From Mesorhizobium sp. (GTDB lineage: Bacteria > Pseudomonadota > Alphaproteobacteria > Rhizobiales > Rhizobiaceae), in NCBI GenBank assembly GCA_004020545.1, contig SAQE01000060.1:1-41079 (forward strand): a DNA stretch of 41,079 bases. Direction: 5' to 3'. The first letter of the stretch is position 1; each line of letters begins with the position of its first letter. Positions 1 to 41,079 of the stretch are shown here, in pieces. The position numbers and the translations under genes were made by a program. The notes under the pieces were generated by a model. It was not told where the DNA came from. It did no database searches and worked only from the letters and a program-made list of their open reading frames with translations.

Positions 1-1179
1 GCCCCTGTTCCACCCCCGCCCGCGGTCGCCGAACATCACATAGCCGGCGTCGGTCACCGCCACCGTGTCCTCCAGCTTGATGAAGCCGCGCGTCGGATGG
101 AGCATGGTCGTCTCGACCGAGAGCACCATGTTCTTTTCCAGAGGCTTGGCGGCATAAGTGCCTTCATAGGCGACCGGATGGTTGGTCATCAGGAACGGCG
201 CCTCATGCGTGATCAGCCCCATGCCGTGGGCGAAGAAATCGGTGTAGGGCGCGACCTTCGAGGCCTTCAGCACGCTTTCGGCATGGGCGATCATGTCGCC
301 GCCGAGCGTGCCGGCCTTGACCTTGGAAAAGGCCGCCTGCTGCACCGCCTCGACTTCGGCCAAAAGATCCTCCAGTTCGGCATCCGGCTCGCCAAGCACG
401 CCCATGCGGCAAAGGTCGCCGATATAGCCATGGTAGTTGCCGCCGGAATCGATCGACAGCACTTCGCCCTTCTTCCACGCCTGATCGGAGGCCGCGCGGT
501 TGTGGCTGGAGCCCAGCGTCAGCAGGCAGTATTCGAAATGCGCGCCGCGATTGGTCTCCTCGCGCCGAAGCTGTTCGATGATGTCGGTCTTGGTCGTGCC
601 CTCGCGCGCCCAGCGAATAGTCGCCAGCATGGAATCGGTGATCAACTCGGAGGCGATGCGCAGTTTTTCGAGCTCCGCTTCGGTCTTGATCGCGCGCATG
701 GTCTCCAGCATGCCGGTCGCGTCGATGAGCTTGGCGTCCGGCAGCGCCTTGCGGATCAGCGTATAGGCGTCCGACGGCAGGAAGCCCGGCTCGATGCCGA
801 TGCGGGCAGCCTGCTTGCCGATCTTCCGCAAATGCTCCACCGCAAGGTTGGCGGCGTCGAGCGTCCCCCAGCAGGCCGCATGCAATGTCGGCGTCCAGAA
901 CGGATGGTTCTGGTGCTCCCCGCCTTCCATCTTGTTGCCGATATAGGCCGCGTGCTCCGGTCCGCTCTTTTCATAGAGGACGATCGGCAGATACCGGCTG
1001 TGGCCGATCGCATCCATCGCCGCGAAGAAGATGAACTTGTAGCCGCCAAGCAGGTACTGCGTGTTATGCTTGGAAGTGGCGAACAGCACGTCGATGCCGG
1101 CCTCCTCTATCAGCCGGTCCACCCGCGCCTGGTCGAACGGAATGCCGCTGACGTCGGTCTTGCCCGGAGCGATGTTCAT
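1..1179 (-). CDS. M24-family metallopeptidase (Xaa-Pro peptidase/creatinase fold), cut by the window edge
   Basis: Probably a cytoplasmic dinuclear-metal aminopeptidase or dipeptidase of the pita-bread (M24) fold. The frame is open for 393 codons from ATG at 1179 to the left edge, so the stop lies outside, although the last visible residues already look like the usual C-terminus. All five M24 metal ligands are visible: D244 (SIDSGG), D255 (YIGDLC), H319 (AHGMG), E356 (SVETT) and E370 (KLEDT). The N-terminal half, roughly residues 1-160, is the creatinase_N-type domain. It diverges from the peptide-importer operon starting at 1517 and shares its upstream region, so a role in cleaving imported peptides or an amidino compound is a fair inference. 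Creatinase and DMSP lyase DddP share this fold. I see nothing specific for either, so only the family is secure. Confidence 0.85.
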   Translation of the reverse strand, partial: MNIAPGKTDVSGIPFDQARVDRLIEEAGIDVLFATSKHNTQYLLGGYKFIFFAAMDAIGHSRYLPIVLYEKSGPEHAAYIGNKMEGGEHQNHPFWTPTLHAACWGTLDAANLAVEHLRKIGKQAARIGIEPGFLPSDAYTLIRKALPDAKLIDATGMLETMRAIKTEAELEKLRIASELITDSMLATIRWAREGTTKTDIIEQLRREETNRGAHFEYCLLTLGSSHNRAASDQAWKKGEVLSIDSGGNYHGYIGDLCRMGVLGEPDAELEDLLAEVEAVQQAAFSKVKAGTLGGDMIAHAESVLKASKVAPYTDFFAHGMGLITHEAPFLMTNHPVAYEGTYAAKPLEKNMVLSVETTMLHPTRGFIKLEDTVAVTDAGYVMFGDRGRGWNRG

Positions 1180-1254
1180 CTGCCTCTCCCTGCTGGCCGC
1201 TGCAGCGGCCAATCTTCTTGAACGTTTGGCTGTCGGTTAAATCTGCACCATTTT

Positions 1255-1382
1255 GACCACACTGGTCCAGCCAGATTCGGCAGAGCGTGGCCAACTCAAC
1301 CTGGCAGGACGGTTCGCAGAAGCAATTCTCCTAAAACTGGTCTTACCAGATTGCCGCACCCGCAGCCCGAATTTAACTGGTC
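1255..1382. promoter_or_regulatory. Cluster of three ACTGGTC boxes in the divergent promoter region
   Basis: The 337-bp gap 1180-1516 separates the peptidase gene from the divergent importer operon. ACTGGTC occurs at 1261-1267, 1336-1342 and 1376-1382. The middle copy is part of a perfect dyad, CTGGT-CTT-ACCAG (1337-1349), which fits the TNGTNNNACNA consensus described for FadR-subfamily GntR regulators. The first copy forms GACCA-CAC-TGGTC (1255-1267) and overlaps CTGGT-CCA-GCCAG (1262-1274, one mismatch). Three related boxes within 130 bp suggest a regulator binding between the two promoters. No regulator gene is adjacent, so its identity is unknown. I could not place a confident -35/-10. 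Confidence 0.5.
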
Positions 1383-1516
1383 CAGCGGACGAAAATTTCA
1401 AAGCCAAGCCATACTGCGCCAAAACCGTCACTGGCGAAACCTTTGCCAAGGGCCATAATCCCGCTCATTTCGAGACTGCCTGTGCCTGACGCGGGACGAA
1501 GAGGGGAGTTTGAGCG

Positions 1517-3124
1517 ATGTCCGAACTGATTTCACGCCGCGGCCTGCTTGCCGGTTCGGCGCTGCTTTTGGCCTCGACCGCATTGCCGGCGATCGGCCGG
1601 GCGCAGACGCCGAAAAAGGGTGGCAGGCTGATCGTCGCCGCCGACTCCGAGCCGCGCAACCTCAATCCGGCGATCGTCGCCTCCAACGGGGTCTTCTTCA
1701 TTTCCAGCAAGGTCGTCGAGACGCTGGCCGAAGCCTCCTTCGACGGCAAGGACGGACTTCAGCCGCGCCTTGCGCTCTCCTGGGAAGGTGCGGCCGACGG
1801 CCTGTCGGTAACCTTCAAGCTGCGCGACGGCGTCAAATGGCATGACGGCAAGCCCTTCAGCTCCGCTGATGTCGCCTTCTCGGCGCTGCAGATCTGGAAG
1901 CCGCTGCAGAATCTCGGCCGCACCGTGTTCAAGGACCTCGTCGCCGTCGACACGCCCGACGAGCTGACCGCCGTGTTCAAATTCGCCAAGCCGACCCCGT
2001 TCCAGCTCATCCGCAACGCGCTGCCGGCGCTGACGAGCGTCGTGCCGAAGCATGTCTATGAGAATGGCAAGATCGAGGAGAACCCGGCCAACAACGCCCC
2101 GGTCGGGACCGGTCCGTTCAAATTCGCCGAATACAAGGCCGGCCAGTACTATCGGCTGGCGCGGAACGACGATTATTGGGGCAAGGAAGAGCCCTATCTC
2201 GACGAGATCATCTACCAGGTTCTCCCCGATCGTACGTCTGCCGCCGCTGCGCTGGAGGCGGAAGAGATCCAGCTCGCCGCTTTTTCCGCCGTGCCGCTCG
2301 CCGATCTCGACCGCATCTCCAAGGTGCCGGGCCTCAAGGTCGTCACCAAGGGCTATGAAGGGCTGACCTACCAGCTCGTCGTCGAGATCAATCATCGCCG
2401 CAAGGAGCTTGCCGACCTCAAGGTGCGACAGGCGATCGCCCATGCCATCGACAAGGACTTCGTCGTCAAGACGATCTTCCTCGGCTATGCCGCGACCGCC
2501 ACGGGCCCCGTGCCGAAGAACGATCCGCAGTTCTACACTGCCGAGGTGCCGACCTATGCCTTCGACGTCGCCAAGGCCAACGCCCTGTTGGACGAAGCCG
2601 GCTACAAGCGTGCTGACGACGGCAGGCGGTTTGCGCTGAAACTCCTGCCGGCGCCCTATTTCAACGAGACGAAACAGTTCGGCGACTATCTGCGCCAGGC
2701 GTTGGCCGCGATCGGCATCGACGCCCAGATCGTCAACAACGACTCCGCGGCCCACATCAAGGCTGTCTACACCGACCATGCCTTCGACCTCGCGGTCGGC
2801 CCGCCGGTGTTCCGCGGTGACCCCGCCATCTCCACCACCATCCTGGTGCAGAGCGGCATTCCCGACGGCGTGCCTTTCTCCAACCAGGGCGGCTACAAGA
2901 ACGCCGACCTGGACGCGCTGATCGCCAAGGCTTCCGAGACACTCGACACCGCCACCCGCACCGGGCTCTACAAGGAATTCCAGAAAAAGGTCGCGGCCGA
3001 CCTGCCGCTGATCAACGTCGCCGAATGGAGCTTCATTTCCGTCGCCCGCGACACCGTCGGCAACATCGCCAACAACCCGCGCTGGGCGGTGTCGAACTGG
3101 GCGGACACCTATTTGGAATCGTGA
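1517..3124 (+). CDS. ABC importer substrate-binding protein, family 5 (peptide/nickel type)
   Basis: A 535-residue periplasmic solute-binding protein of the DppA/OppA class (SBP_bac_5), the usual length for the family. The N-terminus is a twin-arginine-like signal (SRRGLLAG, then a hydrophobic stretch) with a plausible cleavage after residues AIGRA near position 30. Typical family landmarks follow: [10 protein letters not shown] near residue 45, the [20 protein letters not shown] region near 100-120, and GTGPFKF near 200. ATG at 1517 is preceded by GAGGGGAG at 1501-1508, 8 bases away. It is the first gene of an operon with two permeases, two ATPases and a hydrolase. The ligand cannot be read from sequence; short peptides or a related cationic or opine-like solute are possible. 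Confidence 0.9.
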
Positions 3125-3187
3125 CACACTCGCGCGGATGAGAGTTCGCAAGGAAATGGGATCTTGGGCAAAGGCCGAGTTCCCGGC

Positions 3188-3356
3188 CACCCCCCTCTGT
3201 CCTGCCGGACATCTCCCCCGCAAGGGGGGAGATCGGCAGCTTTTTCGACGGCGCCCTCTTTGCCGAGGAGATGCAACTTCGGAGATTGGCGAAAGCGGAG
3301 GTGACTTCCAATCTCCCCCCTTGCGGGGGAGATGTCCGGCAGGACAGAGGGGGGTG
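3188..3356. repeat. Palindromic repeat element, copy 1, with 46-bp perfect inverted arms
   Basis: The arms 3188-3233 and 3311-3356 are exact reverse complements over 46 bases and enclose a 77-base centre. Each arm contains a GTCCTGCCGGAC dyad and a CTCCCCC/GGGGGAG hairpin. The element lies in the 279-base gap between the binding-protein gene and the first permease gene. In mRNA it could fold into a very stable hairpin and so reduce readthrough to the permease genes or protect the upstream message. The arms match those of the copy at 5458-5616. It resembles rhizobial intergenic mosaic elements; that naming is from memory, not a search. Confidence 0.9.
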
Positions 3357-3403
3357 CCTGGGCGCGACATTTCATATTGTCACCTCATGTCGCCGAGGCG
3401 CGC

Positions 3404-4390
3404 GTGACCCGCGCCCTCATCCTCCTTCGCCGTCGCCTCGTCGGCAGCATCTTCGTTCTCCTCATCGTTGTCATCGGCAGCTTCCTGCTCCTCGAAGCTG
3501 CTCCCGGCGACGCCGTAGACGCCTATATCGTCTCGACCGGCGGCGATGCCGGCATGATCGAATTGCTGCGCCACCGCTGGGGCCTCGACCAGTCTGAACT
3601 GACCAGGCTCGCCAACTATCTCTGGGCATTGCTGCACCTCGACCTCGGCCAGTCCGTCACCTTCTCCCGGCCGATCCGCGAAATCATCCTCGAACGCCTG
3701 CCGACCACGTTGATCCTGATGGGCAGCGCCACCGCTCTCTCCTTCGGCCTCGGCTCGGCGCTCGGCATCTATGCCGGCGCGCGGCCCGGCAGCTTTCGCG
3801 ACCGTTTGCTTTCGATCGGCTCGCTGGCGCTCTACGCCGTGCCCGGCTTCTGGCTCGGCCTTGTGCTGATCGTCGTCTTCGCCGTCGACCTGCGCTGGCT
3901 GCCGATCGGCGGCATCGAGACCATCGCTTCGGGCAAGACCGGGCTGGCGCGGGCCGCCGACATCGCCACCCATCTCGTGCTGCCGGTCTCGGCGCTCGGC
4001 TTCATCTACCTCGCCCTCTATTTGCGCATGATGCGCGCCGGCATGGCGGAAGCCTGGCGTCAGGATTTTGTGCTCGCCGCCCGCGCCAGGGGCCTGCCGC
4101 GCCGCCGCATCGTGCTCGCTCATGTCGCCCGCAACGCGCTCCTGCCTTTGGTCACCATGCTCGGCCTGCAATCGGCGCAGATGCTCGGCGGCAGCGTCGT
4201 CATCGAAAGCGTCTTTGCTGTACCAGGCCTCGGCCGGCTGGCGCAGGAAGCCGTCGCCGGTCGCGACACGCTGCTGCTGCTCGGCATCATCCTGGTGAGC
4301 GCCGTCCTCGTCATCGGCATCAACCTTCTGGTCGACCTCGCCTACGCCTTCCTCGATCCGCGCGTCGGCGCCAGCGAGGCCGGCGTATGA
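3404..4390 (+). CDS. ABC importer permease, DppB type
   Basis: An inner-membrane permease of the peptide-importer (BPD_transp_1, DppB-like) class, 328 residues. A membrane segment near residues 8-28 is followed by the family's extracytoplasmic EAAPGD motif, a GLD...YL..LL.LDLG region, and an EAA-type coupling loop (ARARGLPRRRIVLAHVARNALLP) in the C-terminal half. The reading frame is open back into repeat copy 1, giving a false longer N-terminus from 3332 (MSGRTEGG...). GTG at 3404, with GAGG at 3395-3398, matches the family start much better. It overlaps the next permease by 4 bases (ATGA), so the two are probably translationally coupled and form a heterodimeric channel. Confidence 0.9.
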   Translation: MTRALILLRRRLVGSIFVLLIVVIGSFLLLEAAPGDAVDAYIVSTGGDAGMIELLRHRWGLDQSELTRLANYLWALLHLDLGQSVTFSRPIREIILERLPTTLILMGSATALSFGLGSALGIYAGARPGSFRDRLLSIGSLALYAVPGFWLGLVLIVVFAVDLRWLPIGGIETIASGKTGLARAADIATHLVLPVSALGFIYLALYLRMMRAGMAEAWRQDFVLAARARGLPRRRIVLAHVARNALLPLVTMLGLQSAQMLGGSVVIESVFAVPGLGRLAQEAVAGRDTLLLLGIILVSAVLVIGINLLVDLAYAFLDPRVGASEAGV

Positions 4391-5217
4391 GGCAGTTACG
4401 CCGCTTCTTCCGCACGCCGGAAACGGTTGCCGGTGCGGCAATCCTCGTCTTGCTCGTCGCCATGGCGCTGGCCGCGCCTCTGCTTTTCCCGCGCGATCCG
4501 CAAGCGATCGCCGGCCCGGCATTGCTGCCGCCGTTCCAGGACTGGTCGCTGCCGCTCGGCACCGACCGGCTCGGCCGCGACGTGCTGGCCGAACTTTTCC
4601 ACGGCGCCCGCACTTCGCTGGCCGTCGGCTTGGCGGCGGCCGCCGCGGCGCTGTTGATCGGCGCGGCGGTCGGCACGCTGGCTGGCTTTGCCGGAGGCGT
4701 CATCGACGAAGTGCTGATGCGTGTCACCGACGCCTTCCAGACCGTGCCGAGCTTTCTTCTCGCGCTGGCTTTCGTCAGCATCGTCGGCCCCTCGCTGGGT
4801 GTCGTGGTCGCAGCCATCGCGCTTGGCGCCTGGACCGGCCCGGCGCGCGTTGCCCGCGCCGAGGTGCTGTCGATCTGCGAGCGCGACTACGTGGCGGGTG
4901 CCCGCGTCATCGGTATGCACCCACTTGAGATCGCCTTTCGCGAAGTCCTGCCCAACGCCTTGCCGCCGGTGCTGGCGCTGTCGTCGGTGATCGTGGCGGC
5001 GGCAATTCTCACCGAGGCGGCGCTTTCCTTCCTCGGTCTCGGCGATCCCAACCGCGTCACCTGGGGCGACATGATCGCCGAGGGCCGGGCCGTGTTGCGC
5101 ACCGCGCCGTATCTGTCGATCTTTCCCGGCATCGCGCTGGTGCTGACCGTACTCGGCGTCTACCTCGCTGGCGAGGGTGTGGTCGAAAGCACCGCGGTGC
5201 GCAGGAGCCTGTCGTGA
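4387..5217 (+). CDS. ABC importer permease, DppC type
   Basis: The second transmembrane subunit of the peptide-type importer, 276 residues. It has an N-terminal cytoplasmic stretch (RFFRTPETVAGAAIL), one membrane helix, and the DppC hallmark LPLGTDRLGRDVLAELFHGAR near residues 55-75. The binding-protein-dependent permease domain follows, with the coupling motif ARVARAEVLSICERDYVAGAR near 155-175 and ILTEAALSFLGLGDPNRVTWG near 210-230. The start ATG overlaps the upstream stop (ATGA) and its own stop overlaps the next gene's GTG (GTGA). No irregularity was seen. It pairs with the preceding DppB-type protein. Confidence 0.92.
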   Translation: MRQLRRFFRTPETVAGAAILVLLVAMALAAPLLFPRDPQAIAGPALLPPFQDWSLPLGTDRLGRDVLAELFHGARTSLAVGLAAAAAALLIGAAVGTLAGFAGGVIDEVLMRVTDAFQTVPSFLLALAFVSIVGPSLGVVVAAIALGAWTGPARVARAEVLSICERDYVAGARVIGMHPLEIAFREVLPNALPPVLALSSVIVAAAILTEAALSFLGLGDPNRVTWGDMIAEGRAVLRTAPYLSIFPGIALVLTVLGVYLAGEGVVESTAVRRSLS

Positions 5218-6221
5218 CGGCGCTGCTCTCGATCCACGACCTGACGGTGCGCTACCGGCGCGACGGCATCGAAGTGGCGGCGCTGAAGGGTGTGAGTCTG
5301 GATATTGAAGCCGGTGAGCGCTTGGCGATCATCGGCGAAAGCGGTTCGGGCAAAAGCACGCTGGCGCTGGCGGTGGCGGGGTTGCTGGCGGGCTCGGCTG
5401 AGATCGGCGGAACGATCGGATGGTCAGCAAGCCAATTTCAAACGCCTCGTTCCGTCACACCCCCCTCTGTCCTGCCGGACATCTCCCCCGCAAGGGGGGA
5501 GATTGCTCCCTCATCTCCGGCTCTGCAAATCGCCAAGGTCGAAGAGTGGGAGCCGGCGTTGATGCTGCCAATCTCCCCCCTTGCGGGGGAGATGTCCGGC
5601 AGGACAGAGGGGGGTGCGAAGGATCGCCAACGTCTCTCGCTAACTAACGCTTCGATAGGCGGCCGCGACATCGGCTTCGTCTTCCAGGACCCTGCCTCCA
5701 GCCTCGACCCCGTGATGCCGATCGGCAAGCAGATCGCCGAAGTCGTCCGCACCCATGTCGGCTTTGCCTGGCCTGAAGCCTATGCCAAAGCCAAAACCCT
5801 GCTGGAGCGCGTCCGCCTGCCCGACCCGGAATCCGCCTTGCGCGCCTACCCGCACCAGCTTTCAGGTGGCCAGAAGCAGCGCGTTGCGATCGCGGCGGCA
5901 ATCGCGGCCGGACCGAAACTGCTCATCGCCGATGAAGCAACCAGCGCGCTCGACACCATCGTGCAGGCCGAGATCGTCGCTCTGATCCGCCGGCTCGTCG
6001 CCGAGGACGGCATGACGCTGCTCTTCATCAGCCACGACATTGCGCTCGCCGCCACGCTTGCCGAGCGCATCGTGGTGCTCCGCCACGGCGAACTGGTCGA
6101 GTCGGGCGAGACCCGTCAGATCATCGCAGCGCCGCGCCACGCCTACACCCGCGCCTTGCTTGATGCCCATCTCAGCCTCGACGCCGAGCCGCTGCTTGAC
6201 CGGCAGGGCGCTTCGGCATGA
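5214..6221 (+). CDS. ABC importer ATPase, DppD type, carrying a translated palindromic repeat
   Basis: A 335-residue ATPase energising the peptide-type importer. Visible motifs: Walker A GESGSGKST (41-49), Q-loop FQDP (Q158), signature LSGGQ (216-220), Walker B LLIADE (236-241), H-loop H274. The spacing from the Walker A lysine to the Q-loop is 111 residues, against 45 in the sister ATPase encoded next door. The excess is explained by a 159-bp repeat element (5458-5616), exactly 53 codons, read through as about residues 82-134 ([13 protein letters not shown] ... [14 protein letters not shown]). It sits in the beta-subdomain before the Q-loop. All catalytic motifs remain in frame, so the protein may still work with a disordered loop. 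The start is GTG at 5214, overlapping the upstream stop. Function is likely but not certain. Confidence 0.88.
   Translation: MTALLSIHDLTVRYRRDGIEVAALKGVSLDIEAGERLAIIGESGSGKSTLALAVAGLLAGSAEIGGTIGWSASQFQTPRSVTPPSVLPDISPARGEIAPSSPALQIAKVEEWEPALMLPISPLAGEMSGRTEGGAKDRQRLSLTNASIGGRDIGFVFQDPASSLDPVMPIGKQIAEVVRTHVGFAWPEAYAKAKTLLERVRLPDPESALRAYPHQLSGGQKQRVAIAAAIAAGPKLLIADEATSALDTIVQAEIVALIRRLVAEDGMTLLFISHDIALAATLAERIVVLRHGELVESGETRQIIAAPRHAYTRALLDAHLSLDAEPLLDRQGASA
5458..5616. repeat. Palindromic repeat element, copy 2, inside a coding sequence
   Basis: The arms 5458-5503 and 5571-5616 are perfect 46-base reverse complements and match the arms of copy 1 base for base. The 67-base centre differs from that of copy 1. 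The element is 159 bases long, a multiple of three, and contains no stop in the host gene's frame, so the ATPase gene is not broken. As RNA it would place a strong hairpin inside the coding region. Confidence 0.92.
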
Positions 6222-7003
6222 GCGTGCTTGCCGTCTCCAATCTCTCCAAGCGCTACCGCCGCGGCGGCAAGCCCTTTGCGGCCGTCGACGACGTCTCCTT
6301 CGAGATTGGGCTGGCCGAGACGCTGGCGCTCGCCGGTCCCTCCGGCAGCGGCAAGTCGACCATCGCGCGGCTGGTGCTGCGACTGATCGAGCCTGACGCC
6401 GGCCGTATCGAATTCGAAGGCGCGGACTTCCTGTCGCTCTCAGGCGGCGCGCTGCGTGCTCGCCGCGCCCGTCTCCAGATGGTATTCCAGGACCCGCTCG
6501 CCGCCTTCAACCCGCGCGCCACGGTTGCGCGCGTTCTGGACGATCCTCTGCGCATCCACGGTATCGCTTCGCGCGCAGAGCGCCCGCGCCGTATCGCCGC
6601 GCTCCTGGAGCGCGTCGGTCTCGACGCCGGCCTTGCCGGACGTGCCATTCACGAGATTTCCGGCGGCCAGCGCCAGCGCGTGGCGATCGCCCGCGCCATC
6701 GCCACGCGGCCGTCACTGATCGTGCTCGACGAAGCGGTATCGGCGCTCGACGTGTCAGTGCGCGGGCAGATCCTGGAATTGCTGCTCGACCTGCAAAGAC
6801 AGGAACGGATCGCCTATCTCTTCATCTCGCACGACCTCGGCGTCATCCGTGCCGTCGCCCATCGCGTCGTCATCCTCGACGCCGGCCGGATCGTCGAGAG
6901 CGGCGATGCTCGCACCGTGATCGCGTCGCCGCAATCGGCGATCGGCAAGGCGCTGGTGGCGGCAACGCCGAAGCTTGTCAGAACCAGTCAGGACGCAGCA
7001 TGA
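6218..7003 (+). CDS. ABC importer ATPase, DppF type
   Basis: The second nucleotide-binding subunit of the peptide-type importer, 261 residues. Walker A GPSGSGKST (40-48), Q-loop Q91, signature ISGGQ (147-151), Walker B LIVLDE (167-172) and H205 are all present and normally spaced. It gives an internal comparison for the insertion in the preceding ATPase, because its beta-subdomain between Walker A and the Q-loop is ordinary. DppF proteins usually carry a C-terminal oligopeptide extension; here it is short, ending about 25 residues after the D-loop/H-loop half finishes. ATG overlaps the preceding stop by ATGA, and its own stop overlaps the next start by ATGA. Confidence 0.92.
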   Translation: MSVLAVSNLSKRYRRGGKPFAAVDDVSFEIGLAETLALAGPSGSGKSTIARLVLRLIEPDAGRIEFEGADFLSLSGGALRARRARLQMVFQDPLAAFNPRATVARVLDDPLRIHGIASRAERPRRIAALLERVGLDAGLAGRAIHEISGGQRQRVAIARAIATRPSLIVLDEAVSALDVSVRGQILELLLDLQRQERIAYLFISHDLGVIRAVAHRVVILDAGRIVESGDARTVIASPQSAIGKALVAATPKLVRTSQDAA

Positions 7004-7506
7004 CCGACCCCGCAGCCAGAGCCGAAAAACTGTCGCGCGAGCTCGACTCCGCCTTCCGCAACCGGGCCGATCTCTATCGCCTTTTCCTCGACGAGCTGAC
7101 CGCCGAGATCGGCGCCGAGAAGGCCGAAGCGGTCATGATCCGCACCATCGAGAAGCGCGGCCGGGAAGTCGCGGCGGCGGCATTCGCCGATTTCGGCCCC
7201 GACGACGCGCCGGCGATCGGCGAGGCGTTCCTCTCGGTCAGCCCGGATGGCGGCCGGATGTATCCGACCGATGTCGATCGCGGGTCGGACCACATCGCCT
7301 TCAAGGTGAAGCGCTGTCCGCTGAAAGATGCCTGGGTCGAGGCCGGCGTCGGCGAGAAAAAGCTCGCCACGCTCTGCCGCATCGCCGGCGCTTTCGACCG
7401 CGGCCTGTTCGAAGCGACCGGCGTGCGCTTCGCCAACGTCACCTGGACGCCGGGCCACGGCCCAGGCTGCTGCCACATAGCGCTGACCAACCGGAACGCC
7501 GGTTGA
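7000..7506 (+). CDS. L-2-amino-thiazoline-4-carboxylic acid hydrolase-like protein
   Basis: A 168-residue soluble protein without a signal peptide. It resembles the ATC-hydrolase family, named for the enzyme that opens L-2-amino-thiazoline-4-carboxylate to N-carbamoyl-cysteine. Supporting features are the central KRCPLKDAW segment (about residue 105), a downstream LATLCRIAGAFDRGLFEATG stretch and the C-terminal cysteine/histidine patch GPGCCHI. The cysteines and histidine would suit metal or nucleophile roles, but I cannot assign the catalytic residue. It is the last gene of the importer operon, starting within the preceding stop (ATGA), so it probably acts on the imported solute or its product. 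Many family members are of unknown function, and the name should be read as family membership only. Confidence 0.7.
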   Translation: MTDPAARAEKLSRELDSAFRNRADLYRLFLDELTAEIGAEKAEAVMIRTIEKRGREVAAAAFADFGPDDAPAIGEAFLSVSPDGGRMYPTDVDRGSDHIAFKVKRCPLKDAWVEAGVGEKKLATLCRIAGAFDRGLFEATGVRFANVTWTPGHGPGCCHIALTNRNAG

Positions 7507-7516
7507 AACCAGTGAC

Positions 7517-8272
7517 CTATCCGCCGACCATCAGCTTCACGACTTCGTCGTGATTGGTCTCGGAGATCTTGCGCTCGCCGGCCTGGACGCCGCGCCTGAG
7601 CACGACGATGCGGTCGGAGACGGCAAAAATATCGTGCAGATTGTGCGAGATGAAGATCACGCCGCGCCCTTGCGCCTTGAGCTGATGGATCAGCGAGATG
7701 ACCTTGCGCTGTTCGGGCACGCCGAGCGCCGCGGTCGGCTCGTCCATGATCAAAATTTGCGCATCCCAATAGACGGCGCGGCCGATAGCGACGGCCTGGC
7801 GCTGGCCGCCGGAGAAATTGCTGACCGGCGCCTCCAGCCGGCTGACATGGAAATCGAGCCGGCTCATCGTTTCCTTGGCCGCCGCCGCCATGGCCTTGCG
7901 GTCGAGCACGGGCAGGAAGCCGAATGCCTTGCGCATCGGCTCGCGGCCGAGGAAGATGTTGGCGCCGATCGACAGGTTGTCGGCCAGGGCGAGATCCTGG
8001 TAGATCGTCTCGATGCCTTTCTCGCGCGCCTCCTGCGGGGTCGTGAAGCTCACCGGCTGACCTCTCAGCAGGATCTCGCCGCCGGTCGGCTGATAGACCC
8101 CGGATATCGCCTTGATCAGCGTCGTCTTGCCGGCGCCGTTGTCACCAGCAAGCGCCACCACTTCGCCCGGCCGAACGACCATGGAGAAATCGTTGAGCGC
8201 GCGCACGGCGCCGAAGTGTTTGGACAGGTTCCTGACTTCGAGGAGAGGAGCGGTCTGCACGCTGCTATTCAT
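7517..8272 (-). CDS. CUT2-family sugar ABC importer ATPase, single-domain (FrcA-like)
   Basis: A 251-residue ATPase of a monosaccharide importer. Unlike RbsA-type proteins it has a single nucleotide-binding domain, as in the rhizobial fructose importer FrcA. Motifs: Walker A GDNGAGKTT (43-51), Q-loop YQD near 91, signature FSGGQ (153-157), Walker B ILIMDEPT (173-180), H210. ATG at 8272 lies inside the end of the permease gene (8-base overlap). The frame is open further upstream, but that sequence is the permease gene and not a plausible N-terminus. It is the last gene of the operon binding protein, permease, ATPase. The convergent neighbour ends only 10 bases away. Confidence 0.9.
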   Translation of the reverse strand: MNSSVQTAPLLEVRNLSKHFGAVRALNDFSMVVRPGEVVALAGDNGAGKTTLIKAISGVYQPTGGEILLRGQPVSFTTPQEAREKGIETIYQDLALADNLSIGANIFLGREPMRKAFGFLPVLDRKAMAAAAKETMSRLDFHVSRLEAPVSNFSGGQRQAVAIGRAVYWDAQILIMDEPTAALGVPEQRKVISLIHQLKAQGRGVIFISHNLHDIFAVSDRIVVLRRGVQAGERKISETNHDEVVKLMVGG

Positions 8273-9326
8273 CCTGACGGGCTCCACTGAACCGGCGCTG
8301 CGCCTGGTCGATAAGGACGGAAATGATGATGACGACACCGACGGCGATGAACTGCCAGAACGGCTCGACATTGACGAAGACCAGCCCGTACTGGATGACC
8401 GCGATCACCAGCGCGCCGGCCACCGTGCCGAAGATCGTGCCGGACCCGCCGAACAGGCTGGCGCCGCCGATCACAACCGCGGCGACGCTGTCGAGCAGCA
8501 GCGGCTCGCCGGCCTGCGCGGCGCCCGCGGTGAAACGCGCTGCGTAGAGCGCCCCGCCGAGGCCGGCGCACATCGCCGACAGCACATAAAGGCGCAAGAT
8601 ATGATCCTTGATGTCGATGCCGGCGCGGCGCGCGGCCTGCGCATTGGCGCCGATCGCGTAATTGTGCTGGCCGAACCGCGTCTGGCTCAAGATGTAGTGC
8701 ATCACGATGACGAAGATTGCGGTGATGATGACAAGGTAGGGCACGCTGTAGAACTTGCCGTTGCCGAGCAGCGCGAACCAGGAATTCTGCACCGGCACCG
8801 TTGTGCCCCCGGCAAGCAGGTAGGCAGCGCCGCGCGCGACGCCGAACATGCCCAGCGTGCCGATGAAAGGCGGAATCCTGAGGCGCGAGATCAAGAGGCC
8901 GTTGATGACACCGGGCACGCCGGCAACGATCACGGCGGCGAGAATTCCAGCCAGCATCGCCAGCGGCAACGGGATGGCGGCTCCGGCCATGTTGGTCGCA
9001 TGGGCGGCAATGACAGCGGCGAGCCCCATGATGAAGCCGAGCGACAGGTCGATGCCGCCCGAGATGATGACGAAGGTCTGCCCGGTCGCGAGCAGCAGCG
9101 GCGCCACGGCGAATATCGCTATCGATTGCAGGTTGAACGGATTGAGCACGAAGGTCGCGCCATAGGCGAACCGCGACCAGACCTCGAAACAGACGATCAG
9201 GCCGGCGAGGAACAGCCATGCGCGGCCTTCGGCGATGCGTCGGACAAGGCTCTTGGCCGCATCGCTGTGGTCGGCCTGGGGAGCGACATGCTTTTCGGCC
9301 TGCTGGGCTGGTGATGTTGAGGTCAT
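8265..9326 (-). CDS. CUT2-family sugar ABC importer permease (RbsC/FrcC-like)
   Basis: A 353-residue inner-membrane permease of the BPD_transp_2 family. After a charged cytoplasmic N-terminus of about 35 residues come eight to ten hydrophobic segments. Family landmarks are GQTFVIISGGIDLSLGFIMG near residues 100-120, GQHNYAIGANAQAARRAGI near 210-230, and GGASLFGGSGTIFGTVAGAL near 290-310. It would form a homodimeric channel with the FrcA-like ATPase and receive substrate from the binding protein encoded upstream. The gap to that gene (9327-9427) contains a strong stem-loop, a common way of making more binding protein than permease. Confidence 0.92.
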   Translation of the reverse strand: MTSTSPAQQAEKHVAPQADHSDAAKSLVRRIAEGRAWLFLAGLIVCFEVWSRFAYGATFVLNPFNLQSIAIFAVAPLLLATGQTFVIISGGIDLSLGFIMGLAAVIAAHATNMAGAAIPLPLAMLAGILAAVIVAGVPGVINGLLISRLRIPPFIGTLGMFGVARGAAYLLAGGTTVPVQNSWFALLGNGKFYSVPYLVIITAIFVIVMHYILSQTRFGQHNYAIGANAQAARRAGIDIKDHILRLYVLSAMCAGLGGALYAARFTAGAAQAGEPLLLDSVAAVVIGGASLFGGSGTIFGTVAGALVIAVIQYGLVFVNVEPFWQFIAVGVVIIISVLIDQAQRRFSGARQDE

Positions 9327-9360
9327 GAACGCTCCACCACGGGCTTCCTTCGAACAGGAC

Positions 9361-9415
9361 CCCGGTTGCCGCCGGGATCCGATGCAAGTCTCCTCCCGGC
9401 GGACCGGGAGGAGAC
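9361..9415 (-). promoter_or_regulatory. Intercistronic stem-loops between binding-protein and permease genes
   Basis: A perfect 12-bp stem with a 4-base loop is formed by GTCTCCTCCCGG (9388-9399) and CCGGGAGGAGAC (9404-9415). A smaller one, CCCGG (9361-9365) with CCGGG (9372-9376), follows in the direction of transcription. There is no U-run, so this looks like an mRNA-stabilising or attenuating structure in the 101-base spacer rather than a full terminator. Binding-protein-dependent importers often carry such a structure here. Confidence 0.6.
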
Positions 9416-9427
9416 CAGGCGCGCTGG

Positions 9428-10405
9428 TTATTCGGAGTAAAGATACTTCGAGATGTTCGGATCCGCGATGTTGGACTTGTCCATGATCGTGAAGCCGGTG
9501 CCGATCGAGACCGGGATCGAATGGCCGGTCAGGTGCGCATAGGCCGAAACGACGCCGAAATAGCCGATCTCGGCCGGATGCTGCGCGATCGCCACGTCGA
9601 CCAGGCCGGTGTTGATGTTGTCGACGATGCTGGTCGGAGCGTCGAAGGCGACGACCTTGACGGTGCCGGTCTGTCCGGCCTGCTTGACGCCGTTGGCGGC
9701 GCCCAGTGCCGAGAAAAGGTTGGCGCCGAAGACGCCGACGAGATCGGGATTGCGGGCGAACACCGCCTGCAGCTGCGAGGCCGCCTTGTTGGCGTCGTCG
9801 TCGTTGAACTGGGTCTCCAGCACGGTGATGCCGGGGTGCTTGGCCATCTCCTTCTTGAAGCCCTCTTCCCGCTGGTCGGTGGTCGAGATGCCGGGCTTGA
9901 CGTTCGAGACGTAGACCTTGCCCTTGTCGCCGATGGACGTGGCGAGTGCCCGCGCCGCGATCTCGCCGCCAAGCACATTGTCGGAGGCGATGTAGGCCAG
10001 CGGGAAGTCGGCATCGCCGGCGCCGGTCTGGTACATGCCGGTGCCGATGAAGGTGTCGACGGTGATGACTGGGATGCCGGCATCGTTGGCCTTGCGCAAC
10101 GGCTCGACCAACTGAACCTTGTCGGTCGGCGCGATCAGGATCGCGTCCGGCTTCTTGGCAATGACGGCATCAAGCACCGGAACCTGCGTCACCGGATTGA
10201 AGTCGGGCGCGCCCTGGAAGACAAGGTTCACGCCAAGTGCGTCGGCCGCCGCCTGGGCGCCCTTGCGCATGGTGATGTAGAAACCGTCGGTGGTCAGGCC
10301 CGGAATGAGCGCAATGGTGTACTTCTTGTCCTGCGCTTGCGCGGGAGCGATCAGCACCGTGGCGCTGACCGCGAGCGCCGCGAGCGCGGCAACAATCTTC
10401 TTCAT
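9428..10405 (-). CDS. CUT2-family sugar-binding protein (periplasmic, RbsB-like)
   Basis: A 325-residue periplasmic binding protein of the ribose-binding (Peripla_BP_4) type. The Sec signal peptide (KK then a hydrophobic core) has an AQAQ cleavage site near residues 22-25. The mature part has the expected two-lobe pattern, with KKPDAILIAPTD near 95 and NPDLVGVFGANLFSALGAANGVKQAG near 215-240. ATG at 10405 has AGGAGG close upstream. The ligand is not readable from sequence. The nearby aldolase and sugar kinase make a hexose or hexose-like sugar likely. Expression is probably controlled by the SorC-type regulator encoded next door through sites in 10406-10832. Confidence 0.9.
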   Translation of the reverse strand: MKKIVAALAALAVSATVLIAPAQAQDKKYTIALIPGLTTDGFYITMRKGAQAAADALGVNLVFQGAPDFNPVTQVPVLDAVIAKKPDAILIAPTDKVQLVEPLRKANDAGIPVITVDTFIGTGMYQTGAGDADFPLAYIASDNVLGGEIAARALATSIGDKGKVYVSNVKPGISTTDQREEGFKKEMAKHPGITVLETQFNDDDANKAASQLQAVFARNPDLVGVFGANLFSALGAANGVKQAGQTGTVKVVAFDAPTSIVDNINTGLVDVAIAQHPAEIGYFGVVSAYAHLTGHSIPVSIGTGFTIMDKSNIADPNISKYLYSE

Positions 10406-10677
10406 GAACTCCTCCTCAGTGGTTGGCAGATTGCCGTTGCAAGTGACATCGGTATGGCCGCCGATCCGCTCAGGATGCCGACGGCCGGGAACGCCTGTTT
10501 GCTGTAGCGGGCAGCTTTCCTCCCAAGCGCCCTCCGGTCGTTATGTCAGCCGGTCGAAGTCAGGCCGGCCACTGGCCGCGGTCTCGTTTGCCAGCCTCGG
10601 TCAGGTTCGAGGAACCGCGCCGCCCGTGGCGCATGCGCATCGGGCTCGCAGTCTTGTAACACTTTGCAGAAATAAAT

Positions 10678-10708
10678 TGCAACCCGGTTTTTCCGAGGTT
10701 GCAGCAAC
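10678..10708. promoter_or_regulatory. Candidate SorC-type operator upstream of the sugar importer operon
   Basis: TGCAACC (10678-10684) and GGTTGCA (10697-10703) form a 7-bp inverted repeat with a 12-base spacer. Overlapping the right arm is the 11-bp palindrome GTTGC-A-GCAAC (10698-10708). The same half-sites recur upstream of the regulator gene at 11781-11801. This is the pattern expected for a regulator controlling the operon and itself. Confidence 0.5.
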
Positions 10709-10790
10709 AAGCTTTTCGCACCGGACAGCATGTGCCTGCTCCGAAGAGCCCCGGCTATTGCTCCGAGCCTGCGGCGACACAACTGATTTC

Positions 10791-10818
10791 GAGCCGGCGA
10801 CCTTCGCCGGGCCGGCTC
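10791..10818 (-). terminator. Candidate transcription terminator or stem-loop after the SorC-type regulator
   Basis: GAGCCGGC (10791-10798) pairs with GCCGGCTC (10811-10818) across a 12-base loop, 15 bases past the regulator's stop codon. An alternative inner pairing CGGCGA/TCGCCG (10795-10800 with 10804-10809) is possible. No U-run follows on the minus strand, so termination is only suggested. Confidence 0.4.
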
Positions 10819-10832
10819 TTGGCGGATTCTGT

Positions 10833-11738
10833 TTAACGAGCCGGCATGATGTCGATGATGGCCTGCGCCGTCTTCGTATCCGTCACCAGGGCATTGATGA
10901 GCCCGGCGCGGACGGCGCCGATGATCGCGGTTGCCTTCTCCGGCGAAGCGGCGACGCCGATCACCAGCGGCGCGGCGCGGAGCTGTGCCGGCGACATCGC
11001 TATCATCCGGCTCTCCCCTTCCCAGGCGATCAGCGTGCCCTCGGCGTCGAAATAGTGCCGAAGCACATCGCCAGCCGCGTGAACCAGCGCCTGCTCGCTC
11101 GGCGTGGCGGCGCTCGCCTCAGGCGCGTTGATCGCATGCGGCAGGCCGACGCCGACGATCGCGACGTCGGTCCGGTCCCAAAGTGCCACGGCATCGCGGA
11201 TGGCGGCATCGCCAAGAAAAACCTCGCGCAGCTCGCTTGACGGCAGATAGGGTGCATGGATGAAGTGCGGCGTGCCGCCGAACTCCTCGGCCGCGAGCCG
11301 CACGAACTCGTTGATCTGGAAATGCGGGGCGTGTTGCTGCATGCCGCCGGTGGCGGCGACGGTCAGCACGCCGGGAATGCGCGGCAGACCTGCCCGGATC
11401 ACCTCGCGCACGGCTCGCCCCCAGCCGATGGCCACCACGGAGCCGGCGGCCAGTTGCGCTTGCTTGAGTAAACCGCTGAGCGGAGCGGCCAGCGCCGTCA
11501 GCGCGCCGGTCGACGGCGTTTCGATCACCGCGGCGTCACGAAGCCCCAGCCTGTCGATCAGCTGTTTGGTGATGTCCGCCGGCGTCGCCAGATCGATAAC
11601 CTCGATCCTTACGATGCCCTCGGCTCGCGCGCGCTGCAGCAGGCGCGAGATCGTCGCTGTCGAAACGCCAAGCTGCCGAGCGATATCGACCTGCGACATC
11701 TCCGACACATAGTGCAGCTTGGCGACCGTATGCAGCAT
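10833..11738 (-). CDS. SorC-family transcriptional regulator (sugar-responsive)
   Basis: A 301-residue regulator. Residues about 1-55 hold the helix-turn-helix (HTVAKLHYVSEMSQVDIARQLGVSTATISRLLQRARAEGIV), typical of SorC/DeoR-repressor proteins. The rest is the phosphosugar-binding domain, with GWGRAVREVIRAGLPRIPGV near 120-140 and a terminal NALVTDTKTAQAIID motif. Family members bind a sugar phosphate, and the aldolase/kinase pair encoded divergently could supply one. ATG at 11738 is the only start before an in-frame stop at 11805-11807. The ribosome-binding site is weak. The gene lies between the importer operon and the aldolase gene, so it probably controls both, and half-sites shared by both upstream regions support this. 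Confidence 0.88.
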   Translation of the reverse strand: MLHTVAKLHYVSEMSQVDIARQLGVSTATISRLLQRARAEGIVRIEVIDLATPADITKQLIDRLGLRDAAVIETPSTGALTALAAPLSGLLKQAQLAAGSVVAIGWGRAVREVIRAGLPRIPGVLTVAATGGMQQHAPHFQINEFVRLAAEEFGGTPHFIHAPYLPSSELREVFLGDAAIRDAVALWDRTDVAIVGVGLPHAINAPEASAATPSEQALVHAAGDVLRHYFDAEGTLIAWEGESRMIAMSPAQLRAAPLVIGVAASPEKATAIIGAVRAGLINALVTDTKTAQAIIDIMPAR

Positions 11739-11780
11739 CGTCCGTGATGCGGCCGCATCCTGAATAGGAGGGACAGACAG

Positions 11781-11801
11781 GTTGCAATTCCTTTCAGCAA
11801 C
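11781..11801. promoter_or_regulatory. Candidate SorC-type operator in the regulator/aldolase divergent region
   Basis: GTTGC (11781-11785) and GCAAC (11797-11801) form an inverted repeat with an 11-base spacer, in the 278-base region between the regulator (minus) and aldolase (plus) genes. The same arms with a 1-base spacer occur upstream of the importer operon at 10698-10708. The 10-base spacing difference is one helical turn. The dyad lies just upstream of the regulator start, which suggests autoregulation. Confidence 0.45.
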
Positions 11802-12016
11802 GTGTTACACACACATTCGCCGACGGGAGTTATCGCGCAAATCCGGCGAACCCGCAACTTGAGGTCACGGCGCCGGCGAGGCCGCTTCTCCAGCAGTCCA
11901 CGGCACATCGAGGCGGCTAAAATTTCCCTGCCGGCAGGCGGGGTGAAACTGAACATTCTTGTTTCCACGGGATCCGCGCCCTCGGCGAGAGAGCGCCAAC
12001 ATCGGACAGAAGGCAA

Positions 12017-12922
12017 ATGGCAAAGATGACCACCGCGGAGTTGCGCGGTTACCAGCAAATCTGCGGACCGGACGGGGCCATGGTGGCTATCGCCTGCGAC
12101 CAGCGTGGCGGCATGCGCACCTTGCTGGCGTCAGACCCCGCCGAACAGGCCAGGATCACCAACGACATGCTCGGCGACACCAAGGCGGACATCACGCGCT
12201 ATCTTGCCAGCGCCGCGTCCTGCGTGTTGCTCGACCCGCTCTGCGCTGTGCCGCGTGTGGTCGATGACGGCGTGCTGAATCGCGATACGGCACTGCTCAT
12301 CGGCCTCGACGCCTCCGGCTTCGATGTCTCGCCCGAGGGCTACCGGCTGTCGCGCCTGGTGCCCGGCATCGATGCGCGGCGCGTGCGTGAGCTGGGCGGC
12401 ACCGGCGGCAAGATCATGGTCTATCTCAGGGCCGACAAGCCGGAGGCGAACGAGCGCAACATTGCCATCCTGCGCCAGTGTATCGCCGATTTCGGGAAAG
12501 AGGACCTGCTGCTCGTCGTCGAGTTCCTCACCTATCAGCTCGACGACGAAAGCCCGCAGGACTATGTGGCCAAGACGCCCTGGCTCGTCGAGGAAGGCAC
12601 GCGGATTTCACTGGATTGCGGCGCGAAGGTGCTGAAGCTCCCCTACCCCGGAACGCCCGAGGCCTGCGCCAACATCACCAGGATAGCCGGCGAGGTGCCG
12701 TGGGCGGTGCTTTCCGCAGGCGTCAACCATGCCACCTTCCTCGGCCAGGTCGAGATCGCCATGCAAAACGGCGCCTCGGGCGTGATCGCCGGCCGTTCGC
12801 TATGGAAGGACTGCATCTCGCTCGACCGTGATATCCAGCGTGAACGGCTGAAGACCATCGCGGTGCCGCGATTGCGCGAGATCCAGGCTGTCATTGGACA
12901 CTATCGCCGGAAGGCTGCCTAG
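12017..12922 (+). CDS. Class I aldolase of the LacD/DeoC superfamily (tagatose-bisphosphate aldolase-like)
   Basis: A 301-residue cytoplasmic Schiff-base aldolase, the length of LacD and of sulfofructose-phosphate aldolase YihT. Family landmarks: AIACDQRGG near residue 25-32, a conserved DP pair near 71-72 (LLDPLC), LLLVVEF near 163-169, the probable Schiff-base lysine in AKVLKLPYPG near 200-209, and the phosphate-binding C-terminal region LSAGVNHATF then GASGVIAGRSLWKD near 250-262. The reaction would be reversible cleavage of a ketose phosphate to a triose phosphate and a second aldehyde. It is followed 74 bases later by the ROK kinase fusion and diverges from the SorC regulator. Tagatose-1,6-bisphosphate and 6-sulfofructose-1-phosphate are known substrates in the superfamily, and nothing here decides between them or another sugar. 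Confidence 0.82.
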   Translation: MAKMTTAELRGYQQICGPDGAMVAIACDQRGGMRTLLASDPAEQARITNDMLGDTKADITRYLASAASCVLLDPLCAVPRVVDDGVLNRDTALLIGLDASGFDVSPEGYRLSRLVPGIDARRVRELGGTGGKIMVYLRADKPEANERNIAILRQCIADFGKEDLLLVVEFLTYQLDDESPQDYVAKTPWLVEEGTRISLDCGAKVLKLPYPGTPEACANITRIAGEVPWAVLSAGVNHATFLGQVEIAMQNGASGVIAGRSLWKDCISLDRDIQRERLKTIAVPRLREIQAVIGHYRRKAA

Positions 12923-12996
12923 CGCATCTTAGCGGCCAAGCGAGCAAGCGGCCTTCCCGCGACTCCGGATACCACACCAGGAACGCACGAGACGTC

Positions 12997-14418
12997 ATGC
13001 CACACACGTCGATGGCCATAGGTGTAGATATCGGCGGCACCAATCTGCGTGCCGCCCGTATTTCCGGGACGGGTGAAATACTCGAGCGCATGGCCGAGAA
13101 GAGCGCGCCGGACCCGGAGCTGGTGCTGGGCCGGATCGTCGACATGGTGCGCCGTCTCGACACGCCCGAGGTGACGGCCATCGGCGTCGGCGTTCCCGGT
13201 CGCGTCGATGCCCGGCGCGGCGCCGTCCTGTCGGGAGGCTATGTCGATCTTGCCTCGGTTGACCTGACTGAGCGGCTGGAAGGCATGACCGGCAAGCCCG
13301 TCGCCATCGACAACGACTGCAACATGGCGCTGGTCGCCGAGATGACCCTGGGGGCGGCTTCCGGATACGAAAACGTCGTCATGTTCACCATCGGCACCGG
13401 CATCGGCGGCGCCGTGGCCCAGAACCGGCAGATCCTGCGCGGCCGCGCGACAGCGGGCCAGCTCGGTCACATCACCGTCGACATGAACGGCGAAACCTGC
13501 GCATGCGGCCGGCGCGGCTGCGTCGAGACCACCAGTTCCGGCACGGCGCTGGGGCGCCATATCGAGCGAGCGGGACTGGGTCCCGGCATCTCCGTCGATC
13601 ATCTGTTTGACCGCGAAGCGGCGGGCGATGGCGCGGCACGCGACATACTGGAAGCCTGGGCCAAGCCTTTGCGGGCGGCGATCGATTCGGCCGTCGCCAT
13701 GTTCGACCCCGATCTCATCCTGCTCGGCGGCGGCCTCGGCCGGGCCGCGCACAGGGCGTTGGCCTGCGCCCCGGCGCTCGCGCCCTGGTACCAATGCGCG
13801 GTGGCGCCAGCCGGGCTCGGTGACGATGCCGGTGTGATCGGCGCCGCCCTGCAGGCGCTCAAAGCGAAGGCGGCCACGCCATCCGCAAGGCGCGCCGTGC
13901 TGGTCAACGGCATCCCCGCCAGCGGCAAGAGCACCGTCTCACGCGGCATCGCCGATCGCATGGGCTGGCCCCTGCTTTCGCTCGATGCGGTCAAGAACCC
14001 GTTCCTCGAAATACTCGGCGGGGCCGACCGGGAGTTCAACCGCACGCTCGGCCGCGCCAGCTACCAGGCGATCTGGTCGATCATCGCCGAAGCCCCGGCA
14101 GGCTCGACCTTCGTCGTCGATGCCTGGTTCGGCTTTCAGCCGCGCGAGGTTCTCGAAGCTCATCTGCTGAGGACGGGCGTCGGGCAGACCGTCGAGATCT
14201 GGTGCCACGCCCCTGGCGAGGCACTCGCCGAGCGCTATCGCGCCCGGCTCGACCAGAGGCCAGCCGGCCACCCCGGCGCCGCCTACATCCCGGAGCTTAT
14301 AGAACTGGCCAAGCGCGCCGAGCCGCTGCGGCGCGGTCCGCTTCTCAATGTCGATACGACGAAGCCGATCGACTTCGGCGCTATCACGGCGTGGCTGCGG
14401 TCGGCGATGGAGGGGTAG
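12997..14418 (+). CDS. Fusion protein: ROK-family sugar kinase plus C-terminal P-loop kinase domain
   Basis: A 473-residue protein with two kinase folds. Residues about 6-290 are a ROK kinase: ATP-binding GVDIGGTNLRAA (9-20), probable catalytic D107 in IDNDCN, GTGIGGA (133-139), the zinc motif H158 / CAC-GRRGC (168-175), and LLGGGLG near 242-248. Residues about 297-473 form a separate P-loop kinase with Walker A GIPASGKST (305-313) and RYRARLDQRPAGHPG late in the domain, similar to zeta-toxin or shikimate-kinase-like small-molecule kinases (AAA_33 type). ROK proteins are normally about 300 residues. A bifunctional enzyme making a sugar bisphosphate for the adjacent aldolase is a reasonable inference. 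The second domain's substrate is unknown, and a relic of a similar domain lies at 16540-16664. Confidence 0.85.
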   Translation: MPHTSMAIGVDIGGTNLRAARISGTGEILERMAEKSAPDPELVLGRIVDMVRRLDTPEVTAIGVGVPGRVDARRGAVLSGGYVDLASVDLTERLEGMTGKPVAIDNDCNMALVAEMTLGAASGYENVVMFTIGTGIGGAVAQNRQILRGRATAGQLGHITVDMNGETCACGRRGCVETTSSGTALGRHIERAGLGPGISVDHLFDREAAGDGAARDILEAWAKPLRAAIDSAVAMFDPDLILLGGGLGRAAHRALACAPALAPWYQCAVAPAGLGDDAGVIGAALQALKAKAATPSARRAVLVNGIPASGKSTVSRGIADRMGWPLLSLDAVKNPFLEILGGADREFNRTLGRASYQAIWSIIAEAPAGSTFVVDAWFGFQPREVLEAHLLRTGVGQTVEIWCHAPGEALAERYRARLDQRPAGHPGAAYIPELIELAKRAEPLRRGPLLNVDTTKPIDFGAITAWLRSAMEG

Positions 14419-14419
14419 G

Positions 14420-14440
14420 AGCGCTATTGAGCGCTATTTT
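14420..14440 (+). terminator. Probable rho-independent terminator after the ROK fusion gene
   Basis: AGCGCT-ATTG-AGCGCT (14420-14435) forms a 6-bp stem with a 4-base loop followed by ATTTT. It lies directly after the stop codon and just before the end of the convergent LysR gene. It is part of a perfect tandem duplication of the 10-mer GAGCGCTATT (14419-14428 and 14429-14438). Confidence 0.5.
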
Positions 14441-14449
14441 CTGTGACGA

Positions 14450-15349
14450 CTACCAACTTCTTGCCGCTTGTAGCAGCCGGTCCCGCACGAATGCGTTCAG
14501 CGGCTGCCGCAGCCCCAGGCGATTCCAGGCGAGAAGAATGTCGTTGCTCGGCGGGTCCGAAGGGTCGTGCATTACCACCAGGGAACCTGCTGCGAGATAT
14601 GATGCGCACAGATACTTCGGCAGCACGGTGATGCCGGCTCCGGCAACACAGGCATCGGTCAACGCGCGCAGGTCGGGGATAACTTGGACGGCCTCGGGCG
14701 GCGGTTCAGCGCGGAAGACCTGGCGGAAGTAGCGCCGCACGATCGGCAGATCAGGCCCGTAACCGAGCCAAGGCAAGCCGGTGACCGCCGCTGCTCCGGC
14801 GCGCGACACCATCGCCGGCGGCATCAACGCCGCCCACCTCGGCGCCCCGACGAGCACAAAGGTTTCGCGGAACACCGGATCATATCCGATCATCTTGCGC
14901 GGAATGCGGACGGTGGCAATCGCCATGTCCAGTTCGCTGCTTTGGACACTCTCGATTAGGTCGCGCGCCACACCGAACCGCAATTCGAGTCGAATGCCCA
15001 TGTCCGGGAACCCGCTCAGCGCCGGGAGCACCTTCTCGGTCATGAATTCTATGGGACCGCCCAAGCGCACCGTACCGACAAGACTGTCGTGGCGCATCGC
15101 TGCCGCGGCCAAGGCTGCCTCGATACCGTCGAGATGCGGCGCAACGGCACGGGCAAGCGATTCCGCGGCGGCTGTCGGAGCTATGCCGCGTCCAACTCGC
15201 CGGAAAAGCTTGCGCTTGAGATGAGTTTCCAGCGCTTTGATGTGCCCGGACGCGGCAGGCTGCGTAAGAGCGAGTTGGACCGCGGCCTTCGTTACCGAGC
15301 CGACACGGTAAACAGCGAGGAAGGTTCGCAGTTGGTTGAGCTGATTCAT
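14450..15349 (-). CDS. LysR-family transcriptional regulator
   Basis: A 299-residue LysR-type regulator with the N-terminal winged helix-turn-helix in residues about 1-60 (LNQLRTFLAVYRVGSVTKAA ... TQPAASGHIKALE). The periplasmic-binding-like effector domain follows (GTVRLGGPIEF near 85, ending NAFVRDRLLQAARSW). I chose ATG at 15349 (MNQLNQL) over the upstream in-frame ATG at 15364 because it matches the family start. It diverges from the DJ-1/ABM fusion gene with only 95 bases between starts, the usual LysR arrangement, so that gene is its likely target. The inducer is unknown. The spacer is AT-rich compared with the surroundings. Confidence 0.88.
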   Translation of the reverse strand: MNQLNQLRTFLAVYRVGSVTKAAVQLALTQPAASGHIKALETHLKRKLFRRVGRGIAPTAAAESLARAVAPHLDGIEAALAAAAMRHDSLVGTVRLGGPIEFMTEKVLPALSGFPDMGIRLELRFGVARDLIESVQSSELDMAIATVRIPRKMIGYDPVFRETFVLVGAPRWAALMPPAMVSRAGAAAVTGLPWLGYGPDLPIVRRYFRQVFRAEPPPEAVQVIPDLRALTDACVAGAGITVLPKYLCASYLAAGSLVVMHDPSDPPSNDILLAWNRLGLRQPLNAFVRDRLLQAARSW

Positions 15350-15444
15350 AATTATTTTTATCAATCCGGCTCAACAATATGATTTTTCAGATGTGAGGCC
15401 AAGCCATATGAGCAGCATCAAGCGGTTTGTTATGGAGACCTCCG

Positions 15445-16458
15445 ATGCCCAAGATACTCATCGTCACCACGTCGCACGATCAACTCGGCGGCACCGGTCG
15501 TCAGACGGGTTTGTGGCTCGAAGAGCTGGCAACGCCCTATTATGCCCTGCTCGATAGCGGCGCCGACATCACCGTGGCATCGATAAAGGGCGGTGAGGTG
15601 CCCTTCGACGCGAGGAGCATCAAAGCTGATGGCAACAATCCTCCGCCGGTGCAGCGGTTCCTTTCCGACGATCATGCGATGGCCTCCGTGAGGTCGACAC
15701 CCTCCATCGATAAGGTACGCGCCTCAGATTATGACGCGATCTTTCTGCCAGGAGGCCACGCTGCGATGTGGGATCTTGCAGGCAATGCGGCGCTCGCCGA
15801 CGCCCTAGGTCAAGCATTCGACGAGGGGCGCGTGGTCGCCGCGGTGTGTCACGGTGCGGCGGGCCTCATATCTGCCAAACGCGCGGACGGCAGCCCCATC
15901 GTGCGCGACAGGCGCGTCAGCGGGTTCACGGACGCAGAGGAGGAGGCGGAAGGTTTGACGGAGATCATGCCCTTCCTGCTCGAGACGCGCTTGCGCGAAT
16001 TGGGCGCACATTTTGAGAAGACGTCCAACTTCCGACCATTCGCGGTGCAAGACGGCAACCTGATCACCGGTCAGAATCCGATGTCATCTGCGAAGGTGGC
16101 CGAGCTCGTGCTGCAGGCCGTCACATCGGCGAGTGACAGGCCGCCAGCCGTTGCAACTCCCACCGATGCAAGGCCGATGTTTATCACCATGCGGCTTAGC
16201 GCAAAGGACGCGGACGCGTTCAAGCGCCACTTGTTGAACGTGATCCCCGTGACGCGGCTCGCGCCGGGTTGCCGCTACAGCCATTCCTATCAAGGCACCT
16301 CAACCGCGAACGCCTTTCTATTGGTTCAAGGCTGGGACTCGATCGAACAGCAGCACGCCTATGTCGCCTGGCGCACACGACGCGGCGATTTTGCCCGGTT
16401 TCGCGCCCTTCTCGACAAGGATCCTGAGGTCGAGTCGTTCACGCTGTTCGATGCTTAG
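15445..16458 (+). CDS. DJ-1/PfpI-family protein fused to an ABM (antibiotic-biosynthesis-monooxygenase) domain
   Basis: A 337-residue two-domain protein. Residues about 1-228 are a DJ-1/Hsp31-like class I glutamine-amidotransferase-like domain. It has the nucleophile elbow AAVCHGAAG (C135, H136), the acidic partner E26 or E27 in LWLEELA, and LPGGHAAMWDL near 101-111. Related proteins act as glyoxalase III, deglycase or chaperone. Residues about 244-335 are a ferredoxin-like ABM domain (MFITMRLSAKDADAFKRHL ... VESFTLFDA), a fold used for small reactive or aromatic substrates. ATG at 15445 has GGAG at 15434-15437. The pairing with a divergent LysR regulator suggests a stress or reactive-carbonyl/quinone response. 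That role is inferred and the substrate is unknown. Confidence 0.85.
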   Translation: MPKILIVTTSHDQLGGTGRQTGLWLEELATPYYALLDSGADITVASIKGGEVPFDARSIKADGNNPPPVQRFLSDDHAMASVRSTPSIDKVRASDYDAIFLPGGHAAMWDLAGNAALADALGQAFDEGRVVAAVCHGAAGLISAKRADGSPIVRDRRVSGFTDAEEEAEGLTEIMPFLLETRLRELGAHFEKTSNFRPFAVQDGNLITGQNPMSSAKVAELVLQAVTSASDRPPAVATPTDARPMFITMRLSAKDADAFKRHLLNVIPVTRLAPGCRYSHSYQGTSTANAFLLVQGWDSIEQQHAYVAWRTRRGDFARFRALLDKDPEVESFTLFDA

Positions 16459-16505
16459 CGCCAAGATGGCAATATCGCACTCTGGTATAGCCTTTACGAA
16501 CCCGA

Positions 16506-16520
16506 CAGGATTCGAACCTG
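16506..16520 (-). other. tRNA-like T-arm fragment
   Basis: On the minus strand this reads CAGG-TTCGAAT-CCTG, a textbook tRNA T-stem and T-loop. The flanking plus-strand bases up to about 16535 also resemble the variable region and anticodon stem of a tRNA read backwards, perhaps tRNA-Arg. No matching acceptor strand, anticodon arm or D-arm follows, so it is not a functional tRNA gene. It could be a remnant of an integration site, or chance. Confidence 0.35.
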
Positions 16521-16539
16521 CCGTGACCTCCGCCTTCGC

Positions 16540-16664
16540 GAACGCTATCGATCCCGACTCGACCGTCGGCCTGCCGGCCCAACCCGGCGCCGCTTACATC
16601 CCCGAGTTGCGGAGCCGGACAGCGCCGATGCCGCTTCGGGTCGGCAGATCTTCTTCGATCCCGC
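16540..16664 (+). pseudogene. Degenerate fragment of a P-loop kinase C-terminal domain
   Basis: The bases 16540-16605 align with 14230-14295 of the ROK/P-loop fusion gene at roughly four identities in five, with one single-base insertion that shifts frame. Shared stretches include ACGCTATCG, CTCGACC and CCCGGCGCCGC. Across the two frames the residues ERYR, RLD, RPAG and PGAAYIPEL are recognisable, as in the intact domain. Weaker similarity continues to about 16664. There is no start codon or Walker A. This is a broken remnant of a paralogous kinase gene, or of a duplication, left between the DJ-1/ABM gene and the DeoR gene. Confidence 0.6.
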
Positions 16665-16714
16665 TTCGGCATTCCTGTTTCCGGCTTGACGGCCGCCTTC
16701 CAGGGGCGGTTCCG

Positions 16715-17500
16715 TCAGCCGGCAAAGACGTGAAGCTCGACGCCCGCCTCCTCGATCGCGGCGCGGAGTTCCGGCGCCGGCTCGCTGTCGGTGACGACAT
16801 CGGAAAGCTCACTCAAAGCGCAGACCCGTTCTAGGCTGCTGCGGCCGAACTTGTCGTTGGTGACGACCAGCATCGTCGACAGCGATCGCGCCATCATCGC
16901 CCGCTTCACCGCCGCCGCGCCGGAGATCATATCGCTCGGCCCTTCGGCATTCACGGCCGAAGCGCCAATGATTGCGATGTCGGCATTGTAGCGGTGTACG
17001 AATTCGACCGTGTCCTCGCCGAGCACGGCGGCCTCGCGGCTGTCATAGGTGCCGGGGCAAAGGATGACGCGAAAGCCCGGATTGGCGCCGGCAACCGAGG
17101 CGACACCGATGGAGTTGGTGACGATCGTGAGTTCCCGGCCGAGCAAAGACAGGCCGCGCGCGACCTCATAGGTGGTCGATCCGCCATCGATCATCACGAT
17201 GCCACCTTTCTCGATCAGGCCGGCAGCGCCCCGTCCGATGCGGGCGCGCTCCTCGACCATGGTGAGGCCGCGTTCGGCGATCACCGGCTCGGACGTCATC
17301 AGCGAGATCGTCGCGCCGCCATAGGTGCGGTTGATGAGACCGGCCTCGCCGAGCTCGATGAGATCGCGGCGGATGGTCTCGCCGGCGACGCCGATGCGCC
17401 GGGCGAGCTTTGAGATGCGGATCGATGCCGAGCGCCTGACTTCCGACAGGATCAGCTCGTGTCGCTGCTTCTTGGTCAGTTTGCCCGGCTCGATATTCAT
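16715..17500 (-). CDS. DeoR-family transcriptional regulator (GlpR-like)
   Basis: A 261-residue DeoR-type repressor. The N-terminal helix-turn-helix (residues about 5-60, KKQRHELILSEVRRSASIRISKLARRIGVAGETIRRDLIELGEAGL) carries the family RRDL motif. The sensor domain shows YGGA, IGRGAAGLIEKGGIVMIDGGSTT near 95-120 and ILCPGTYDSREAAVLGEDT near 165-185. ATG at 17500 has AAGGAAG just upstream. The frame stays open farther upstream through non-gene sequence and the repeat at 17573-17688, so a longer form is not credible. Sugar phosphates are the usual effectors. The adjacent same-strand puuB gene ends 262 bases upstream, so the target genes are unclear. Confidence 0.9.
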   Translation of the reverse strand: MNIEPGKLTKKQRHELILSEVRRSASIRISKLARRIGVAGETIRRDLIELGEAGLINRTYGGATISLMTSEPVIAERGLTMVEERARIGRGAAGLIEKGGIVMIDGGSTTYEVARGLSLLGRELTIVTNSIGVASVAGANPGFRVILCPGTYDSREAAVLGEDTVEFVHRYNADIAIIGASAVNAEGPSDMISGAAAVKRAMMARSLSTMLVVTNDKFGRSSLERVCALSELSDVVTDSEPAPELRAAIEEAGVELHVFAG

Positions 17501-17572
17501 CGCTCTTCCTTTGCTGTGACCGGCGAGCTCTGCGCCGTCCGAATGACGAACGTCGGGCCGCGCCGCAGGACT

Positions 17573-17688
17573 ATCGCATATGGCGCTCCCCTTCACCCAG
17601 CCTCCGCTTTGCTCGGCTGACCTCTCCCCATGGGGAGAAGGTGGCCGCGAAGCGGCCGGATGAGGGGGCTGGCGCTGCCATATGCGAT
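17573..17688. repeat. Second type of intergenic palindromic repeat, with 12-bp terminal inverted repeats
   Basis: ATCGCATATGGC (17573-17584) and GCCATATGCGAT (17677-17688) are perfect inverted repeats bounding a 116-bp unit. The interior holds CTCTCCCCATGGGGAGA and a GGCCGC-GAA-GCGGCC hairpin. It differs in sequence from the repeats at 3188, 5458 and 27443 and resembles another common rhizobial intergenic element. It fills most of the gap between the DeoR and puuB genes. Confidence 0.75.
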
Positions 17689-17762
17689 TGCCCACGGCCG
17701 CGTCGGGATTTCGTCCCCCGGCGCCAGGACATTAGCCATGACACCGCCGCCGGGCCGGCGCA

Positions 17763-19064
17763 TCAACGCCGCAGCCGATCCCGCATCGCATACCACAACA
17801 TGCCGAGCACATAGAGCGGCCCGCGCAACGCCGTGCCGCCCGGGAATGGCAGCGGCGTCAGCGTCGAGAACAGGTCGAGCCGCGAAGCGTCGCCCGTGAT
17901 CGCTTCCGCCAGCAGCTTGCCCGACAGCGTCGACAGGATCACGCCCTTGCCGGAATAGCCATGCGCGAAATAGACCTCGCCGTAATGCCCGACATGCAGC
18001 AGGCGCGACGTCGTCACCGATACCAGCCCGCCCCATGCGTGATCGATGCGACAGCCTCTGAGTTGCGGAAAGGTCTTTTCCATATGCGGGCGCACGAAGC
18101 CGGCGATGTCGGCAGGCGGCGAAGGCGTGTAGCGCTCGCCGCCGCCGAACAGCAGGCGTCCATCCGCCGACATGCGGTAGTAGTTGACGACAAAGAGCGT
18201 GTCCGAAACCGCAACGTTGGACGGGATGACATTGCGTTCGCCCTCCAGTGGTTCAGTGGCGACGATGTAGTTGCCGATCGGCATGATGCGGCTGTTGACG
18301 CGCGGCTCCAGTCCCTCGAGCAGCGCATCGCCTGCCAGCACGACATGCCGGGCGCGGACCGAGCCCTTGTCGGTGAACACGCGAATGGACGGCTCGCGCT
18401 CGAGGCGCACCGCGACCGAGTTCTCGTGGATGGCAACACCTGCGGCGGAAGCGGCGCGCGCGAGGCCCAGCGTGTAGTTCAGCGGGTGCATATGGCCGCC
18501 GAGCTTTTCGAAGGATGCGCCGTGATAGGGCGTGTCGACCATTCGCCGCGCCTCTGCCGCCGACAGGATCTCGACATGCGGAAAGTTCATCACCTTGGCG
18601 AGGCACTCGGCCTCTTCCTCGAAGTCGCGCATGTCCGAGCTGTTGACCGCGCCGACCAGATGACCCGTCAGGCGAAGATCGCAGTCGATGCCGTGGCGCT
18701 CGATGATGTCGAGCACCAGGCCTCGCGCCTCGAAGGCGAGGTCGAACAGCGCCTTCGCCCGTTCCGGGCCGAACGCCTTGACCAGCCCCTTGGCACCCTT
18801 GCGCAGGCCGGGAATCATCTGGCCGCCATTGCGCCCGGATGCGCCCCAGCCGATCTTGCCGCCTTCGAGCAGCACCACCTTCAGGCCGCGTTCGGCCGCG
18901 TGCAGCGCCGCCGAAAGGCCTGTGCAGCCGCCACCGACCACCACAAGATCGGCTTCGACATCGCCGGCGAGCGCCGGATGGTCAGGCGCCGGATTGGCGG
19001 TGGCGACATAATAGGATTTGCCGATATCGAGACCGGAATTGAAACCTGTCGAACTGGAAGCCAT
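17763..19064 (-). CDS. puuB: FAD-dependent oxidoreductase, gamma-glutamylputrescine oxidase-like (PuuB)
   Basis: A 433-residue DAO-family flavoenzyme. The FAD-binding Rossmann motif VVGGGCTGLSAALHAAERG lies near residues 42-60, followed by EGGKIGWGASGRNGGQMIPG near 66-85, a hallmark of PuuB-type proteins. The C-terminal FAD contact HGYSGKGVILSTLSGKLLAEA lies near 365-385. PuuB oxidises gamma-glutamylputrescine to the gamma-glutamyl aldehyde with release of ammonia and peroxide. ATG at 19064 is 2 bases after the stop of the glutamine-synthetase-like gene, so the two are coupled, matching the order of the puu steps. A related glycine/sarcosine-type oxidase cannot be excluded from sequence alone, but the neighbour makes puuB the best call. 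Confidence 0.85.
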   Translation of the reverse strand: MASSSTGFNSGLDIGKSYYVATANPAPDHPALAGDVEADLVVVGGGCTGLSAALHAAERGLKVVLLEGGKIGWGASGRNGGQMIPGLRKGAKGLVKAFGPERAKALFDLAFEARGLVLDIIERHGIDCDLRLTGHLVGAVNSSDMRDFEEEAECLAKVMNFPHVEILSAAEARRMVDTPYHGASFEKLGGHMHPLNYTLGLARAASAAGVAIHENSVAVRLEREPSIRVFTDKGSVRARHVVLAGDALLEGLEPRVNSRIMPIGNYIVATEPLEGERNVIPSNVAVSDTLFVVNYYRMSADGRLLFGGGERYTPSPPADIAGFVRPHMEKTFPQLRGCRIDHAWGGLVSVTTSRLLHVGHYGEVYFAHGYSGKGVILSTLSGKLLAEAITGDASRLDLFSTLTPLPFPGGTALRGPLYVLGMLWYAMRDRLRR

Positions 19065-19066
19065 GG

Positions 19067-20440
19067 TCACACCTTGAGCAGCAGATGGTCGCGTTCCCAC
19101 GACGTGACCACGGTCTGGAACAGTTCAAGCTCGACGCTCTTCACGCGCAGATAGGTCTGGAAGAAATCCTCCCCGAGCAGCGCCCGCACTGGTTCGCAGG
19201 CGGCGAAGCGGTCGAGCGCTTCCTCCATGGTTTTCGGCAGCGTGCTCTGGCTGCGATAGGCATTGCCGAAGGCTTCTGGCGAGCGGGCAAGCTTCTCCTC
19301 GATGCCGAGATAGCCGGCAATCAGCGAGCCGGCCATGGCAAGATACGGATTGGCGTCCGCCCCGGGCAGCCGGTTCTCCACCCGCCGCGCCGCGCGCCCG
19401 CCCATCGGCACGCGCAGGCCGCAGGAACGGTTGTCGTGCGACCATTCGATATTGGCCGGCGCGCTGTGGCCTGGCCGGACGCGGCGGTACGAGTTCACGT
19501 TGGGGGCGAACAGCGGCATCACCTCCGGGATGTATTTCTGCAGGCCGCCGATGAAGTGCGCGAACATCTCCGTATCGTCGCCGTCTTTGCCGGCAAACAA
19601 TGGCTCGCCTCTCTCGTCCACAATCGACATGTGCAGGTGCATCGAGCTGCCGGCCTGCGCCGCGATCGGCTTTGCCATGAAGGTCGCATGCATGCCGCTC
19701 GCCTGCGCCGCCTGCCGCGCCATGCGCTTGAACAGCAGCACCTTGTCAGCCAGCGCCAGCGGATCGCCATGCAGGAAGTTGATCTCGAGTTGTGCCGTGC
19801 CGGATTCATGGATCAGCGTGTCGAGCGGCAGGCCGACAGCAGCCGAATGCGCGTAGATGCGCCGGATGACCGGTTCGAACTCTTCCAGCGCCTGCATGTC
19901 GTAAGGATGCTGCACGCTTTCCGGGCGGCCGTTACGCCCGACCGGCGCCGTCAGCGGCCGGTCCGGATCGGGGTTTGGGGCCGTGAGATAGAATTCCAGC
20001 TCCGGTGCCATCACCGCGCGCCAGCCGCGCCGACGATAGAGATCGAGCGCGGCCCGCAGCACATGACGCGGCGAGGCCATCCATGGCCGGTCGTCCATAT
20101 GGAATGTGTCGGCAAAGACATAGGCCCTGCCGGCGCCGGCGCCCGGCGCGAGGCAGAGCGTCGAAAGATCGGGCACCATGCGCATGTCGGGGTCCTGATA
20201 GGCAAAGCCCTCATCGACCGAGCCGGAATAGCGGCCGTCGATGGCGACCAGGAAGGCGCTGCTCGGCAGATAGAGCGCCCGGTCCTCGAGCGATTTGAGG
20301 AACTTGGCCGCCGGCAAGGCCTTGCCGCGCAGCACGCCGTTGACGTCCGGCACGAGGCACTCGACCTCGTTTATCCCATGCGTTTTGAGCCAGCTTTGCG
20401 TGTCCGCGCCGGGGATTGAAGAGTTCAGGTTGTCAGGCAT
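19067..20440 (-). CDS. puuA: Glutamine-synthetase family protein, gamma-glutamylputrescine synthetase-like (PuuA)
   Basis: A 457-residue enzyme of the GlnA-like ligase fold that would join glutamate to putrescine using ATP. Features: an N-terminal beta-grasp region (VECLVPDVNGVLRGKALP near 25-42), the catalytic domain metal-binding motif GSSMHLHMS near 263-271, ATP/glutamate-binding PGHSAPANIEWSHDNRSCGLRVP near 322-344, and the conserved ENRLPGADANPYLAMAGSL near 353-371. The length fits PuuA and class III synthetases. It lacks the adenylylation context of GlnA. It is directly upstream of the puuB homologue and near a Pot-type importer, supporting polyamine use. A second paralogue is at 27860-29215. 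Confidence 0.88.
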   Translation of the reverse strand: MPDNLNSSIPGADTQSWLKTHGINEVECLVPDVNGVLRGKALPAAKFLKSLEDRALYLPSSAFLVAIDGRYSGSVDEGFAYQDPDMRMVPDLSTLCLAPGAGAGRAYVFADTFHMDDRPWMASPRHVLRAALDLYRRRGWRAVMAPELEFYLTAPNPDPDRPLTAPVGRNGRPESVQHPYDMQALEEFEPVIRRIYAHSAAVGLPLDTLIHESGTAQLEINFLHGDPLALADKVLLFKRMARQAAQASGMHATFMAKPIAAQAGSSMHLHMSIVDERGEPLFAGKDGDDTEMFAHFIGGLQKYIPEVMPLFAPNVNSYRRVRPGHSAPANIEWSHDNRSCGLRVPMGGRAARRVENRLPGADANPYLAMAGSLIAGYLGIEEKLARSPEAFGNAYRSQSTLPKTMEEALDRFAACEPVRALLGEDFFQTYLRVKSVELELFQTVVTSWERDHLLLKV

Positions 20441-20830
20441 TGGTCATGTCCGTACGAAGGAGAAATCGCTTCGGCGGGCATGTCCGTTCCGGGTTAGGGC
20501 GTTATCTAAGCTGCATTATCCGAGGACGGACGCCCGCCTGATGGCAGCCGGCCAAGAGGCCGGGTCCAGCGCGCCTTGCACCCCTTCGGTCCAGCCGTCA
20601 CGAACGACGTGCGAGCCGACCTTGGTCTCCTCCGCACGCTGCAGGTTCTCGTGGCGGCAGCAGCGCATGATCAGTGACACCCCGCACGCGCAAAAGAAAT
20701 ACCGCAGGCAAAAATCGAATGCCTTGCGCGGTATCGCTGTTTTGCAGCTTGCATGACGGGTCTCATCGAGGTGGAGCTTATGGTTTGACCGATCATGGCT
20801 GCCGGCGCAAGCCCGCTCTGTTGGTGCAGC
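20441..20830. other. 390-base gap between puuA and the dehydrogenase gene
   Basis: No gene is credible here. The segment must contain the promoter of the puuA-puuB pair (minus strand, starting at 20440) and the 3' end of the upstream Pot-type operon. A terminator-like hairpin lies at 20691-20734. The remainder shows no repeat or clear operator. Confidence 0.5.
20691..20734 (-). terminator. Probable rho-independent terminator of the Pot-type operon
   Basis: Plus-strand arms ATACCGCAGGCA (20699-20710) and TGCCT...GCGGTAT (20720-20734) pair over 12 bp with a 3-base bulge and a 9-base loop. Reading on the minus strand, the stem is followed by TTTCTTTTG. This lies about 100 bases past the stop of the last gene of the operon. 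Confidence 0.55.
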
Positions 20831-21592
20831 TCAGCCGATGCTCTCGCCGCCGTCCACGACCAGCGCCTGGCCGGTCATGAAGGACGAGCGGTCGGAGACG
20901 AGGAACAGGATGACTTCGGCGATCTCTTCCGCGCTCGCCCAGCGCCCCATCGGGATCTTGGTGCGGACATAGTTTTCGATCGCCTCGCGTCCTCCCATCT
21001 GGGCGATGAACGGCTCGTTGAACGGCGTGTCGACCCAGCCCGGGCAGAGCGCGTTGATGCGAACATTGTGCTTTGCATAGTCGAGCGACATCTGCCTGGT
21101 CATCGCCACCACCGCATGCTTCGACGTGGCATAGGCGATCATCTCGCGATCGTAGAAAACGCCGGAATTCGAAGCGGTGTTGAGGATGACGCCGCCGCCT
21201 TGCGCGATCATCGCCGGCATGACTGTCTTGGCGGCGAGGAACTGGGCCCGCACATTGATCCGCCACGAGGCGTCCATGCCGTCGGTGCTGACTTCGGTGA
21301 GCGTGCCGCCGACCTGGATGCCGGCGTGGCTGTGCAGGATGTCGATCCGGCCATGCTTGTCCAGCGTTCCGGCGATGAGCTCTTCGACCGCCGTATCGCT
21401 GCCGACATCCGTGGTGACCGCTTCGCCGCGGCCGCCGGCTTCGCGGATCTCCGACGCCGTGGCTTCGCCGGCCGCCGGATCCCGGTCGGCGATCACCACG
21501 ACCGCGCCTTCCCGCGCCATGATCATGGCGCCGGCGCGCCCGATGCCCGACCCGGCGCCCGTCACCACGGCGATGCGATCTTTCAAAATCAT
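20831..21592 (-). CDS. Short-chain dehydrogenase/reductase at the end of the Pot-type operon
   Basis: A 253-residue classical SDR: cofactor motif TGAGSGIG (11-18), D62 of the TDV motif, catalytic Y154 and K158 in YATSK, with serines at 141/143, and CPGWVDTPF near 188-196. The usual NNAG motif is replaced by SHAG (HSHAGI, 87-92), an unusual change in a structurally important strand. ATG at 21592 lies 11 bases after the permease stop, so it is cotranscribed with the polyamine-type importer. The frame is open upstream into the permease gene, but that is not this protein. It may oxidise an alcohol or aldehyde derived from the imported solute. Substrate unknown. Confidence 0.88.
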   Translation of the reverse strand: MILKDRIAVVTGAGSGIGRAGAMIMAREGAVVVIADRDPAAGEATASEIREAGGRGEAVTTDVGSDTAVEELIAGTLDKHGRIDILHSHAGIQVGGTLTEVSTDGMDASWRINVRAQFLAAKTVMPAMIAQGGGVILNTASNSGVFYDREMIAYATSKHAVVAMTRQMSLDYAKHNVRINALCPGWVDTPFNEPFIAQMGGREAIENYVRTKIPMGRWASAEEIAEVILFLVSDRSSFMTGQALVVDGGESIG

Positions 21593-21603
21593 GGATTTGT
21601 CTT

Positions 21604-22416
21604 TCAAGGCGATGGCTTTCGTCGGCCGAGCTGCGATTGCGCGAGCAGGACGAGCAGGACCGAGGCGGCGAGCACGATCGTGGCGATGGCATTGATCTCC
21701 GGCGTGACGCCGCGCCGGATCGAGGCAAAGACATAGATCGGCAGGGTCGTCTGCGCGCCGGCGACGAAGAAGGCGACGATGAAATCGTCGAAGGAGAAGG
21801 TGAAGGCGAGCAGGAAGCCGGCGACCACCGCCGGCATGATCTGCGGCAGCACGATCGAGCGGAACGTCGTCAGCGGCGTGGCGTAGAGATCGCTCGATGC
21901 CTCGACCAGGTTGCGGTCGAGGCTGCTGAGGCGCGTGCCGACGATCATCGTCACCAGCGCCATCGAGAACAGGCCGTGCGCGGCGATGATCGAGCCATAG
22001 CCGAGCGCAAGCCGCGGCGGCTGGTCGGTCGGCCACAGCGAGGCGAGGAACGGATTGACCACGGCAAAGAGCTGCACCAGCGCAACCAGCGTCGAAATGC
22101 CGATGACCACACCCGGAACGACGATCGCGGCGCCCAGGAGTGCGTCGAAAAGCGCCCTCGTCCGCGCGCCGACGCGCTGCAGGCCGAGCGCCGCGGCCGT
22201 GCCGCAGACGGCCGCAAGCAGGGCGCTGGTGGTGGCGATGAACAGGCTGTTCTTCAGCGCCTCGACCAGGAACGGGTTCGACAGCGCCTTGCCGTACCAT
22301 TGCACCGAGAAGCCGGTGAACTCGCTGGCATGGTGGCCGGCATTGAAGGAGAACAGCACGACCAGCGCGATCGGCAGATAGAGGAAGGCAAAGACGGCGA
22401 CGACGAAGGCGCGCAT
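21604..22416 (-). CDS. Spermidine/putrescine-type ABC importer permease (PotC-like)
   Basis: A 270-residue inner-membrane permease with about six hydrophobic segments. It starts with a membrane segment (VVAVFAFLYLPIALVVLFSFNAG), followed by FTGFSVQWYGKALSN near 34-48, the pattern of PotC. The coupling loop ASSDLYATPLTTFRSIVLPQIMPAVVAG lies near 175-202 and FTFSFDDFIVAFF near 207-219. Its start touches the stop of the preceding permease gene (coordinates share base 22416). It would pair with that protein in the membrane. The solute class is inferred from similarity to the Pot/opine/polyamine importer family. Confidence 0.9.
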   Translation of the reverse strand: MRAFVVAVFAFLYLPIALVVLFSFNAGHHASEFTGFSVQWYGKALSNPFLVEALKNSLFIATTSALLAAVCGTAAALGLQRVGARTRALFDALLGAAIVVPGVVIGISTLVALVQLFAVVNPFLASLWPTDQPPRLALGYGSIIAAHGLFSMALVTMIVGTRLSSLDRNLVEASSDLYATPLTTFRSIVLPQIMPAVVAGFLLAFTFSFDDFIVAFFVAGAQTTLPIYVFASIRRGVTPEINAIATIVLAASVLLVLLAQSQLGRRKPSP

Positions 22417-23357
22417 CAGATCAGGTCCACCCGGCGTGCGCCCGAGAGCCGGGTCGAGATGCGATTGGCGACGATCAGCACCACCACCGAGACCAGCACC
22501 AGTGTGATGGCGATGGCCGATCCGAACGGCCAGTTGCGCGACTGCAGGAAGAGGTCGACCAAGGCGTTGCCGATGAAGAACACCTTACCGCCGCCAAGCA
22601 GCGTCGGGATCAGATATTCGCCGAGCAGCAGAATCATCACCAGCGAGAAGCCGGTCATCACGCCGGGCAGCGACAGCCTGAGCGTCACCCCGATGAACGT
22701 CGACAAAGGCGTCGCGCCGAGATCGGCGGACGCCTCCAGCAGCCGGCGGTCGAGCCGTTCGAGGCTGACATAGATCGGCAGGATCATCAGCGGCAGATAG
22801 CCGTAGACGATGCCGAGCAGCACCGCGCCCGGCGTGTTGATCAGCCTAAGATCCTCGATCCCGACATAGGCGAGCAGGGCCGGGATGCCGCGCCCGCCAA
22901 GGATGTACATCCAGGCATAGGTTCGCATCAGAAGGCTGGTCCAGAACGGGATGACGATCAGCGCGAGCAGGATCAGCCGCCAGCGCTGCGGCGCGCGCAG
23001 CGCCAGGTAATAGGCGACGGGGTAAGCGACGATGAGGCAGGCGAACGCGCCGACCGGCGCCAGCACCATCGTGTTCCAGAACGCGGTCGCTCTCGCCGGC
23101 AGGTTGGCGTATTGCGCGAACGTCAGCGCAGCCTGGTAGCCGCCCTCGGGCGCCCGCTCGCCGACGCTGAAGATGGCGATGGCGACGAAGGGCAGGACCA
23201 GGAACACGACAAGCCACAGCGCCGCCGGGGCGAGCAGCAGTGCCGTCAGGAGATTTTTGCGAAAGAGACTGCCGCGCATCGAGAAAGCCGTTTCGGCGCC
23301 GGCGGGCATCTGCCCGCCGGCGGCACGAACCTGACCGGAGTTGGCGCCTTGCCTCAC
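22416..23357 (-). CDS. Spermidine/putrescine-type ABC importer permease (PotB-like)
   Basis: A 313-residue permease with six predicted membrane segments and the PotB-type coupling loop (EASADLGATPLSTFIGVTLRLSLPGVMTG near 215-243), then LLGEYLIPTLLGGGK. GTG at 23357 overlaps the stop of the binding-protein gene by GTGA, which favours it by coupling. Internal ATGs about 17 and 26 codons in are alternatives, because the first 25 residues are not conserved family sequence. It is the second gene after the binding protein in this operon. Confidence 0.88.
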   Translation of the reverse strand: MRQGANSGQVRAAGGQMPAGAETAFSMRGSLFRKNLLTALLLAPAALWLVVFLVLPFVAIAIFSVGERAPEGGYQAALTFAQYANLPARATAFWNTMVLAPVGAFACLIVAYPVAYYLALRAPQRWRLILLALIVIPFWTSLLMRTYAWMYILGGRGIPALLAYVGIEDLRLINTPGAVLLGIVYGYLPLMILPIYVSLERLDRRLLEASADLGATPLSTFIGVTLRLSLPGVMTGFSLVMILLLGEYLIPTLLGGGKVFFIGNALVDLFLQSRNWPFGSAIAITLVLVSVVVLIVANRISTRLSGARRVDLI

Positions 23358-24517
23358 GCGGCTTTGAAGCGCGCCATCAGCTCGGCGCGGCCCGGATCGG
23401 TGAGGGTCGCTGCGGCGCCGAACTCGAGCGGCTTGAGCAGATCGGCGGCCGGATAGAGGATCGGATTGTCGAGCACCTCTTTCGGCAGCAGCGCGTTGAC
23501 ACGTGCGTCCGTCGAGGGCGCGCCATTGGCCAGATGCTCCTTCACCGCGACCTTCGGGTTCATCAGGTAGTTGAGCAGGGCATAGCCGGCCGGCTTGTTC
23601 GGCGCATCCTTCGGGATGGCGTAGAAGTCGGTCCAGATCTCGCCGCCTTCCTTGCCGAGCACATAGGCGATCTCGGGAATGTCGCGATTGAGCTGCGCCC
23701 CGTCATTGGTCCAGCACATCGTCATCCAGGCATCGCCCGAGCGCATCGAGGGCTGATAGTCGCTCGACACGGCGAACAGATGCGGCTTGACCTTGAGCAG
23801 CAATTCCTCGGCCTTGGCGAGCTCGTCCTGCTTCAGCGAGTTGAAGGAATAGCCGTAATATTTCAGCGCGTTGCCGATCGTGGTGAGCTGATAGTCATGC
23901 ACCATGGTGCGGCCGTCGCCTTCCGCCATCGCCGTGTCCCAGAACTCCTTCCAGCTCGACATCGGCTTGGTGAGCTTCTTGGTGTTGACCGCGAAGCCGG
24001 TCGTGCCCCAGTTTTTCGGCACGGCGTAGATCGTTCCGTCGATCGTGCCTTCCGCGGTGAAGCGCGCATCCTCCTGCGAGCCGTCGAAATTCGGCAGCTT
24101 GGCCATGTCCAGCGCCTCGATGATGCCGAGCTTCTTGTAGGTCGAGATGGTATAGTTGGTCGGCACGAACAGGCTCCAGCCCGAGCCGCCGGCCTGCAGC
24201 TTGGCCAGCATCTCCTCGTTCGACCCGAAGACGTTGACCTCGACGGCCACACCCGTCTCGGCCTTGAAATTCTCGAACGTCTGCGGGTCATGGTAGTTTG
24301 GCCAGGTGGCGATCGACATGCGGTCGCCGAGGTTTTCTGCGGCAAAGGCCGGCGTCGGCATCATGCCGAGCTCGCGCGCCATCACCGCGGTCGCGACGCC
24401 AAGGCCGGTGAGGCCGAGGAAGTCGCGCCGGCTGATCGATCCGCGCTTCAGACGCATCAACTGGTCGACGAATTTTTCGGGGCTTATAGGCAGTCCGTCA
24501 CGATAGGATTTCGACAT
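23354..24517 (-). CDS. Spermidine/putrescine-type ABC importer binding protein (PotD-like)
   Basis: A 387-residue extracytoplasmic binding protein. The N-terminus has a twin-arginine signal (SISRRDFLGLTGLGVATAV near 27-45) preceded by an unusually long n-region, with a probable AFAAEN cleavage near 59. The mature protein starts with SIATWPNYHDPQTFENFKAETG, the PotD/family-1-type beginning, and contains FVPTNYTISTYKKLGIIEALD near 117-137 and AVPKNWGTTGFAVN near 165-178. ATG at 24517 has AGGGAAG upstream and lies within the end of the ATPase gene (20-base overlap). Tat export implies folding before export. Ligand not determined; a polyamine fits the neighbourhood. Confidence 0.9.
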   Translation of the reverse strand: MSKSYRDGLPISPEKFVDQLMRLKRGSISRRDFLGLTGLGVATAVMARELGMMPTPAFAAENLGDRMSIATWPNYHDPQTFENFKAETGVAVEVNVFGSNEEMLAKLQAGGSGWSLFVPTNYTISTYKKLGIIEALDMAKLPNFDGSQEDARFTAEGTIDGTIYAVPKNWGTTGFAVNTKKLTKPMSSWKEFWDTAMAEGDGRTMVHDYQLTTIGNALKYYGYSFNSLKQDELAKAEELLLKVKPHLFAVSSDYQPSMRSGDAWMTMCWTNDGAQLNRDIPEIAYVLGKEGGEIWTDFYAIPKDAPNKPAGYALLNYLMNPKVAVKEHLANGAPSTDARVNALLPKEVLDNPILYPAADLLKPLEFGAAATLTDPGRAELMARFKAA

Positions 24518-25634
24518 GTTGGTCTTCCCTCTGGTTGGTCCCGTTGTTCTTGGTTTGCGGAAACGCCAGCGGCGCTCCAGCGGCAAAGCCGATGGCGACG
24601 GGTTCGCCCGGCTTGAAAAGGCTGCCCCGGCCGATCCCGTGATCGGCCCTGGCGAGCAATGATCCAATACCCTGCACTTCGATCGCGTATTCCGCGGTCG
24701 ACCCCAGGAAAATCCGGTTGCGGACGATGCCCTTCAAGCTGCCGCCTCCGGGTACGGAGAGGCTGAGCGATTCCGGCCGCAGGCTGATCGAGACGGCCTC
24801 GCCCCGGCTGAGCGGCGCCCGCTTGCGCGCGGAAATCACCGTGCCGTCGGCAAGTGCGACGTCGACGAGCTCGCCGGAAAGGCCTGCCACCTTGCCGCTG
24901 AGCAGATTGGTCTTGCCGACGAAATCGGCGACGAACAGATCGGCCGGCTCGTCATAGACCTCGCTTGGCTGGCCGAGTTGGACAACACGGCCGCCATTCA
25001 TGACGCAGACGAAGTCGCTCATCGACAGCGCCTCCTCCTGGTCGTGGGTGACCAGCACGAAGGTGATGCCGATCTCGCGCTGCAGGTTCTGCAGCTCGAT
25101 CTGCATGTCGGTGCGCAATTTCTTGTCGAGCGCCGCCAGCGGCTCGTCGAGAAGCAGCACCGCCGGCTTGTTGACCAGCGCGCGGGCGAGCGCCACGCGC
25201 TGCTGCTGACCGCCGGAAAGCTCGTGGATCTTGCGGCGTCCGTAGCCGGCGAGCTGCACCATGGCCAGCGCCTCGCCCGCCTTCAGGCTGATCTCGCGAG
25301 ACGACAAGCGCGGCCTCGCCTGGCGCAGGCCGTAGGAGATGTTCTCCTCGACATCGAGATGCGGAAATAGCGCATATTGCTGGAACACCATGTTGACCGG
25401 GCGCCGGTAGGGCGGCGTGCCGGCCATGTCGCGGCCGCGGATCAGCACCTGGCCCTCGCTCGGCTGCTCGAAGCCGCCGATCATGCGCAGGCAGGTCGTC
25501 TTGCCGCAGCCGGAGGGTCCGAGCAGCGCGACGAAAGCGGAGGGCGGGATGGCAAGGTCGATGCCGCTGACCGCGGTGACGGCGCCGTAGCGCTTGGTGA
25601 CCGCGCGAAACTCGATATCGGGCACTGCAGTCAA
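24498..25634 (-). CDS. Spermidine/putrescine-type ABC importer ATPase (PotA-like)
   Basis: A 378-residue ATPase: Walker A GPSGCGKTT (39-47), Q-loop FQQYALFPHL near 84-93, signature LSGGQQQR (139-146), Walker B LLLDEP near 160-165, and a C-terminal TOBE-type regulatory domain from about 280. I chose TTG at 25634 because GGAG lies 8 bases upstream and the resulting start (TAVPDIEFRAVTKRYG) matches the family. ATG at 25664 and a still earlier start at 25688 are open but lack a ribosome-binding site. It is the first gene of the operon ATPase, binding protein, two permeases, dehydrogenase, and it diverges from the LuxR-type regulator. Confidence 0.88.
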   Translation of the reverse strand: MTAVPDIEFRAVTKRYGAVTAVSGIDLAIPPSAFVALLGPSGCGKTTCLRMIGGFEQPSEGQVLIRGRDMAGTPPYRRPVNMVFQQYALFPHLDVEENISYGLRQARPRLSSREISLKAGEALAMVQLAGYGRRKIHELSGGQQQRVALARALVNKPAVLLLDEPLAALDKKLRTDMQIELQNLQREIGITFVLVTHDQEEALSMSDFVCVMNGGRVVQLGQPSEVYDEPADLFVADFVGKTNLLSGKVAGLSGELVDVALADGTVISARKRAPLSRGEAVSISLRPESLSLSVPGGGSLKGIVRNRIFLGSTAEYAIEVQGIGSLLARADHGIGRGSLFKPGEPVAIGFAAGAPLAFPQTKNNGTNQREDQHVEILS

Positions 25635-25689
25635 GCCAAGGGCTCCAGCGACAGCGTGAGGCATTTTTTGCGACGCTAGCAGAGCCAAT

Positions 25690-25720
25690 GGTATCTAGTA
25701 TATACCTCGCAGGTGGTATA
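25690..25720. promoter_or_regulatory. Lux-box-sized dyad in the LuxR / Pot-operon divergent region
   Basis: TATACC (25701-25706) and GGTATA (25715-25720) flank an 8-base spacer, giving a 20-bp dyad. An adjoining GGTAT (25690-25694) pairs with the same ATACC (25702-25706). The AT-rich region is sharply different from the surrounding GC-rich genes and lies between the Pot-type operon and a LuxR-type regulator. It is a good candidate for the regulator's operator or the promoter of one of the two genes. Confidence 0.5.
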
Positions 25721-25753
25721 TTTAGCTGATTTTATCATTTAGAGGGGTACGAA

Positions 25754-26566
25754 TTGGCCGCCACCCGTAGTGACGACTACAACGCGCTCGGCGCCGTCAT
25801 TGCCGAGACGCGCGAGACCGGCGGCGACCATTTCGGCAAGGCGATCGTCGGCTGGCTGCGCGGACATGTCCGCTTCGACCACTGCGTGATCTTCGGCTAT
25901 CGCGGCGCTGCGCGGCCGCCGCTCCTGTTCGAAACCTTCTCGCCGGCCGAAAGCCACATCTTCGTCGCGCTCTATCAGGAAGGGCCTTATCTGCTCGACC
26001 CTTTCCATCACGCCGCGGTCGAGCGCAAGGAGGGCTTCTGGCGCATGCGCGAGCTGGCGCCGGACCGCTTCTATGCCAGCGAATACTACCGCTCCTATTA
26101 CAGCCAGACCCGGCTCGCCGAGGAGGTCGGCTTCTTCGTTCCGCTGGCCGACAAAGACGCGCTGGTGCTGTCGCTGATGCGGCTGCGCGCCTCCGGGCCG
26201 TTCGGCACCGCCGACGCAAGGCTGCTGCGCGACATGGCGCCGGCGGTGGTCGGCTTTTGCCGGCAGCGCTGGCCTGCTTTGCCTGCCGACGAGACCAGCG
26301 TCACACCGCCGGGCGAACCCGTCGCGACGGTCAACGAGTTGGATCGCGCGCATATATGGAAAAGCCTGTCGCTGACCTCGCGCGAAAAACAGGTCGTCGA
26401 CCTGGTGCTTCAGGGCCATTCGACGGAATCGATCGCCAGGGCGCTCAGGATCGTGCCGGGGACCGTGAAGGTCCACCGCCGCAACATCTATCGCAAGCTC
26501 AAGATCAAGTCGCAGGCCGGACTGTTCGCGCGCTTCGTCGAGATCATCGACGCGCGCATCGGCTGA
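25754..26566 (+). CDS. LuxR-family transcriptional regulator, N-terminal sensor domain unassigned
   Basis: A 270-residue regulator. Residues about 205-265 form the LuxR-type helix-turn-helix (LTSREKQVVDLVLQGHSTESIARALRIVPGTVKVHRRNIYRKLKI). The first 195 residues form a sensor domain without a clear autoinducer-binding signature that I can name; it has FDHCVIFGYRG near 40-50 and YYRSYYSQTRLAEEVGFFVPL near 110-130. The start is TTG at 25754 with AGAGGGG 6 bases upstream. It diverges from the polyamine-type importer operon, so local control by a solute or metabolite is more likely than quorum sensing. No luxI-like gene is in the window. Confidence 0.85.
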   Translation: MAATRSDDYNALGAVIAETRETGGDHFGKAIVGWLRGHVRFDHCVIFGYRGAARPPLLFETFSPAESHIFVALYQEGPYLLDPFHHAAVERKEGFWRMRELAPDRFYASEYYRSYYSQTRLAEEVGFFVPLADKDALVLSLMRLRASGPFGTADARLLRDMAPAVVGFCRQRWPALPADETSVTPPGEPVATVNELDRAHIWKSLSLTSREKQVVDLVLQGHSTESIARALRIVPGTVKVHRRNIYRKLKIKSQAGLFARFVEIIDARIG

Positions 26567-26718
26567 CCGGCCAAGGCTGGCATCGGGCCCGTTGCCCTCC
26601 CTTGCCGCAGCGCGCGTCAACCGTCTATCGTGCGGCTCGAAAACCGCCGGCCAAGCATCCCGGCGCCGGATTGCATGACGAAACGGATTTCAGGACGGAC
26701 GGAAGCAGCGCATAGCCA

Positions 26719-27417
26719 ATGGCCGACAAAACGCAATTCGGACTGACTGCCGTCGACACCGTACCCTTGCATGAGAAAGTCTATCTGGAGCTGGTGCGGG
26801 CGCTGATGTCGGGTCAGTTCCAGCCCGGCCAAAAGCTGACCTCGCGCAGGCTCGCCAAGGAGCTCGGCACCAGCGACATGCCGGTGCGCAGCGCCTTCAT
26901 GCGGCTACAGGCGCTCAGAGCGCTGAGCCCGATGCCCAATGGCAGCGTCGAGGTGCCGATGATCTCGGCCGATCGCTTCCAGCAACTGACCGATGTGCGC
27001 ACGATCCTGGAAGGCACGGCCACCGAACTCGCGACAAAACGCATCAACGGCAACAATCTGCGCGCCATCCGCCGCCACTGCACCTCGCTCACCCATGCCG
27101 CCCGCAGCGGCGACATCGACGATTATCTGCGCAAGAACCACGACTTCAAATTCTCGATCTACCGCCACTGCGGCAACGAGCAGATGATCTTCCTGATCGA
27201 GACAGTGTGGATGCAGGTCGGTCCGTTTCTTCGGAACCTCCGCATCGGTTTCGAGGACGACCTCGCCGGCATCCTCGAGATCGACTACCACGAGGAGGTC
27301 GTCGCGGCGATCGAGGCCGGCGACGGCAGGCGGGCGCGCGCGGCCATCGTGCGCGACATCGACGAGGGTGCCGCGCATATTCTCAAGCAGATCAAGTTCC
27401 CGGAACTGCGGCCGTAG
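26719..27417 (+). CDS. GntR-family transcriptional regulator with FCD domain
   Basis: A 232-residue GntR/FadR-type regulator. The winged helix-turn-helix in residues about 12-75 (LHEKVYLELVRALMSGQFQPGQKLTSRRLAKELGTSDMPVRSAFMRLQAL) is followed by an all-helical FCD effector domain, with the metal/ligand-site pattern of D, H and H residues (for example KNHDFKFSIYRHCG near 138-151). The ribosome-binding site before ATG 26719 is weak. It lies just upstream of the second puuA-like gene, in the same orientation, with a repeat element and a small dyad between them, so control of that gene is likely. Organic acids or amines are common effectors in this family. Confidence 0.9.
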   Translation: MADKTQFGLTAVDTVPLHEKVYLELVRALMSGQFQPGQKLTSRRLAKELGTSDMPVRSAFMRLQALRALSPMPNGSVEVPMISADRFQQLTDVRTILEGTATELATKRINGNNLRAIRRHCTSLTHAARSGDIDDYLRKNHDFKFSIYRHCGNEQMIFLIETVWMQVGPFLRNLRIGFEDDLAGILEIDYHEEVVAAIEAGDGRRARAAIVRDIDEGAAHILKQIKFPELRP

Positions 27418-27442
27418 ATTCGGGCGCTGGCGATCCCTCGCG

Positions 27443-27594
27443 CCCCCCTCTGGCCTGCCGGCCATCTCCCCCACTTGGGGGGAGATCAGCAGGTCCGGCG
27501 CCCCGCCTCCTCTGCGACGTCGGCAATTGGCGAAATCGCCGATGACGGCCAATCTCCCCCTTGTGGGGGAGATGTCCGGCAGGACAGAGGGGGG
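27443..27594. repeat. Palindromic repeat element, copy 3 (diverged)
   Basis: The arms 27443-27486 and 27552-27594 have the same organisation as copies 1 and 2 (CTGTCC/CTGGCC...GGGGGAGAT) but are not identical to each other or to those copies. The left arm has TGGCCTGCCGGCC where the right arm complement has TGTCCTGCCGGAC. It is intergenic, so it is free to drift, unlike the coding copy. Confidence 0.85.
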
Positions 27595-27821
27595 CGCTGT
27601 CCCGCCGACATCTCAAAGGGTTCTGCCGCAGCCAGCAAACGACCGCTCGAATGCCCCCTTGGCTTTCCCTCGTTCGCCAGCTATGTTGCGATCGCAGATC
27701 GCACAATATGGACCCGAAATGCCGCCCGATATCCCAGCTAGTGAATTGAAAAAATGAAGGAACCTCGCCTGGATCCCTCCAGGACGGTCTTCAGGAACTC
27801 ATAAGCTGCAAAATGGATATC

Positions 27822-27838
27822 GTAGCCGAAATGGCTAC
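27822..27838. promoter_or_regulatory. Inverted repeat upstream of the second puuA-like gene
   Basis: GTAGCC-GAAAT-GGCTAC is a perfect 6-bp dyad, ending 9 bases before the AGGGG ribosome-binding site at 27848-27852. It could be an operator for the GntR regulator encoded just upstream, or a small hairpin in the leader. Confidence 0.4.
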
Positions 27839-27859
27839 AGAAGAACCAGGGGTTGGAAA

Positions 27860-29215
27860 TTGGGCGATGCAATCGCGGACGTTTTGAACTGGCTTGAAAG
27901 CAGGAACGACATCCAGAGCCTGAGGGCGGCGGTGTGCGACCTGAACGGCATCATGCGCGGCAAGCGCATTCCGGTCGAGCAGGCGCGCAAGGCGCTCGAA
28001 GGCAAGCTGCGCATGCCCTATTCGGCGATCGGGCTCGACATCTGGGGCGAGGACATCGAAGGCAACGCGCAGGTCTTCTCAACCGGCGACGCCGACGGGC
28101 TTTGCCAGTGGACAGGGCGCGGCATCCTGCCGGTCAACTGGACAGCGCACCCGACGGCGCTTTTGCCGCTCTGGCTGGCGGATGATGCCGGCGCGCCCTA
28201 TCTCGGCGACCCGCGCCGCGCGCTGGCCCGCATCCTTGACCGCTATGCCGCTCTCGGGCTGACGCCGGTCACTGCCACCGAGCTCGAATTCTACCTTGTC
28301 GACTTGACGTCACAGCGGCCCGTCGGTCCGGTTTCACCGGTCACCGGGCGGCGTCTCGATTCCGACGCGGCGCTTTCGATCGACGAGATCGACGATTTCG
28401 AGGCCTTCATCCACGACATCTACGAAGCCTGCCGCATGCAGGGCATTCCGGTCGACACCGCGATCGCCGAGAACGGCGTCGGCCAGTTCGAGATCAACCT
28501 CAACCATGTGCCGGACGCCTTGCGCGCCGCGGACGATGCCGTGCTTTTCAAGCGCACCGTGAAGGGCATCGCCCGCAAGCACGGCTTTGCCGCCTGCTTC
28601 ATGGCCAAGCCCTATGGCGAACGCGCCGGCAACGGTTTCCATGTCCATTTCAGCGTCGTCGACAAGGAAGGCCGCAACATCTTCGACGACGGCAGCGACC
28701 AGGGTTCCGATACCATGCGCCACGCGGTCGGCGGCCTGCTCGCCGCCATGGCCGAAAGCACGCTGGTGTTCGCGCCGCATTTCAATTCCTACCGCCGGCT
28801 GCGGCCGCGCTCCTACGCGCCGACCGCCGTCGCCTGGGGCTACGAGAACCGCATGGTGGCGATCCGCATTCCGGGCGGTCCTTCGGCGGCGCGCCGCATC
28901 GAGCATCGCGTCTCCGGCGCCGACGCCAACCCCTATCTGGTGCTAGCGGCGATCCTGGGCGCCGCGCTGATGGGCATCGAAAAAGAGCTGTCGCCCGGCG
29001 AGCCGACCGGCGGCGAGGGACAGGGACAGACGCTCGCCAAGCTGCCGCCGGATTGGGCGTCCGCGATTGCCGCCTTCGAATCCGGACCGCGTGTGGCGGA
29101 GATCTTCCCGGCCGTGCTGCGCGAAGCCTTCGTTGCCTGCAAGCGCCAGGAGCTCAATACCTTCGCGCTCAACGTCAGCGACTTCGAGATCGAGACCTAT
29201 CTCGAAAGCGTCTGA
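27860..29215 (+). CDS. Glutamine-synthetase family protein (second PuuA-like paralogue)
   Basis: A 451-residue ligase of the same family as the puuA gene at 19067-20440. It shares the VCDLNGIMRGKRIP start region (near 25-38), GNGFHVHFSVVD metal/ATP motif near 255-266, AWGYENRMVAIRIPGG near 327-342, and EHRVSGADANPYLVLAAIL near 349-367. The start is TTG at 27860 with AGGGG 7 bases upstream. It probably gamma-glutamylates an amine, though the two paralogues may have different amine preference. It has no oxidase partner next to it here and is likely under the upstream GntR regulator. Confidence 0.85.
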   Translation: MGDAIADVLNWLESRNDIQSLRAAVCDLNGIMRGKRIPVEQARKALEGKLRMPYSAIGLDIWGEDIEGNAQVFSTGDADGLCQWTGRGILPVNWTAHPTALLPLWLADDAGAPYLGDPRRALARILDRYAALGLTPVTATELEFYLVDLTSQRPVGPVSPVTGRRLDSDAALSIDEIDDFEAFIHDIYEACRMQGIPVDTAIAENGVGQFEINLNHVPDALRAADDAVLFKRTVKGIARKHGFAACFMAKPYGERAGNGFHVHFSVVDKEGRNIFDDGSDQGSDTMRHAVGGLLAAMAESTLVFAPHFNSYRRLRPRSYAPTAVAWGYENRMVAIRIPGGPSAARRIEHRVSGADANPYLVLAAILGAALMGIEKELSPGEPTGGEGQGQTLAKLPPDWASAIAAFESGPRVAEIFPAVLREAFVACKRQELNTFALNVSDFEIETYLESV

Positions 29216-29443
29216 GCTCTCACGGCGCATCGGGCACTTCCCTCAAGTTCCGCACCGCCGCCATGCTTTCTCCCGCGATTGATGCGGATCAAGGCCGCCA
29301 TGCCGGGCCTCTGTTTTGGTCCCGTTCGCCTCGTAGCCCCGAACGGAGTCCCTCGCCATGGTCGGCATCAAGTTGAGCCCTGAACAGATCCATTCCGCGC
29401 CGCCCGTGCTCTTCGGCGTGTCGCGCAACGCAGGAGGCAGCCT

Positions 29444-30511
29444 ATGAAGGGCTCTCGGCGGTGGCTGCCTTCCGTTATTCTGATCGCCCTCGCGGCAGCC
29501 GGCTACTACGCATGGCAGCGGTCCGAGGACGGGGCGTTGCCGCAAGGCATCGCCAGCGGCAACGGCCGCATCGAGGCGGTTGAAATCGATGTCTCGACGA
29601 AGGCGGCCGGGCGGATCAAGGAGATCCTGGTCGGCGAAGGCGATTTCGTCAAAGCCGGCCAAGTACTTGCCCGCATGGATACCGCGCAGCTCGAGGCGCA
29701 GCGCCGCCAGGCCGAGGCGCAGCTCCAGCGCGCCACCATCGGGGTCGAGACCGCCGGCAGCCTGGTGACGCAACGCGAGGCCGAAAAGACGGCAGCGGCT
29801 GCTGTCGTCGCACAGCGCGAGGCCGAGCTTGACGCCGCCGAGCGGACTCTGGCGCGCTCCCAGCAGCTTGCGGTCAACAACACCGTCTCCCAGCAAGTCC
29901 TGGACAATGACCGTGCCGCCGAACAGAGCGCGAAGGCCGCCGTTGCCGCGGCGCAGGCCCAGCTCGCCGCCAGCGAGGCGGCAATCAACGCGGCGCGGGC
30001 ACAGGTGGTCGATGCCAAGGCCGCGGTCGACGCCGCGCAGGCCGCGATCGAAAGCATCGATGCCGACATCGACGACGCCACGCTGGAATCGCCGCGCGAC
30101 GGACGCGTCCAATTCCGTGTAGCGGAACCCGGCGAGGTGCTCGCGGGTGGCGGACGCGTGCTCAACCTCGTCGATCTCGGCGATGTCTACATGACCTTCT
30201 TCCTGTCGACCGCGCAGGCTGGACGCGTCGCGATCGGCTCCGAGGTGCGCCTCGTGCTCGATGCGGCGCCGCAATATATCATCCCCGCCAAGGTAACCTT
30301 CGTCGCGGACGTCGCGCAGTTCACGCCCAAGACTGTCGAGACGGAGGAAGAGCGCCTGAAACTCATGTTCCGGATCAAGGCGCATATCTCACCGGAGCTG
30401 CTCCGCAAGTATATCCAGCAAGTCAAGACCGGGCTGCCCGGCGTAGCCTATGTGCAGCTCGATCCGCAGGCGCAATGGCCGGCCGGCGTCCAAGGAAAGC
30501 TTGTGCAATGA
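29444..30511 (+). CDS. yhiI: HlyD-family membrane-fusion protein (YhiI-like)
   Basis: A 355-residue periplasmic adaptor with an N-terminal membrane anchor (residues about 7-24). A lipoyl half-motif ([37 protein letters not shown] near 45-80) precedes a long coiled-coil hairpin (about 82-210, rich in A, Q and E heptads). The second half ([20 protein letters not shown] near 215-235) is followed by a beta-barrel region. ATG at 29444 has AGGAGG 6 bases upstream. Its last codons overlap the start of the RbbA-like gene (ATGA). In enteric bacteria the same order yhiI, rbbA, yhhJ is found, so these three probably form one complex. Cargo unknown. Confidence 0.88.
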
Positions 30512-33294
30512 ATGCTCGGCCGGACGGCGCCGCAGTCTTCTCGTCAGGGCAGGTCGCGCGGCTGGAGAACGTCGGCCAGGTCTTTGGAAAAGTCAGGGCT
30601 CTCGATGCCATAACGCTCGACTTTCCCGCCGGCTGCATGGTCGGCCTGATCGGACCGGACGGCGTCGGCAAATCCAGCCTGCTTTCCCTGATCGCCGGAG
30701 CGCGGACGATACAGCAGGGGCATATCGAGGTGCTGGGCGGCGACATGGCCGACCTCCGCCACCGGCAGAGCGTCTACCCCAGGATCGCCTATATGCCGCA
30801 GGGCCTTGGCAAGAACCTCTATCCGACGCTGTCGGTCTTCGACAACATCGATTTCTTCGGCCGCCTTTTCGGGCACGACCGGCAGGAACGGGAGCGCCGC
30901 ATCGGCGAGCTCCTGAGGCGCACCGGGCTTGCGCCTTTCGCCGGTCGGCCGGCCGGCAAGCTTTCGGGCGGCATGAAGCAGAAGCTCGGCCTCTGCTGCG
31001 CTCTCATCCACGATCCGGACCTCTTGATCCTGGACGAGCCGACCACCGGCGTCGATCCGTTGTCGCGCCGCCAGTTCTGGGAACTGATCGGCGAGATTCG
31101 CAAGAGCCGCGACGGGATGAGCGTCATCATCGCGACGGCCTATATGGAGGAGGCCTCGCGCTTCGACTGGCTGGTGGCCATGGATGGAGGCCGGGTGCTC
31201 GCGTCCGGAACCCCGTCCGACCTGCTCGAAAGGACGGGCACACCCGATCTCGACGCGGCTTTCATCGCCCTTCTCCCTCCGGAGAAGCGCGACAGACATA
31301 AGGCTGTCGTGATCCCTCCGCGGCCCGCCGGTGCCGACGGTGTATCCGCCATCGAGGCTGAACATCTTACCATGCGCTTCGGCGATTTCACCGCCGTCGA
31401 CGACGTGAGCTTCCGCATCGGCCGAGGCGAAATCTTCGGCTTCCTGGGCTCGAATGGCTGCGGCAAGACGACCACCATGAAGATGCTGACCGGACTGCTC
31501 GAGCCGAGCGAGGGCAAGGCACGGCTGTTCGGGCGCGAGATCGACCCCCACGACATCGAAGTGCGGCGGCGTGTCGGCTACATGTCGCAGGGATTTTCCC
31601 TCTACTCGGAACTGACGGTTCGGCAAAACCTCGATCTGCATGCCCGCCTCTTCGGCATGGCCGACGCCGCGATCCCATCCCGCGTCGAGGAGGTCGCGCG
31701 GCAGTTCGGTCTGGCCGACAATGTCGACGCGCTGCCCGAAGCGCTTCCGCTCGGCATCCGCCAGCGGCTGTCGCTGGCGGTGGCGATGATCCATTCTCCG
31801 GAGATACTGATCCTCGACGAGCCGACCTCCGGCGTCGATCCGGTGGCCCGCGACGGGTTCTGGCAGATCCTTGCCGACCTCTCCCGCAAGGGGAACGTGA
31901 CGATCTTCGTCTCCACGCATTTCATGAATGAGGCGGAGCGCTGCGATCGCATCTCGCTCATGCATGCCGGCAAGGTCCTGATCAGCGACGCGCCCGCCGG
32001 CATCATCGGGAGCCGCTCGGCGGCAACGCTGGAAGAAGCCTTTGTTGGATATCTGGAGGAGGCGACAGGGCCCGAGCAGCCCGGTGCCCCGGGCTCGGCC
32101 GCTGAAACAATGCCGCTCGCGGAAGGCACGCCGCACAGCCGCCGCGAAAAGAGCCTTGCCGGCCGTTTCTTCGATCTGCGCCGCATGTTCGCCTACACCC
32201 GGCGCGAGGCGCTGGAACTCGCGCGCGATCCGATCCGGGCCACGCTGGCTACCATCGGCAGCCTCATCCTGATGTTCGTCGTGGGCTACGGCATCAACAT
32301 GGACGTCGAGAATCTCTCCTTCGCCGTCCTCGATCGCGACGACACGACGATCAGCCGGGACTACGTGCTGCAGATCGCCGGCTCGCGCTATTTCACCGAG
32401 AAGACGCCGATCACCGACTATGCCGATCTCGACCGGCGCATGGAGGACGGGGAGCTCAATCTCGCCATCGAAATTCCGACCGGCTTCGGGCGTGACCTTG
32501 CGCGCGGCCGCCACGTCACAATCGGCGCGTGGATCGACGGCGCCATGCCGACGCGCGCCGAAACCGTGCAGGGCTATGTCTCGGGAATGCATGCCGACTG
32601 GCTCACCCAGAAGGCGCGCGAACTCTACGGCGACGCCGCCACGGCCAGCGCCTTCCAGCTCGATATCCGCTACCGCTACAACCCCGACGTCCGCAGCCTC
32701 GACGCCATCGTTCCGGCCGTCATCCCGATGCTTCTCCTGCTGATCCCGGCGATGCTGGCCGTGCTGAGTGTGGTGCGGGAGAAAGAACTCGGCTCCATCA
32801 TCAATTTCTACGTCACGCCCGTCACCCGGCTCGAGTTCCTGGTCGGCAAGCAGATTCCCTATGTGGTCCTCGCGATGCTGAACTTCGTGCTGTTGACCGC
32901 CTTTGCCGTCTTCATTTTCGGCGTGCCGTTGACCGGCAGCCTTCCGGCTTTCGCCGCCGCGGCCCTCCTCTATGTGATGGCCACGACGGCAATGGGGCTC
33001 TTTCTGTCGACCTTCATGAGCAGCCAGATCGCGGCGATCTTCGGAACCGCACTTATCACCATGATCCCGGCCACCCAATATTCGGGGATGATCGATCCGG
33101 TGTCGTCGCTCCAGGGCGCTGGCGCATTCATCGGCCAAATCTATCCGACCACCTATTTCGTGACGATCTCGCGCGGCGTCTTTTCCAAGGCGCTCAGCTT
33201 CGCCGACCTGTCCGGCGCGTTCGTTCCGCTGCTCGTCGCCATTCCGGTGCTGCTCGGCCTTGGAGCGGCTTTCTTGAGAAAACAGGCCCGCTGA
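30508..33294 (+). CDS. rbbA: RbbA-like protein: two ABC ATPase domains fused to an ABC-2 permease
   Basis: A 928-residue protein matching the RbbA/YhiH layout. ATPase 1: Walker [10 protein letters not shown] (49-57), signature LSGGM (152-156), Walker [11 protein letters not shown] (172-181). Its H-loop histidine is replaced (ATAYMEE), a change I also recall in the E. coli homologue. ATPase 2: Walker [10 protein letters not shown] (314-322), a non-canonical signature LPLGI (413-417) and Walker [11 protein letters not shown] (433-442). Residues about 560-928 are an ABC-2-type membrane domain with a large extracytoplasmic region. E. coli RbbA has been reported as a ribosome-associated ATPase, yet the membrane half and neighbours favour export. 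ATG at 30508 overlaps the upstream stop. Confidence 0.9.
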
Positions 33295-34406
33295 TGCGCA
33301 TCGCCAACATATATGAGCTCGGCGTCAAGGAACTGCGCGGTCTTGTGCGGGACCCGATGATGCTTGTGCTGATCGTCTACGCCTTCACCGTCGCCATCTA
33401 CACCGAATCCAAGGCGATGCCCGAGACGCTCAATCGCGCTGCGATCGCCATCGTCGACGAGGATCAGTCGCCGGTCTCATCGCGTATCGTCACGGCATTT
33501 TACCCGCCTTACTTCGTCGCACCGCGACTGATTTCCCAGCCCGAGATGGACAGCCGCATGGATTCAGGCATGGACACGTTCGCGCTGGACATTCCGCCGA
33601 ACTTCCAACGCGACCTCCTGGCCGGCCGCGCTCCGACGGTTCAGCTCAATGTCGACGCCACCCGCATGTCGCAGGCCTTTACCGGCGGAGGCTACGTCCA
33701 GTCGATCGTTTCGGGGGAAGTGAACGAATTCCTGAACCACTACCGCTCCCAGACTTCGCTCCCCGTTGAGCTCGACCTGCGGGCGCGATTCAACCCCGAA
33801 CTCAACAAGGGCTGGTTCGGCGCCATCACCGACGCCATTTCCTCCATCACGATGCTTTCGATCGTGCTCACCGGTGCCGCGTTGATACGCGAGCGCGAGC
33901 ACGGGACGATCGAGCATCTCCTGGTGATGCCGGTCACCCCGTTCGAAATCATGACGAGCAAGATCTGGTCCATGGGCATCGTCGTCCTGGTGGCGTCGGG
34001 CCTTGCGCTCGTCTTCGTCATCCAGGGGCTGCTGTCGGTCCCGATAAACGGATCGGTCGCGCTCTTCATGGTGGGCGCGGCCCTCGACATCTTCGCCATG
34101 ACCTGCCTGGGGATCTTCCTTGCCACCGTCGCCGGCTCTATGCCGCAATTCGGCCTGCTGCTGATGATGGTGTTGCTGCCCTTGCAAGTGTTGTCCGGCG
34201 GCGTGACGCCGCGTGAGAGCATGCCCCTCGCCATCCAGGCCATCATGTCCGTCGCGCCCAACACGCATTTCGTCATGCTGGCCCAGGCGGTCCTGTTCCG
34301 CGGCGCCGGCCTTGATGTCGTCTGGCCGCAGCTTGCGGCACTGCTGGTCATCGGCATGCTGCTGTTTGCGTTCTCGCTCCGCCGCTTCCGTCAATTCCTG
34401 AAATAG
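33294..34406 (+). CDS. yhhJ: ABC-2 type permease (YhhJ-like)
   Basis: A 370-residue membrane protein, close to the usual YhhJ length. It has one N-terminal membrane helix (PMMLVLIVYAFTVAIY near 22-37), a periplasmic domain of about 150 residues with a DEDQSPVSSRIV motif, and five or six helices in the C-terminal half. The helices contain EREHGTIEHLLVMPVTPFEIMTSKIW near 200-225, the ABC-2 signature. The start ATG shares one base with the preceding TGA (TGATG at 33291-33295), so coupling is tight. It would be the second membrane subunit beside the RbbA-like protein. The reading frame is open far upstream inside the RbbA gene; that extension is not used. Confidence 0.9.
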   Translation: MRIANIYELGVKELRGLVRDPMMLVLIVYAFTVAIYTESKAMPETLNRAAIAIVDEDQSPVSSRIVTAFYPPYFVAPRLISQPEMDSRMDSGMDTFALDIPPNFQRDLLAGRAPTVQLNVDATRMSQAFTGGGYVQSIVSGEVNEFLNHYRSQTSLPVELDLRARFNPELNKGWFGAITDAISSITMLSIVLTGAALIREREHGTIEHLLVMPVTPFEIMTSKIWSMGIVVLVASGLALVFVIQGLLSVPINGSVALFMVGAALDIFAMTCLGIFLATVAGSMPQFGLLLMMVLLPLQVLSGGVTPRESMPLAIQAIMSVAPNTHFVMLAQAVLFRGAGLDVVWPQLAALLVIGMLLFAFSLRRFRQFLK

Positions 34407-34437
34407 GACCGGAATCTCCGCGCTTGAACGACACGGG

Positions 34438-35423
34438 CTATTCTCCAGACCGCGCCCGCTGGCGCTCCTGGACGATGACCGCCAGGATCAGCAGCGCGCC
34501 TTTGGCGAGCAGTTGGTAGAAGGTCGGCACACTGGTCAGGATCATGCCGTTGTTGAGGACACCGATGATCAGCACCCCCAGCATGGCGCCGATGATCGTG
34601 CCCTTGCCGCCCTGCAGCGCGCAGCCGCCGAGGATCGCGGCGGTGATGGCCTCGAGCTCCAGCCCCTGGCTGCCGGAGGCCGGCTGACCCGACATGGTGC
34701 GGCTGGCCAGCACCAGGCCCGCGACGGCGGCGGCGAAGCCGCTCATCGCATAGATCGAGATCTGGTAGCGGCGGATCGGAATGCCGGCGAGCCGTGCCAC
34801 CGTCGGATTGCCGCCGAGCGCATAGATGTTGCGGCCGACGACCGTCTCGCGGGTGAAGACGATGAACGCCGCCATCGCGGCAATCAGCAGCCAGATGGCG
34901 AAAGGCAGGCCGAGGAGCGTGCCGATGCCGAGCGCGCGCAGGCTGTCGCCGGTGATCGGGATCGAGTTGCCGTTGTTCATCAGATAGGCGAGGCCGCGGA
35001 AGGCCGACATCGTTCCAAGCGTCGCGATCACAGCGTTGACCGGGCCATAGACGATGATGAGCCCGTTGACGGCACCCGCCAGCAGTCCGGCGAGCAGTCC
35101 GGCGAGGATGCCGGCCGGGATCGAACCGGTTTCCTGGGCGGCGACGGCAAGCACCATGGTGCTCAAGCCCACGATCGATCCGACCGAGATGTCGAGCCCG
35201 CCCGACACGATGACGACGGTCTGCGCCATGGCGAGGATGCCGAGGATGGTAACCGCAAGCCCGATATTGATGAGGTTGCGCGGCGTGAAGAAGACGTCGG
35301 GCCTCAGCGCGCCGAAAATCGCCAGCAGCACGACCAGCGCGATGAGCAGGCTGATGTTCTGCGCGCCGATGCGGCCAAACAGGCTGGCCGGCGCGCGCTC
35401 GCGGCCGGTCGTCGCGGTATCGG

Positions 35424-35427
<4 letters not shown>
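34438..35427 (-). CDS. CUT2-family sugar ABC importer permease (AraH/RbsC-like)
   Basis: A 329-residue BPD_transp_2 permease with about eight to ten membrane segments and landmarks AQTVVIVSGGLDISVGSIVGLST near 60-82, GRNIYALGGNPTVARLAGIPI near 195-215, and ILGGCALQGGKGTIIGAMLGVL near 260-282. GTG at 35427 is preceded by AAAGGAGGG and overlaps the stop of the ATPase gene by GTGA. The longer open frame into the ATPase gene is not a credible N-terminus. It is the last gene of the arabinose-type importer operon, and the convergent yhhJ gene ends 31 bases away. Confidence 0.92.
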
Positions 35428-36944
<1,517 letters not shown>

Positions 36945-36948
36945 GGGT

Positions 36949-36972
36949 GGGCGGCTCCGCAAGAAGCCGCCC
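36949..36972 (-). promoter_or_regulatory. Hairpin over the ribosome-binding region of the sugar importer ATPase gene
   Basis: GGGCGGC (36949-36955) pairs with GCCGCCC (36966-36972), a perfect 7-bp GC-only stem with a 10-base loop. It begins 4 bases before the ATG at 36944, and the only Shine-Dalgarno-like GGAG (36955-36958) falls in the stem/loop junction. Folding would be expected to limit initiation. Confidence 0.5.
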
Positions 36973-36980
36973 GCCACGAA

Positions 36981-37010
36981 GCCGCCAACAATGGGGCCGC
37001 CAACAATGGG
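36981..37010. repeat. Perfect 15-bp tandem duplication in the binding-protein/ATPase spacer
   Basis: GCCGCCAACAATGGG occurs twice in direct succession (36981-36995 and 36996-37010), between the binding-protein stop at 37024 and the hairpin at 36949-36972. It extends the spacer. Copy number could vary by slippage. Confidence 0.8.
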
Positions 37011-37023
37011 GCCGAAAGAAAGC

Positions 37024-38016
37024 CTAAGACTTGCAACCGAGCGTGTCCTTGAACTTGGCGAAGTTCTCGCCGCTGATCAGGGTGGCGTCCTGGAAGTAGT
37101 CCTTCTGCATCTCCTTGCCGGTTGCCTGGTCGTAGAGCGCCTGGATTGCGGCCGCGCCGTGCTTGGCGCTGTCCAGCCACATCGTGCCGCGGAAGCCCGT
37201 GGGCTTGCCGGCGCCGAAGGCCTCGCAGGAGCGTGAGCCGTCGATGCCGATGCCGATGACATTCTCCGGCTTCATGCCGGCATTCTCGGTGGCGCGCACG
37301 CCACCGAGCACGCCATCGTCGTTGCACGAGTAGAAGATCCACTTCTCGGCATCCGGATTGGCCGTCAGCGTCGTCGACACCACGTCAATCGAATTAACCA
37401 TGGTGTTGTCGTAGGGGATCGAGACGATGCGCGACTTGATCTCCGGGATCGCCGCGACCAGCGCTTCCTCGGCGCCCTTGTTGCGACGCATGCAGGTGTC
37501 GGCCTTCTGATCCTCGATCGAGCCGACGCGCACCTTGGAAAGATCCTTGTCCCACCCCTCGGCCTTGACGATGCGGGCGATTTCACCGCCGACCTGCTTG
37601 CCGATGTTGAGCGCGTTCATGCCCACATAAGCGACCGGCGTGCCGTCGGCGAAGGCGATGTCGTCGTCCACCGCGATCAGGCCGATCTTGGCCGCCTTGG
37701 CCTTGTCGGCGACGACCGGGCCGAGCGAGCGGTCCGGCACCACCACGGCGATGCCCTTGACGCCGTCGCCGACATAGGTGTCGAAGGTGGTGACGGCGAG
37801 GTTGGCGTCGAACTGGACGTCCTGCACCAAAAGGTCGACGCCGAGTTCGGCGGCCTTGTCCTTGGCGCCCTTCACCTCGCGCACGAACCAGGGATGATCG
37901 CCCATCTTGTTGATGTAGCCGAACTTCATCTTGTCCTGCGCGCCGGCGCCGTGGACGGTCAGCGCGATCGTGGCGGTCGCGGCCGCCACAAGACAGGCCT
38001 TGATCATGCTTTTCAT
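37024..38016 (-). CDS. CUT2-family sugar-binding protein, arabinose-binding (AraF)-like
   Basis: A 330-residue periplasmic binding protein. The Sec signal (residues about 1-26) ends at GAGAQD. Its pattern follows E. coli AraF closely: MGDHPWFVREVKGAKDKAAELG near 37-58, VPDRSLGPVVADKAKAAKIGLIAVDDD near 88-115, and NDDGVLGGVRATENAGMKPENVIGIGIDG near 225-255. This suggests an L-arabinose or similar aldose ligand, though AraF-like proteins bind several pentoses and hexoses. ATG at 38016 has GGGAGGAA upstream. It is followed by the ATPase and permease, and preceded by a dehydrogenase and a dehydratase, so the imported sugar is probably oxidised without phosphorylation. Confidence 0.88.
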   Translation of the reverse strand: MKSMIKACLVAAATATIALTVHGAGAQDKMKFGYINKMGDHPWFVREVKGAKDKAAELGVDLLVQDVQFDANLAVTTFDTYVGDGVKGIAVVVPDRSLGPVVADKAKAAKIGLIAVDDDIAFADGTPVAYVGMNALNIGKQVGGEIARIVKAEGWDKDLSKVRVGSIEDQKADTCMRRNKGAEEALVAAIPEIKSRIVSIPYDNTMVNSIDVVSTTLTANPDAEKWIFYSCNDDGVLGGVRATENAGMKPENVIGIGIDGSRSCEAFGAGKPTGFRGTMWLDSAKHGAAAIQALYDQATGKEMQKDYFQDATLISGENFAKFKDTLGCKS

Positions 38017-38098
38017 TGATTTCCTCCCAATCGGTCCCGGCCGGTGGGACGTGATCTTTCTGAAGACGTTTCCGGCGACCGGCCGCCGGTGCGAAACC

Positions 38099-38875
38099 TC
38101 ATTCGTGGTAGAGAACCGAACGCCCGCCATCGATGACGATGCAGGCCGCGTTGATGAACGGCGCCTCGTCGGAGCCGAGGAAGACGGCGGTCATAGCCAC
38201 CTCCTCCGGCCGGCCGATGCGGCGCGGCGGGTGTAGGTCGTAGGTGCGCTGGCGCTCCGCCTGCGGGTCCGGAAAGGTGTTCCAGTAGTCGACCGCGATC
38301 TGCGTCTCGATGTAGCCCGGCGCGATCGCGTTCACGCGGATGCCTTCGGCGGCGTATTGGATGCCGAGCGACCGCACCAGGCCGAGCAGCCCGTGCTTGG
38401 CGACCGGATAGGGAAAGGTCGAAGGGATGATCGCGAAGGAGTGACAGGACGCGATAGCGACGACCGAGCCCTGCTTCTGAGCCCGCATCGCCGGCAGCAC
38501 CGCGCGCGCCGAATACCAGACGCCGTCGAGATCGACGGCAAAGCAGCGCCGCCATTCTTCTTCCGTGGTTTCCAGCGGCTCGTGGAAGACGTTGATGCCG
38601 GCATTGGCGACCAGCACGTCGATACGGCCAAAGGCGCCGAGTGTCCGCTCGGCCATCGCCTCGCAGGATCCGCTGTCGGCGACATCGGTTTCCACGAACA
38701 ACGCCCGCGCGCCGCTTTCGACGAGTGAGGCGGCAACGCTTGTTCCGCTTGCCGCATCCTTTTCCGCCACGACGATCGCGGCGCCTTCCACCGCCATCGC
38801 GCGCGCCGTCGCCTCGCCGATGCCGCGGCCGGCGCCGGTGATGATCGCCACCTTATCTTGGAGACGCCCAGCCAT
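38099..38875 (-). CDS. Short-chain dehydrogenase, candidate aldose dehydrogenase
   Basis: A 258-residue classical SDR with the NAD(P)-binding TGAGRGIG (13-20), NAG motif (VANAGI near 89-94), catalytic S143, Y156 and K160, and APGYIETQ near 188-195. ATG at 38875 lies 2 bases after the dehydratase stop, so the genes are coupled. In non-phosphorylative pathways an SDR oxidises an aldose to its lactone, or a deoxy-keto acid later. The neighbouring dehydratase and arabinose-type importer make aldose oxidation the best guess. Cofactor preference cannot be read with confidence. No lactonase gene is in the window. Confidence 0.88.
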   Translation of the reverse strand: MAGRLQDKVAIITGAGRGIGEATARAMAVEGAAIVVAEKDAASGTSVAASLVESGARALFVETDVADSGSCEAMAERTLGAFGRIDVLVANAGINVFHEPLETTEEEWRRCFAVDLDGVWYSARAVLPAMRAQKQGSVVAIASCHSFAIIPSTFPYPVAKHGLLGLVRSLGIQYAAEGIRVNAIAPGYIETQIAVDYWNTFPDPQAERQRTYDLHPPRRIGRPEEVAMTAVFLGSDEAPFINAACIVIDGGRSVLYHE

Positions 38876-38877
38876 CG

Positions 38878-40050
38878 TCACCAGTCCACAATGGTGCCGT
38901 CGGCAAGCACGGCGTTGGTGGTGTGCATGACCTCCGGCTTGTAGGGATGCCGGTCGGCGACCGCCTCGTCGACCTCGACGCCGAGCCCCGGCGCGTCCGG
39001 CACCTGCCAGCAGCCGTCGACCATGCGGATCGGCCCCTTCACCACTTCGAAATACCAGGGCACGGCGCCGACCATCTCTTCCTGGATCAGGTGGTTTGGC
39101 GTGGAGACGGCGAAATGCAGCGCCGCCGCGCCGGCGATAGGACCAAGCGGATTGTGCGGCGCGACACCCACCGAAACCGCCTCGGCCATGGCCGCGATCT
39201 TCTTGGCCTCGAGCAGGCCGCCGCAGTGGCAAATGTCCGGCTGCACGATGTCGACCGCCCTTGCCCGGAAGAGATCGTCAAATTCGGGACGGTCGACCAG
39301 CCGCTCGCCGGTGGCGATCGGCACGCGCGACTTGGCGGCGAGTTGCGCCAGCGCGCCCGTCTCGCCGGGCGGCAGCGGCTCCTCGATGAACATCGGCCGG
39401 TATGGCGCAAGCACGTCGATATAGGCGAGCGCGGTCGAAGCCGAGGCGGGGCGGCCGTGGAAGTCGACCATGATTTCCACTTCCGGCCCGACCGTCTTGC
39501 GCAGCGTCTCCATGAGGCGGCCGACCTTGTCGACCTCGACAAGTGGGGCGTGATAGTGGCTGTACGGGATGAAGACGGCCTTCAGCGCGCGATAGCCTCT
39601 GGCCACCACCTCGGAGGCGCGCTGCACCAGCGGCTCGGCATCGAGCGTTTCATAGACCGCGCGCATGTCGCCGAGGCCGAGATGGGTATAGACCTTGACC
39701 CGGTCGCGCACCTTGCCGCCGAGCAGCCGCCAGACCGGCTGATCGAGCCATTTGCCAAAAATGTCCCAGAGCGCCAGCTCGATGCCGGAGACCGCCGACA
39801 TGCCGATGACGCCAAGCCGCCAGAACGAGTGCTTTTTGAGGATGCGCACCGCCTGCTCGATGTCGCGCGGATCGCGGCCGATCAAAAGCGGCGCCAGGTC
39901 GTTGACGGCGCCGACGACCGCCTGGGTCTTCCATTCGAGCGTCGCCTCGCCCCAGCCGTAGAGGCCCGGCTGGTCGGTCTCGATACGCACGAACACCCAG
40001 TTGCGCATATCCGCGTTCACGACGCGCGTGGTGATCGCCACGATCTTCAA
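38878..40050 (-). CDS. Enolase-superfamily sugar-acid dehydratase, galactonate dehydratase (DgoD)-like
   Basis: A 390-residue MR/MLE-type dehydratase. The N-terminal capping domain (about 1-115) is followed by the barrel with metal ligands E223 (in FIEEP) and E249 (GER). The DgoD-like catalytic acids D196 and H198 lie in VDFHGR, and H299 (APHNPLG) and E324 (QEE) are at the far end of the active site. DgoD dehydrates D-galactonate to 2-keto-3-deoxygalactonate, and close relatives use other aldonates. I chose TTG at 40050 because it gives the MKIVAITT start typical of DgoD, with GGGAGG about 8 bases upstream. TTG at 40056 sits too close to that site. It heads the operon and lies below the strong operator-like repeat. 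Confidence 0.85.
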   Translation of the reverse strand: MKIVAITTRVVNADMRNWVFVRIETDQPGLYGWGEATLEWKTQAVVGAVNDLAPLLIGRDPRDIEQAVRILKKHSFWRLGVIGMSAVSGIELALWDIFGKWLDQPVWRLLGGKVRDRVKVYTHLGLGDMRAVYETLDAEPLVQRASEVVARGYRALKAVFIPYSHYHAPLVEVDKVGRLMETLRKTVGPEVEIMVDFHGRPASASTALAYIDVLAPYRPMFIEEPLPPGETGALAQLAAKSRVPIATGERLVDRPEFDDLFRARAVDIVQPDICHCGGLLEAKKIAAMAEAVSVGVAPHNPLGPIAGAAALHFAVSTPNHLIQEEMVGAVPWYFEVVKGPIRMVDGCWQVPDAPGLGVEVDEAVADRHPYKPEVMHTTNAVLADGTIVDW

Positions 40051-40072
40051 GCGCAACTCCTCCCAGGCGGCA

Positions 40073-40110
40073 TTTAGATCATATGAAAACGAGTTATCAT
40101 ATGATCTAAA
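40073..40110. promoter_or_regulatory. 14-bp perfect inverted repeat upstream of the dehydratase operon
   Basis: TTTAGATCATATGA (40073-40086) and TCATATGATCTAAA (40097-40110) are exact reverse complements with a 10-base spacer. Each arm also contains the internal palindrome core ATCATATGA(T), so two operators may be present in opposite orientation. The dyad lies 23-60 bases upstream of the dehydratase start, in the gap before the GntR regulator gene. A further copy of TCATATGATCTA is at 40948-40959, upstream of the regulator itself. Confidence 0.7.
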
Positions 40111-40130
40111 ATGGCGTCAAGACGGAAACG

Positions 40131-40874
40131 TCAGCCCTTTGCGTGAAGGTCGTCGGCTGCGATGTCGAGCAGCCGGTTCATGGCGGCTCGGGCGCCGGCG
40201 GTGTCGCGGACGCGGATCGCCTCCAACACCGCGACATGCGCCGACAGCGCCCGCGACTGCGCCTCCATCAAGGGGTTGGTGACGAGAAAAGTGGCGCGCA
40301 GCGCGGCCTCAAGCATGCCGACAAGCCCCTTGAGCACGACATTGTGGCTGGCGGCGATGACACCCTTATGGAAGGCAAGGTCCGCCTGGCAGACCGCGTT
40401 GAGATCATTGGGGATGTTGTCGCGCATGCCATCCACCGCGCGCTCGATCTCGGCAAGATCGGCGGCAGTGGCGCGCCTGGCCGCGAGTTCGGCTGCCGCG
40501 GGCTCGAAGATGCGGCGCGCCTCCAGCAGGCCGGAAACCAGCTCTTCATCATCCTGGATGGCGGGATGCCAGCCGAGCACCACAGGGTCGAGCAGGCGCC
40601 AGTTGTCACGCGGCAAAACACGGACGCCGGCGCGCCGCCTGGCCTCGACAAGGCCTTTTGCCGACAGCACCTTGACCGCTTCCCTCACCGAGGTGCGGCT
40701 GACGCCCAGCATGGCACAGAGATCATCCTCGCGCGGCAGGGCGGCGCCGGGAGCATATTCTCCGCCCAGGATGCGGCCGCCCAGCGTGCTGACGACGGCG
40801 TTGTGCACGCTCGCCCCGCCCTGGTCGACCGAAGGCATCCAGCCGATCGCATCCGAAGGAACGATGGTTTCCAC
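40131..40874 (-). CDS. GntR-family regulator with FCD domain (FadR subfamily, DgoR-like)
   Basis: A 247-residue regulator. The winged helix-turn-helix near residues 20-90 contains LPREDDLCAMLGVSRTSVREAVKVLSAKGLVEARRRAGVRV. The FCD domain follows, with the typical LLEARRIFEPAAAELAARRAT near 120-140 and AFHKGVIAASHN near 170-180. I chose GTG at 40874 because GGGAGAGG lies 5 bases upstream; a start at 40943 is open but poorly placed. DgoR-type proteins sense sugar acids, and the dehydratase encoded directly downstream makes a sugar-acid effector likely. Its putative operators are 40073-40110 and 40948-40959. Confidence 0.88.
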   Translation of the reverse strand: METIVPSDAIGWMPSVDQGGASVHNAVVSTLGGRILGGEYAPGAALPREDDLCAMLGVSRTSVREAVKVLSAKGLVEARRRAGVRVLPRDNWRLLDPVVLGWHPAIQDDEELVSGLLEARRIFEPAAAELAARRATAADLAEIERAVDGMRDNIPNDLNAVCQADLAFHKGVIAASHNVVLKGLVGMLEAALRATFLVTNPLMEAQSRALSAHVAVLEAIRVRDTAGARAAMNRLLDIAADDLHAKG

Positions 40875-40929
40875 GCAATCCTCTCCCGATAGAGCACGCC
40901 GTAGTAAGCTGTTGTATGAAAGCTTACGT

Positions 40930-40965
40930 CTTATGTAAATCACCCATTCATATGATCTACATAAG
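40930..40965. promoter_or_regulatory. Operator-like repeats upstream of the GntR regulator
   Basis: TCATATGATCTA (40948-40959) repeats the arm of the 40073-40110 dyad. Around it, CTTATGT (40930-40936) and ACATAAG (40959-40965) form a second inverted repeat. The region lies 56-91 bases upstream of the regulator start, which suggests autoregulation. The rest of 40966-41079 shows nothing clear. Confidence 0.55.
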
Positions 40966-41079
40966 ATCCTTGGCGACTTCCCTTCACATCTCCAACGACT
41001 GCCTGGCGCTCACGACAAAGCCTTATACCAACGGTCTTGGCTGCTGACTCTTTTGTGATTTTGGCCGATTTGCGCGCCG

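Follow-up and report, generated by a model that had tools for sequence, protein, structure and literature searches.

A 159-bp palindromic repeat at positions 5458-5616 of the window (the whole 41,079-nucleotide stretch of Mesorhizobium sp. DNA analysed here) is read in frame inside a gene for a peptide-importer ATPase, and the best reading, which is also the simplest account and to which we give a probability of about 0.8, is that it is a tolerated, translated palindrome changed by its own mechanics, with selection keeping its frame and its openness. Sequence comparison shows a single site in the gene, a lock on the frame, pairing between the arms, near-identical loops in opposite orientations, deletions that are in frame, and recurrence of the element in CobN and CobG. 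We infer that the inversions and deletions arise by template switching at the hairpin or by recombination between the arms, and the lengthened ATPase is presumably made and active.

The host gene (5214-6221, plus strand, GTG start) encodes 335 residues of a Dpp/Opp-type (peptide/nickel importer) ATPase; the NCBIfam peptide/nickel ATPase models match it, ABC_tran (PF00005) matches it in two stretches, and the solved folds closest to its structural model are chains of E. coli DppBCDF and OppBCDF. An earlier note, made from the letters of the window, had placed the palindrome in frame within this gene with every catalytic motif preserved, and both statements were borne out by the open reading frame and its translation. 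On the plus strand, Walker A (GESGSGKS, 5334-5357) falls in invariant alignment columns, the Q-loop glutamine Q158 lies at 5685-5687, and the stretch from the LSGGQ signature to Walker B (5859-5936) is intact, its columns being invariant or nearly so. From the Walker A lysine, K47, to Q158 there are indeed 111 residues, as that note had counted, against 45 in the sister ATPase. The AlphaFold model gives pLDDT below 50 for insert residues 73-147 and about 90 for the ATPase core, and the insert is predicted to form, outside the folded core, a disordered segment that separates Walker A from the Q-loop. A defence-system reading of the ATPase was rejected, since the PADLOC matches cover only parts of ATPase models and lie outside any system context.

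The left arm of the element (5458-5505, plus strand), perfect over 48 bp, and the right arm (5569-5616, plus strand), its reverse complement, each encode a 15-residue peptide and enclose a loop (5506-5568) that is found in both orientations among orthologues and is here minus when set against the consensus of the copies in this genome. The inverted repeat extends outward imperfectly to 58-nt arms that are 95% complementary (5448-5626), and RNA of this extended stretch folds at -147.5 kcal/mol, against -74.1 for shuffled sequences (z -17.4). By sequence, the left arm contains a small hairpin of its own, ATCTCCCCC-GCAA-GGGGGGAGAT (5481-5503), which recurs inverted within the right arm (5571-5593). 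A 169-bp intergenic copy (3188-3356) separates the binding-protein gene from the first permease gene and serves as a matched non-coding control. The two copies had been described as identical, with perfect arms of 46 bp; that arm length holds for the intergenic copy, and the same 46-bp arms are common to both, but the loops differ, as do the lengths and the extent of perfect pairing. A third copy in the window, 156 bp long (27441-27596), is spanned by a stop-free frame without a Pfam match. For the first permease gene, the longest frame begins with an ATG in the right arm of the intergenic copy (3332-3356), and the true start is probably further downstream. On the minus strand, an antisense frame of 104 residues (5438-5752) crosses the ATPase element and spells the same arm peptides; it probably gives rise to spurious annotations.

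Of the 119 genomes sampled in the genus, a protein search found matches in 109, and named records supplied 80 loci; the neighbouring permease was kept in all 185 loci with both anchors. Rows without the N-terminal anchor (L072, L184, L185, L190) or with N gaps (L068, L181, L182, L203) were left out, and L197, scored as full under loose pairing, was counted as partial. The gaps of L181, L182 and L203 sit exactly in the insert, so the palindrome troubles short-read assembly. If the orthologues had all carried some unrelated loop of this size, the case for a mobile element would have gone; instead, the distance from Walker A to the Q-loop is 123-132 bp at empty sites and 324-378 bp where a full copy is present, the empty syntenic orthologues belonging to Aminobacter, Brucella, Rhizobium, Tianweitania and some Mesorhizobium. 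Among the 106 anchored genomes, of 109 matched, that make up the genus sample there were 55 full copies, 24 partial copies, 24 empty sites and 3 N gaps, with 54 of the 55 full and all 24 partial copies in frame. Over all loci, 57 of the 61 distinct full copies are exactly 159 bp long and 59 are in frame, as are all 25 distinct partial deletions, which have 18 different lengths.

The matched control drew on the same 49 loci (the window and L031-L078), in which the intergenic copy stands 2 kb upstream of the one in the gene. Its lengths are 157, 158, 160, 166 and 169 bp, and 0 of 27 were multiples of three, against 33 of 34 for the ATPase copy (Fisher 1.8e-16). Since this intergenic neighbour has no multiple-of-three lengths, selection on the frame is specific to the copy in the gene. 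The earlier note had taken divisibility by three for a property of the element, and this did not survive: only 12 of the 47 paired copies of this genome have such a length, and the commonest, in 21 of them, is 158 bp. A multiple-of-three length marks the copies inside genes, not the repeat family.

This family is abundant. A 16-mer from the arm, with up to two mismatches, has 187 matches in the 6.99-Mb genome, against 2 for a reversed-pattern control, so that chance does not account for the repeat, and copy counts are lower bounds, given that first-look scoring covered 40 of 150, 40 of 209 or 7 candidates per genome. The repeat reaches beyond the genus, into at least 19 of 109 sampled genera of the taxonomic family (E up to 1e-25). 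A stop-free frame with at least 35 residues on both sides spans 28 of the 47 copies of this genome; in a Pfam scan of 20 of the 35 distinct spanning frames, only CobN and CobG bracket the element, and an alpha/beta hydrolase (L143) was rejected as a host because its domain lies wholly downstream. Four of the 47 copies stand in conserved genes: one in the ATPase, two in CobN, whose contig in this genome ends inside the gene, and one in CobG.

The prediction that the repeat would recur in other proteins was confirmed, in CobN, CobG and a molybdopterin oxidoreductase. At the first CobN site the element is present in 43 of 45 anchored loci from 37 genomes, always 159 bp long and in frame, although these loci were picked by similarity to carriers and the fraction is not a prevalence; the codon phase is that of the ATPase copy, and 20 loops are minus and 17 plus. 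With the insert, CobN reaches 1591 bits where the cut-off is 1235, and one TGA inside the match was flagged in 6 rows. Two CobN genes that lack the element, L263 and L279, carry different repeat-like peptides there, and this site may accept several repeat families. At the second CobN site the lengths are 160, 178, 181 and 184 bp, each leaving a remainder of 1, and in 45 of 45 the gap as a whole is divisible by three. CobG proteins with the element score 424.1 and 312.7 bits, and 445.6 in this genome, against a cut-off of 234.8; the 11 copies at the CobG site have lengths of 159, 177 or 186 bp, each divisible by three, and in L243 no stop-free frame crosses the element on the strand of the gene. 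In genome G016, where 42 copies were read and 10 spanning frames scanned, there was one new host, a molybdopterin oxidoreductase (L312:1011-4199), in which a 158-bp copy lies in frame between the two main domains and the codon phase of its left arm is a different one; this protein matches models of nitrate and formate reductase below their cut-offs. A copy of 159 bp also stands at another common locus (L242, L246, L248), next to a membrane-protein frame that in L242 matches no NCBIfam model.

The history of the ATPase insertion was traced on a quick tree of the flanking sequence, with 137 rows and many open forks, from which L043 was left out for its short flank. Every full copy falls within one 102-row clade (SH-aLRT 92; 98 for an inner clade of 101 rows), and so does every partial copy among the 26 rows so labelled except L109, a Leifsonia sequence that is not an orthologue and was dropped from later counts. 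The carrier clade also includes 17 empty rows, and because of these a single origin is not proved. Repeated independent insertions at hot spots, in place of one old insertion in each gene, would accommodate both the empty alleles within the clade, which have an outgroup-like WPGLG motif, and the other repeat-like sequences that L263 and L279 hold at the CobN site. We nevertheless think this unlikely, given that the copies inside genes, in both orientations, share the site, the codon phase, a length of 159 bp and, close to the end of the loop, an additional base.

Loop orientation at the ATPase locus, 39 plus and 21 minus, has no phylogenetic signal on this tree, with 20 changes against 14-20 in 100 shuffles. 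When minus loops are reverse-complemented, they intermingle with the plus ones: the mean distance is 0.293 within plus, 0.289 within minus and 0.306 between them, and loops of this locus stand at a mean distance of 0.37 from the other copies of this genome. Loops that are nearly the same occur in opposite orientations: in CobN, the pairs G116/G020 and G030/G060 differ by 6% and 7%, and in the ATPase L167 and L172 differ by 10%. Since such near-identical loops stand opposite one another at the same site within a gene, the centre of the element inverts between its arms without breaking the frame. It is rather improbable that the opposite orientations are assembly errors promoted by the inverted arms. 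Most of the genomes are drafts, three have the N gaps in the insert described above, and the closest opposite CobN pairs involve drafts, but both orientations also occur among near-complete genomes, in the ATPase (9 plus, 5 minus, with 4 changes on the tree) as well as in CobN (4 plus, 7 minus).

Loop pairs that differ by at most 15% are evenly divided in CobN (7 same, 7 opposite) and mostly of one orientation in the ATPase (35 same, 3 opposite). At 10% or less the ATPase has 15 same and 0 opposite, and for this reason inversion at that locus is slower than allele exchange. Alleles do appear to move between species: loops are about 30% apart even where the flanks of the species diverge by only 4-6%, while among the matches listed there are ATPase-locus loops that are nearly alike in species whose flanks diverge by 8-17%, and this combination indicates exchange. 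Because loop divergence outpaces simple inheritance, replacement of loops from elsewhere in the genome is also possible; among the matches listed in a strict search, CobN copies from other species and from the same genome were 91-93% identical to an ATPase copy. Conversion between ATPase and CobN loops within a genome found no support, the distance being 0.335 within and 0.346 between genomes, with 195 of 2000 permutations as low. Arm position 32 agrees within genomes in 15 of 23 cases (permutation p 0.0056, relatedness not controlled). The arms of a copy remain matched to each other: 2468 of 2622 cells pair, against a shuffle maximum of 2431; at the pair 32/126, in 57 copies, the combinations include T-A (22), A-T (20) and G-C (12); and mismatches average 2.70 within one copy against 3.75 to the arms of other copies.

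The host ATPase is under purifying selection and the inserted residues hardly so. For the core, dN/dS is 0.17 over all carrier pairs, 0.11 over close pairs and 0.087 among empty rows, with no stop codon in the core in 56 rows; within the insert it is 0.82 for the loop and 0.65-0.74 for the arms. Stops are absent from the loop in the coding frame (0 of 47 copies), present in 5 of 47 in the frame that is read after inversion and in 21-30 of 47 in the other four; in CobN the corresponding counts are 0, 1 and 17-29 of 37. Additional selection for an open inverted frame was considered but is not indicated, as sense-codon composition already accounts for the openness (42 of 47 copies, where a codon shuffle expects 44.4). 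It is quite improbable, in the light of these values, that the insert has been domesticated as a peptide and kept for useful amino acids. Its arm residues are well conserved in three genes and the insertion persists over much of the genus, but the arms are equally conserved in non-coding copies, the dN/dS of the insert is far from that of the core, the carrier clade holds both the 25 in-frame partial losses and empty alleles, and the loop is read from either strand and predicted to be disordered.

The earlier note had left a choice between tolerance and a silent loss of importer activity. Tolerance is favoured: the frame is kept by 59 of 61 full copies and by 25 of 25 partial ones, and loss shows in just two full copies, which are frameshifted, stand in near-complete genomes and are possibly natural losses of the ATPase. 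These are L070, of M. ciceri WSM1271, and L177, of genome G011. That the enzyme no longer works and the insertion belongs to a gene in decay is very improbable; beyond those two copies, core dN/dS is slightly higher in carriers than in empty rows, but it is far below 1, and the core is free of stops with its motifs intact. It is also very improbable that the insert is removed from the RNA or bypassed by ribosomes to give a protein without it: bypass or processing signals can be very stable hairpins and the hairpin of this mRNA is exceptionally stable, but the length lock and the stop-free frame would then be needless, and no Rfam family reaches its gathering score in the window.

Returning to the tolerated palindrome, we propose that an ancestor of a single Mesorhizobium clade acquired, within its ATPase gene, a copy of this high-copy repeat. 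The site would be a surface loop that lies between Walker A and the Q-loop, and the copy would have had the 159-bp form, in which both strands share an open codon phase. The ATPase gene would have stayed functional, so that selection now holds only the frame and the freedom from stops. Inverted arms of 46-48 bp would let the loop invert in place with no change in length, and hence in frame; they would also keep both arms alike and cause deletions, of which only those in frame would survive. Alleles, empty ones included, would cross species by recombination. The 159-bp form being strand-symmetric, inversion of its loop would give a second version of the protein, and were inversion to occur within populations it might act as a reversible switch in the loop sequences of the ATPase and CobN, a suggestion that we consider doubtful.

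The likeness to the protein-coding palindromic elements of Rickettsia (RPE), suggested in the earlier note, is supported by the places in which the repeat lies. RPE and their Wolbachia counterparts are described as palindromic repeats of about 100-150 bp, intergenic or in frame in conserved genes, at exposed positions and in the same place in orthologues (PMC2229807, PMC3767692, PMC10969869); the insert in rickettsial gmk is translated and the enzyme is still active, according to PMC2229807. The Mesorhizobium element likewise occurs between genes and in frame in conserved genes, at the same site in orthologues and with the site empty elsewhere. It differs in that its host is free-living and GC-rich, few copies are in genes, the loop inverts and the length in genes is locked at 159 bp. 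The two are unrelated as far as is known and are likened by description, not by sequence.

Among other repeats, REPIN or REP-BIME with their RAYT transposase resemble the element in having two inverted units, each with a small hairpin, around a loop, and in their high copy number, but the Mesorhizobium units are longer and have copies within genes. No match to Y1_Tnp (PF01797) was found in this genome (G000; 2 candidates scored, with matches in 5 of 14 control genomes), and a RAYT-driven REPIN was ruled out here on that ground; empty and filled alleles differ beyond the repeat, with no target-site duplication noticed. RIME, the Sm repeats and the A/B/C motifs, compared by description, are also high-copy palindromic repeats of rhizobia but are described as intergenic in PMC2245857 and PMC2573895. 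The Correia repeat enclosed elements of Neisseria are reported to invert between inverted ends and are discussed in relation to promoters in PMC10969869; inversion is common to both, but that of the Mesorhizobium element takes place inside an open reading frame. In Methanocaldococcus jannaschii, an archaeon, genes likewise contain palindromic repeats that have coding potential (as cited in PMC2996958). A search of the open-access literature, with subscription papers mostly outside it, found no report of coding palindromes in Mesorhizobium.

By this analogy, the element appears to work as the protein-coding palindromes of Rickettsia do, although its genus is free-living and its loop inverts in frame. 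Such palindromes have so far been discussed for intracellular Rickettsiales and an archaeon. The many sequenced Mesorhizobium species form a natural series in which one codon position is empty, filled, inverted, partly deleted or frameshifted. This series makes it testable how selfish repeats enter proteins and what a protein tolerates, and whether the mechanics of a palindrome or selection on the protein is the author of part of a protein sequence.
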